The notes under the pieces were generated by a model, which saw only the letters and a list, made by a program, of their open reading frames with translations, made no database searches and had not been told where the DNA came from. A program made the translations under genes and the position numbers. This document shows positions 1 through 36,777 of a stretch of 36,777 nt of DNA, one piece after another; position 1 is the stretch's first letter, and each line of letters opens with the position of its first letter. Source of the DNA: a virus. The stretch is taken from IMG/VR virus record IMGVR_UViG_3300036933_000006, positions 1 to 36,777 of that record. One strand, given 5' to 3'.

Positions 1-6
1 CTGACA

Positions 7-28
7 TTGCGAGTTAATTGTCTGCATG
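7..28 (+). repeat. 22-base direct repeat, left copy
   Basis: This 22-base segment, which begins TTGCGAGTTAATTGTC, recurs without mismatch at 2187-2208 in the same orientation, exactly 2180 bases away. The left copy lies 17 bases upstream of the -35 box of the plus-strand promoter. The right copy abuts a broken DNA-binding gene. It may be a recombination joint or the boundary of an inserted cassette. Confidence 0.9.
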
Positions 29-45
29 ATTCGTGTCCAGATACG

Positions 46-74
46 TTGACAGTCTATCCAGACTCATGTACACT
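46..74 (+). promoter_or_regulatory. Consensus sigma-70 type promoter
   Basis: A perfect -35 box TTGACA (46-51) is followed by a 17-base spacer and a good -10 box TACACT (69-74). Transcription would start near 81 and run into the gene at 113. This is the only clear promoter for the three plus-strand genes, so they can be expressed independently of the opposing late operon, as is usual for morons. Confidence 0.75.
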
Positions 75-112
75 TAAAGAGTAAGGCAACGGCACACGAA
101 AAGGAGACTAAA

Positions 113-373
113 ATGAGCCCAGTGAATGTTATCCAGGACGGTCTGGCGGCGCAGGACAAAGCGGTTCTCCGGAGCCTAGCCGAGAACATGACATTGGCAG
201 AGTCCAACGATGTCAACGACACATTCCACTGGCTTGAGCGGCACTACAATGCGATGGGGATCGAGATGGCGGTTAGCTGGTTCGTAGAGTGTGCCATAGC
301 GCGCGATGCGGAGCCTAACCCGATTCGCCGCCCGAACTGGAAAAACGGAATTCTGAAAGCGCTGGAGGCATAA
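113..373 (+). CDS. Hypothetical 86-residue protein
   Basis: The ATG at 113 follows a strong AAGGAG site at about 100-105 and lies some 32 bases downstream of the predicted transcription start. The product is acidic in its first half, has no membrane segment or signal peptide, and I do not recognise a family. Its middle (HWLERHYNAMGIEMAVSWF) looks helical. It is the first gene of a three-gene plus-strand unit, and its stop codon is immediately followed by the start codon of the DNA-binding gene at 374, so the two are probably translationally coupled. That neighbour suggests a regulatory or accessory role, but this is inference only. Confidence 0.75.
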   Translation: MSPVNVIQDGLAAQDKAVLRSLAENMTLAESNDVNDTFHWLERHYNAMGIEMAVSWFVECAIARDAEPNPIRRPNWKNGILKALEA

Positions 374-574
374 ATGCCGCCCCTCCACGACAAACTAGTA
401 GCAGCCGGGGAAATCTCCCGGCTGCTCGGCGTAAAGCCGAATACCGTCTCTCACTGGGCTCGCCGGCACCCCGAGCTCCGGGCACTCGCGCAAGAGCTGG
501 ACGTGGGCCTGATCTGGTACGAGGCAGACGTGATTGAGTGGGCGCGGCAGACCGGGCGGCTGAAGGACGTGTGA
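374..574 (+). CDS. Small helix-turn-helix DNA-binding protein (excisionase/AlpA/MerR-like)
   Basis: This 66-residue protein has the layout of small winged-helix excisionase/AlpA-type proteins: a first helix with the turn motif EISRLLGVKPNTVSHWARR (residues 13-31), then a conserved tail with W-Y-E and D-V-I-E-W-A-R. Its ATG directly follows the TAA of the preceding gene, with GGAGG at the end of that gene as ribosome binding site. Family members bind DNA as regulators or recombination directionality factors; no integrase is visible here, so a regulatory role is as likely as excision. A second, N-terminally truncated copy of the same gene lies at 2198-2344, with 28 of 44 aligned residues identical. 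Which DNA site it binds is unknown. Confidence 0.75.
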   Translation: MPPLHDKLVAAGEISRLLGVKPNTVSHWARRHPELRALAQELDVGLIWYEADVIEWARQTGRLKDV

Positions 575-580
575 CTTCGC

Positions 581-638
581 GCGATACAAATGTATTTCCA
601 GGCGATACATCCCCCAACGCGAAGTGTGGACGTATGAT
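581..638 (+). promoter_or_regulatory. Paired GCGATACA repeats, possible operator with a -10-like box
   Basis: GCGATACA occurs at 581-588 and 602-609, 21 bases (about two helix turns) apart. The first copy is part of an inverted repeat, ATACA-AA-TGTAT (584-595). A -10-like TATGAT lies at 633-638 without a recognisable -35 box. The arrangement would suit an activator- or repressor-controlled promoter for the lipoprotein gene at 670, and the adjacent DNA-binding gene is an obvious candidate to act here. The evidence is only positional. Confidence 0.3.
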
Positions 639-669
639 GCGAGCAAGCAACTCAAGACAGGAGAGACTC

Positions 670-1164
670 ATGAAGCTGAAGAAGTGCACGATTGTGGCGG
701 TATTAATGCTCGCGATAGTCGGCATGGTCGCTGGCTGCGGATCGGCCGCGACAGCCGGGACGGCAGCGAACAAAACCGCCGCCACCCAGAAGCAGGCCGC
801 GACCAGCGCATCCATTGTCGCCGCCCTGAAAACCGCAGGGCTCCCCGTCTCGCAGATCACAACCTACAACGAGAGCAACGACCCGAACAGTCTGCTTGGC
901 CGCCCGAATGAATACATTCAGAAGACCAACTTCGCCGATGGTCAGGTCGCTTCCCCGAGCACAGACAACGGCACAATTGAAGTGTTCTCGACCGCCGCCG
1001 ATGCACAGGCACGGAAAGCCTATGTGGACGGCATCAGCAAGGCGGCGTCCTTCGTGGGCTATTACAGTTACCAGAGCGGTGTCTATCTGCTTAGGGTGTC
1101 CTATGATGTGCCGCCGAGTCGCGCCAAGCAGTACGAAACGGCATTTCTTGCGGCGTTGAAGTAG
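670..1164 (+). CDS. Secreted lipoprotein, possible lysogenic-conversion factor
   Basis: The ATG at 670, behind AGGAGAG, is chosen because it gives a classic lipoprotein signal peptide. This has a basic start (MKLKKC), a hydrophobic core (IVAVLMLAIVGMV) and the lipobox V-A-G-C with cysteine 23 as the lipidation site. A short Ala/Thr-rich linker follows, then a roughly 110-residue globular domain with motifs NDPNSLLGRP, a Y-I-x-K-x-N-F-A-D stretch and a C-terminal region ending KQYETAFLAALK. The mature 142-residue protein should be anchored outside the cytoplasmic membrane. Phage-encoded lipoproteins in morons of Gram-positive prophages often block superinfection or change the host surface; that role is inferred from context. 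An upstream in-frame extension to 538 is possible but would bury the signal peptide. Confidence 0.8.
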   Translation: MKLKKCTIVAVLMLAIVGMVAGCGSAATAGTAANKTAATQKQAATSASIVAALKTAGLPVSQITTYNESNDPNSLLGRPNEYIQKTNFADGQVASPSTDNGTIEVFSTAADAQARKAYVDGISKAASFVGYYSYQSGVYLLRVSYDVPPSRAKQYETAFLAALK

Positions 1165-1184
1165 GCCCCCCAACGCAGAAAAGG

Positions 1185-1232
1185 CCAGCCCCCGGCCGGG
1201 TTACGGTCGAGGGCTGGTGCCCCAGGAGGGGC
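1185..1232. terminator. Bidirectional terminator between convergent operons
   Basis: Arms CCAGCCC (1185-1191) and GGGCTGG (1211-1217) form a hairpin. On the minus strand it is followed by CCTTTTCTG, which suits termination of the late operon. A second hairpin, GCCCC-AGGA-GGGGC (1219-1232), is followed by GCTTT on the plus strand, which suits termination after the lipoprotein gene. The position, between a plus-strand and a minus-strand gene ending at 1164 and 1247, supports the call. Confidence 0.65.
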
Positions 1233-1246
1233 GCTTTAAAGGGGTG

Positions 1247-1447
1247 CTACTTTCCGGTGATGATCTTCTCACCGATTTTGACGATACTGCGACCGATCGC
1301 ATAGAGTCCGGTAATGGCTCCTACCACCCAAGTCGCGTCTCCCTGAATGTCATGGGGCGCGGGAATGACTCGCGTCGCCACCAACAGGCCAACGATGGCA
1401 ACAATGGTGGTGATCCAGAACTCACTTGTCTTGTATCCTGCTTTCAT
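1247..1447 (-). CDS. Putative holin (small membrane protein)
   Basis: This 66-residue protein starts MKAGYKTSEFW and has two hydrophobic segments, about residues 11-30 (WITTIVAIVGLLVATRVI) and 38-54 (ATWVVGAITGLYAIGRS). They are joined by a short polar turn, and the C terminus is basic (KIGEKIITGK). Size, topology and charged tail match small two-membrane-segment phage holins, which form the membrane lesion that lets the endolysin reach the wall. It is the last gene of the late operon, behind the papain-like protease and endolysin, which is the expected lysis position. AGGGAGGC precedes the ATG. The KTSEFW start is familiar from small phage-borne membrane proteins. Holin activity is inferred from size, topology and position. 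Confidence 0.65.
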   Translation of the reverse strand: MKAGYKTSEFWITTIVAIVGLLVATRVIPAPHDIQGDATWVVGAITGLYAIGRSIVKIGEKIITGK

Positions 1448-1456
1448 TCTGCCTCC

Positions 1457-2167
1457 CTAAATCCAGTTGATGATCTTTTGCCAGGCGCGAGCCCAGACAG
1501 ACTCTTTCGCGCCAGTTGTCACGGGCACCACGACGGCCCAGGCTTCCCCTCCCGATGCCTGTAACTTTGTCATGTCGGTTTTGAGCATCCGGAACTTGCC
1601 TTTGAATCCCCATTTGGCAGTCCAGGAATTGGCCTGATCGTCGTCTATCCCGAGACTGTCTAGCCCGAGATCGTTGTCACCGAATCCGTAATAGCAATGG
1701 CCACCACGGACGTTTCCGATGGCCTTGACGAGCCCCGTAGCGTCGGGATTGTCCATGCCATCGAGCCAGTCGGTGCCGTAGACGACCGGGCCATAGTTCT
1801 GCAGCCAATCGTCTATCTCGGCTTGCGTGGTGAGGCGAGAGAACCCGGATATATAACCGGCCTTCTCCGCAGCGAGCAAACCTTGCCGAACGTCCGCCCC
1901 GCCGTCGGGTAGCGCACCGTGGCCCGAGATGGTGAGAAAGAACGGCACGATGTCTTTGTTGCGGAACCTCGCCTTACCGTGGGCGCAGTTGAGCAGCCCG
2001 AGGATGCCCGCGCTCACGCAAGTACCATTTGATCCCTGGTTGAGGATGCTGGGGACTTTGCGGTCGATTGGTTTGGCGGTGCCGGCGGCGATGAGGGCTT
2101 TGAGCTTGTCGACCGGCCAGTCGCGAGAGTCCGGTGGGCTCGGGATTCGTCCTAGTCCGTACTGCAT
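1457..2167 (-). CDS. Papain-like (C1 family) cysteine protease in the lysis cassette
   Basis: This 236-residue protein shows the full papain active-site layout: oxyanion-hole Gln44 in LNQGSNGTC, nucleophile Cys50, His157 in GGHCYYGFGD, and Asn180 in ANSWTAKWGFKGKFRM, the classic N-S-W sequence. The start resembles the pro-region junction of C1 proteins (GLGRIPSPPDSRDW). No signal peptide is visible, so it would need the holin or lysis to leave the cell unless it is packaged in the virion. Its position between endolysin and holin suggests help with lysis, for instance cleaving cross-bridges or proteinaceous wall layers, or inactivating a host protein. A strong GGGAGG site precedes the ATG. Fold assignment is secure from the motifs; the substrate is unknown. 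Confidence 0.85.
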   Translation of the reverse strand: MQYGLGRIPSPPDSRDWPVDKLKALIAAGTAKPIDRKVPSILNQGSNGTCVSAGILGLLNCAHGKARFRNKDIVPFFLTISGHGALPDGGADVRQGLLAAEKAGYISGFSRLTTQAEIDDWLQNYGPVVYGTDWLDGMDNPDATGLVKAIGNVRGGHCYYGFGDNDLGLDSLGIDDDQANSWTAKWGFKGKFRMLKTDMTKLQASGGEAWAVVVPVTTGAKESVWARAWQKIINWI

Positions 2168-2186
2168 AGATCCTCCCTTTGATGGG

Positions 2187-2208
2187 TTGCGAGTTAATTG
2201 TCTGCATG
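2187..2208 (+). repeat. 22-base direct repeat, right copy
   Basis: This is the exact second copy of the repeat at 7-28. It lies between the start region of the papain-like protease gene and the truncated DNA-binding gene, and its last bases form the junction where homology to the intact copy begins. Confidence 0.9.
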
Positions 2209-2344
2209 TGTCAAACCGGGCACCGTGAAGCAGTGGGCTTTTCGTTTCCCCGACTTCCGCGCCCTTGCCCAGGTGACGAGCGCGGGGCTTGTGTGGTACG
2301 AGGTCGACGCGCTGGAGTGGGCGAGGAAGACCGGGCGGCTTTAA
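2198..2344 (+). pseudogene. Truncated second copy of the helix-turn-helix gene
   Basis: Reading plus-strand codons from 2210 gives VKPGTVKQWAFR and so on to WARKTGRL with a TAA at 2342-2344. This aligns without gaps to the last half to two thirds of the intact protein encoded at 374-574 (28 of 44 identical), including WYE-x-D and EWAR-x-TGRL. The first 22 residues, with the start codon and first helix, are missing and are replaced by the 22-base repeat; an in-frame TAA lies at 2195. The earliest in-frame start is a GTG at 2225, which would lack most of the recognition motif. It is a remnant left by recombination. Its stop codon overlaps the stop codon of the endolysin gene on the opposite strand. 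Confidence 0.8.
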
Positions 2345-3243
2345 GTCTGCGTCAACGCGCCCCAGGACTGAGGCCCGCAGACTCCGTCAACGGTCATGTG
2401 TGCGAGGTTGGTTTTGCTCTTGGGGTCATAGAGCCGGACCTTGCCAGAGACGACATAGCCGTTGACATAGGTCTGCATTGCTCGGAGGCCCGCCTCGGTG
2501 CCGTCGCCAAAGTCACCATCAGCGCCCGTTGCCCCGACGCTGTACTTGTGATTGATGAGGAGCTTTTGCATCGCTGTAACCCACGGCCCATGATCGCCAT
2601 ACTTGAGCACCGGCCGGTCATAGTCGAGGGTGATTGTCTTGACGGCTACGGGCGTCGGTGCCGGTGTCGGCCGCTTGACCTGTCCAAAGTCGGCCGTGTA
2701 GGCCGTCTCCGTATCACAGCTCACGCCGCCAATGACCGCTCCACCGTTCTGGTACAAGTTGATGCCCTCCCGGACCAGCTTGTGCGACCACGCGAGAGTC
2801 TGATTGGCGTAGTGCGCGAGGCCGTTATCGAGCAGGTAATCAACGACTTGGTAACTTCCGTAGACGCCGATCTGGGCGACAGGGACGACGGAGGCGATGC
2901 CCGAGAAATAGGCTTTCACGGCCGGCCCTGTCGTGTCGGTGTCGACCGTGAAGTAGACCGGCGTGGTCGCGGGGATCCCAAGAGTCGCGAGCAGCCCTTC
3001 AGCCGCCTTCGCATCCTGTGCCCCTGCCTGGGCACCCTGCAGCGCCCGGTTTGCCGTCGTCTCCCAATAGAGGTAGACATCTATCCCGGCTTTCTGCATC
3101 GCTGCCAGTTCGGCCGACGTTATGCCTTTGGGATTGGCGGATAGGTACCGGCCGACGAATGAATATCCGGCCGCCTTGAGTTGTCCGGCAAACGTGTCCC
3201 AGTTGGCCGGTCTGGTGGAATAATCGACTCCGAGTCTGGTCAT
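2341..3243 (-). CDS. Endolysin: DUF1906-type glycoside hydrolase plus peptidoglycan-binding domain
   Basis: The 300-residue product has two domains. Residues 1-190 match the DUF1906/Rv2525c-like glycoside-hydrolase-like TIM barrel: MTRLGVDYSTRPANW at the start with Asp7, then SFVGRYLS, a YLYWETT strand with Glu61, PVYFTVDTDT with Asp101/Asp103, and IGVYGSYQVVDYL. After a proline-rich linker (about 190-198), residues 208-300 form a PG_binding_1 domain (LKYGDHGPWVTAMQKLL, ADGDFGDGTEAGLRAMQ, VDGVCGPQSWGALT). It is predicted to cut cell-wall glycan at the end of infection. There is no signal peptide, so release should depend on the holin. The start at 3243 is chosen because AGGAGG sits just upstream and MTRLGVDYS is the usual start of the fold. 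Confidence 0.9.
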   Translation of the reverse strand: MTRLGVDYSTRPANWDTFAGQLKAAGYSFVGRYLSANPKGITSAELAAMQKAGIDVYLYWETTANRALQGAQAGAQDAKAAEGLLATLGIPATTPVYFTVDTDTTGPAVKAYFSGIASVVPVAQIGVYGSYQVVDYLLDNGLAHYANQTLAWSHKLVREGINLYQNGGAVIGGVSCDTETAYTADFGQVKRPTPAPTPVAVKTITLDYDRPVLKYGDHGPWVTAMQKLLINHKYSVGATGADGDFGDGTEAGLRAMQTYVNGYVVSGKVRLYDPKSKTNLAHMTVDGVCGPQSWGALTQT

Positions 3244-3263
3244 TGCCCCTCCTTGCTTTTGTT

Positions 3264-3647
3264 CTAGTTGCCGGTCAACTGCTGGCCGTAGGCCATCCCG
3301 GCGGTGCAGCGGATGCAGCCGTGCGTCGACAAATCGAGTTGGAAGTTTGGACACTGGCGGGCCATCATCTTTTCGTAGGCGGCTAGGTGTCCCTTCAGTT
3401 CTGAGGTCTCTTTCAGCAGCTCCACCCGTAGATCGGATATCTGCTGCCGGTAATCCTCAGCCTTCGTCTTCCATTCGTCGCGGTCCTTTTCCAGCCGCTC
3501 GATCAGATTCTTATTGATGTCCTCTGCCTGCTTGCGGGCCTTCGAAAAGAGCCAAACACAGAGGGTCACCACGCCTACCAGAGCTGCGAAAACGAGCCCG
3601 GCTAGCATGACCGTCGCGTATCCCGTTGTCACAGTCCCCACCGTCAC
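3264..3647 (-). CDS. Coiled-coil membrane protein upstream of the endolysin
   Basis: This 127-residue protein has a GTG start that overlaps the previous gene's TGA (GTGA). One N-terminal membrane segment (about residues 12-34, VMLAGLVFAALVGVVTLCVWLF) is followed by a long charged coiled coil (about 36-95, KARKQAEDINKNLIERLEKD onward) and a C-terminal cysteine-containing tail (CPNF, HGCIRC) that could bind metal. The topology resembles phage lysis accessory proteins (i-spanin-like or antiholin-like), and the gene sits directly before the endolysin. In a single-membrane host a spanin would be unexpected, so lysis timing or a tail-associated role are alternatives. I do not recognise a named family. 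Confidence 0.7.
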   Translation of the reverse strand: MTVGTVTTGYATVMLAGLVFAALVGVVTLCVWLFSKARKQAEDINKNLIERLEKDRDEWKTKAEDYRQQISDLRVELLKETSELKGHLAAYEKMMARQCPNFQLDLSTHGCIRCTAGMAYGQQLTGN

Positions 3648-3961
3648 ACCGCGAACGAGATTTCGCCAACCGTCACGCGGTATGGCCGGCTGTCCGAGTC
3701 TGTGACCTCGACCGTGTACCGATACGAGCCCAGAAGGTTGGCCGTCTCGGCTGGCAGCAGCGACCAGTCAGCGACAACGGCATTGGTGCCCGCCGCTATG
3801 GAGGCTCCCCCGGTTGCCTTGGCCGATATGCCCGATGCGATGGCGCAAGCCATGGTCCCGACCGCGTCCGTGATGTGCAGGCCGATCCAGCGATTAATTC
3901 GGCGCGCGCCGGTTTCACAGGCTCGCCACTCGTCGCGGATGTCGTGAGAGTGGACTGCCAT
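3644..3961 (-). CDS. Hypothetical small tail or baseplate protein
   Basis: This 105-residue protein lies between the baseplate genes and the lysis genes. The N-terminal third contains HDIRDEWRACETGARRINRWI, and the C-terminal half reads as beta strands (NLLGSYRYTVEVTDSDSRPYRVTVGEISFAV), suggesting a small beta-sandwich. There is no signal peptide or membrane segment. Its stop overlaps the start of the membrane protein gene, and the gap to the preceding gene is two bases, so it belongs to the same translation unit. Position after a Gp37-like baseplate protein suggests a minor structural tail part, but the family is not recognised. Confidence 0.7.
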   Translation of the reverse strand: MAVHSHDIRDEWRACETGARRINRWIGLHITDAVGTMACAIASGISAKATGGASIAAGTNAVVADWSLLPAETANLLGSYRYTVEVTDSDSRPYRVTVGEISFAV

Positions 3962-3963
3962 CG

Positions 3964-4317
3964 TTAGGGAATGGGGACGAGGATCATGTAATTCAGAGTC
4001 AGAGACTGGGCCGAGGTGTACATATCACAGGACCAGACAATATTGAGCTTAGTGGCATCGAGGTACGCCCTCAGATCCCGGTGAGTGCTTGCCACCGCGC
4101 TGTAGTTGCCGAAAGACGCCATGGGCACACATCCGGTGATGCTCGATAGCCCGTGTGCGATGGTCACGGATTTGCCACCGGTGGAGGTGATGGAAGCGGT
4201 GGTAAAAACTCCAGCGATGCAGTCGTAATTGGGAATCACCATCAGAGACTTCACGCGGGCGAGGTCGTTACTGATCCTCTGGTTGTCCCGGACCAGGTCT
4301 TGGGTTAGGTCGCTCAT
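3964..4317 (-). CDS. Hypothetical tail-tip protein
   Basis: This 117-residue protein has a helical, possibly coiled-coil, first 28 residues (MSDLTQDLVRDNQRISNDLA) and then a beta-rich domain. That domain contains GGKSVTIAHGLSSITGCVPMASFGN and ends SLTLNYMILVPIP. A short trimerising coil followed by a beta domain is a common design of receptor-binding or fibre-tip proteins, and the T-V-x-HGL strand recalls repeats in phage fibres. The ATG overlaps the stop of the Gp37-like gene (ATGA). Function is inferred from position and shape only. It could be the host-recognition module, which no other gene here clearly supplies apart from the carbohydrate-binding part of the distal tail protein. Confidence 0.65.
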   Translation of the reverse strand: MSDLTQDLVRDNQRISNDLARVKSLMVIPNYDCIAGVFTTASITSTGGKSVTIAHGLSSITGCVPMASFGNYSAVASTHRDLRAYLDATKLNIVWSCDMYTSAQSLTLNYMILVPIP

Positions 4318-5450
4318 GCGAATAGCTCCCCCGTCACCGTGACGGAGATGGTCTCCGCGCCCTTGTCGTCAACGGCTACGGAAAGCGTGTCAACGCGGGC
4401 CGTGGAGAACGACGATTTGCCGAACTGCACGGTGACCAGATCGCCAAACTCGAAGTCGCGCCCGTAGACGAAAGAGGCGTTCTGCTTGAGCGTCCCGTTA
4501 AAGTTCGCCTGCGGACGGTTGGCCCGGAGGTACGTTTGTCCCTGGCAGGTCAGCAGCGTTGTGTTGCTCGAGTTGGCGGATGAGTCCTGGGCCTCGAAGC
4601 AGGCGAATGGACCGAGTGAAATGAGGTTCGGATCGGTCACGGTGCGAACGGTCTGCAATTGGCCTGTCCCCTGGCCGGTCTCAATGACCGCAGAATAAGC
4701 CGAGGAGTAGTCCTCCTCATAGGTCGCGTCCGAGAAGTTCTCGCCGTCCACAGAAATGATGGTCGGCTTCTGGCCGTAGAGGCTACGATCGACCCCGCGT
4801 TGCCCAGTGTAGATCCGGAACTGGTAGGCCAGCGTGGCGACAATCTCGAAATCGAAGGCGATGAACGTACCGTTTGCCTGATACGAGCCCTGGCACAGGT
4901 CCTGGATTGTCGAGAGGACGTTGCCCCAGGGAGAGGAGTCGGAGACGGACGCGCCCCGGGCATAGCTGGCCTCCACCGAGACCCAGTTAGACCACGATTG
5001 CCCACTTGGGTGGTTGCCTGCGGAGGTAATCAGGTTGTCAGTGACGATCGCTTTGACGACCGCCTCGCAGGTGCCAGAGCGCGTGGTATGTGAGTCCCCG
5101 TCCGGGTAGGCGATGAGCCTTCGGTTCAGCAGGTCCATCAGGTCCACGCACTCAAGCGTGATTGTGCGCTCGCCGGAGGAGTCAAGCTGCTTGGTCCGCT
5201 TCCTGAGCAGCCACTGCGTCTGCATCGGGCGGCGCCTTATCCCGCTACCGTCCCACCGCCAGATGTCCAGAATCGAGTCCGGCTTGCACAGGTTCCACCG
5301 GCGCTCGGAATAGGGGATCTGAAGCGTCGCTGACCCTACCGCGTTGATGCTTCGGGTGTAGGTGAGGCTTGAGGCATCAGCGATGATCTCCGTGAGCACG
5401 CCAGCCGAAGAAGATAGCTCCAAATCGTAGGCAAACCAGTTGGTGCCCAT
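4314..5450 (-). CDS. Baseplate hub / tail protein, siphovirus Gp37-like
   Basis: The 378-residue product resembles the siphovirus ReqiPepy6 Gp37-like tail protein family. It begins with a beta-barrel region (YDLELSSSAGVLTEIIADASSLTYTRSINAVGSATLQIP) typical of gp27-like hub domains. It continues with RKRTKQLDSSGERTITLECVDLMDLLNRRL and ends with a strand-rich domain whose last strands read FGDLVTVQFGK and ETISVTVTGEL. It should sit at the tail tip below the distal tail protein. Its start overlaps the stop of the distal tail gene (TGATG), and the following small genes are coupled to it. The gene order Dit then Gp37-like is the usual one in such phages, which supports the call. Confidence 0.75.
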   Translation of the reverse strand: MGTNWFAYDLELSSSAGVLTEIIADASSLTYTRSINAVGSATLQIPYSERRWNLCKPDSILDIWRWDGSGIRRRPMQTQWLLRKRTKQLDSSGERTITLECVDLMDLLNRRLIAYPDGDSHTTRSGTCEAVVKAIVTDNLITSAGNHPSGQSWSNWVSVEASYARGASVSDSSPWGNVLSTIQDLCQGSYQANGTFIAFDFEIVATLAYQFRIYTGQRGVDRSLYGQKPTIISVDGENFSDATYEEDYSSAYSAVIETGQGTGQLQTVRTVTDPNLISLGPFACFEAQDSSANSSNTTLLTCQGQTYLRANRPQANFNGTLKQNASFVYGRDFEFGDLVTVQFGKSSFSTARVDTLSVAVDDKGAETISVTVTGELFA

Positions 5451-8026
5451 CAGAACGCCGCCAGACTGTTGACGGTGAGGCTCGACCCCGCGCCGTCAAT
5501 CGACAGATGGCGGTTGTAATACGAGATCCACGAGACGGTCCCCGTCCCCTTGGTGAGGATGTTGACGTAATTGGCGCCTGGCAGGAGGCAGAGGGTGGCG
5601 AGATCGCATCCCGGGGCGAGGAACGACCGCAGATCCGAGCGAAATGTGGAGTAAACGCACGGGTTGGTCGGATCAGTGTCTACGATGATGGTCTCGCCAG
5701 CCGCCATGAGCAGATTTCTGAAGTAGATCGCTTGCCCGGTGCGCTCATTGCGGATACCGCAGAGAGTATCCGCGGTTGTGGCCTGGGCGAAGATCCTAAC
5801 CGGGGCGGGAGCTGTGCCCGTGTAGTTGACTACGGTGTTTTGAGCGAGGCGGTAGGTGCCGCTCTGGTTGGTGCCCTGGCAGAAGAACATCGCATCATCC
5901 CATGGATTAACGAACACATTTGAGGTCCATGGCTGCCCAACGCAGGTGGGGGTGGCCGAGACCTTCTCGGCGTGGAGCCCGCTGCCGTCGTAGACGACCA
6001 ATGCGGATTGCCTGCCGTCTGGCGACCCAGCAATGGTGTCGTTCGCGCCGCTGTTGATGTACCCGGGCAGATAAACGCGCCCGGTGCTGTCGAAGGCGAC
6101 GTTGTAGGCGAATGTCGAGGCGAGACTGGTGGTGTCCGCTTGACTGCGCCCGGGGATCGGTACCCACGAGCCTCCGTTGAAATAAGCCATCCCGTAGCTG
6201 GCCGTCCCAGGGGTAATCGAGGTGAACTCGCCAACGGCGTAGAGCTGACCATCCGGGCCCCAGGCCATCCGATAGATCGTTCCGCCGGCGGCAACCGTGC
6301 CGATGGTCGACCAGGAAGTCGCGCCCACGTAGCCGGCGGACATCGTTTGGAAGTTGCTAGTGATGAATAGAGCCCCGTCGGGCCTCAGAGCCAGCCAGTT
6401 GGCGGAGCTGTTCACGGGAGTGCCCCAGGAGGTAGCGGATGCAGCGGGTGATGCTCCGTCTGGGTTGGTGATCTGGCAGACACCATAGTAAGGGCTGGTG
6501 AACGTGCCGCCGACGTATAGGATGTTCCTCACCTGATCGTAGGCGAGGTCCTGCACCGACGAACCACTCGATATAGCGATAGGACAGCTAACGGTCTGCG
6601 CGACGAGATCGAGCCGGACTAACGCGGTGTAGGCATGGCTCACGCCTGCGTAGTCATAGAAGCCGCCGAAGCTGCCGCCGATCCACACGTATCGGGACCC
6701 GGGGCCGAGCTGACAAATGGCATACGGGTAATAGTTGGTCGGATTGCCGCCGGGATTGACTCCCCATGTGTTGATTGCCGCCAAAGTCGAAGGAGCACCC
6801 GTAGTATTAAGGACGGCGAACTGTTTAGCCGCGGCGCCGCCGACATGCGTGAACTGTCCTCCGAGCCATAGCTCGGTATTGCCAGTCACCGGGTTTTGGA
6901 TCCAAGCCCCGCAACTTGCGTTGCCGTCGATTGTGCCAGCAGCGGCGAATGCACCCTGGCCGCCCTTGTCATAGGGCTGCTGGTAGAAGCAGGCGGACGA
7001 CCCGGAAGCCGTGGAGGTAAGCGGCACGGTGGTTTGCTGTCGCTCCCGGAAGTACGGATCGGGAGCATGGAAGTTGACGCTCAGTGCGGCGGTCAGTCCC
7101 GAGAGACTGTCCAAGTTGATCCCGTCCGTGTACTCCGCGTCGATCTCCAGTTGCTTCGAAGGTGGGCTGGGATTGAACACAAGCGTGGCGGGTTTCTGGG
7201 GGATCGAAAGGTTCGAGCTGAGAAGGTACTCCAACCCGGCGAACTTGCTCTCGATGTCGTCGAGCGACTGGCCCGGATAGGATGCAGGCAGCGTGAAGTC
7301 CCTGGCCTGCTTGACGGTTCGCTGGTAGGTTTCCCCGCCGACCAGGCCATTAGGGATGTTCACGTTCGCGACCGGCGCGGTCCCGACCTGCTTCATACCC
7401 TGCAGCGTGAGGACATTGCCGATCGAGACTTCGATGCCCGTTTGCCGGGCCGACAGCGGACGGAGCGAGGGAGATTGCCAGGGGGCGCCTATGAAAGCGC
7501 AGTCACTTGACAGGCCGTCGAAGTAACCCGAGAGCGTGTTCCCGTTCTCCACCTGGAAGGCGTCGAAGTAACAAGCGTTGCCCGCGGTTACTGTCCCGCT
7601 GACGCTTGCAAAAACCTGGACCGAGTTAGCGGTGATCCCGACGCCCGTCACGGTGCAGCTCACCCGCTGCCACTGGTCGAGTTTCGTGTTGTCGGCGTTC
7701 GCGCTGCCGAGAACGGCGTTGCCGGCCTGGTTGAGCAGCCCGATGGCGACGGTGTTGCCACCGTTGCGAAGCCAGACGTAGGCGCTAACCGTCACCGAGT
7801 CCTGCCCGTTTTTAACGGTGAGCGGTTGCGTGAGGACGTTCCCGTTGACCGTGCCGTAGTATTTCAGCGAGCGGATACCGTGCCAGGCCTGGTCCGTCGA
7901 AAGCGCCGCGCCGGTGGCGAGTACCCACGGGGCCGCAGAGCTGCCGGAGTTCGAGAAGTCCGCATTGGCCACCCAGTTGATGGTGGCCTTTGGCATAATT
8001 ACTGCCCAATCGTAGGGAATGCTCAT
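5450..8026 (-). CDS. Distal tail (Dit) protein with carbohydrate-binding and beta-propeller additions
   Basis: At 858 residues this is far larger than a classic Dit (about 250-300). Residues 15-165 form a jelly-roll, carbohydrate-binding-like domain (NADFSNSGSSAAPW, WHGIRSLKYYG, YFDAFQVENG). Residues 190-345 look like the Dit core, ending FHAPDPYFRERQQTTVPL. Residues 350-745 contain repeated strands such as LYVGGTF, LWLGGQFTHVGG, LYAVGEFTSI and VYLPGYINSG, typical of a beta-propeller. Residues 745-858 (GETIIVDTDPTN, LLPGANYVNIL, GTGTVSWISYYNRHLSIDG) match the C-terminal part of Dit/Sipho_tail proteins. The propeller therefore appears inserted into Dit. Such additions usually serve saccharide binding at the host surface. 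ATG overlaps the tape measure stop (TAATG); GGAGCACC lies upstream. Confidence 0.8.
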   Translation of the reverse strand: MSIPYDWAVIMPKATINWVANADFSNSGSSAAPWVLATGAALSTDQAWHGIRSLKYYGTVNGNVLTQPLTVKNGQDSVTVSAYVWLRNGGNTVAIGLLNQAGNAVLGSANADNTKLDQWQRVSCTVTGVGITANSVQVFASVSGTVTAGNACYFDAFQVENGNTLSGYFDGLSSDCAFIGAPWQSPSLRPLSARQTGIEVSIGNVLTLQGMKQVGTAPVANVNIPNGLVGGETYQRTVKQARDFTLPASYPGQSLDDIESKFAGLEYLLSSNLSIPQKPATLVFNPSPPSKQLEIDAEYTDGINLDSLSGLTAALSVNFHAPDPYFRERQQTTVPLTSTASGSSACFYQQPYDKGGQGAFAAAGTIDGNASCGAWIQNPVTGNTELWLGGQFTHVGGAAAKQFAVLNTTGAPSTLAAINTWGVNPGGNPTNYYPYAICQLGPGSRYVWIGGSFGGFYDYAGVSHAYTALVRLDLVAQTVSCPIAISSGSSVQDLAYDQVRNILYVGGTFTSPYYGVCQITNPDGASPAASATSWGTPVNSSANWLALRPDGALFITSNFQTMSAGYVGATSWSTIGTVAAGGTIYRMAWGPDGQLYAVGEFTSITPGTASYGMAYFNGGSWVPIPGRSQADTTSLASTFAYNVAFDSTGRVYLPGYINSGANDTIAGSPDGRQSALVVYDGSGLHAEKVSATPTCVGQPWTSNVFVNPWDDAMFFCQGTNQSGTYRLAQNTVVNYTGTAPAPVRIFAQATTADTLCGIRNERTGQAIYFRNLLMAAGETIIVDTDPTNPCVYSTFRSDLRSFLAPGCDLATLCLLPGANYVNILTKGTGTVSWISYYNRHLSIDGAGSSLTVNSLAAF

Positions 8027-11000
8027 TAGGTGCTCCGTCCGTATTGGGCCCGTGCCGCCGACAGACTCATAGCTGTCGAGGGCGCCTGGGCGAAGTGCTG
8101 GTTGACTGTGATGTTGTTGGTCACGGATCGTTGGTTGTTGTTAGTGGTGGCATGTCCGCTGCCACTGACCTGAGAGGCATTGAGAACCCATTCGCCCGCG
8201 TGCAAAAGAGCGAGGCCAGTCTCGGGGACGTAGCCGCCTTTTTCGTACATGGGGATCTTGGCGGCGGAGGTATAAGAGCCGACCGAGTCATAGACCGTGC
8301 CCCATTTACGACCCTTGGCCTCATAGACCATGCCGTTACCGGCGTACATCATCACGTGATGCGCGGGGTTGCCGCGGAACATGAGGTCGCCCGGCTTCGG
8401 CTGCGTCGTGGCTGGGAAATACGACTGCATCTGTGCGGCCGTCCTCGGGTGGGCGATCCCGAACCGAGACAGCAGGTATCCGACATAGCCCGAGCAATCC
8501 CATCCGGCGGGTGTCGTGCCGCCCCACACGTATGGCTTTCCGAGGCCCGCACGTGCGAGGTCGAGAAGCAGCGATCGGGAACCGGAGACGATGCCTCCGC
8601 CCGACAGCAGACCCTTGAATTGGGAGACAACCGCGGATACTACTTTGGCCGTCATCTCACCGGAGATAGATCCATCAGGCGAGATGGAGCCGCCTCCACC
8701 ACCGCCTCCTCCCCCACCGCCACCGCCGCCAGTAGTGGTAGAGGTGGTGCCCCACATGTTGCCGATCTGAGACTTGATGGTGGTCCCGAGCCATTGAAGC
8801 CCGGCGTTTGCGCCCGACCATGCGGCGCGGAAGGCGTTATTCAGTTGCTGCCCGAGCCCTCCGAGGGATTGGTAGATAGACGTCGGAAGCGCGGCAAAAA
8901 CAGCGAGTATCTGGGTGCAGATATCCTGCGCGGCATCAAGAACGTACTGGGTCTTATCCGTCATGCCCTTGGACAGGCCCTGCATGTTGTAGTCGCCAAC
9001 CTGAGCGAGTTCGGTCGACGGAGAGTGGATGCCGAAGACCTTCCAGAACCCGTTCTTGATGCTGCTGCCGACGCTCTCGATCCCGTCGCCGACTGCTTTC
9101 ACGCCATTCCAGATGCCTTGGAGCAGGCCTGACATGATCTGCTCGCCGGTATCCAGGAGCCAGGTTCCCGCGTCCGCAACCCATCCGAGAATTGTTTTCG
9201 GAAGAGCCACAAACCAGACGTTAACGACGTCCCAGAAGATAGTTTTGATCCCGTTCCAAAGGCCGGTAATGATCTTTTTGCCTGCGTCAAGTAGCCAGGT
9301 TCCCGCAGAGGCAAAGGCTGATTTGATCTTGCCAGGGATGCTGCGAATGAAGGCCATTCCGGTATTCCAGGCGCTTTCAACCGCGTGGATCATGGACCAG
9401 AAGCCGTCTTTGATCTGCTTCCAGTGAGTGACCATGTACGCGATAAGGCCGCCGAGCGGACCAAGCGCAAGCGTCAGTAAAGCCGTCAGGAATAGCTTCC
9501 AGTTTGACTTGACGAAGTTGATACCTTCCCAGAAGACGGCTTTGATTTTGTCCCAGGCCCAGGTGAAAGCAGCAGCGACTGCGTGCCACGCCTCGGTCAA
9601 TGCCGCGGCGATTTGCTTGTGATATTTGATGCAGACAATGACGATCGCGATAACGGCTGCAATACCGACCACGATCAGGCCGATCGGACCCAGGGCGACG
9701 TCCATGGCGACACCGAAGGCCGTAGTGGCTGCAGTGGCTATCGTCGTGGCGGTCGAGGTGATTGCGAGCTCTGCGCTATACAATCCTTCGGCCACGGTTT
9801 GATACGCGGTGGCGGCTGAAGCGAGCGCGGATTGTGCGGCCGCCACACCCATCTGAACCCCGATGACCGCGAGGGCGGCACCAACGGCGAGAAGCACCGG
9901 CTTGCACTGAATCAGTTTGTCGATGATGCCGACCACGCCTTTAATGGCTGGCGTCAGCACCGAGAGGACGCCCTTAGCGACCGGGGCCAGCACCGGCCAC
10001 ACCGTCTCCCAGACGGCCTTCATGACCTTGAGCGAATCGCCGATGAGCTTGAAGATCGACAGTATGAGCCCTTTGAATCCGGGGCTACCGATCCAGTCGA
10101 CAAAGACCTTGGCTATCGCCTTCACGGCCGGAAACACAGTGTTGAAAACGTTGCGGAGGTTCTTCACCTCAAGGCTGATGTATTGGAGCACCGTCTTGAT
10201 GACGCCCTGCCCGGACGAGCCCTTGAGGAAGCCGGTGAATTGCTTGACCAGCATTTCGGCGTAGGGCCAGACAGACTGAAAGACCTTGTAGACCTCATCG
10301 AGCGCGGCTTTGACCACTGAACCAACGGCGGTCATCACCTCCTCTATCTGAGGCATGTGGGCGGTGACAAACGAGACGAACTTGCCGAGAACCGGCAGGA
10401 TCTCGTCTCCCACCTTTTCCCTGGCAATGCTCATGGCGGTGCTGAATTTCTTCCAAGGGTCCGCGTTTGCGACCGCTGCCGCCGTCCCTGAGTAGGTGCT
10501 CTTGAGCTTCGCCATGATGTCGGCGAGCGGAAGAGCCTTGCCCTGAGCGTCCTTGATCGCGATGCCGAGCCTCTGGAGCGAAGTTGTATTCCCCTGCTCC
10601 GCCTTCGCCTCGGCGGTAGCCACCGTGGCCACGTTTAAATGCCGAGCCGCGGCCACATCGAGGGCCACAGACATGTCCTGTTGGGACTTTTTGACGTTGT
10701 CCGTGGCGGCTTGAAGCCTGGTGAGGCCAGTAGTCAGGTCATCGACACTCGCACCGGTGTCGAGCCGAGCCTTGTCCATGTACTCGGTCATCGACGAGGT
10801 CATCGACGTGATGCTTTGGTGGGTGGCTTGGGCCTGGTTGGTCATGACCTGCGTCAGCCCGGTCATGTCGGTCTTCATTTGCTGCGCTTCTTCTACGCAG
10901 CCCTTGAGCCCGTCGACTACCTTGTCAAACACGTAGAGCCCGCCGGCAGCCTCGGCTACCTTCTTGAGGCTCTCCTTGAGGTCTCCGAATCCCTCCTTGG

Positions 11001-11193
11001 CGCTCTTGGCCGCGTCGCCAGCTCTCTTCGTGCCCGTGGCCGCAGAGTCGGCCGACTTCCCGGCCTTGCCCAGGTTCTCGGACGCACCCTTGGCCTCGGT
11101 GCCAAGTTGCTTGATCTTGCCAGCGACGGAGGTGAGCTGTTCTGACCCCTCGATCTTTACTCGACCGAGTACGTCGAAGGCATCGTCGGACAT
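8026..11193 (-). CDS. Tape measure protein with C-terminal NlpC/P60 hydrolase domain
   Basis: The 1055-residue protein sets tail length; at about 0.15 nm per residue this predicts a tail near 155 nm. The N-terminal half is helical and coiled (KIKQLGTEAKGASENLGKAG, many Ala/Lys heptads). Hydrophobic stretches around residues 430-540 (LLAVGAALAVIGVQMGVA; IGLIVVGIAAVIAIVIVCI) are the usual membrane-active part. After a run of 14 glycines, residues about 885-985 form an NlpC/P60 peptidase domain with Cys900 (WDCSGYV) and the histidines of AHHVMMYAG (945-946), predicted to cut peptidoglycan stems during DNA entry. The C terminus (EKGGYVPETGLALLHAGEWVLNA) is typical of tape measures. It follows the frameshifted chaperone genes, as expected. 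Confidence 0.93.
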   Translation of the reverse strand: MSDDAFDVLGRVKIEGSEQLTSVAGKIKQLGTEAKGASENLGKAGKSADSAATGTKRAGDAAKSAKEGFGDLKESLKKVAEAAGGLYVFDKVVDGLKGCVEEAQQMKTDMTGLTQVMTNQAQATHQSITSMTSSMTEYMDKARLDTGASVDDLTTGLTRLQAATDNVKKSQQDMSVALDVAAARHLNVATVATAEAKAEQGNTTSLQRLGIAIKDAQGKALPLADIMAKLKSTYSGTAAAVANADPWKKFSTAMSIAREKVGDEILPVLGKFVSFVTAHMPQIEEVMTAVGSVVKAALDEVYKVFQSVWPYAEMLVKQFTGFLKGSSGQGVIKTVLQYISLEVKNLRNVFNTVFPAVKAIAKVFVDWIGSPGFKGLILSIFKLIGDSLKVMKAVWETVWPVLAPVAKGVLSVLTPAIKGVVGIIDKLIQCKPVLLAVGAALAVIGVQMGVAAAQSALASAATAYQTVAEGLYSAELAITSTATTIATAATTAFGVAMDVALGPIGLIVVGIAAVIAIVIVCIKYHKQIAAALTEAWHAVAAAFTWAWDKIKAVFWEGINFVKSNWKLFLTALLTLALGPLGGLIAYMVTHWKQIKDGFWSMIHAVESAWNTGMAFIRSIPGKIKSAFASAGTWLLDAGKKIITGLWNGIKTIFWDVVNVWFVALPKTILGWVADAGTWLLDTGEQIMSGLLQGIWNGVKAVGDGIESVGSSIKNGFWKVFGIHSPSTELAQVGDYNMQGLSKGMTDKTQYVLDAAQDICTQILAVFAALPTSIYQSLGGLGQQLNNAFRAAWSGANAGLQWLGTTIKSQIGNMWGTTSTTTGGGGGGGGGGGGGGSISPDGSISGEMTAKVVSAVVSQFKGLLSGGGIVSGSRSLLLDLARAGLGKPYVWGGTTPAGWDCSGYVGYLLSRFGIAHPRTAAQMQSYFPATTQPKPGDLMFRGNPAHHVMMYAGNGMVYEAKGRKWGTVYDSVGSYTSAAKIPMYEKGGYVPETGLALLHAGEWVLNASQVSGSGHATTNNNQRSVTNNITVNQHFAQAPSTAMSLSAARAQYGRST

Positions 11194-11196
11194 GGC

Positions 11197-11714
11197 TCAC
11201 CCCCGTTCTGATTGGTTTTTTGTTCGTTTGGTCTGTGCGTCTTGGAGACGCATGGCGCGGTAGACATCCCGGAGTTCAAGCTCGTCCGGGTCGGCCGGGA
11301 TCCCGTAGTGCTCCCATAGGTACTGGGGCATGAGAACGCTCTGCGCCCAGTCGGGCAGGTCTTCGGTCACGCCTGCCTCGTAAAGAGTGAGAGCTATTCT
11401 GTCGGAGTCCCTATCAGGTCCTTCTCCCCCGCCATCTGAAAATTTGTGGTGAGCTCATTCAGGGTATTCACGCAGGTCATGTAGTCGGCCATGTCCATGT
11501 CCTCGACCTCTTGCACTGAGAGGCCGGTGAGGAGCGCGATGAGACCCTGCATTTCCGGGTTGGCCATATCGCCCATGTCGACGATAGTCGGCTCGTCCGG
11601 GAGGTCGCCGATGGTGGCGAGGGCCTTGCAGTATTGCTTCCACTGCGACGTCTTGGGAGCGGTGATGGTGATCTTGGCGCCGTCGAAGAGTTCAAGTTCT
11701 TTGGAGCGGGGCAT
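11197..11714 (-). CDS. Tail assembly chaperone, -1 frameshift fusion product (gpGT-like)
   Basis: A -1 shift at the slippery site 11439-11445 joins the first 92 codons of the upstream frame (ending TTNF) to a second open frame that reads SDGGGEGPDRDSDRIALTL and so on. The second frame passes YEAGVTEDLPDWAQ, YLWEHYGIPADPDELELRD and MRLQDAQTKRTK, and ends with a TGA at 11197-11199. This gives a 172-residue fusion. The second frame has no start codon of its own near its beginning, is free of stops from just upstream of the slip site, and ends three bases before the tape measure ATG. These are the hallmarks of siphovirus G/GT chaperones, which guide tail tube protein onto the tape measure. Confidence 0.85.
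11394..11714 (-). CDS. Tail assembly chaperone, unshifted product (gpG-like)
   Basis: This is the 106-residue product of normal translation, MPRSKELELFDGAKITITAP to the TAG at 11394-11396. Chaperones of this class are small alpha/beta proteins expressed between the major tail protein and the tape measure; this one has the expected acidic helical centre (EPTIVDMGDMANPEMQGLIALL, VQEVEDMDMADYMTCVNTL). The AGGAGGG site lies eight bases before the ATG. Most ribosomes should make this form and a minority the longer fusion, and the ratio matters for tail assembly in known phages. Confidence 0.88.
   Translation of the reverse strand: MPRSKELELFDGAKITITAPKTSQWKQYCKALATIGDLPDEPTIVDMGDMANPEMQGLIALLTGLSVQEVEDMDMADYMTCVNTLNELTTNFQMAGEKDLIGTPTE
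11439..11445 (-). promoter_or_regulatory. Programmed -1 frameshift slippery heptamer
   Basis: On the minus strand the sequence is A AAT TTT in the upstream frame, a canonical X-XXY-YYZ slippery heptamer. After a -1 slip both tRNAs re-pair with AAA and TTT. The -1 frame has a stop (TGA) about five codons upstream, which brackets the shift to a short window. GGGGGAG, six bases downstream of the heptamer, is a less likely alternative slip site and may add to pausing. Confidence 0.8.
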
Positions 11715-11754
11715 GGCTTTTCCCTCCTGGGGGATAAGCGGATTGGTGGAAATT

Positions 11755-11787
11755 GGGCGCGGCCCAGGGGGTTGCTAGGCCGCGCCC
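11755..11787 (-). terminator. Hairpin between major tail protein and chaperone genes
   Basis: A perfect 10-base-pair stem GGGCGCGGCC / GGCCGCGCCC with a 13-base loop lies in the gap between the major tail gene (ending 11806) and the chaperone start (11714). On the minus strand it is followed only by AATTTCC, so it is probably a partial terminator or mRNA end protector that reduces downstream expression relative to the abundant tail protein. Confidence 0.6.
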
Positions 11788-11805
11788 TAAAGCGAGGGGG
11801 GTGTC

Positions 11806-13011
11806 TTACGGAAGGGTCGCGACCGCGTTCTGCAGCGTGAACGCCGAGTAGTTCGCCAAACTGGACGTGCTGTCCACCTGGGCCTCGAGCTCGACCTCGA
11901 GCACCCGAGCGCTTTGGGAGTCTCCCCAGACGGCGGGATCGCTTGTGACGAAGCCGGCAAAGTCGTGGGTGAACTGGAGCGCTCCCGCCGTGGCCTGGAA
12001 TCTCGTTACAACCGGGAGACCCGTTAGCCAGTTGGTCTGGAAGAAGGTCTGCAAGGTCGGGGAGTAGAACAGGCCGAGCTTCACCTTGAGCGTTTGCTTG
12101 TCGTACGAGAAGTCGATTGGTCCCAAGTTGCCGGCGCCGTAGATCGGCTTGAGGCCGGTATCGCCGTCCACCTGGTACGAGTAGAGCGTGTTCGCAATCG
12201 CCGTTGTGCCTGGGGCGGCCCCTGCGGCATCGGCATAGAACAACGCTTGGGCCATGAGGATCGGGTGCACCGTCCGGTAGTTGAGCGCGGCGGTGAGGCT
12301 CTGGCTTGCGCTGAAGGTCTGCCCGAATCCCGTGGCAGTGAAGGTGAGTTCTTTCTGCTGAGTCGCCGTAATGTTCCACGTCTGATTCAGGCATCCGGAG
12401 AGACCCACGCCCGGGTTGACGAGGTCGCCAAGCTGCATCGAAAGCGACAGCGGATTCCAGACTTGGGTAGTCGGGGAGGCGTACTGCCACATCGTGGCGC
12501 TCACGGCCGAGCCTGCGGTACCGGCAACAGTGACGCTGACCGGGATGCTGAACGTGTTGGCGGTGAGCCTTGTGATGGCGTAAGTGCCGTTGATGCTTGG
12601 GGTCGAGTTGGACCCGGTGATAGTCACCAGCTGGCCGGTGATAAAACCGTGAGCCGTCGCTGTCACGACCGTGGGACTCGCCTGTGTGTTGCCGGTGATG
12701 GTCTTGGTGCCCGTGGCCGTGATAGTCGGGGCTCCATAGGCGGATTGCATGAGATAGCACATGTCCTCATAGGTGCAGGTGCCCTTGATGTCCCAGGTGG
12801 CGCCCTGCTCTACCTGGGCGGACATATACGTGGGCGCCAACGACCCGATCTGCTGATCGATGGCAACCGCTTTAACTGTCGGGGTGATCTGCGGAGTCGG
12901 CGAAATCCCCATTAGGACCGAGGTCGCCGGAACCACTGCACCCCAGGTCGTCTCTTGACCGACTTGGAGGCGAATTAGTCGAGTCGCGAGCTTCCCCGAT
13001 TGAATCGTCAT
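11806..13011 (-). CDS. Major tail (tube) protein with inserted FCCH-like domain
   Basis: The 401-residue protein lies directly before the frameshifted chaperones, the standard place for the tail tube subunit. Residues 1-95 and 175-401 form the tube fold (start GKLATRLIRLQVGQETTWG; end ALQNAVATLP-like strands). Residues about 97-175 (ITGNTQASPTVVTATAHGF, ITGQLVTITGSN, INGTYAITRLTANTFSIPV) match the small beta-barrel seen in the FCCH domain of ubiquitin-activating enzymes, which is common as a decoration on phage tail and capsid proteins. It would project from the tube surface. AAAGGAG precedes the ATG. It is expected to be one of the most abundant virion proteins, and a strong hairpin follows its gene. 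Confidence 0.85.
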   Translation of the reverse strand: MTIQSGKLATRLIRLQVGQETTWGAVVPATSVLMGISPTPQITPTVKAVAIDQQIGSLAPTYMSAQVEQGATWDIKGTCTYEDMCYLMQSAYGAPTITATGTKTITGNTQASPTVVTATAHGFITGQLVTITGSNSTPSINGTYAITRLTANTFSIPVSVTVAGTAGSAVSATMWQYASPTTQVWNPLSLSMQLGDLVNPGVGLSGCLNQTWNITATQQKELTFTATGFGQTFSASQSLTAALNYRTVHPILMAQALFYADAAGAAPGTTAIANTLYSYQVDGDTGLKPIYGAGNLGPIDFSYDKQTLKVKLGLFYSPTLQTFFQTNWLTGLPVVTRFQATAGALQFTHDFAGFVTSDPAVWGDSQSARVLEVELEAQVDSTSSLANYSAFTLQNAVATLP

Positions 13012-13047
13012 GGGAATCTCCTTTGGGAGGGTTGAAGAGAGGCGGAG

Positions 13048-13509
13048 CTAGACGCCGATGGGCGTTATTAACTGAGCGGAAATCCAGAGGTCAAAACGGA
13101 GGCCGTAGTACTCCTGAACTCCGTACTGGAAGATCACGTTGTCCCACTTCTTGATGTAGCTCTCCCGGACCAGGTCCGGATTCCCGAGCTGCACGTGAGC
13201 GGCGAAAGCGGTCCACACTGCCGGCGGCCAGGAGAGGACGTACTCCTGGTTCGCGGCGAGGCTGGAACCGGCTGTCTTAGGCTGGAGCCCGAGCCACATC
13301 TCCATCGTGCCTTCGATGTGTTGAAGGCCGCCGATAGCGGAGAAGTCAGTAGGTCCCCCGCGGAATAGGTTCACAAAGAATGGCAACGCGGCAGGCGGCA
13401 CATTCCACTGGGGGTAGGTATAGGCGATAGCGACCGACGCGCCGTCGTCTGTCACAATCGCGCCCTGGATTTCTGACACTGCTTGGCTGATGTCCTGGAG
13501 TAGGCTCAT
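13048..13509 (-). CDS. Tail terminator / tail completion protein
   Basis: The product is 153 residues, starting MSLLQDISQAVSEIQGAI. Its ATG overlaps the stop of the preceding connector gene (ATGA), with GGAGG upstream; an in-frame start six codons earlier is less likely. It reads as a mixed alpha/beta protein (NVPPAALPFFVNLFRGG, IEGTMEMWLGL, YYGLRFDLWISAQL) of the size of siphovirus tail terminators. The position between the head-tail connector and the major tail protein is the canonical one. Such proteins cap the tail tube and let it dock on the head. I rely mostly on position and size, as the sequence itself is not a clear family match. Confidence 0.65.
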   Translation of the reverse strand: MSLLQDISQAVSEIQGAIVTDDGASVAIAYTYPQWNVPPAALPFFVNLFRGGPTDFSAIGGLQHIEGTMEMWLGLQPKTAGSSLAANQEYVLSWPPAVWTAFAAHVQLGNPDLVRESYIKKWDNVIFQYGVQEYYGLRFDLWISAQLITPIGV

Positions 13510-14135
13510 ACCGGCAAGTTCCTCCACCCATCGAGGTAGCGATAAAGGCTGTCCGGCATCTCGATTGCCACCTTGTCGACGCCGTTCATGGAGCCAACGC
13601 CTGCGGGCATTTCGCGCCGGAGATAGTCAAAATGGGCGAGCGAGTTGCAGGTGCTTTCGAGTGAGTCCGGAATCGACGTGGGAACGGTGAGAGTTGGTCC
13701 CCAGCCTGCCTCATATGTCACAAGGGCCATCAGCTGGCCCTTGTACAGCGGCCCGTTGAATCTGGGCTGAGTAAACACGCGCGCCCGGTAGTTTCCTAGC
13801 CTGACGCTGTCTCCCAGCGGCAAGACCTCTTCGAACGCGATGTTCTGCGCCTGCCAGGTAATCGGGCCGCTCGGGTCCATGATCTGCACCTGACTGATCG
13901 AGACGATCGGCCGATACATGTGCAGGATGAGCGCGCCAAAACGGTCGACTGACACATCGAGCGCTTCTTCGGTGCCGACGAACCCTTCAAACTGCGAACC
14001 GGCGTGGCAGTCGATCTGCTCCTCCGCCCACGCGATGCACAGAGTCATGGCCGTAGAGTCAGAGTCGGACATGGCAGAGCCAGGAACGTTCGACCGAATC
14101 CAGTCCTGGAAGCTACTGAGCGTCGTGTACTTCAT
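13506..14135 (-). CDS. Head-tail connector (adaptor, gp6-like)
   Basis: The 209-residue product begins MKYTTLSSFQDWI. It shows an N-terminal helical part with AMTLCIAWAEEQIDCHAG, a beta-rich middle (LDVSVDRFGALILHMYRPIVSISQVQIMD, GNYRARVFTQPRFNGPLYKGQLMALVTYEAGWG) and C-terminal helices (PDSLESTCNSLAHFDYLRRE). This is the pattern of head completion adaptors, where helices arrange around the portal and the beta insertion faces the next ring. The gene lies after the capsid and decoration genes and before the tail terminator, which fits. It is four bases downstream of the previous gene. Family assignment is by layout and content rather than a strict motif. Confidence 0.65.
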   Translation of the reverse strand: MKYTTLSSFQDWIRSNVPGSAMSDSDSTAMTLCIAWAEEQIDCHAGSQFEGFVGTEEALDVSVDRFGALILHMYRPIVSISQVQIMDPSGPITWQAQNIAFEEVLPLGDSVRLGNYRARVFTQPRFNGPLYKGQLMALVTYEAGWGPTLTVPTSIPDSLESTCNSLAHFDYLRREMPAGVGSMNGVDKVAIEMPDSLYRYLDGWRNLPV

Positions 14136-14138
14136 GGC

Positions 14139-14696
14139 CTACTGGGCGAAGGCCGTGCAGACGAAGTTGAACGTGTGTGTTCCGGAGCCAGCGATGACCC
14201 AACGGCAGCGAATGTGGTCGCCACAGAGGGCGGGTCTCACGGCGGCTGCGGCGGCGTCGGTGGTCACGTTGACCGTGGCGGTTCCGGCTGCGCCTGCTGG
14301 GTCGAGTACTGCCCACTCTGCGCTAGCCGCACCGTTGCCGAGTAGCTGGGTGAAGTGCACGGCATTGACATAGGTGGTCCCACCGTCTGGGCTCACGTCC
14401 ACGTACACGTCGAGGGTGTCGCCCACGACCGAGGCTTTGGAGGTGACGTTCAGGAGGATCATGAGGCGCTTGTAGGCCCCGCAGACGACAGCGGCACTAT
14501 TGCCAGAGGCCGTCTCCGCGTGGGCGGCATGGAGCGCGAGGCTTGACGGGACGGCGTTGTCTACCATCACATGCTGGTAGCCGAGAGTGTCGACATACAA
14601 ATCGACCTCGGCACCATTGGCGACGGGCTGCGACGGAGCGAAGCTCTGCGCAATGCCTCCGGCAATCTTGCGGAAAGGATCGAACATGTTACTCAT
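14139..14696 (-). CDS. Probable capsid decoration or head-associated structural protein
   Basis: This 185-residue protein directly follows the major capsid gene. After a short helical start (MFDPFRKIAGGIAQSFAPSQ) it is almost entirely beta strands and small residues (EVDLYVDTLGYQHVMV; LMILLNVTSKASVVGDTLDVYVDVS; THTFNFVCTAFAQ), suggesting a beta-sandwich. Capsid decoration proteins of this size and composition commonly follow the major capsid gene. A strong hairpin between the two genes would lower its expression relative to capsid. AAGG precedes the ATG; a second ATG three codons later is possible. No catalytic motif is visible. Confidence 0.6.
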   Translation of the reverse strand: MSNMFDPFRKIAGGIAQSFAPSQPVANGAEVDLYVDTLGYQHVMVDNAVPSSLALHAAHAETASGNSAAVVCGAYKRLMILLNVTSKASVVGDTLDVYVDVSPDGGTTYVNAVHFTQLLGNGAASAEWAVLDPAGAAGTATVNVTTDAAAAAVRPALCGDHIRCRWVIAGSGTHTFNFVCTAFAQ

Positions 14697-14722
14697 GGAG
14701 CCTTCTTTCTAAGGGTAAAGAG

Positions 14723-14750
14723 AAGGGCCGGGGTTTGACGCCCGGCCCTT
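14723..14750 (-). terminator. Intrinsic terminator-like hairpin after the major capsid gene
   Basis: A 10-base-pair stem (AAGGGCCGGG with CCCGGCCCTT) encloses an eight-base loop, and on the minus strand CTCTTT follows. It lies seven bases after the capsid stop codon and would partly terminate or stabilise the capsid mRNA. Confidence 0.7.
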
Positions 14751-14756
14751 TCAGAC

Positions 14757-16286
14757 TTAGGAAACGCGGGCTCCGACGATGGCCCCCTGGATGTAGGGGT
14801 GCTGGCAACGGAGCGTCTCGGAGAACTGAGTCACGAACGGGTAGATCCTGCTCGTGGCCGCGACCGGGAAGTAACTGTACGGCCGCATGACCGACAGCTT
14901 GAAGGCTTCCGCCTCACGCGCAGTTGCGTAAGGAATCCGATCAGCGATGAACATGAAGTTTCCGTCCGGGATATCGGGATGACCCCAGATGGGAATCGTC
15001 GCCGGCTGTCCGGGGATGCTCGAGGCGAACTTGTTCAGGTAGTCGCCGACGTAGAACGCGCCGGTGAATGCCGACTGGTCGTTCAGCTCTTGGCGGTAGA
15101 CGTATTGCCCACCAGCGATCAAGAGGTTCGAGATGTTGGCCTTGCCGAGCGGGCTCGTGAGGATGCGAGTCGGAGAGGCTTTCCAGGGGGAGTAGCAGTT
15201 GTACAGAATCTGGTCGAGCTCGGCGATGCCTGCACCCTGGGCGGTGAGGGACATCCCATTCATGTCAATCACGTTGGGAGCGGTGGCCCCAGTGACTGCA
15301 TTGGAGCTGAAGTCCACACCGTAGACGTTCTGCTTGGTGCACCACGCCCACGCGCCATTGAATGTGAGGGGGTTGGCGGTACCGTTGGACGACGGCGGAA
15401 CCTTGGCAACAGTTGCCGTCGCGGCGTTGTAGACCACGCGCACTGCGGTCATGCCGATGAAGCAGCCGCCCACAGAGGACGTGACCGCGGCACCGTCGGA
15501 GGCGTAGAACATCTGCGACAGCGGGACCAACTTCGCGGCCCCAGCGTTTACACCGGCGTAGAGCTTGTAGCCCATGGCGCCCGGAACGTATGGCCAGGAG
15601 ATGAGGTCGTACGCGGTCGAGCCAGAGGAGGCGTTGGTCATGTCGACCGCGAAGAGGTCCGACTCTCCGACGCACACGTTGCTGTCCGGCGTGGCCACGA
15701 GGCCCTGGCTGTTTGCAAGGATGCCTTGCAGAGTCAGAGCGGTTACCCAGTAGTGGGTCGGCGCGGTGTAGGTGCCAGACCCACCCTTGACGGCGGTACC
15801 GGAGGCAACAGCCGCGATGCCGTCGTAGTCGCCGCCCAGGCACATGAGCTCATCCAGCCTTTGGATGGAGCCGATGTTGGAGGTGGACTGAACGGACAGG
15901 GCGTCGTCGTACCCGAGGGCTTTATCGACGTCTTCCTGCGCGACCGAACCGTAGATCGCGGCGGTCGCAAAGTTGGCCTTGAAGGGGGTCGCTTCCAGAA
16001 CGTTCTCCGGGCCGACAGCACCCTTGGCGACACCGAACGCGGTGCTGAAGTCCAATCCAAAGCCAACCTGAACCTTCCAGGTGTCGTAGTCCGCACCAAC
16101 ATCGGGTTTGGTGGTCGGCAGCGAGGCGCGGAACGGGGCAACCCAAGGCTGCAGGAGGACCGCGGGGCTGACGAGGTTATAGCCCCCGTAGCCGGTGAGC
16201 GATTTCTGCATGGAGGCCCGGTCGAGCAGCCCGAGCTCAGTCCTCAGCTCGTTCAGCTGGTCAGGGGTGAAGTTCATGTTATCCAT
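14757..16286 (-). CDS. Major capsid protein, HK97-like fold
   Basis: The 509-residue protein has the expected features of a large HK97-fold major capsid protein. There is a helical N-terminal region (FTPDQLNELRTELGLLDRASMQKSLTG), then VSPAVLLQPWVAPFRASLPT, and a C-terminal domain with LTSPLGKANISNLLIAGG, IPIWGHPDIPDGNFMFIADR and PYATAREAEAFKLSVMRPYSYFP. The middle (about residues 180-310, with APTHYWVTALTL and a Val/Thr-rich stretch) is longer than usual and probably an insertion domain on the capsid surface. It follows the protease-scaffold gene. The ATG at 16286 has AAGGAA upstream; a second ATG three codons in is possible. The protease encoded next to it would be expected to trim the N terminus. 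Confidence 0.85.
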   Translation of the reverse strand: MDNMNFTPDQLNELRTELGLLDRASMQKSLTGYGGYNLVSPAVLLQPWVAPFRASLPTTKPDVGADYDTWKVQVGFGLDFSTAFGVAKGAVGPENVLEATPFKANFATAAIYGSVAQEDVDKALGYDDALSVQSTSNIGSIQRLDELMCLGGDYDGIAAVASGTAVKGGSGTYTAPTHYWVTALTLQGILANSQGLVATPDSNVCVGESDLFAVDMTNASSGSTAYDLISWPYVPGAMGYKLYAGVNAGAAKLVPLSQMFYASDGAAVTSSVGGCFIGMTAVRVVYNAATATVAKVPPSSNGTANPLTFNGAWAWCTKQNVYGVDFSSNAVTGATAPNVIDMNGMSLTAQGAGIAELDQILYNCYSPWKASPTRILTSPLGKANISNLLIAGGQYVYRQELNDQSAFTGAFYVGDYLNKFASSIPGQPATIPIWGHPDIPDGNFMFIADRIPYATAREAEAFKLSVMRPYSYFPVAATSRIYPFVTQFSETLRCQHPYIQGAIVGARVS

Positions 16287-16321
16287 CTAACTGGTTCCTT
16301 TCTCTGGGAAGAGGGGGTGGA

Positions 16322-18163
16322 TTAGCGAACGCCCGCCAGGTCGGAGCTGCGTTTTCCGTCCGAGTTGATGCCCATGTCGTGGATCATCTGGGCCGACTTC
16401 TCGAAGGCCTTGGTCTGGGCAAGCATCGCGTCCCCGCCATAGGCCTCGGTGAGCTTCCGCATGCCGGTCATGGGGTCGATGACGCCCTCGATCATGTCTT
16501 GCATGACCTTGTCGCCCGGGTCTGCGGGGGCGTTGCCAGCGGGGGCGAGGTTGTTGCCGTTGGGCCTTCCGCCCAGGAGCTCCGCGCCGGCGTCTTTGGC
16601 GACTGTCTGCGGGCCTTGCGGGACCGCCTCCAGCGGAGTGGCGATGCTGGCCTGCAGGGTTTCGAACTTGGCGTCGATGTGGCTTCTGATCTCGCCCATG
16701 ACGTCGATGCCGACTGCTGGAGACTCGGGGCCGGGCTTGCCAGCGGTAGCGATGGTCTCCAGCGCTTTCGTGAGCGCGTCCATCTGCTCTTGCGCCTTGG
16801 TCATGGTGCTGTCGGTGCCGGTCGTGCTGGCCGTAGTGGAAGCGGTCGACGGCGTGGAAGCGGTCGATGCGCTGTCCGTGGGGCTGGACGGAGCAGCCGA
16901 GCCGAGCATCACTTCGATGGCGGCTTTGGCTTGGTCGACTGCGTCGGCGCCGCCCTGGTCGAGGATGTCCAGCAGAGCTTTAAGGCCACCGGCCGAATCG
17001 CCCTTCTGAATCGCCACGGCGAGTTCGAGGGTTTTCTTGAAATCCATTGTCTGAACTCCTTGTTCGGGGGAAAGAACTTTTTCAACGGCTTGTATCGAAC
17101 CGGCAACGACCCCATAGGGCTTGCCGAAATAGCTGGTGGCACTGGCGGCGATACGCTTGCCGATCGTGGTCCACTCGTCGGGTCCGTAGCCGCTTTTGCC
17201 GGTGCCCGCGTTGTAGCGGGACATGGCCTGCCTGCAACGACCTTTCGAGTCGAGCGGCCAGGCGTAGTTGTTGGGGTCGGCGTAGTTGTCCACGTTCTGC
17301 CCGTGGGGTTTCCCGTGAGGTGCCGTCGCGGGTGCTCCGGCCTTCCTGGGGATGACGACCTTGCCGAAGAGCAGGTCGTCGGCGGTCTGGGAGGCTGGCA
17401 CGTAGTTAATCTCGGGGACTACCTCTTCGGCGTCCGAGAAGGTGACCGCGCCAGCGGCATCGATGGCGTAGGTGGCCCTGAAGTGCTTGGGGGGCGGAGG
17501 GTCCTCGAAGAAGCAGTCGTCTTCCGAGCAGTCGTAAGGCGACGTGTAGATGACCCAGTCCTCGCCGAAGTCGCACACATACACGCAGGCTTCGGCCGCT
17601 TCGGAAAGGGCGCACTCAAGAGCAGCGAATCGCTCCTGATAGGAGAGGTCCTTGTGGATCTCCTCAGGCTCGGGCTCTTCCGTTAAAGCCTTGGCGAGCG
17701 TGAACTTCGCGACGGGGCAGGCCGGAACGTCAACGAGCGAAATCTCGTCGATGCGCACCTTGTCGTAGACCTTGGTGCCGTCGGGGTCGAAGTGAAACGA
17801 GAGGCCCTTCCCGCCGATCGAGAATCCCTTGAGCGCGCCTTCCTGGACTTTCAGAAAGCAGTCGCGGCCGTCCGTTGCCTGCGAAAGCTTCACGCGGTTC
17901 ATGATGCCGGGGACGCCTTCGGGTGTTTCCTCTTCCCACCACTGCTTGAAGGTTCCGACCACCTTGGGCTGGTGCATCTCGCGTACGCCTATCCAAGACT
18001 CGGCCTCGGCGTATGCGGCCTTGCAGACCCCGATGGGCAGACGTTCTCCTTGCAGGTCCCGGATGTCTCCCGAGGCGAATCCCTCGACCACTCCGGTCTC
18101 AGAGTCGACCTTGGAGAATGGAACGAAGAATCGCAGCGGGTGGGGTGCTGTTTGTGTTGCCAT
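16322..18163 (-). CDS. Capsid maturation protease fused to a scaffold-like region
   Basis: The product is 613 residues. Residues 1-160 match the HK97-type prohead protease (XkdF-like): FVPFSKVDSETGVVEGFAS, likely catalytic His64 in REMHQP, Ser115 in LKGFSIGGKG, and the conserved IDEISLVDVPACPVAKF. Residues about 280-370 resemble a DUF6582-type domain (VDNYADPNNYAWPLDSKGR, GPDEWTTIGKRIAA). The C-terminal third is acidic and helical with Ser/Thr-rich linkers (LELAVAIQKGD, KALLDILDQGG, MDALTKALETIA), like a scaffolding protein. Such fusions assemble the procapsid and then digest the scaffold. The start at 18163 is chosen for AAGGAGAG just upstream and for placing the protease domain at the N terminus; a longer frame to 18265 would cross the terminator at 18184-18207. 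Confidence 0.85.
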   Translation of the reverse strand: MATQTAPHPLRFFVPFSKVDSETGVVEGFASGDIRDLQGERLPIGVCKAAYAEAESWIGVREMHQPKVVGTFKQWWEEETPEGVPGIMNRVKLSQATDGRDCFLKVQEGALKGFSIGGKGLSFHFDPDGTKVYDKVRIDEISLVDVPACPVAKFTLAKALTEEPEPEEIHKDLSYQERFAALECALSEAAEACVYVCDFGEDWVIYTSPYDCSEDDCFFEDPPPPKHFRATYAIDAAGAVTFSDAEEVVPEINYVPASQTADDLLFGKVVIPRKAGAPATAPHGKPHGQNVDNYADPNNYAWPLDSKGRCRQAMSRYNAGTGKSGYGPDEWTTIGKRIAASATSYFGKPYGVVAGSIQAVEKVLSPEQGVQTMDFKKTLELAVAIQKGDSAGGLKALLDILDQGGADAVDQAKAAIEVMLGSAAPSSPTDSASTASTPSTASTTASTTGTDSTMTKAQEQMDALTKALETIATAGKPGPESPAVGIDVMGEIRSHIDAKFETLQASIATPLEAVPQGPQTVAKDAGAELLGGRPNGNNLAPAGNAPADPGDKVMQDMIEGVIDPMTGMRKLTEAYGGDAMLAQTKAFEKSAQMIHDMGINSDGKRSSDLAGVR

Positions 18164-18183
18164 GGCTCTCCTTTCTGGGCAAT

Positions 18184-18207
18184 AAAAAAGGCGCCCAGGA
18201 GGACGCC
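18184..18207 (-). terminator. Intrinsic terminator before the protease-scaffold gene
   Basis: On the minus strand GGCGTCC-TCCT-GGGCGCC (7 pairs including one G-T) is followed by six T residues. This is a textbook rho-independent terminator, between the gene ending at 18240 and the protease start at 18163. It implies either a promoter of its own for the capsid genes or read-through/antitermination. Confidence 0.8.
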
Positions 18208-18239
18208 GTATGGCTGGTTTGCCAGTTGTCGGGGAAGTG

Positions 18240-18680
18240 CTATCGCTTGGTGATCGCCTCACCAATCCCGTACTTGAAGCCGTGGGTGAGGGCTTCTTTC
18301 AGGTCTTGGATGTGACCGGGCCAGCCCTTCCACGGCCCAACGCTCATGGCGAAGTGCTCGCCTGCGCCGTCAGTCCAGTGGAGGACCTTGCCTTTGGCCG
18401 AGAAGCCTTTGCGGCCCTTGAGAATCCAGCGGCCGTAAAACATGCCGTAGAGCTCCATGGTCTTACCGGGCGAGACGATCTTGTAGGCGGGCGAAGGCTT
18501 GTCCCGCCATGCGTATGTCCTCACGTAGTTCGAGGTCGTGGCAGGATAAGCGTTTGGGCCGGAGCCTTTGGCCTCCGCGAACTCCTCGCCTGCTTGCCTC
18601 AGACCGGCGTCAAGGATCTCGTCAAAGTTCTCGAGACCCGGTTTGATCGTCGTGGTGAGGCTGACTTCAAGCAGGCCCAT
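18240..18680 (-). CDS. Hypothetical head morphogenesis-region protein (weak HK97 gp10 resemblance)
   Basis: The 146-residue product begins MGLLEVSLTTTIKPGLENFDEIL and continues AGLRQAGEEFAEAKG. The second half contains YGRWILKGRKGFSAKGKVLHWTDGAGEHFAMSVGPWKGWPGHIQDLKEALTHG. A helical N terminus followed by the strand pair W-x-D-G-x-G and the S-V-G-P motif recalls HK97 gp10-family minor proteins, but those normally lie after the capsid gene. Its ATG overlaps the TAA of the MuF-like gene, so it is translated with it. A strong terminator follows. I consider it a head or neck component of uncertain identity. Confidence 0.6.
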   Translation of the reverse strand: MGLLEVSLTTTIKPGLENFDEILDAGLRQAGEEFAEAKGSGPNAYPATTSNYVRTYAWRDKPSPAYKIVSPGKTMELYGMFYGRWILKGRKGFSAKGKVLHWTDGAGEHFAMSVGPWKGWPGHIQDLKEALTHGFKYGIGEAITKR

Positions 18681-19471
18681 TAAGCTGCCTCCGCATCTGC
18701 CAGATCATCGCCCTCATCGATGTTGATCTCGATGCCCCACTGATCCATGAAGGCTTGACCGAGCGCGGTGTAGCTGGTCGAGACGACCGCCTCACACCTG
18801 CAGTTCACGTGGATTGGGGGTTTGTCATCGTTCGGGCCGAATATCTCACCGTCCATGGGGCCGCACTCCTCACAGACCAGATCGTCCTCTTCGGTCTGGA
18901 AGGTCCAGCTGTCGGAGCCCAGCGCGTCTTGGTAGAGCTCTGTCTGGGCGGACTTCATCCGGGTTGTTTCACTGATGGCGATCATGTCCGCCCGCCAGGG
19001 AGCGAAGGTGCTCTGCAGCGCGTTCGACAGGTCCTGAATCGTCGCGTCGGGGTCGGCAAAGAATTGCGCGACCTTCGCCTGGATGTCCTCCGTCACGGTG
19101 TCGGTGCAGCCCTTGAATCCTCCGATGGGTTCGAATAGCTTTAGGTAGCGGTCGAAGAGTTCCTCGTCGGTGAAGAGGTCCGCCTTGGCGCCTATGGTGC
19201 GCGCCCAGGTGTTTTCACCCAAGACGAGCGTGCTGCTGGCATTGGTCGCACCTTGCATGTACGCCTTGTGCAGGGCCTTAGCCACCTCGTCGGTCACCTT
19301 CGGCCGTAGCGCCTTAGCCACCTTGCCTTGTGTGATCTCCGGCAGGGCGTTCTCCACGATCGCCCACGCTGCCTTATTGCCTTTGCGGATCTGCGCGGCG
19401 AAGGCTTTCTCGGCGGCGACGCGAGCCTTGAGGATGCCGGGGCGTTGGTCGTTAAGGAGGAGGTTACTCAT
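18680..19471 (-). CDS. Minor head protein, phage MuF / SPP1 gp7-like
   Basis: The 263-residue product ends in the diagnostic MuF region: IAISETTRMKSAQTELYQ, followed by DDLVCEECGPMDGEIFG and PPIHVNCRCEAV. In the family this is a conserved fold with a cysteine/histidine cluster. The N-terminal part is helical (VAAEKAFAAQIRKGNKAAW). MuF proteins bind the portal, are packaged in small numbers and help DNA packaging or ejection. The start at 19471 is chosen because AAGGAGGAGG is just upstream and the reading frame upstream lacks coding character. It overlaps the end of the 80-residue gene by eight bases. No toxin domain is attached, unlike in many MuF proteins; in this phage the extra effector-like domain is on the portal instead. 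Confidence 0.88.
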   Translation of the reverse strand: MSNLLLNDQRPGILKARVAAEKAFAAQIRKGNKAAWAIVENALPEITQGKVAKALRPKVTDEVAKALHKAYMQGATNASSTLVLGENTWARTIGAKADLFTDEELFDRYLKLFEPIGGFKGCTDTVTEDIQAKVAQFFADPDATIQDLSNALQSTFAPWRADMIAISETTRMKSAQTELYQDALGSDSWTFQTEEDDLVCEECGPMDGEIFGPNDDKPPIHVNCRCEAVVSTSYTALGQAFMDQWGIEINIDEGDDLADAEAA

Positions 19472-19706
19472 CAGCCTTGATGATGATCTTCGACCAACAC
19501 CCAGCTGCGAAAGAAGCAATGAGAGCAGTGGGGCTCCCCAGATGCAGGTTGCCTGCAGGGTCCACCGAGTAGCCTTCGGCCGAGATATCGGCGCAAGCCA
19601 GGGCGGTGCCGTCCTGGTAGAGAATCTCCCAATTGACGACGGCGGGCTCGGCTGGCTCCGCCGCTTTCTCTTCGGCCCGAAGCAGCTTGACGTTCTTCTC
19701 ACTCAT
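19464..19706 (-). CDS. Hypothetical 80-residue protein between portal and MuF genes
   Basis: This small protein (MSEKNVKLLRAEEKAAEPAE) has an acidic, proline-containing N terminus and a compact C-terminal part (WEILYQDGTALACADISAEG, LHLGSPTALIASFAAGCWSKIIIKADE). It lies 30 bases downstream of the portal gene, with AGGGGGAAGAAG before the ATG, and overlaps the MuF-like gene. No family is recognised. Its position suggests a portal- or capsid-associated role, or an adaptor that works with the kinase domain of the portal, but nothing in the sequence proves it. Confidence 0.65.
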   Translation of the reverse strand: MSEKNVKLLRAEEKAAEPAEPAVVNWEILYQDGTALACADISAEGYSVDPAGNLHLGSPTALIASFAAGCWSKIIIKADE

Positions 19707-19736
19707 CTTCTTCCCCCTTGTTGAATGACGATGCTT

Positions 19737-22040
19737 TCAATCTCCGAAACCGATTGGATCTTCGTTCATGGTCGTTTCGCCGGTTGGCAATACTGAAGTC
19801 TCGGGGTCCTCGGTAATCAGGATGCCACCAGCTTCGATCAGCGTATTCAGCCGTGCTTGCGCGAGCTCGCATGCGGTGGGTCCGACTAAGTGCTCGATCG
19901 AACCCCAAAGCTGTATGTCGTGCTGCAGGTGCTTGAGATTCGCGATCAAGCCTGGAGGCAACGCCTGGTTTTCCATCGCCTCGACGAATGGCGAGAAGAC
20001 GCCTTGGTTGGTGGTCGGGAACGTCAAACCGTTGTCCCACATGATCGGCCGCTGCGGATCGTATGGGTGGGTGCCCCAGTTATTCACATGGCGGTCGCCC
20101 TGTCCTGAGATGTAATCCAGGATCGCGGCGCGCTGCAACCAGTAGAGCGAATACTGATCCGTACCCCGGGGGGGCTTGGAATCGCGGACGTAGTAAAGGA
20201 CCGCGCCGGGATCTCCATTCAGCTGGGTGCAGTAGGCCACCGGAACGAGGTAGAAGCCGAGCGCCCGGTCAAGCAGGTACGCTGCCTCTTCGCGGAGGAA
20301 TTGGAAGCCGCCGATTCTTGAGATCAGCTTCGGGTTCTCGCCAGAAAGCGGTTTCCAGACCCCGGGCCAGCTGGGGAGTTGATGCCCTTCGGCGTCGGGC
20401 TCGGGGACGATTGCCACCACGAACACCTCATTGGCATGTCCGCCGGTGGGCCACTCAAAATCAATAGGTGCCACGATCGGCGCGCCGTAGTATTCGTCAT
20501 CGTCGGGAGTGCAGCCAGTGACTTTGCGAAGTGTGGCGTTGGCCAGTTTGGCGAGGTCCTCCTGCCGGTACCCGGACCCCAGAACAAACGTTGTCCGCTC
20601 GGGGTGTTCTTTGCCGGTGGTGAGCAGATTCTTACTGACTGAATCGTCGGAGACGGTAGTCTCGGGGTTTTGGTCTATGGCACCATCGGCGCCCGACTGG
20701 CCTTCGAGGGTTGACACATTGCCCACCCAGGTCACTTGCCCGCCGCGGATAACCATGTAGACGTTGCCGCCTTCAACCGGCGGATGCCCTGAGGCGATCC
20801 GGAACTCGTTAAGGGTGATGCCCGCATTCTCGAACGCCGACAAAGCCGCGGCTTGCGCTGCGGTCGGGTCAGCATCAGCCGCGGGAAGCGAAAGCTTGAA
20901 TGTGCGGCCGCCCAGGTCGAGCTTCTGCAGGAAGCTGTTACACATGGCCTCGACGTGATCGGCGATCGGCCCGAGCCCCATGCGAAACAAGGCTTGTGCC
21001 ATTGCGTCCTCGAAACCCGATCCGCCCAGACCATGCCCGGGCACCTTAGCGAGCTCTGATACCGGCAAGCCCGAGGTGAAGGCCAGGTTGTTGAACGCCT
21101 GCCCATAGGCCACTGCCGGCCAGTCTGGGCTCTTCGTCTCGGTCCACTTGCCGCCGAATGGCATCAGCTTCATTCGGGACCGGGCCTGAGCGCCGCTCAT
21201 CAGCTCGTCGTAGCGCTTCTCCCACTCCGTGATCTGGTCGGGCGATAGCTCGGCATCCGGGGTGAAGATGGACTCGGGGAGGTTGCCCTCGCGATAGTGC
21301 GCCAACGAGAAGGCTTTGATGTTCGCGAGCAGCATCACATCGGACCACGCCTGCTCGACGGGCGGATTGCCGTATGGAGCATTCTCTCGGATATTCTGGG
21401 GCATGTATTCGACCTGGTCGGCAGTCCACCAACCAAACGGCATGCCCTTGATGACTTGGCAGTATGCCGGATTCTCGCCTCGAGGAGTCCGACCCTGCAC
21501 GTCGACGCAGCAAAAGAGCGTCGAGCCGTCCATCACCACAAGCGCCTGATCGTTCAGGTCGTGGTACAAGGCGGGCGCATCGTAGATGTACATGTTCCGC
21601 ATGAGGCGCCCCAGCCACGTCTGCCAGTGGAGCTCGCGGTCTGGCGTTTGAGTGAACCAGTAGAGCGGACCCTTCGGGCCCTCTACGTTTCCGTCTGCGT
21701 CCACGATGTGTGGCGTGTAGATCGTCATCTCGCGAGTGAGCACCCGGTTAATCATCTGGGCTTCGCTCACGAGGTAGAACGTGTCTCGAAGCATCTCAAA
21801 CGACGTGAGGCCGTAGCCGATGCGTGCGTTAACGGAGGCGACGTTGGCCGCCACCGGATAGTCGATCGTCCGGGGCATATTCTCTTCGTAGGGCTGCGGT
21901 GTCGGCCGTATCGGGCTGCCGGGCCCGACCGTGGCCATAGTCCACTCTTGAGGAGTGGGCTGCTCCACGAGCGTCGGCGGATGATAGACCGCGCCTGAGA
22001 TTGCCTTGCCGAAAGAGCTTAGCCCCGAGCGAATACCCAT
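19737..22040 (-). CDS. Portal protein fused to a PI3/4-kinase-like (SCO1664-type) kinase domain
   Basis: The 767-residue protein has two parts in one uninterrupted frame. Residues about 55-430 are a portal (SPP1/HK97 type): DTFYLVSEAQMINRVL near the start, ANIKAFSLAHYREGNLPES, AYGQAFNNLAFTSGLPVSEL, and LNEFRIASGHPPVEGG at its end. After an Asp/Gly-rich linker (445-475), residues about 540-745 match the SCO1664-type PI3/4-kinase-like family. Landmarks are Lys563 in VWKPLSGE, Glu584/585 in FLREEAAYLLDRALG, the catalytic loop GQGDRHVNNW with Asp649 and Asn653/654, and metal-binding Asp669 in IMWDNGLTFP. All are intact, so phosphotransfer activity is plausible; the substrate is unknown. The start codon directly follows the terminase stop. 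Usual portals are 400-550 residues. The linker around 475-540 is unassigned. Confidence 0.88.
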   Translation of the reverse strand: MGIRSGLSSFGKAISGAVYHPPTLVEQPTPQEWTMATVGPGSPIRPTPQPYEENMPRTIDYPVAANVASVNARIGYGLTSFEMLRDTFYLVSEAQMINRVLTREMTIYTPHIVDADGNVEGPKGPLYWFTQTPDRELHWQTWLGRLMRNMYIYDAPALYHDLNDQALVVMDGSTLFCCVDVQGRTPRGENPAYCQVIKGMPFGWWTADQVEYMPQNIRENAPYGNPPVEQAWSDVMLLANIKAFSLAHYREGNLPESIFTPDAELSPDQITEWEKRYDELMSGAQARSRMKLMPFGGKWTETKSPDWPAVAYGQAFNNLAFTSGLPVSELAKVPGHGLGGSGFEDAMAQALFRMGLGPIADHVEAMCNSFLQKLDLGGRTFKLSLPAADADPTAAQAAALSAFENAGITLNEFRIASGHPPVEGGNVYMVIRGGQVTWVGNVSTLEGQSGADGAIDQNPETTVSDDSVSKNLLTTGKEHPERTTFVLGSGYRQEDLAKLANATLRKVTGCTPDDDEYYGAPIVAPIDFEWPTGGHANEVFVVAIVPEPDAEGHQLPSWPGVWKPLSGENPKLISRIGGFQFLREEAAYLLDRALGFYLVPVAYCTQLNGDPGAVLYYVRDSKPPRGTDQYSLYWLQRAAILDYISGQGDRHVNNWGTHPYDPQRPIMWDNGLTFPTTNQGVFSPFVEAMENQALPPGLIANLKHLQHDIQLWGSIEHLVGPTACELAQARLNTLIEAGGILITEDPETSVLPTGETTMNEDPIGFGD

Positions 22041-23414
22041 CTAAAATCCCCCTAGAGTGCGTGCGTTCATCTCGGCTACTTCCTCCGCCCACGTCTGCTT
22101 GCGATCCGTGACGGCGGGCTCGGACTCCGCCCGGTATTCCGCCCGCAGCATCTCGAGGCGGTCATAGTCGGCGGCGGTCCATCGGCTGCCGAGGTCAAGA
22201 CCCATCCCCAGATACCTGAGCGAGTCGAGTCTGTGAAAGGTTTCTTTGTCGGCGATCTGCTCGGTGGTCTGTCCGGATTCGTCCATCTTGCGGTGGTAGG
22301 TGCCGAGCTCATCCCTTAGTCCGGAGAGTGTGTCGAACACATGTAGCCGGCGAGTCTTAAACAGGCCCACCACTCGGTCGATGCCTATCTCCACATCGGG
22401 GATCTTCGGAGCGAGTAGGTGGACGCCCTCCTGGGACCAGTCGCGACGCCACTGCGTCTCCGATTGCGCCCCGCCCCAGCCCGTGACGAAGTTCGTTCCC
22501 TCGACGCGATTCCTCACGCGCCGAGCATGTTCCTTGGTCGTGAGCCCGCCTTCGAGCGACTCGTGATAGGCGTAGTAAATGTTCCTGGCTGGATCCAGTG
22601 CCAGGTAGAGGATCGCCGTATGTGCGCCACCAAAGTCCACGCCGATGTAGCGTGGCCACTCGGGCGGGATCGAAAATGGGTGGACCAGATGCCCGCCCTC
22701 TTCGACGTAGTTGTCGGTGTAATCCTCATAGATGAGGCCTGATGGCCGGACAAACTGGCCTTCGTAGAACATGGCGTATTTCCACGCCGGCAGAGTCGCT
22801 TTCATGCGCTCCATCTCTTCGGCGGGGAATGCAGGGTTAGCGGTCGAGGCGAATTGGATTACTGCATAGTCGGGATCGCCGGCCCGCCAGCGGTCGTAGA
22901 CTTGGCTCTTCAGCCAGCCCAGGTTGTAAGGCGTGGTCGTGATGAGCGCCCGGCCTTGGTGAAGGCTCAGACGTCTCTGGATAGCTTCCCAGGCTCCCAG
23001 GCGGAAGGTTGACTGTCCGGCCTCGTCAAGCCACGCCGCCTTTGCCGTCGCGCTCTCCAGGGATTCGGCGTTGGTTGCCGAGCCGAAGATGACGCGCGAT
23101 CCGTCCTTCATGTTGAAACACTTGGAGGTCTCGCGCCATTCGCCCAGGTGAAGGGTATGCTCGAAGAGCGATCGGAACTCGGGGAGCATCTTGAGGTTCA
23201 GCAAGGGAAACGAGGCCGTGACGGCGAGATAATCGCCGGGGCCGCGCTTCTGGATTTCCCTCAGCAGCCAGATCGGACCAAAGGCCGTCTTGCCACTTTG
23301 GCTGCCGGCGAGCATGAGGACAAACCGCCGATCGCAGCGGTAGACCTGCGACTGCCCGGCATGGAAATTGAAATGGCATTGGTTCTTCTCGTCAATCCAC
23401 TTCAGTTCCGGCAC
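22041..23414 (-). CDS. terL: Terminase large subunit
   Basis: The 457-residue protein is the DNA packaging motor. The N-terminal ATPase has the Walker A motif AGSQSGKT (36-43), Walker B with catalytic glutamate AAWLDEAG (126-133) and the coupling motif TTTP (158-161). The C-terminal RNase H-like nuclease starts with Asp260 in YIGVDFGGAHTA and continues with GWGGAQSE and further acidic residues, including the DSLRYLGMGL region. It pumps DNA into the procapsid through the portal and cuts it. The gene overlaps the small terminase gene by 23 bases and abuts the portal gene, the normal order. Confidence 0.93.
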   Translation of the reverse strand: MPELKWIDEKNQCHFNFHAGQSQVYRCDRRFVLMLAGSQSGKTAFGPIWLLREIQKRGPGDYLAVTASFPLLNLKMLPEFRSLFEHTLHLGEWRETSKCFNMKDGSRVIFGSATNAESLESATAKAAWLDEAGQSTFRLGAWEAIQRRLSLHQGRALITTTPYNLGWLKSQVYDRWRAGDPDYAVIQFASTANPAFPAEEMERMKATLPAWKYAMFYEGQFVRPSGLIYEDYTDNYVEEGGHLVHPFSIPPEWPRYIGVDFGGAHTAILYLALDPARNIYYAYHESLEGGLTTKEHARRVRNRVEGTNFVTGWGGAQSETQWRRDWSQEGVHLLAPKIPDVEIGIDRVVGLFKTRRLHVFDTLSGLRDELGTYHRKMDESGQTTEQIADKETFHRLDSLRYLGMGLDLGSRWTAADYDRLEMLRAEYRAESEPAVTDRKQTWAEEVAEMNARTLGGF

Positions 23415-23760
23415 TTGGAGCCTCCGTCATGTGGATGAGGATGCCGAGCGGTTGGTCTGGGGCGTTTGCCAGCTCGTGCCGGCTAGTGTCGCCGTAGACT
23501 TCCCGGCGGTGGCATTTGAGAAGGAAGATCAGCAAGGTATCGGAGCTCTCCCGCGCTCGCTTCCACGCAGTGGCGACCAATGTGTCGACCGCCTCGTCCT
23601 CGGCCTCTTTCCACGCCGCAGCGAACCTCGCGTTCCTGTCCCGGGTCCGGTATGCATGCTGCCGGCTGATGCCGGCGGCTTGGCAGGAGGCGCGAACGTT
23701 GGCGGAGTTTCGGAAGGCTTCGAGGAAGGTGGGCTTCCAGTCCGGACGTTTAGTGCTCAT
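23392..23760 (-). CDS. terS: Terminase small subunit-like protein
   Basis: This 122-residue protein has an N-terminal helix-turn-helix of the phBC6A51/transposase-like type (FLEAFRNSANVRASCQAAGISRQHAYRTRDRNARFAAAW). A helical middle follows (EAEDEAVDTLVATAWKRARE, DTLLIFLLKCHRREVYG), suited to ring assembly, with a short flexible tail. It should recognise the packaging start on phage DNA and hand it to the large subunit. It directly precedes and overlaps the large subunit gene. The 220-base repeat-rich segment just upstream is a good candidate for its binding site. GAGG lies six bases before the ATG. Confidence 0.82.
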   Translation of the reverse strand: MSTKRPDWKPTFLEAFRNSANVRASCQAAGISRQHAYRTRDRNARFAAAWKEAEDEAVDTLVATAWKRARESSDTLLIFLLKCHRREVYGDTSRHELANAPDQPLGILIHMTEAPSAGTEVD

Positions 23761-23981
23761 GTCAACCTCGGTTCATTTAAGCAACGCTCAGAGTACGCAG
23801 TGAAGTCTGGGCGGATTAGCGTAAGCAATGGCCCAGTGCCGACCTGCTTGTCGCAACGCTCTGAGCTTTAAGAGTGTGACTTAAGCATTCAGTCCATTGC
23901 GAATGCTGTGTCGCAATGCGGCCATTGCTTACGTAAGTCGGCCATTGCTTACGTAACGCTCTGAGCAGAATTAGAGCATGC
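23761..23981. repeat. Repeat-rich non-coding segment, candidate packaging or control site
   Basis: No gene is present. The segment has two direct 17-base copies of the unit GGCCATTGCTTACGTAA, 20 bases apart (23920-23936, 23940-23956), and a partial inverted copy GTAAGCAATGGCC (23821-23833). GCAACGCTCAGAG (23781-23793), GCAACGCTCTGAGC (23853-23866) and GTAACGCTCTGAGC (23953-23966) form a second family. A hairpin CATTGCGA/TCGCAATG (23895-23918) and the palindrome GAGCATGCTC (23974-23983) add to it. Location directly upstream of the small terminase suggests a pac or cos site, or an operator cluster. Confidence 0.75.
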
Positions 23982-24173
23982 TCAGCACGTGCACAGCTTT
24001 GGCGCCAGACCCATGCCGGCCAGGCGTTCGAGGATAACGGCCACATACTTGGGCTCTAGCTCCAAGCCGAAACCCACGCGTCCGGTCTGCTCCGCCGCGA
24101 CCAGCGTTGTGCCGGATCCGAGGAAGGGGTCGTACACCGCCATGCCGGGGGACGAGGTTTTAGGTGTCACCAT
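23982..24173 (-). pseudogene. C-terminal remnant of a DNA methyltransferase
   Basis: The 63-residue frame reads PGMAVYDPFLGSGTTLVAAEQTGR, then GLELEPKYVAVILERLAGMG. This is the cofactor-binding motif I end of a beta-type N4/N6 DNA methyltransferase (compare FxGxG in the intact enzyme at 32016-33005). The catalytic (D/S/N)PP(Y/F) half that should precede it is absent; upstream lies the unrelated HNH-like gene at 24193. A GAGGGGG site precedes the ATG, so the fragment may still be translated, but it should not methylate DNA alone. It looks like a leftover of recombination in a hypervariable region next to the packaging site. Confidence 0.7.
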
Positions 24174-24192
24174 GTCGCCCCCTCACGTTACG

Positions 24193-24480
24193 TTAACGCC
24201 CAACAGCGTCTAAGAACCTTCGTTTCCCGATCCAGCTCTCATACGCCTCGCGGTTCTGTTCCCACGTTCCTTCACGCTTCCACCACTGAGGCGCTAAATC
24301 AATGAGCTTTTCGATCACGTCCTGCTTGGCCCAATGCGCGGCTACGTGATGCTCGCGGCAGAGCGGGACTGTTGGAAGAAGTGCTACTTCGGTCTGAGAA
24401 CGGCGCTGTCTGCACAAAGGCCAATGGTGCCAATCGGTGGCGGGTGCCGAACAAATCAAGCAACGCTCATTGTTCACCAT
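24193..24480 (-). CDS. Zinc-finger HNH-like protein
   Basis: This 95-residue protein has a treble-clef-type metal site: C-L-I-C at 7-10, the D-W-H-H pair at 16-19, and L-C-R-E-H-H-V-A-A-H-W around 40-50. The C-terminal part is helical and tryptophan-rich (LIDLAPQWWKREGTWEQNREAYESWIG). The CxxC...HH...CxxHH pattern is that of HNH-type or DUF968-like proteins of phages, some of which are nucleases that help packaging or recombination. Its ATG overlaps the stop of the HNH remnant upstream. Nuclease activity is plausible but not certain, as the catalytic asparagine is not evident. Confidence 0.6.
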   Translation of the reverse strand: MVNNERCLICSAPATDWHHWPLCRQRRSQTEVALLPTVPLCREHHVAAHWAKQDVIEKLIDLAPQWWKREGTWEQNREAYESWIGKRRFLDAVGR

Positions 24481-24652
24481 CCGGCATCACCTCTGGGCAG
24501 AACTCCCAATGAGTCTTGGCGTGTTTACGGCAATTGCAGGTAGGACAAGCGCAACAGAGATTGTCTGGGTTGTTCGACCCACCACGCACAATCGGAATCA
24601 TGTGATCCACGTGGTACTTTCCAGCTAAGTCATCACGGGGTCTGTGGGCAGG
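24467..24652 (-). pseudogene. HNH endonuclease fragment in frame with the preceding gene's stop
   Basis: Minus-strand codons immediately after the TGA of the gene at 24653-25300 continue in the same frame: PAHRPRDDLAGKYHVDHMIP, then VRGGSNNPDNL, ACPTCNCRKHAKTHW and a TGA at 24467-24469. YHVDHMIPIVRGGS, NPDNL and CxxCN-x-x-K-H are clear HNH motifs. The usual first CxxC knuckle is missing, and the first start codon in frame is the GTG of HVDH (24610), inside the motif. An ATG at 24660 in another frame reaches a stop after 11 codons. It is best read as a truncated HNH gene, possibly once joined to the upstream gene. Confidence 0.6.
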
Positions 24653-25300
24653 TCAGTCATCGTTACTTCCTTTTTGGAAAGTATCAGCGTTTTCCTTTTT
24701 GAAGTGTACCTGTTGTTCCGGCTGACTGGTCGCGTTCCGGTAGTCGTCAAGGCGAGCCCGGAGGAGGCCTATCGCTTCAGCTTCGGCCAGTTCTTTGTTG
24801 CCGAACAGCCGAGGTCCACGTGCCAAAAGGACTTCCTCAGCTGCGTCCGCGAGATTTCGACAGGCCTGGTCGGCCAGGGTGTTTACCACGTTGATTACCT
24901 GCGTCCCGATGATTTGCTCCGCAGGCGTTTGGCCTCGATATATGCGGGCTCGCGGCACGTAGTCGCAGTGGTCTTCGGGAGACGGGTGGTCGCGCTCTAC
25001 GGGCCTGCCGATGGTCCATCTTCCCTCTCCACGCCGGAACCTGTCCATGAAGCCCCAGGGCCATTCCGCCTTGGTCGGGAAGCCCTTCCACGGGTCGTCG
25101 GGAAAACAGGCCATCATGTCCTCGAGATTGTCTTCGCTTGCCCGCCACCAGTCCAGGAACTTGCCGTGCGCCTCGATCCTGTCTTTGCCGCAATAGGGTC
25201 CCACTATCTGCAAGCACAGTTCCGAGAGCCATTTGGCTGTCTCTGCGAGTGGGCTCCTGACCGTGAGATTGCAAAGCTCCTTATGACTCAGCATGTCCAT
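24653..25300 (-). CDS. Hypothetical 215-residue protein
   Basis: I do not recognise this protein. The ATG at 25300 is chosen because AAGGAGG precedes it; a longer frame from a GTG at 25336 exists. It reads as a mostly helical, charged soluble protein rich in tryptophan (KFLDWWRASEDNLEDMMACF; WPWGFMDRFRRGEGRW), with a C-terminal helix of Ala, Glu and Arg (LAEAEAIGLLRARLDDYRNA) and a polar tail (KKENADTFQKGSNDD). There is no signal peptide or metal motif. It lies between HNH-like genes in the variable region between early and late operons. After its TGA the same frame runs on into an HNH motif, so it may have been part of a larger protein. Confidence 0.65.
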   Translation of the reverse strand: MDMLSHKELCNLTVRSPLAETAKWLSELCLQIVGPYCGKDRIEAHGKFLDWWRASEDNLEDMMACFPDDPWKGFPTKAEWPWGFMDRFRRGEGRWTIGRPVERDHPSPEDHCDYVPRARIYRGQTPAEQIIGTQVINVVNTLADQACRNLADAAEEVLLARGPRLFGNKELAEAEAIGLLRARLDDYRNATSQPEQQVHFKKENADTFQKGSNDD

Positions 25301-25385
25301 CTGATCCTCCTTTTGTGTCCTAATCCTTAACCACACACGGGTCTAGGAATCCGAAGCCAGGAGGCAACATGCCCCCCCTACTGGG

Positions 25386-25649
25386 TTATATCCAGCGTTT
25401 GAATCGATTCTCTTTGATCGGCTTCGTTCCGTGTGACCTGCCACCGTCCTCTTGCCCATGGCAGTGACGGCAGTACGTCTGCACATATGCTGGGTCAAAA
25501 GGATCGAGGCCTATTCGCACAAGCTCTTCAATGGGTGGTGCATGATGAGCGTGCGGATGGGACACCACTTTGCCGCACTCATGGCACCGATACCCATCAC
25601 GGGCAAACGCGGCGAGCCTACATGGTTGCCATCGTCGGTCTCTGTACAC
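25386..25649 (-). CDS. HNH endonuclease
   Basis: The 87-residue product has the standard small phage HNH layout: W-x-P-C-R-L-A-A-F-A-R-D-G at the start, the first zinc knuckle CHEC (22-25), A-H-H-A-P-P as the catalytic histidine region, and the second knuckle YCRHCHGQ. The start is a GTG with a weak ribosome site. Small HNH enzymes are often encoded next to terminase genes and can be needed for cos cleavage and packaging in siphoviruses; here the gene is about 1.9 kb upstream of the small terminase. Homing-type mobility is an alternative role, but the short, lone domain fits the packaging type better. Confidence 0.8.
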   Translation of the reverse strand: MYRDRRWQPCRLAAFARDGYRCHECGKVVSHPHAHHAPPIEELVRIGLDPFDPAYVQTYCRHCHGQEDGGRSHGTKPIKENRFKRWI

Positions 25650-25669
25650 GCTCTTGGCGAGCGCTGTGC

Positions 25670-25906
25670 TCAGATTGCTCTCATCCGCCTAATGCGCCCT
25701 CTGCAGCGCGCATATTCTTCAAGCGTCAACCAGACACGCCCGTTCTTATAGCGCACCCACACTTTGCCGTTCTGCCCAAGCTCAGGATCGCGCTTATATG
25801 TGCGGTTCTTCTTCGCCTTCACTTCCGGCTGCCAATCATTATTAGCCATGTGCTGTTCCTCCGGCAGACGCTCTACTGTGCCGTCGTACTGCAGTTGCAT
25901 CAGCAC
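25670..25906 (-). CDS. Small basic hypothetical protein
   Basis: The start is uncertain. A GTG at 25906 with GGAGG upstream gives 78 residues; an ATG at 25849, behind GGAGGA, gives 59 residues starting MANNDWQPEVKAKKNRTYKR. The common part is strongly basic (KAKKNRTYKRDPELG, RCRGRIRRMRAI) with a central strand-like stretch GKVWVRYKNGRVWLTLEEYA. This charge pattern suggests nucleic-acid binding. It follows the small zinc-knuckle gene by one base and precedes the HNH gene. No family is recognised. Confidence 0.55.
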   Translation of the reverse strand: MLMQLQYDGTVERLPEEQHMANNDWQPEVKAKKNRTYKRDPELGQNGKVWVRYKNGRVWLTLEEYARCRGRIRRMRAI

Positions 25907-25907
25907 G

Positions 25908-26015
25908 TCACGCCTCCTTCGTCCGCCGCATGATCCTCACTGTGTCCCTGAGCTCGCATATCCTCATGCTCCAAGGGTTAGCAAATTCCCTGCTGCAGAG
26001 CGGGCAAATGTGCAT
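25908..26015 (-). CDS. 35-residue zinc-knuckle microprotein, first gene after the late promoter
   Basis: The frame MHICPLCSREFANPWSMRIC and on to RRTKEA is 35 residues long. It has a CxxC pair at positions 4-7, a further cysteine at 20, and a basic, arginine-rich end. The ATG has a very good GGGAGG site and lies just downstream of the terminator at 26063-26089, making it the first gene of the late transcript if read-through occurs. Its TGA is one base from the GTG start of the next gene. Its size and basic charge would suit a small nucleic-acid-binding or regulatory protein. Function unknown. Confidence 0.55.
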   Translation of the reverse strand: MHICPLCSREFANPWSMRICELRDTVRIMRRTKEA

Positions 26016-26062
26016 GCGTCAACCTCCCAATAAGGGTTAGGTTTTGCGGCAAGAAGGGGAAT

Positions 26063-26089
26063 AAAAAAAGCCCGGCAGATAGCCAGGCT
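26063..26089 (-). terminator. Strong intrinsic terminator at the early/late junction
   Basis: On the minus strand AGCCTGGC-TATCT-GCCGGGCT (8 pairs, one G-T) is followed by a T-rich run TTTTTTATT. It lies about 40 bases downstream of the expected start of the promoter at 26134-26162. It can end the early operon and also block the short leader of the late promoter, as tR' does in lambda. Confidence 0.85.
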
Positions 26090-26133
26090 GAATGGATTTA
26101 GGGCGCGCGACGCCCAACCAATATCCGAGGTCG

Positions 26134-26162
26134 ATTATGACACTGTGCGCCTACAGCGTCAA
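26134..26162 (-). promoter_or_regulatory. Predicted late promoter
   Basis: On the minus strand TTGACG (26162-26157, five of six consensus) is separated by exactly 17 bases from CATAAT (26139-26134, five of six). Transcription would start near 26127 and meet a strong terminator after roughly 40 bases. The -35 box overlaps the final codons and stop of the 149-residue gene. The whole late block downstream has no better promoter that I can see. Confidence 0.7.
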
Positions 26163-26608
26163 GACGTACTCTTCTGGCGTCTTTTCACGGCAAAAAAAAG
26201 AGCTGTGATTGCGATCTCCAGGGCATCATCAAAGAACTTGCGACCGTACCGGCCACGCGGCATCTGCAAGCGCTCGACAACCTTGATCCAACCCTTGTGC
26301 TCTTCCCATAGGCCTTTGCGGTAATACCAGTGAAGCAGATTCCAGGCCCAAGGATTCACCGCGCCGATATAGACCATGCCTTGATTGATTGCTCGGTTCT
26401 GGCACATAATCCGATACTGGCGATCGCACTTGTCCAGTTCGATGAAATCGCCGTCGCCTGTAGCCGTTCCTGTCGGCAAGTCGGCCATGCTGGATTCGAA
26501 CGCCTTGTACTCCTCTAGCGCGATTCTCAGAGCGTCGGAGCTCGTGAACCTCCAGTTCCAAGCTGCCGTCTGCCTCGATCCAAGCGCCGGATGATGCAAG
26601 TGGCTCAT
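26159..26608 (-). CDS. Candidate late-transcription regulator (Q-, RinA- or ArpU-like by position)
   Basis: The 149-residue product is soluble, helical and basic at the C terminus. Notable stretches are SDALRIALEEYKAFESSM, ELDKCDRQYRIMCQNRAINQ, NPWAWNLLHWYYRKGLWEEH and RYGRKFFDDALEIAITALFFAVKRR. The last reads like a helix-turn-helix region of sigma-like regulators (ArpU/RinA class), and the size also suits lambdoid Q antiterminators. It is the last early gene, and its stop codon overlaps the -35 box of the late promoter, exactly the Q-pR' arrangement. No decisive motif is visible, so the function rests on position and size. AGGGA precedes the ATG. Confidence 0.6.
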   Translation of the reverse strand: MSHLHHPALGSRQTAAWNWRFTSSDALRIALEEYKAFESSMADLPTGTATGDGDFIELDKCDRQYRIMCQNRAINQGMVYIGAVNPWAWNLLHWYYRKGLWEEHKGWIKVVERLQMPRGRYGRKFFDDALEIAITALFFAVKRRQKSTS

Positions 26609-26659
26609 ATGACCGTCCCTAAATCGCTTTTTTCGCCCTACCCTTAGAATGTCCCCAGT

Positions 26660-26725
26660 TCAGCATTTCGTCGCGGCCTTGGGGTATCTCGTGCACGATT
26701 TGGGCATATAGCAAGGTTTGGTCAT
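26660..26725 (-). CDS. Possible 21-residue cysteine-containing peptide
   Basis: MTKPCYMPKSC and so on to AATKC is preceded by a very strong GAGGAGGA site and lies in the 147-base gap between the primase-helicase and the 149-residue gene. A 13-codon frame starting MSNAV overlaps the helicase stop and its own stop overlaps this ATG. Three cysteines in a short basic peptide are suggestive, but coding status is uncertain. Confidence 0.3.
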   Translation of the reverse strand: MTKPCYMPKSCTRYPKAATKC

Positions 26726-26755
26726 GCCGCGCTCCTCCTCGCCAGTTGCACCGCG

Positions 26756-28372
26756 TTACTCATGTGCGCCGCCTTGCAACACGCTCCATCCCTGCGAGGT
26801 AGCTCTATCCATCGCCTCGTCCACGATCCTGAACGTCTGCCGCATCCCATCGAACTTGAACGTCACTGGTTTGCCTGGGTTGCTATGCCGCGATTTCGCC
26901 ACGATAAACCGGCCCTCGCTTTCCCCGTCCACGTCGATTGCGTCGTCTCGAAATACGATGATGATTTGGTCCGCGTCTGCCTCGAGCGCTCCCGATGCCC
27001 TCAGATCGAACATGGTTGGCGCCGTGATCTTTTGCTTGTCGCCTGGCCTCGAGAGCTGGGACAGCACCATGACCGGCACCTCCCGTTTGCGAGCCATAGA
27101 CTTGAGCCCTCTCGAGAGCTTGGTAGTGCCTTCCTGCGCGTTGTCGCGTCCCATGTCCATAAGCCCGATGTAGTCAACGATCACAAGGTCCGGCTTGTAC
27201 TCTTCGATTCGCGACTCGAGCCCGGACAGTGTGCGGTCCTTCTGCAAGATGATGTTTTCGTAGTATGGGAAGTTGGCCGCCAGATCAAAGGCGTCTTTGT
27301 CCACTTCCGTCAGCCTGCCGCGATAGAGCCGGTCAGTGTCCAGGCCCCAATGCTGAATCATGCGCAGCGCCACTTCCTCCTCGTTCATCTCGAGCGTATC
27401 GAACAGGACGACCTTGTTACGCTTCGCCACGTCATAGGCCGTATTCAGACAAAACGCCGTCTTGCCGCTGCCTGGGTATCCGGCCACGATGCAAAGCCAG
27501 CCGGGCCGCATTCCTCGAGTGCGTCGGTTCAACGGCTCCCAGGGAAAGTCAACGCTTGGCGGCATGGGTTCGGTCTTGAATCTGGCCACGTCGCGTATGG
27601 CATCCAAGAGCGTTGGCCTCTTTGGATTCTGGGAAGACTTGACAAGCCTCTTCAGTTCATCGGGCGAGCCGCCGTGCCTTAGCCAATCGCTCACATCGCC
27701 CTTCTCGGGCAGTCCAGGCAGTTCTATCGTCTTAACCGATGCAACGCGCCCCGTGAGGGCTTCTGTGACCGTCTGCGCGTGCTTGCGTCCTGGCTCGTCA
27801 TTGTCGGGCAGGATAACGACGTGCGCGCCCTCGAGAACTTTGGTATATCCATCGGTCCACTTGCCCGCGCCTCCCGCGTTGGTGGTCGCTGCAAATCCAA
27901 GTTGCTCGAGACTGTGAACGTCCTTTTCACCCTCGACAAGGAACACACGCCGGCCAGCCGCTACGGCCTCGAGAACTTTGGGCAAGTGGTAGAGCACTCG
28001 CTCAGTGTCTCCTAGCCTCCACTCCCAGCCGCCGTTGCCGTCCGGCTTGCGTTGCCTGAAGTCCTTCGGCAGATATCGCACCACTTGGAATACAAGCTTG
28101 CTGTCCGGGCCAACATAGTCATACGTTGCCGCGATCTCTCGAGACTTCGGCTCTGTCTTTTCGGGCATAAGGTCCGCAAGGGTCAGGCCAAGCGCCTCCA
28201 CAATGTGCTCCGTGTCGCACCCGGCGTGGCACTTGAGCAGAATCCGCTCATCGGTTCCGGTTGCAATGGAAAGGCTTTGGTGCCGATCCTCGTGTCCAGG
28301 GCAGCAGGCAAGGTAGCCTGACGATTGACGCTTGACGTTGCGGAACTTGGCAAGAAACTCGTCAATCTCCAT
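26756..28372 (-). CDS. Bifunctional primase-helicase (T7 gp4-like)
   Basis: The 538-residue protein combines the three modules of phage primase-helicases. A CHC2-like zinc ribbon has Cys24-x2-His27 and Cys48-x3-Cys52 (ACCPGHED; KCHAGC). A TOPRIM domain has Glu147 (VFLVEGEKDV) and Asp190/Asp192 (VVILPDNDEPG). A RecA-like DnaB-type helicase has Walker A AGYPGSGKT (297-305) and Walker B DLVIVDYIG (Asp400), followed by VPVMVLSQLSR and GALEADADQIIIVFR. It should make primers and unwind the fork during phage replication. The start MEIDEFLAKF at 28372 overlaps the previous gene by 11 bases; an in-frame ATG 11 codons earlier lies inside that gene. It works with the organizer-like protein encoded just before it. 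Confidence 0.93.
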   Translation of the reverse strand: MEIDEFLAKFRNVKRQSSGYLACCPGHEDRHQSLSIATGTDERILLKCHAGCDTEHIVEALGLTLADLMPEKTEPKSREIAATYDYVGPDSKLVFQVVRYLPKDFRQRKPDGNGGWEWRLGDTERVLYHLPKVLEAVAAGRRVFLVEGEKDVHSLEQLGFAATTNAGGAGKWTDGYTKVLEGAHVVILPDNDEPGRKHAQTVTEALTGRVASVKTIELPGLPEKGDVSDWLRHGGSPDELKRLVKSSQNPKRPTLLDAIRDVARFKTEPMPPSVDFPWEPLNRRTRGMRPGWLCIVAGYPGSGKTAFCLNTAYDVAKRNKVVLFDTLEMNEEEVALRMIQHWGLDTDRLYRGRLTEVDKDAFDLAANFPYYENIILQKDRTLSGLESRIEEYKPDLVIVDYIGLMDMGRDNAQEGTTKLSRGLKSMARKREVPVMVLSQLSRPGDKQKITAPTMFDLRASGALEADADQIIIVFRDDAIDVDGESEGRFIVAKSRHSNPGKPVTFKFDGMRQTFRIVDEAMDRATSQGWSVLQGGAHE

Positions 28373-29129
28373 TGTCGCCACCCCAGATGCGATCAATCTC
28401 ATCAAGCACGGAAGGCGGTTTGGTCATAAACTTCTCCGCGTGTTCTGCGTCTCGGAAGATAAGCGTCAGGTTGTTGAACTGCTTACCACCGGTTTGCGGA
28501 TCCCTGCCCATGTGCCAGTCTGAGTTGGCGTATCCGTCTATCGCCGCGCAGCATCCCTCAAACCCGTATGTCTTGAGCGCCCACTTGACGGCCCTCTTGC
28601 GCTTGTCATCAAAGTGGGTGGCCGAGTTCTTATTCATCACTTTCTTCCAGTGATAGAACACGTCATCGGGACTTACAGGCAACGTATCAGTATCAGTATC
28701 AGTATCAGTATCAGTATCAGTATCAGTATCAGTATCAACAGTCAGGGCGGCTCGCCCGGTGCTAGCACGGTGCTTGTCTGGTGCTAGCACGGTGCTAGCA
28801 CGGTGCTCGCCCGGTGCTGGCAGGGTGCTTGGTGCCTCTTTTGCGTGCGGACTCTGGTGTTTCTCGAAGTTCTTCACCTGAATGTACCGTGCTTCACCGA
28901 CCATATACCGGACAATGAACCCGTGATTGAGTAGTTCTTCCAACAGCGTTTCAACGTCTACCGAATCGCAGGGGAAGAGCTTGATCTTGAATTGCTTTGG
29001 CTTGTCGGTCATGCGGCCGGCGCGATCGGCCATACACCATAGGCCGATGAAGAGCAAACGAGCCCACGGCGTCAATTCCACGATATCTTCGTCGGTGAAG
29101 AAGTCCGGTTTTATGCCCCTTGCCCTCAC
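28362..29129 (-). CDS. Replisome organizer-like protein with repeat-built linker
   Basis: The 255-residue product starts with a GTG overlapping the previous stop (GTGA), giving V/MRARGIKPDFFTDEDIVELTPWARLLF. This is the familiar N-terminal winged-helix start of phage replication initiators/organizers. Residues about 60-95 complete this domain (VETLLEELLNHGFIVRYMVGEARYIQVKNFEKHQ). The linker holds two copies of an 11-residue unit (APGEHRASTVL, APDKHRASTGR) and nine Asp-Thr pairs. The C-terminal domain (FYHWKKVMNKNSATHFDDKRKRAVKWALKTYGFEG) is DnaD- or helicase-loader-like. It should bind the origin and recruit the primase-helicase encoded next. No obvious origin repeats are seen apart from the linker repeats themselves. 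Confidence 0.78.
   Translation of the reverse strand: MRARGIKPDFFTDEDIVELTPWARLLFIGLWCMADRAGRMTDKPKQFKIKLFPCDSVDVETLLEELLNHGFIVRYMVGEARYIQVKNFEKHQSPHAKEAPSTLPAPGEHRASTVLAPDKHRASTGRAALTVDTDTDTDTDTDTDTDTDTLPVSPDDVFYHWKKVMNKNSATHFDDKRKRAVKWALKTYGFEGCCAAIDGYANSDWHMGRDPQTGGKQFNNLTLIFRDAEHAEKFMTKPPSVLDEIDRIWGGDNGD
28684..28737 (+). repeat. Nine tandem copies of hexamer GTATCA
   Basis: Nine perfect GTATCA units encode nine Asp-Thr pairs on the minus strand in the linker of the organizer-like protein. Since the unit is six bases, copy-number changes keep the frame and would only change linker length. Such perfect repeats are prone to slippage. Confidence 0.95.
28758..28829 (+). repeat. 11-base tandem repeat, seven units
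   Basis: GGTGCT recurs at 28758, 28769, 28780, 28791, 28802, 28813 and 28824, exactly every 11 bases, with unit consensus GGTGCTAGCAC. Three units make 33 bases, which explains the 11-residue protein repeat. Because 11 is not a multiple of three, gain or loss of one unit would shift the reading frame of the organizer-like gene. Confidence 0.9.
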
Positions 29130-30109
29130 GCAGCCACCCCGCATTCCGGGCAGTCGTGGCAGTTCCAACCGCTCGAGCCAGGATGCACCATCTCAAATGT
29201 CATGTTTCCGTTATAGGCTCCGCAAGCCATGCACTGCCAACTCGCGCTCGAGTCGATGAAATACCACCGACCACATGCGGCGCATTTGACCAGGGCCGCG
29301 TCGTCGTTGATGTCCGATGCGGTAAACGGCCAATCGCATATGTCACGGATCACGGGGTCGAACTGTGCCGTCCGTTCCATTTCCGGCGTTGGATGGCATA
29401 GGCGCCATTTTACGGGCTCTCCAGGTTCGGCAAGGATCGTCATTACGTCGTTCTTCGCCGCGGCGGGAACTAGGGATCCCAGCTTCACGATATCGCTCGA
29501 GTCTAGTACCCCTTTGACTTCCACGATGGTCTTAATGGCCGGCAGATAGAAGTCGGGCAGATACCGCACTCCAAGAATCTGGAATCCCTCGGGTTCGTAG
29601 GCCCATTCCATGCGGTGCGCATCAAAGAACTTGGCGTACTTGACCTCGAGACGCGACCGCATGTCGATGCCCTTGTACCGTTCTGGAATGCTCCACTTGT
29701 GGCTGGGGTTTCGTGGCGATGCAGTGGTGGTAGAATCAGGCATACAGACCTCGCTAATCCGTGGTTTGTCACGTCCCGGGAGGTCGCACTCGCCGGGGCC
29801 ATTTTCATTTGTGTCCACCGATCCTACCACTACCCCCGGATGCACGTAACCGCTTTTTCCCCGGTTTTCCATCTCTGCCTTCGCCCGTGCAATCCTCGCC
29901 TCAAAAGTCGGCTCGTCCGGGTAGCGCTCGGCTAGTATCGCTTCCATCTGGCGCGTGAACTCTGACACAGCTTCGAGGGCACAGACGAGCGCGCGGTGGA
30001 TCGTCTCAATCACCTTCGGCAACGTCTCCAGTGCCCGGCACAGCTCGTCAAAGCGCCGTTGCTGCCTCCGCTTCATCCGCTCGGCTATCTCACACTTGCG
30101 GCGGTTCAC
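29126..30109 (-). CDS. PD-(D/E)XK nuclease with zinc-ribbon tail
   Basis: The 327-residue protein has three parts. The first about 80 residues are a charged helix (CEIAERMKRRQQRRFDELCRAL and on to EARIARAKAEMENRG). Residues about 142-210 hold a restriction-endonuclease-like core: YKGIDMRSRLEVKYAKFF with the first glutamate, YLPDFYLP with the aspartate, and IVEVKG as the E-x-K motif. The tail has two metal sites (CAACGRWYF / CMACGAYNG, and CHDCPECG). It probably cuts or processes phage replication or recombination intermediates, or attacks host DNA. A second ATG at 29743 with GAGG upstream could give a shorter product holding just the nuclease and zinc parts. It overlaps both neighbours, so it is part of the replication operon. 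Confidence 0.72.
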   Translation of the reverse strand: MNRRKCEIAERMKRRQQRRFDELCRALETLPKVIETIHRALVCALEAVSEFTRQMEAILAERYPDEPTFEARIARAKAEMENRGKSGYVHPGVVVGSVDTNENGPGECDLPGRDKPRISEVCMPDSTTTASPRNPSHKWSIPERYKGIDMRSRLEVKYAKFFDAHRMEWAYEPEGFQILGVRYLPDFYLPAIKTIVEVKGVLDSSDIVKLGSLVPAAAKNDVMTILAEPGEPVKWRLCHPTPEMERTAQFDPVIRDICDWPFTASDINDDAALVKCAACGRWYFIDSSASWQCMACGAYNGNMTFEMVHPGSSGWNCHDCPECGVAA

Positions 30110-30323
30110 CGATCACCTCTTCCATATCAGCCATGTCAACCACCGGCCGGTCAAGCGCTTGGTACATGAGCCGCATATCGATCCTAAGTTCGTCAAGCGA
30201 GTCCCATTCGGTGCATATCTCGGAATCACTCCAGGAAACGGCGGTACCGTCGCTGTCGTACCAGACCTCGGCTATCCTGTATTTGCCGTTAAGCACCATT
30301 ATGCGGTTGTTCCAGCTACCCAT
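30090..30323 (-). CDS. Hypothetical 77-residue acidic protein
   Basis: The start MGSWNNRIMVLNGKYRIAEV is chosen because AAGGAGGG lies just upstream; the open frame further upstream is arginine-rich and looks non-coding. The product is acidic (SDSEICTEWDSLDELRIDMR, VVDMADMEEVIGE) with a strand-turn-strand start, and has no recognisable domain. Its end overlaps the nuclease gene by 20 bases. Small acidic early phage proteins are often inhibitors of host enzymes, but nothing here specifies a target. Confidence 0.65.
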   Translation of the reverse strand: MGSWNNRIMVLNGKYRIAEVWYDSDGTAVSWSDSEICTEWDSLDELRIDMRLMYQALDRPVVDMADMEEVIGEPPQV

Positions 30324-30463
30324 GGCTGCCCTCCTTCGCGAGCGCCTCTTGCAGCCTCTCCAGATCGGCAATCTCTCGCATCGGTGGACCAGTAATGGTC
30401 GCAGCCGTACAGAAGGCGGTGCGCCCACCAAGACGGGTAGGTGAACTTGGCCGGACCGCTCAT
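30296..30463 (-). CDS. Small hypothetical protein, possibly frameshifted
   Basis: The ATG overlaps the stop of the previous gene (ATGA). The first half, MSGPAKFTYPSWWAHRLLYG and CDHYWSTDA, looks like real protein. After that the frame turns Arg/Gly-rich and runs past the start of the next gene, whereas a neighbouring frame reads MREIADLERLQEALAKEGSHG and stops at 30316-30318, close to the next start. One base gained or lost near 30370 would join these two halves into a neat 48-residue protein. It is either a decayed gene or a sequencing slip. Confidence 0.4.
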
Positions 30464-30828
30464 TCCGCACCGCCGAGAATGTCGCCTTTATCCATTTGTC
30501 CAACCGCCTCAGTCTGGTCAAGCTCGGCAAGGGCAGCAATCAGTGGGCATCGTCTCAGCGCCGCGTCGCACGCATTGAGCGCGGACTGGATGTTAAGCGA
30601 GCACGTCTCGCACTCAGATTCGTCGATGCAGTCCTCATTGCACCACGTCAGCACCGCCTGGAGAGACGCAGACATAACGGGCTTGGCGATATCCAGTTCT
30701 GCTTGCAGCTGTTCCGCCCGCTCGTTGGCCTGCTGTAGCTGGGCGCGAAGGTCGTCATTGTCTGCCTCCGCCCTTCTCAGCGCCTCAATGTCGCCCGCCC
30801 ATGAGCGGAAGGTCGCGTTTCTGCTCAC
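30460..30828 (-). CDS. Hypothetical coiled-coil early protein
   Basis: The 122-residue product has a GTG start overlapping the previous TGA (GTGA). Residues about 13-48 form an evident coiled coil (DIEALRRAEADNDDLRAQLQ and on to AEQLQAELDIAK). The middle carries six cysteines (WCNEDC, ECETC, NACDAALRRC), which may bind zinc, and the tail is acidic. No family is recognised. It sits in a run of small overlapping early genes between the resolvase and the nuclease. Confidence 0.65.
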   Translation of the reverse strand: MSRNATFRSWAGDIEALRRAEADNDDLRAQLQQANERAEQLQAELDIAKPVMSASLQAVLTWCNEDCIDESECETCSLNIQSALNACDAALRRCPLIAALAELDQTEAVGQMDKGDILGGAE

Positions 30829-31127
30829 AGCTCACCACTCTCTTCTGCCGCTCCCTCCAGTTCAGGATTGAGATTCCGAAGCGCCGCGAGCACGTCATTC
30901 GTCCGGTCTGCGAAGTTCTCCCACTCGTTAAAGTAGACGAAGCCGCCGGGGACGTTACATGGGGCAATCGCGCCGGGGAAGTCGTCTAGCAATGCGCGGC
31001 ACTGTTCGATCAGCGCCTCCCGGTTCTCGATCTCGGTGAGCAGCCGGGCAATGTCTTCGGGGGCGTGGGCTATGGCATCGGGCTGTGGCGTTGCCTTGCC
31101 CCACCTCTCGCGGATATCGTCAATCAT
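30825..31127 (-). CDS. Hypothetical early protein
   Basis: The 100-residue product starts MIDDIRERWGKATPQPDAIA, with its ATG overlapping the stop of the resolvase gene (TGATG) and GGAGGG just upstream. The pattern of a short acidic N terminus, a proline break and then HAPEDIARLLTEIENREALIEQCRALLDD is common in small early phage proteins (Ea22-like in a loose sense). The C-terminal part has FVYFNEWENFADRTNDVLAALRNL and ends acidic. Function unknown. It is tightly coupled to both neighbours. Confidence 0.68.
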   Translation of the reverse strand: MIDDIRERWGKATPQPDAIAHAPEDIARLLTEIENREALIEQCRALLDDFPGAIAPCNVPGGFVYFNEWENFADRTNDVLAALRNLNPELEGAAEESGEL

Positions 31128-31531
31128 CAGTCCCTCCATCCTTGAATCATCATCAGCGTCTGTTCGCGTGAGCCAATCTCAATCGCCGGGGTATGACAGA
31201 CGATGTGCTGTGGCGTATCGTCGGGTATGATCCCTTCCCTCACAATCACGTCTGCTGCCCATTTCCAAAGCACCGCCCCAAAGTTCTCTCCGTCGCGACG
31301 CCGCTGTTCTGTGAACGTGAGCACGGCCCTGCAGTCGATACGCTCCAGTCCCCGCGGGCATCGGTTCCCCTTTTCGTTAATCACAGCCCAGACCAGCTCC
31401 TGGAACGCCTCACGCGCGGCTGCCTGCTTTGACCAGTGCATGCGGGTGTAGACGTTCAGCGATACAGGCACGCCGGGCACTGTGCAGACGTAGGCGTTCG
31501 CGCCCTTGGCTCGGGATGCTCTGCCGGTCAT
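31127..31531 (-). CDS. RusA-like Holliday junction resolvase
   Basis: The start at 31531 overlaps the previous stop (ATGA), giving 134 residues. The pattern fits the RusA family: VPGVPVSLNVYTRMHWSKQ near the start, a central strand CRAVLTFTEQRRRDGENFGAV with an acidic position, and REGIIPDDTPQHI with the conserved Asp-Asp near the end of the core. RusA enzymes are dimeric, metal-dependent endonucleases that resolve four-way DNA junctions, useful for removing branched DNA before packaging. It fits beside the RecE-like exonuclease and the other DNA-processing genes. Confidence 0.75.
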   Translation of the reverse strand: MTGRASRAKGANAYVCTVPGVPVSLNVYTRMHWSKQAAAREAFQELVWAVINEKGNRCPRGLERIDCRAVLTFTEQRRRDGENFGAVLWKWAADVIVREGIIPDDTPQHIVCHTPAIEIGSREQTLMMIQGWRD

Positions 31532-31980
31532 CCGACTACCCACCGATACATCCTCACGTGCCACGGTCGCGCCTGGTGCTCCCGGATCGCGCAAGCCGCC
31601 ATCCGTTCTTTGCGTATCTGCTCAGCCGCGAGCCATTTCCGCTCTGCGTGTTCTGGATCGTCTCGCAACGCTTCATGCAGCGACAACAGGGCGTTCACAG
31701 CTTCGGTTAGGTGGTCGCACGATATGGCCGGTCTACGCCCCGTCCCGTATTCGTATAGGCAATAGGCCCTCGTGCCCGAATCCGCAATGACCGGCACCCA
31801 TTCCCCTACCACGTCGGCGCCCTGGTAGCAGTTGCAGTATTCCGTCCAGTCGTCCCTAGCTGGCTCGCCAGCGGCGTCGTCTTTGCGGGACTGGACCTGG
31901 GCCGCGGCGCGGACGTTTGCGCTGCCGTGGCGATGCGCCAGGTCGTGGACGATGTCTCGGGCTCGCCTATGATGCAGCAT
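31528..31980 (-). CDS. Hypothetical 150-residue protein
   Basis: The ATG at 31980 follows AAGGAGG. The N terminus is basic with histidines (MLHHRRARDIVHDLAHRHG). The middle contains DWTEYCNCYQGADVVGEWVPVIADSGTRAYCLYEYGTG, a likely beta domain with a C-x-C, and the C-terminal part is helical (LTEAVNALLSLHEALRDDPEHAERKWLAAEQIRKERM). I do not recognise a family. It sits between the methyltransferase and the RusA-like gene and is coupled to the latter. Confidence 0.65.
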   Translation of the reverse strand: MLHHRRARDIVHDLAHRHGSANVRAAAQVQSRKDDAAGEPARDDWTEYCNCYQGADVVGEWVPVIADSGTRAYCLYEYGTGRRPAISCDHLTEAVNALLSLHEALRDDPEHAERKWLAAEQIRKERMAACAIREHQARPWHVRMYRWVVG

Positions 31981-32032
31981 CGGTGGCCTCCTTCGCGGCG
32001 GGCTTGAGGGTTGGCTTAGGCTTGCGCGACAT
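31967..32032 (-). CDS. Possible 21-residue basic peptide
   Basis: MSRKPKPTLKPAAKEATDAAS is bounded by a GGAGG site nine bases before its ATG. It overlaps the end of the methyltransferase gene and the start of the next gene, filling the otherwise empty 35-base gap. Lysine/proline-rich short peptides of this kind can be real or serve as translational couplers. Coding status is uncertain. Confidence 0.35.
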   Translation of the reverse strand: MSRKPKPTLKPAAKEATDAAS

Positions 32033-33005
32033 CGGCTAATGCCTCCATCATGTCTAACTGCCCCAACCCCTCGCGATACGTGCCCACGGCTGCCTGTAAG
32101 TTCTTCACGGCCTGTCGGTAATACGACGGTTTCAGCTCTACGCCCACGCCCAGACGACCATTCACCACGGCGCCGTAGACCTCAGACCCCACGCCCATGA
32201 ACGGCGTGAACACCACCTCGCCGGGGTTGCTCCACAGAATGATGCAGCGCTCGATTACGTCAAGCTGCAAAGGGTGAACGTGCTTCTCGTCCTCGTCATC
32301 CTTGGCGGCTTTAAACGGCAACACACGGTCAAGTCTCACATCGTCCCAAAAAGCCGATGCGTACTGTCTCCAAATCCACTGGCTAAACCGGTTCTCGATT
32401 TGATTTCCCTCGTGACCTTTGTAGGTCAGAAGTTCGTGCGGCATGGTCCGCTCTCCGGCATAGGACGGAAGCCCGGTCGGGTGCGTGATTGGAACTGGGT
32501 TGTCACCCTTGCGCCGGAAGGCCAGCAGATAGTCAGCGCTTGCCACAGAGCACCGGGAGGAATCGTCCACGATAGTCTTGTGTGCAAGGTTCTTCGCCAT
32601 CGTGCGGTTGCGCACCCCGAGAGGTTCTTTCCACACGTGATAGCGGCCGGTGTACTGGAAGCCGTGGCGCTCGTGCAGCCGGATGATATCGCCGGGGAAG
32701 TCCCGCAGGTGATCGCACCCACAGTTCCCGCTCGGGACGTCGGCGCAATGGACACACGTCATCCGGCCCGGCATGGTTGCCCTGAACAGTTCCTCGACCA
32801 CGAATTCGTAGTGATCGAAGAATTCCTCATAGCTCCGAGCATTGGACAGATCGCGCTCGCTGCTGCTGTAGTGGTACAGCCCCCCGAACGGCGGGGAGTA
32901 AACAGACAGGTGCACGCTCTCGGCGGGCAGGGTCGGCATCACCTCGCAACAATCACCCAAATATATTGCGTATTGCTCGGTCAGTTCTTGATCTGCTATA
33001 GCCAC
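32016..33005 (-). CDS. DNA methyltransferase (N4-cytosine/N6-adenine type)
   Basis: The 329-residue protein has the permuted beta-type order. The catalytic SPPF motif at 37-40 (LSVYSPPFGG) sits near the start, after YAIYLGDCCEVMPTLPAESV. The cofactor-binding FxGxG-like motif (VVFTPFMGVGSEVYGAVVNG) lies near the C terminus with LGVGVELKPSYYRQAV. Between lie the target recognition parts, including cysteine/histidine residues (CVHCADVPSGNCGCDH). It should use S-adenosylmethionine to methylate an exocyclic amino group in DNA. No restriction enzyme partner is seen, so it may protect phage DNA from host enzymes. It overlaps the SNF2-type helicase gene by 10 bases, so the two are probably made together. 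Confidence 0.88.
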   Translation of the reverse strand: MAIADQELTEQYAIYLGDCCEVMPTLPAESVHLSVYSPPFGGLYHYSSSERDLSNARSYEEFFDHYEFVVEELFRATMPGRMTCVHCADVPSGNCGCDHLRDFPGDIIRLHERHGFQYTGRYHVWKEPLGVRNRTMAKNLAHKTIVDDSSRCSVASADYLLAFRRKGDNPVPITHPTGLPSYAGERTMPHELLTYKGHEGNQIENRFSQWIWRQYASAFWDDVRLDRVLPFKAAKDDEDEKHVHPLQLDVIERCIILWSNPGEVVFTPFMGVGSEVYGAVVNGRLGVGVELKPSYYRQAVKNLQAAVGTYREGLGQLDMMEALADVAQA

Positions 33006-34387
33006 GTTGGTACGCTCACTTCCTGTTGATAGGGGTCGCTTCCGCGCATGTGCAGCGCGTCATTCATGTGGGCCACAAGCTCGGTAAACATCCGGTCCGC
33101 GTTGGCGGCTTTGCGTTGCAGGTTCTTGAGCACGTTTAGTTCGCCCTCAGTGGTCACGATATCGACCGTGACGGGTTGCGTCTGGCCGAACCTCCAGCAG
33201 CGCCGCACGCCCTGGTAATACTGCTCATAGGAGTGCGACGGGAAGAAGGTCACGTGCGAGCAGTGCTGCATGTTGAGACCGAACCCGGCCACCTTTGGTT
33301 TACTGACCAGGACTCGCGCCTGCCCGCTCGTGAAGGCTGTCAGCAGTTCTTCTTTCTGCTCGTCCGTCTGCGAACCGCTGACCTGAACCGCACCCGGTAT
33401 CAGCTTCTCTAATAGGTCGCCCTCATCGTTCAAGTGGCACCACACGAGCGCCGGCCGGTCATGGTCTACCAGTCTCGCTATCTCTTCGCAGCGGGGCGCT
33501 AGGGTCATCCTGCGTTCCTCCCGCTGCTCTTGTAGGGATACAGCCGCCTCCACAAACAGCTTTCCGTCAAGGGGCCGCGAGCAAGGAACGATGGTTTCTC
33601 GCTCGGTCAGGGGCGGGAGAATGAAACCGTCGTCTGAGTATCCAAGGTCGGACGGCCGACGGAAAGCTCGTGCCCACGATGCGACCCATCGCCAGAACGG
33701 TTGTTCGGCGTGGTACTTGAACCTCCACATTTCCCGAGTCCCGCCAGAGAATCGAGGGTCTCCCCAACGTGACCGGCTCGTTCGGTGGCTAGAGTTGTTC
33801 TGTTGGTTGCGGAAGAACGCCGTGAGCATGTCCATGTGCCCGAGATATCCAAGCGCCTCAGACGATGTACCCAGTTCCACATAGTCATTCGGTGCGGCCG
33901 TGGCGGTGCAGAGCAGGCGATGAGGCATCTCTCGCATGAACTCGGTAACGGTTGCCTTCGTGGTCCCGTCAAAGTTCTTGAGGATGCTGGATTCGTCGCA
34001 CACCACGCCGGAGAAGTCGTGCCGGTTGAACAGGTGCAGCTTTTCGTAGTTGGCTATGGTGATGTTAGGCTTTGGCTTGCCGTCTCGGGACCGGTGCGCC
34101 TCGATGGCGAACTTCTCGGCCTCACCTAGCGTCTGTCCTCCCACAGCCAAGGGAGTCAGCAGCAGCACCGGCTTATTCATCCGGTGCGCCACCTGGTCGG
34201 CCCACACAAGTTGCATCGGGGTCTTGCCCATGCCGCAATCACCGAATAGAGCGTCCCGGCCCTTGCGCGTGGCCCACGACACAACGTCGTGCTGAAACGG
34301 GAACAGCCACTCGGGAAGGTCAACAGGCTCGAAACCGTAGTCACCTCCGAGTTGACTCTTGCTGTCGAGAAAGTCTTGATAGTTCAT
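32996..34387 (-). CDS. SNF2/DEAD-type helicase
   Basis: The 463-residue protein starts MNYQDFLDSKSQ behind AAGGGGG; the start overlaps the previous stop (ATGA). Superfamily 2 motifs are complete: FPFQHDVVSWATRKGRDAL (Q-like), GDCGMGKTPMQ (motif I, 49-56), VLLLTPLA, VVCDESSILK (motif II DESS, 131-134), LLCTATAAPND (motif III), and a C-terminal domain with LVSKPKVAGFGLNMQ (motif V) and QYYQGVRRCWRFGQ (motif VI). This set is closest to SNF2-type translocases of phages and restriction systems. Pairing with a methyltransferase directly downstream recalls modification-translocase sets; a role in recombination, replication fork remodelling or anti-restriction is possible. Confidence 0.88.
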   Translation of the reverse strand: MNYQDFLDSKSQLGGDYGFEPVDLPEWLFPFQHDVVSWATRKGRDALFGDCGMGKTPMQLVWADQVAHRMNKPVLLLTPLAVGGQTLGEAEKFAIEAHRSRDGKPKPNITIANYEKLHLFNRHDFSGVVCDESSILKNFDGTTKATVTEFMREMPHRLLCTATAAPNDYVELGTSSEALGYLGHMDMLTAFFRNQQNNSSHRTSRSRWGDPRFSGGTREMWRFKYHAEQPFWRWVASWARAFRRPSDLGYSDDGFILPPLTERETIVPCSRPLDGKLFVEAAVSLQEQREERRMTLAPRCEEIARLVDHDRPALVWCHLNDEGDLLEKLIPGAVQVSGSQTDEQKEELLTAFTSGQARVLVSKPKVAGFGLNMQHCSHVTFFPSHSYEQYYQGVRRCWRFGQTQPVTVDIVTTEGELNVLKNLQRKAANADRMFTELVAHMNDALHMRGSDPYQQEVSVPTWL

Positions 34388-34536
34388 TCCGTGCCCCCTT
34401 TGAGATGGTCCTTGCACCGATGCTGCCAGACGCATTTGACGCTCATGGGACCGTCCGGTACCAGGGCCAGCCACGTCGCTGGCCGGTCACAGGTCTGGTT
34501 GGTGGGGCGATCGGTGATTTGTTGGCAGCGGGCCAT
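34384..34536 (-). CDS. Small zinc-binding hypothetical protein
   Basis: The 50-residue product MARCQQITDRPTNQTCDRPA continues with WLALVPDGPMSVKCVWQHRC and ends KGGTE. Cysteines at 4, 16, 34 and 40 with nearby histidines suggest one metal-bound knuckle. GGAGG lies eight bases before the ATG. The ATG is joined in a TGATG to a stop that ends the frame of the preceding gene's broken extension (see 34536-34595), and its own stop overlaps the helicase start. Function unknown. Confidence 0.6.
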   Translation of the reverse strand: MARCQQITDRPTNQTCDRPATWLALVPDGPMSVKCVWQHRCKDHLKGGTE

Positions 34537-34595
34537 CAGCGGGCCTCCAGTCTTTTCCATGCCAACCATTCACTCCATGCCCGGTGTCGCTCATC

Positions 34596-34736
34596 TTAGT
34601 CCGGGCAATACATCCCAAGGGGCGCAGACTTACCGGGAGCCATGATTCCGGTCTCGCGGTAAAACTGTTCAGCAAGGAGCTCGAAACGCTCCGTTGCTGA
34701 GACGGGGGTTTGGGAGGACGACTCGGTACTACTCAT
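34596..34736 (-). CDS. Small early protein interrupted by an in-frame TAA
   Basis: The 46-residue frame MSSTESSSQTPVSATERFEL and LLAEQFYRETGIMAPGKSAP ends GMYCPD-TAA. Its ATG overlaps the previous stop (ATGA). The same frame continues after the TAA for 19 more codons, DERHRAWSEWLAWKRLEAR, and then a TGA at 34536-34538 that overlaps the next ATG as TGATG. Small early phage proteins of the type FELLA-x-x-FYRETG-x-x-APGK usually continue into an E-R-R-x-A-W-x-E-W tail. So the TAA probably arose by mutation in a longer gene of about 66 residues, or is read through. Function unknown. Confidence 0.65.
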   Translation of the reverse strand: MSSTESSSQTPVSATERFELLAEQFYRETGIMAPGKSAPLGMYCPD

Positions 34737-34930
34737 GTCTCCATCTCCGCATCCTGGTCATACCGCGCATCCCCCGCCGTCTGTTGTGCCCGGTCGCAGG
34801 CGGCGCAGGCGTCTATCCAACTGGCCTCATATCCAAGCTCGCGGAACAGTTCCTCCCAGTCGGGCGGGTTGGGACAGGTCATCTCTGACTGCCAGGGGAC
34901 GTGTTGGGGAGCGCACTTGCAGCTAAGCAT
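34733..34930 (-). CDS. Small hypothetical protein with cysteine pairs
   Basis: The likely start is the ATG at 34930, overlapping the previous stop; an ATG at 34945 is an alternative. The 65-residue product MLSCKCAPQHVPWQSEMTCP continues with PPDWEELFRELGYEASWIDACAACDRAQQ and ends acidic. Cysteine pairs at the start (C-K-C) and in C-A-A-C could bind zinc. It is coupled to the following gene by ATGA. Function unknown. Confidence 0.55.
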   Translation of the reverse strand: MLSCKCAPQHVPWQSEMTCPNPPDWEELFRELGYEASWIDACAACDRAQQTAGDARYDQDAEMET

Positions 34931-35213
34931 TGGGATTCCATTCATCGACGTACTGAATGCTCGGGAACGGCGGCACGGGACATACCTGGGACAGGGCGGG
35001 AACGGCCCTCTTCTGTGCATCCATCGCGCACATCAGCCTCGTCTCCATGGCCCGCACCATGTCCAGCAACGTGTCGGGGCTGCCATAGAACCGGACCGTC
35101 TGCCCCTCTTGCCGCAGTTGCAGCAGCGTGGACATGCCGTCTGTCTCAGCGGTGATTGTCATTAGCGGCTGATGGAGCATGTCGGGGACGTGGATGTCTG
35201 TTGACTGGATCAC
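34923..35213 (-). CDS. Hypothetical 96-residue protein
   Basis: A GTG at 35213 overlapping the exonuclease stop (GTGA), with GAGG upstream, is the best start; upstream codons overlap the exonuclease gene and look non-coding. The product reads MIQSTDIHVPDMLHQPLMTI, TAETDGMSTLLQLRQEGQTV, RFYGSPDTLLDMVRAMETRL and a proline-rich tail PVPPFPSIQYVDEW. Strands followed by a helix suggest a small alpha/beta domain. Its coupling to a RecE-like exonuclease hints at a recombination or DNA-metabolism role. No family is recognised. Confidence 0.6.
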   Translation of the reverse strand: MIQSTDIHVPDMLHQPLMTITAETDGMSTLLQLRQEGQTVRFYGSPDTLLDMVRAMETRLMCAMDAQKRAVPALSQVCPVPPFPSIQYVDEWNPNA

Positions 35214-35986
35214 TTGAATACCTCGTCTTGCTCGTCGTCTGTCGGGAACGCCCAGGTAGGCAGAATCAACTGCATCGGTTCGGGGAAGCGCATAGGCCAG
35301 CAACCGTTGGCGCGGCACTCAGCAACGGTCTTGAGCGCCTGCTGCACCTTGATCTCGCCCGTCCACAGAATCTCCGCGTTCAGTTCATAGACGGCCACCT
35401 CATGCGGCTCGGAGCTTTCGACGGCGATGAGATAGACCGCCACGTCCTGCGCCAGCCCCGAGTTATAGAAGGCCATCTGTCCGTGGTAGAGCATCTGGTC
35501 GCACTGGCGGCCGAAGATGCGCGGGTCAATATCGCGTGTCGTCTTCAGGTCAACGAGCGCCGAATCGGACAGCCAATCGAGGCGGCCTTTGCATTTCAGC
35601 CCCGTGTCGGTGTCCGTCCATTGGATAGTCTTTTCTGCCTCGCCTTTCTCAAGCAACGCAGCGGCTACAGGATGGCTTCTAACGGCGTCACGGATGCGGC
35701 AGGCAGTGTCGTACTGTTCCGGCTTCAGGATCGTCTTGTTGCCGACACTGGCGCAGTACGCGTCCCACTCTTTGCCGTAGCGCCTGCCGCCCTCCCATAC
35801 CGCGTATTCGGGCAAGAGCCGATCAGGTTCAAAGACAGCGGTATGTACGGCGCTGCCCAGGGTCATTGCGTCGGTCCTGGCCGGTGGGTTGTTGAGCGCG
35901 TGCAGGTATTTCTGCGGGCTGGTGCAGGCGTGTTTCAGTGTCGACCAGTTGACCGCATCGATCTTGGCGTAGGCGGCACAGTTCAT
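35210..35986 (-). CDS. RecE-like (PD-(D/E)XK) exonuclease
   Basis: The 258-residue product matches the RecE/exonuclease VIII-type phage family. Features are VNWSTLKHACTSPQKYLHAL near the start, TLGSAVHTAVFEPDRL, the core strand CKGRLDWLSDSALVDLKTTRD that supplies Asp and the D-x-K motif, and QMLYHGQMAFYNSGL (the QxxxY motif). It should digest one strand of double-stranded ends to expose 3-prime tails for annealing. The usual partner RecT-like annealing protein is not obvious; the gene transcribed just before it (35983-36450) belongs to a family often found next to such nucleases. Start and stop overlap with its neighbours. Confidence 0.85.
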   Translation of the reverse strand: MNCAAYAKIDAVNWSTLKHACTSPQKYLHALNNPPARTDAMTLGSAVHTAVFEPDRLLPEYAVWEGGRRYGKEWDAYCASVGNKTILKPEQYDTACRIRDAVRSHPVAAALLEKGEAEKTIQWTDTDTGLKCKGRLDWLSDSALVDLKTTRDIDPRIFGRQCDQMLYHGQMAFYNSGLAQDVAVYLIAVESSEPHEVAVYELNAEILWTGEIKVQQALKTVAECRANGCWPMRFPEPMQLILPTWAFPTDDEQDEVFK

Positions 35987-36450
35987 TGCTGCCCACCTTG
36001 CCGCGGCGTGACCGTCAACTGCTTATCGAACGGCTTACGCTTCCGGCCGCCCTTCATGTTGAGTTGGATCGGGATAGTCCGCGTCTCGGTCAGTTCCGGT
36101 GAACCCTTGACGCGGATACAGGGGTCTCCCTGATACGGCCCGGCGAGCTCCACTTTGTCTTCGCCGATGGTCAGCCAGTGACCGATCCAGCCCTCGAAGT
36201 CCTCGCCCCACATGGCATCTATCAGCATGCAGTTCGTGGTATTGGCCGCAAACGGTTTGCCCTTGCATCCGTCACCGAGCCGCTTCTCGACGTTAAGGAA
36301 ATAGATCAGGGCCTTACGGTCAGACTTGCCGCCCTCGCCCTCGAACGTCCCGCCCTCGACGCGTTCAATCTTCAGCGTCTGATGCTTGCCTTGCAGATCC
36401 GCAACGGTGAGCGTGTCAGAGCTGCCAACCAGCGTGCGCCAACTAGTCAT
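35983..36450 (-). CDS. Conserved phage protein of the recombination neighbourhood
   Basis: The 155-residue product begins MTSWRTLVGSSDTLTVADLQ. It contains TLKIERVEGGTFEGEGGKSD, ALIYFLNVEKRLGDGCKGKP, AANTTNCMLIDAMWGEDFEGWIGHWLTIGED, and a basic end. The pattern N-x-T-N-C-x-x-I-x-x-x-x-G-x-D-x-x-x-W-I-G is that of a widespread but uncharacterised phage family, commonly encoded beside RecE/RecT, single-strand-binding or exonuclease genes. It may bind DNA or assist annealing, which is inference from neighbourhood. Its ATG overlaps the previous stop (ATGA), and its stop overlaps the exonuclease start. Confidence 0.72.
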   Translation of the reverse strand: MTSWRTLVGSSDTLTVADLQGKHQTLKIERVEGGTFEGEGGKSDRKALIYFLNVEKRLGDGCKGKPFAANTTNCMLIDAMWGEDFEGWIGHWLTIGEDKVELAGPYQGDPCIRVKGSPELTETRTIPIQLNMKGGRKRKPFDKQLTVTPRQGGQQ

Positions 36451-36722
36451 GACGCCTCCCTCATATCCTCGAACCCCTCGCACCGCTCCGCACGTTCACG
36501 GCACCGGCGATAGTCCTTGTCGCTCCAGTTGAACGTACTGACCCGCGTCTGTTTGCGCTGGGAGCAAAACAGCTCCGTTGCGTGCCCGACCTTGCGCACC
36601 CGGAAGTGGCGGCACATGAGACAGCTCTTGCGCGTGTCTGCTTCGGCCTGGTCCATGTGCCCGAACGGTCGGAACAGGGCGGGCGAAGCGTCGATCTCCA
36701 AATAGGTTGCTTGTGAATCCAA
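36447..36722 (-). CDS. Small zinc-ribbon-like protein
   Basis: The 91-residue product starts with a TTG at 36722 preceded by AAGGA; an ATG 22 codons later is the alternative start (MDQAEAD). Cysteines in C-L-M-C-R-H-F (34-40), F-C-S-Q-R-K (52-57) and C-R-E-R-A-E-R-C-E-G-F (74-84) make a Cys-rich metal-binding fold seen in many small phage proteins. It is the first complete gene of the early operon in the window. Function unknown. Confidence 0.6.
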   Translation of the reverse strand: MDSQATYLEIDASPALFRPFGHMDQAEADTRKSCLMCRHFRVRKVGHATELFCSQRKQTRVSTFNWSDKDYRRCRERAERCEGFEDMREAS

Positions 36723-36777
36723 AGTCTCTTATCCTTTCCTTTGCTACGATTTCGGCGCGGCAAAGGTCGCTCTTATC
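36723..36777 (-). other. Window edge: leader of the first early gene and possible end of an upstream gene
   Basis: The last 55 bases hold the AAGGA ribosome site for the gene at 36722. On the minus strand one frame open at the edge reads IRATFAAPKS and stops with TAG at 36744-36746; it may be the end of a further upstream gene. No promoter is visible, so the early promoter lies outside the window. Confidence 0.3.

Follow-up and report, generated by a model that had tools for sequence, protein, structure and literature searches.

A PI4K-II/FAM20-like kinase domain at the C terminus of the portal protein in a clade of uncultured tailed phages

We report a phage portal protein whose C-terminal domain is predicted to be a PI4K-II/FAM20-like kinase. 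The window (the whole stretch of DNA analyzed, 36,777 bases) is a single virus record in a public set of viral contigs and belongs to an uncultured bacterial virus. The kinase was detected in about 20 distinct viral contigs and in one contig of a Candidatus Hydrogenedentes MAG, and the portals that carry it form one clade. Our preferred reading, to which we give a probability of about 0.48, is that an active kinase is carried in the capsid and serves host takeover.

Results

The fusion gene and its genomic setting

The fusion is encoded on the minus strand (19737-22040) by a single, ATG-started open frame of 767 codons (767 aa). The initial annotation had described an uninterrupted frame of about 2.3 kb between terminase and MuF genes, and this was borne out. 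Directly upstream lies the terminase large subunit gene (TerL; 22041-23414, minus strand; phrog_2, E=1.5e-32; PF03237, E=4e-10), which ends immediately before the fusion starts; the MuF region follows on the other side. The MuF protein itself (18680-19471, minus strand; PF04233, E=6e-10) likely starts at the ATG at 19471, because the longer version from a GTG start would include a stretch rich in Ser and Arg, which overlaps an 80-aa ORF. This small ORF (19464-19706, minus strand), located between portal-kinase and MuF, is overlooked if MuF begins at the upstream GTG; a weak relative was present at the same place in contig L105 (E=2e-6).

Further downstream of the fusion are a head maturation protease (16322-18265, minus strand; phrog_9427, E=1.6e-12) and a protein at the major-capsid position (14757-16286, minus strand), which matched a family of unknown function (phrog_13692, E=9e-21) and whose synteny is kept, with relatives matching at the same place. 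From gene position alone, we infer that its product is the capsid protein. The window also codes for tape measure, minor tail proteins, head-tail adaptor, protease, primase/helicase and replication initiator, and therefore represents a tailed phage.

Residues ~116-415 of the fusion (20796-21695, minus strand) correspond to an HK97/PF04860-type portal domain. The match to phrog_2662 covered residues 115-456 (E=9e-26), and that to PF04860 (E=7e-7) scored 29 bits, below the cut-off of 39 bits, which was exceeded in relatives L009, L015, L118, L120, L122, L124 and L130. Portals of Arthrobacter and Thermoanaerobacterium phages were 27-28% identical to this region. Judged by profile match and by position between TerL and the head genes, the N-terminal part of the ORF is an HK97-type portal. 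In one relative (L102, 3823-6774), a zinc-ribbon-like CxxC insert was observed within the portal domain (residues 237-272; ADK_lid, E=7e-4). Alignment placed a linker between portal core and kinase at residues ~456-497 (20550-20675, minus strand), the place where relatives have 2H, DUF5661 or ADP-ribosyltransferase (ART) domains.

Identity of the C-terminal domain

The kinase domain extends over residues ~498-744 (19809-20549, minus strand), as supported by a family profile, an AlphaFold model and Foldseek. The initial annotation had assigned residues about 540-745 (19806-20423) to a kinase of the SCO1664 type; the kinase was confirmed, with its start moved to near residue 498. The motifs were present at the positions given there (K563 in KPLSGE, R583-E-E-A-A-Y, G648-D649-R-H-V-N-N and D669-N-G-L-T-F-P).

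The two public profiles proposed for checking this assignment gave weak matches, both below cut-off. With the C-terminal part alone, TIGR03843 matched in the N-lobe, at the KP-x-x-GE ... RE-x-AAY stretch (E=1.2e-5), and PF00454 at the catalytic loop (E=0.2). Scores for TIGR03843 were 21.5 bits for the window, 24.7 for the C-terminal part and at most 34.4 for relatives, against a cut-off of 172.4; for PF00454, they were 12 bits for the window and 25.0 for the best relative, against a gathering cut-off of 27.1. Thus, the suggested SCO1664-type assignment holds as distant kinship and not as membership (19-34 bits vs 172), the nearest solved structure being a type II PI 4-kinase. The public profiles by themselves provide hints only, and it is the relatives that settle kinase identity. 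A profile built from 16 relatives, excluding the window and its nearest relative, L008, matched residues 498-739 with E=3.6e-87, whereas none of 1000 shuffled versions of the window C-terminal part matched it at E=10 or better. When the family profile was compared with all PDB sequences, its top matches were type II PI 4-kinases (E=5e-5) and FAM20 (E=5e-4). In the HMMER alignment, the GDRHxNN motif lies over DRGNDNWL of PI4KII-beta, with the DR-x-x-x-N loop aligned, and PI4KII-beta carries IDNGLAFP at the place of DNGLTFP.

Structure prediction pointed in the same direction. An AlphaFold model of residues 489-767, based on an alignment of 18 relatives, had pLDDT 85.4 and pTM 0.83, and consisted of an N-lobe with strands around helix C and a helical C-lobe with several helices after the catalytic loop; a single-sequence model of the full ORF (pLDDT 33) was discarded. 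The nearest solved structure in a Foldseek search was PI4KII-alpha (E=3e-8), followed by PI4KII-beta, FAM20C/A (E=1e-5 for FAM20C) and PI3K. Global TM-scores reached only moderate values (about 0.45-0.54), in keeping with a distant relationship. The modeled C-terminal domain thus has a PI4K-II/FAM20-like, that is PI3/PI4-kinase-like, fold. A portal crown or barrel in this region, or absence of any kinase profile match, had been named as the outcome that would speak against a kinase; the prediction requested to decide this gave a kinase fold instead (pLDDT 85).

That the match is due to chance, or that the domain is just ordinary portal sequence, could be entertained when the window alone is considered, given its weak matches to public profiles. 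The independent family profile (E=4e-87), lack of matches among shuffled sequences, kinase neighbors of the predicted structure and occurrence of the kinase as a separate ORF in some relatives refute this explanation, and we regard it as having next to no chance of being correct.

Active site and selection

Conservation was counted over 24 kinase domains. The beta-3 lysine of KP-x-x-GE (K563; 20352-20354), helix-C glutamate (E585; 20286-20288), catalytic-loop aspartate of GDRHxNN (D649; 20094-20096) and metal-binding asparagine of the same loop (N654; 20079-20081) are each kept in 23 of the 24, and the DFG-like metal-binding aspartate of DNGLTFP (D669; 20034-20036) in all 24 (all on the minus strand). 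Either Glu584 or Glu585 had been proposed as the helix-C residue; E585 fits this role, with Gln in L008 at this position, and E584 was rejected, as only 17/24 domains keep it. The intact set of K563, E585, D649, N654 and D669 is best explained by a catalytically competent kinase. Overall, the initial proposal of a kinase fold with an intact active site on a genuine portal is supported by the model, Foldseek and residue conservation.

In one domain, L132, the equivalents of K563, E568, D649 and N654 are all lost; their joint loss makes it look like a pseudokinase. The same contig, also designated L124, codes for a portal with this degenerate kinase (5450-7591), in which much of the C-lobe is retained, and the gene after the portal codes for a 1205-aa MuF-Nudix protein.

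Kinase dN/dS was 0.08-0.21 in three of four pairs: 0.12 (L009/L015), 0.08 (L118/L122, saturated) and 0.21 (window/L008, near saturation). The value for the fourth pair, L113/L114, was 0.37, reflecting a swap of the C-lobe; the portal comparison for L009/L015 was left out because it was out of frame. These codon comparisons show that the kinase is under purifying selection.

The two phages of the fourth pair (L113, 5150-7780; L114, 2995-5616, with 5616-6273) are nearly identical, with no upstream difference, and differ by 133 nt in the kinase C-lobe, from hinge to stop. An HNH endonuclease-like ORF (by eye; 5611-6240, minus strand) is present only in L114, beside the swapped C-lobe. A diversity-generating cassette was considered and rejected; co-conversion by a homing endonuclease is the likelier origin of this swap.

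Occurrence among portals

Neither the window kinase nor the ORF alone detected relatives among viral or genome contigs, and a nucleotide pattern encoding GDRHxNN plus a following W or similar residue had no match. The family was recovered only by searching with a portal alignment, not with a kinase alignment. This search yielded 80 portals, of which the best eight (L008-L015, where L011 and L012 stand for one protein) all had the same C-terminal domain; the other 72 had neither kinase motifs nor a kinase-profile match. Occurrence was then assessed: the kinase profile was run twice against viral contigs and once against genome contigs, and another scan, by portal only, covered a sister group. 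The suggested search for other portals with the same C-terminal extension thus added about 20 phage contigs. Every relative is a contig of metagenomic origin.

In the portal tree, 17 fused, two split and one degenerate member grouped in a single clade with 100/100 support, which excluded all 67 portals without a kinase. The second kinase-bearing subclade came partly from kinase searches, which favor kinase-positive members, and the portal-only scans are the unbiased part of the survey. In the portal-only scan, every portal of at least 42% identity had the kinase, fused or nearby, unless the contig end cut it off, whereas no portal of 29% identity or less had a kinase by the same profile. Kinase and portal distances were correlated (Mantel r=0.78), at a level that none of 5000 permutations reached; kinases and portals had similar mean identities (42% and 41%, respectively). 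Given the single clade, clade-wide presence, correlated distances and like identity, the simplest history is a single gain of the kinase followed by joint inheritance with the portal. The order TerL, portal-kinase, MuF, protease and capsid-position gene is kept, or at least the part of it visible on each contig and in the search. In three members, the kinase is a separate ORF, either overlapping the portal ORF (L120, L121) or located 1.4 kb downstream (L136). In L136 (6570-8271 and 8273-9085), an 89-kb contig, the separate kinase ORF lies between genes that, by eye, look papain-like and trypsin-like protease genes.

No cultured phage with such a kinase was found: a tblastn search of 50,697 phage records returned nothing for the kinases of the window, L013 and L118, and for that of L136 only a marginal match (LittleE, E=0.05). 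In BFVD, a similar domain was present in a predicted viral protein annotated as 'Phage portal protein, HK97' (A0A6J5S481, E=3e-6), in head-morphogenesis proteins and in an ART protein encoded by Mycobacterium phage Onyinye, and sequences of this kind have therefore already been deposited. A cellular protein in a Gammaproteobacteria MAG (L104, 4492-6543) contained a phosphoesterase-like region (by eye) followed by a distant relative of the kinase N-lobe (E=3.5e-9).

Other domains at the portal C terminus

Relatives carry additional domains between portal and kinase, or after the kinase, including 2H phosphoesterase (L010, L013, L130), DUF5661 (seven contigs: L014, L091, L095, L102, L115, L118, L122), MuF (L015) and ART. 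The last is an exoenzyme domain fused to the portal in L120 (4708-6897; PF03496, E=1e-29), where the kinase is encoded by the ORF that follows and overlaps it. In related Arthrobacter portals without a kinase, the portal is followed by Nudix and then MuF. In L118 (1574-4756), the C-terminal 200 residues after the kinase contain HNHPGG...FS-x-x-D, which is JAB/RadC metallopeptidase-like by eye and had no Pfam match. In L107 (2368-5370), an intein (PF14890, E=3e-10) interrupts the MuF protein.

Discussion

Enzymes fused to portals have precedents. Iyer, Aravind and co-workers described 'polyvalent proteins', with InPase, PBECR and 2H domains on portals and injection inferred (PMC5512222), and Nudix and 2H domains on portals were predicted to be packaged and injected (PMC9503650). 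The portal-kinase has the architecture of this class, an enzyme domain joined to a virion/packaging domain and encoded among late genes; like these proteins, for which packaging and injection were proposed, it has the enzyme fused to the portal among packaging genes. It differs in that the enzyme is a PI4K-II/FAM20-like kinase, constant across a whole portal clade. The initial annotation had considered the fusion not described. This is correct for a kinase on a portal, for which no report was found in open-access literature, but not for enzyme-portal fusions, since InPase, 2H, PBECR and Nudix versions are published (PMC5512222, PMC9503650). As portal-fused effectors are already described, the fusion extends a known type.

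A similar arrangement is that of Arthrobacter phages Sonali and Mufasa8 (L002, L005), in which a related portal (27-28% identity) is followed, within a single ORF, by an enzyme and then MuF; however, this enzyme is a Nudix hydrolase, with no kinase present. Polyvalent-protein kinases that lack the C-terminal kinase subdomain are also known, and they too are kinases in phage polyvalent proteins with predicted packaging, but they represent a different group, as the window model has C-lobe helices after the catalytic loop (PMC5512222). Two phage enzymes cited in PMC5512222, T7 protein kinase and T4 Alt, modify proteins of the host at an early stage of infection, but the former is not a portal domain, and the latter is an ADP-ribosyltransferase that is not fused to the portal. 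The closest solved folds, type II phosphatidylinositol 4-kinases (4hnd, 4wtv) and FAM20 kinases (5yh0, 5wrr), have the DR-x-x-x-N loop in common with the window kinase, and PI4K-II also IDNGLxFP, whereas the window kinase is 12-20% identical, shorter and from a prokaryotic virus, the likeness being one of sequence and model. The actinobacterial SCO1664 family (TIGR03843) is similar in the N-lobe and differs in context and in score (19-34 bits vs 172).

Retention across an entire branch of related viruses makes it probable that the kinase has an important role. In HK97-type portals, the C terminus lies beyond the crown and points into the capsid. About twelve kinase copies would therefore be built into the prohead vertex, lining its inside. 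The prohead protease or ejection would probably free the kinase domain, which, carried in the virion, could phosphorylate a host or early-infection target during genome entry, acting as a takeover enzyme in the manner of T4 Alt or MuF-linked effectors. ATP would be expected before packaging or after ejection and should be scarce in the full head. We favor host takeover because the slot is common to effector-type domains and because the kinase can be detached; in L120, L121 and L136 it has its own ORF close to the portal, which implies that ring membership is not needed. The domain types found beside the portal (ART, 2H, DUF5661, MuF and Nudix) are those predicted to be packaged and injected (PMC5512222, PMC9503650). 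Several observations run against host takeover: portals normally remain in the capsid; clade-wide presence, co-inheritance and portal-like conservation are steadier than in most swappable effectors; and L124/L132 retains much of the domain without the active site.

The same stability, unusual for an effector, makes a role in assembly a strong rival. In the ATP-permeable prohead, it would phosphorylate portal, MuF, scaffold/protease or terminase, and thereby time protease action, packaging or head completion. Presence in every assessable clade portal, conservation equal to that of the portal, co-inheritance, constant gene order from TerL to the capsid-position gene and the presumed scarcity of ATP in the filled capsid are all consistent with this role, but kinase-less portal relatives manage without it, the neighboring ART, 2H and Nudix domains have no obvious assembly role and one member has a dead active site; on balance, we consider it less likely than host takeover. 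It is also rather doubtful that the kinase is obligatory for a whole portal lineage in the sense that the DNA-gating vertex is a signaling enzyme that phosphorylates capsid or packaging parts and times packaging or ejection, rather than an injected effector. The substrate might also be a small molecule or lipid (as for PI4K-II and FAM20B), or the enzyme an AMP-transferase, as some enzymes with a kinase fold are, delivered or made late, and not a protein kinase. The closest solved structures, PI4K-II lipid kinases and then FAM20 protein and sugar kinases, would fit such an activity, as would the 2H and Nudix partners, which act on nucleotides; phosphatidylinositol, however, is absent from most bacteria, and we think this option improbable. 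Finally, the C-lobe kept in L124/L132 without K563, D649 and N654 could be taken to mean that the domain is a kinase relic, in decay or purely structural, whose one remaining function is to support the portal crown. Retention of active-site K, D and N in 23 of 24 members, low dN/dS and occurrence of the kinase as a separate ORF make this very improbable.

Portals, the rings that DNA passes on its way into and out of the capsid, are usually treated as passive, and a lineage-wide kinase would provide a defined case of a signaling enzyme at the packaging vertex, be it for instant host takeover or for assembly timing. In addition, the portal C-terminal slot, with its kinase, ART, 2H, DUF5661, Nudix and MuF domains, may offer a positional route to further virion-borne effectors.

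Follow-up and report, generated by a model that had tools for sequence, protein, structure and literature searches.

A promoter-terminator segment after a 149-residue orphan gene of a phage genome, possibly a late switch of the Q kind whose regulator is of an unrecognised family

Results

The window analysed was one entire IMG/VR virus record of 36,777 bases (G+C 60%), from an uncultured phage. Every large gene lies on the minus strand. The early part comprises, in order, a PD-(D/E)XK-type protein, an SNF2-like helicase, a methylase, a replication initiator, a primase-helicase (26756-28405) and an ORF of 149 residues, here named q149. This is followed by a promoter-terminator segment, small ORFs including HNH-like ones, the terminase small and large subunits (TerS, TerL), portal, a MuF-like protein, protease, a capsid-like ORF (by position), tail genes and endolysin (Table 1). 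The SNF2 and tail gene labels were assigned by eye. The claim of the original prediction that all late genes, from packaging to lysis, follow the segment stood as to strand and content, and was corrected as to what comes first: the first genes past the terminator encode 35, 78, 87, 227 and 95 residues, and the start of TerS lies some 2.3 kb further down. The 35-residue ORF matched zf-C2HC_2 at E 0.0036, under the cut-off. Relatives of the endolysin were from actinobacterial and Alicyclobacillus phages, and those of the helicase were spread over many phyla. In the closest helicase relative (locus L003, 57% identity) the region past the helicase encodes an HTH protein instead of q149, so this locus lends no evidence of conservation. 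Three IMG/VR scans with other window proteins gave no relative besides one near-identical contig; this sole related contig is the same phage, with 1 difference in 6557 bases.

Table 1. Positions of the features discussed, in window coordinates
Feature	Position	Strand	Details
q149, 149-residue basic protein, proposed late regulator	26159-26608	-	ORF, ATG start, pI 9.4
Promoter TTGACG/17/CATAAT	26162-26134	-	10/12 matches, extended -10
-35 element TTGACG	26157-26162	-	overlaps stop codon (26159-26161) of q149 gene
24-bp dyad TGACGCTGT-N6-ACAGTGTCA	26138-26161	-	one mismatch; spans -35/-10 spacer; possible loading site
Extended -10 element TG-T-CATAAT	26134-26142	-	promoter scan
Predicted transcription start	26127	-	inferred, 7 nt past -10
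5' hairpin of leader RNA	26094-26126	-	fold
GATATT, -10-like hexamer in initially transcribed region (sigma-pause-like)	26120-26125	-	sequence match
G-10 Y-1 G+1 elemental-pause match	26108-26118	-	3' end C at 26109
Intrinsic terminator, tR'-like	26061-26089	-	stem 26089-26069, 8 pairs, then TTTTTTATTC; U tract
35-residue ORF, first after terminator	25908-26015	-	GGGAGG ribosome site, CPLC zinc-knuckle-like
Terminase small subunit (TerS)	23392-23760	-	phrog_4044, E=1.1e-15
Terminase large subunit (TerL)	22041-23414	-	profile matches
Strong terminator within late operon, before protease gene	18190-18207	-	strict scan, fold
Strong terminator within late operon	14725-14748	-	immediately follows ORF 14757-16286, which is capsid-like by position

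The codon log-odds of the q149 ORF came to +0.164 per codon in its own frame; the other two sense frames gave -0.29 each, and the antisense frames -0.11, -0.00 and -0.38. With these values and a GC3 of 0.67 the ORF looks coding. The protein had no family match in Pfam, PHROGs or NCBIfam. Phage and plasmid tblastn gave no homologue (one partial plasmid match, E 0.8), and tblastn with the C-terminal half gave none. A search of IMG/VR returned one near-identical contig and nothing else, and no homologue was found in GTDB genomes, PDB sequences or four further genomes; among the PDB sequences no antiterminator chain matched. ORFs of the fetched loci reached E 1.7 and 3 at best, self copies excluded. 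A single-sequence AlphaFold model was all-helical but poor (pLDDT 58), and structure searches of BFVD, PDB and VIA with this model gave nothing beyond noise. With a model of this quality these searches speak neither for nor against the C-terminal helix-turn-helix and the RNA-exit-channel ring of Q/AlpA-type proteins.

Profiles and the locus survey described below used 5 of 8 fetched PF06530 loci, 7 of 30 ArpU loci and 27 of 30 RinA loci, plus QuuD and the RinA of phi11. Three RinA loci were left out (L367, with two in-frame stops, L392 and L393); L329 and L330 (PF06530) and L339 and L340 (ArpU) were used though below the curated cut-off. IMG/VR relatives of QuuD and RinA were near-identical copies and were not taken as profiles. 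The Q21 family profile (PF06530) did not match q149 at E<=1, nor anything across the record at E<=10, and 2034 of 3000 shuffles scored as well as the protein itself against our own six-row Q21-type profile. The lambda Q and Q82 families (PF03589 and PF06323, accessions from an excerpt of PMC7171158) gave no Pfam match at E<=1, and single-sequence hhalign of q149 against lambda Q gave a probability of 0.2%. These Pfam, profile and hhalign results agree with the earlier statement that the protein has no clear Q signature. There was no NCBIfam match to RinA (TIGR01636) at E<=10 and none to ArpU (TIGR01637), a second search for each being likewise empty; against our own RinA and ArpU profiles 148 and 139 of 3000 shuffles, respectively, scored as well (uncorrected). 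A kinship with RinA/QuuD, suggested by eye from the C-terminal half (LLHWYYRKG...), is not claimed, the shuffles giving p of about 0.05 for RinA/ArpU and no likeness for the Q21-type profile. The remote homology check against the Q, RinA and ArpU families, which the original prediction had named, gave no detectable similarity in profile and shuffle tests. As judged from these sequence comparisons, q149 is no member of any known family. Absent homologues lower the claim of membership and not that of function, because known antiterminators are also mutually dissimilar.

A promoter with the predicted TTGACG-17-CATAAT elements was found after the q149 gene, with a TG before the -10 element, and its -35 element overlaps the stop codon of the gene as proposed. 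It is the sole site in the window with at least 10/12 matches plus TG; such a site was present in 21 of 400 Markov sequences. Scans gave no minus-strand promoter-like site of at least 9/12 outside 26134-26162. In a looser scan promoter-like sites numbered 4 vs 5.3 by chance and terminator-like sites 15 vs 15.3; the counts are at chance, and the claim therefore rests on quality and arrangement.

The dyad occurs as a single copy in the window, where centres of dyads with 9-base arms have a density of 0.001 per base. It occupies the part of the spacer where QBE and ABE elements lie and is, by sequence, a candidate factor-binding element. Within the predicted initial transcript a GYG pause match follows GATATT by 11 nt, a putative pause signature. 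Its background in the window is 0.76% of positions at 3/6 and 0.18% at 4/6, the present site scoring 4/6 with an allowed pause distance that was widened from 10 to 10-11 once this sequence had been seen. The lambda pR' promoter passes the same test at 3/6.

The strong terminator expected about 40 bases past the start was also found. Its stem begins near +39, some 38 nt beyond the predicted start, and the fold has -15.5 kcal/mol and a z-score of -3.75. Elsewhere in the window just two strict terminators were found (18207-18190 and 14748-14725), both between late genes and also on the minus strand. Scans gave no minus-strand promoter-like site after either; they may set gene dosage. Three strict terminators were seen in 1 of 400 Markov sequences; at the rate of real viral DNA 1.7 are expected, and three are not in excess (P=0.24). 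Folding of the 59-nt leader gave two hairpins in tandem (z -3.21), and none of 200 shuffles was as stable. Its stability owes much to the terminator hairpin, the 5' hairpin by itself having a z-score of -1.83. The leader has no Rfam family.

Pairs of a promoter and, 10-100 nt past it, a strict terminator were absent from all 400 Markov sequences; 79 real viral loci (1,133,427 bases in all) had two such pairs (L003, L070), both away from any early/late junction. Of 1329 promoter-like sites (>=9/12) in a further set of 158 loci, the pause signature was present at 16 and a spacer dyad with 9-base arms at 10, while none had both; the promoter of the window carries both. Strict terminators were found up to 300 nt from the regulator stop in 16 of 35 RinA/ArpU loci (11/28 RinA, 5/7 ArpU), with a consensus-like promoter ahead of the terminator in 2 of the 35. 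In the PF06530 loci a terminator was found in one of six and a promoter-terminator pair in none of the six. Terminators are frequent after RinA/ArpU genes, so the layout by itself is no proof of antitermination. In phi11 (L083, 6340-6527) rinA, a promoter-like site, a strong terminator and terS follow in order; if the late promoter there is upstream of the terminator, RinA-dependent transcripts must cross a terminator too.

Discussion

The promoter-terminator segment after the q149 gene is a real and unusual arrangement. The original prediction had seen in it the logic of pR'-tR' with Q. The layout is real and is backed by the dyad, the pause signature and the internal terminators, but it does not separate antitermination from activation. 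The best reading is a Q-like processive antitermination switch with a regulator of an unrecognised family, to which we give about an even chance; we favour it because the candidate spacer element, the putative pause signature and the terminator each fit, in sequence, the published anatomy of Q and AlpA. The promoter, dyad, pause signature, terminators and gene order were read directly; that q149 would be the factor, would bind the dyad and would be needed for read-through we infer, as to both function and mechanism, from position and DNA signals only.

In the proposed switch the promoter would fire unaided and transcripts would halt at the terminator 40-60 nt downstream. The q149 protein, first produced from the early operon, would bind the dyad between -35 and -10 during a promoter-proximal pause of RNA polymerase and would join the polymerase. 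The polymerase would then be carried through the first and the two later terminators into the packaging, head, tail and lysis genes. That q149 is the first member of an unrecognised family of processive antiterminators, which would load via a palindromic spacer site at a sigma pause in a phage without close kinship to the lambdoid phages, is possible, if somewhat doubtful.

As in lambda Q/pR'-tR', a strong promoter comes directly after the (here proposed) regulator gene, and a putative sigma-pause signature and a terminator precede the late genes. It differs in the unrelated protein and in the spacer dyad present in this phage. Lambda tR' lies much further down than the terminator here. Phage 21 Q (PF06530) is likewise a small protein, and its element between -35 and -10 and its -10-like pause sequence have putative counterparts here, but its sites are two direct 6-bp repeats and not a dyad (excerpts of PMC6606751); no sequence similarity of the two proteins was detected. 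AlpA of Pseudomonas aeruginosa binds between -10 and -35, its terminators begin at +54 and +26, and its operon has further terminators (excerpted text of PMC7969949); unlike q149, it is a cell-lysis regulator and lies away from a phage early/late junction. A -10-like pause element is required at AlpA and Q promoters according to passages of PMC9371919 and PMC6606751, the former also describing AlpA as without sequence similarity to 21Q. The Caulobacter gene transfer agent has an un-Q-like antiterminator, GafZ, which lacks sequence similarity to Q or AlpA; its putative site falls between -10 and -35, and it differs in working jointly with GafY and IHF (excerpts of PMC11150451). No phage of this kind with such an architecture was found in the excerpts of the published literature covered.

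The main rival to the antitermination switch is that q149 is a late activator of the Ltr/RinA/ArpU kind, which would raise initiation here or nearby; the terminator would then serve only to end the early operon, and would be leaky or bypassed. Activators of these families resemble q149 in size, basic charge and gene position (for Ltr-type activators, in the excerpted text of PMC13123087), often with a terminator after the gene, as in the RinA/ArpU loci surveyed. The uncorrected shuffle counts lean weakly towards RinA/ArpU, and the same order of elements is seen in phi11, with a RinA described as an activator. Against this, the promoter is near consensus, on paper able to fire alone, and does not look activator-dependent. 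Multi-copy direct repeats, the Ltr hallmark in excerpts of PMC13123087, were seen neither upstream of the promoter nor within the 3' end of the q149 gene, the stretch 26130-26420 showing two-copy 9-11-mers only. Moreover, q149 matches neither the RinA nor the ArpU profile. We consider an activator unlikely.

Two further explanations were considered. The promoter and terminator could form an independent gene for a short RNA of about 60 nt, the late genes being served by early read-through or an unrecognised promoter. The two stable tandem hairpins of the leader would suit such an RNA, but much of that stability belongs to the terminator, no Rfam family matches and the scans show no other late promoter, which leaves this explanation quite improbable. 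Short terminated RNAs, e.g. lambda 6S RNA, are also made at Q-type promoters. Alternatively the dyad could be an operator at which a repressor of the host, of a prophage or q149 itself silences the late promoter, with partial termination and no antitermination. A dyad across a promoter spacer is in the usual location of a repressor site, and its single copy in the window is consistent with an operator; this explanation leaves the adjacent downstream terminator and the two internal ones unexplained, and we judge it very improbable.

Q21, lambda Q, AlpA and GafZ have a shared mechanism without shared sequence, which suggests that many phages hide such factors among their orphan genes. If the antitermination switch is true, the combination of spacer element, pause signature and immediate terminator could locate antiterminators where protein homology fails. 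The survey also raises the question of why strong terminators follow RinA/ArpU genes so often.

Additional features of the window

In the portal ORF (767 residues) about 290 residues extend C-terminally past the portal models (19737-20636, minus strand). A single-sequence model of the extension was unusable (pLDDT 32), its Pfam match was weak only (PI3_PI4_kinase, E 0.18) and a PDB search gave nothing useful. The extension carries a GDRHVNNWG...WDNG motif, which we take to be reminiscent of lipid- or HipA-like kinases. On the plus strand, a promoter-like TTGACA-17-TACACT (46-74, 10/12) lies ahead of two small ORFs, 113-373 and 374-574; the second of these matches HTH_17 weakly. An exact 9-bp direct repeat, AAGGGTTAG, is found at 25973-25981 and 26032-26040, 59 nt apart, on either side of the start of the 35-residue ORF.
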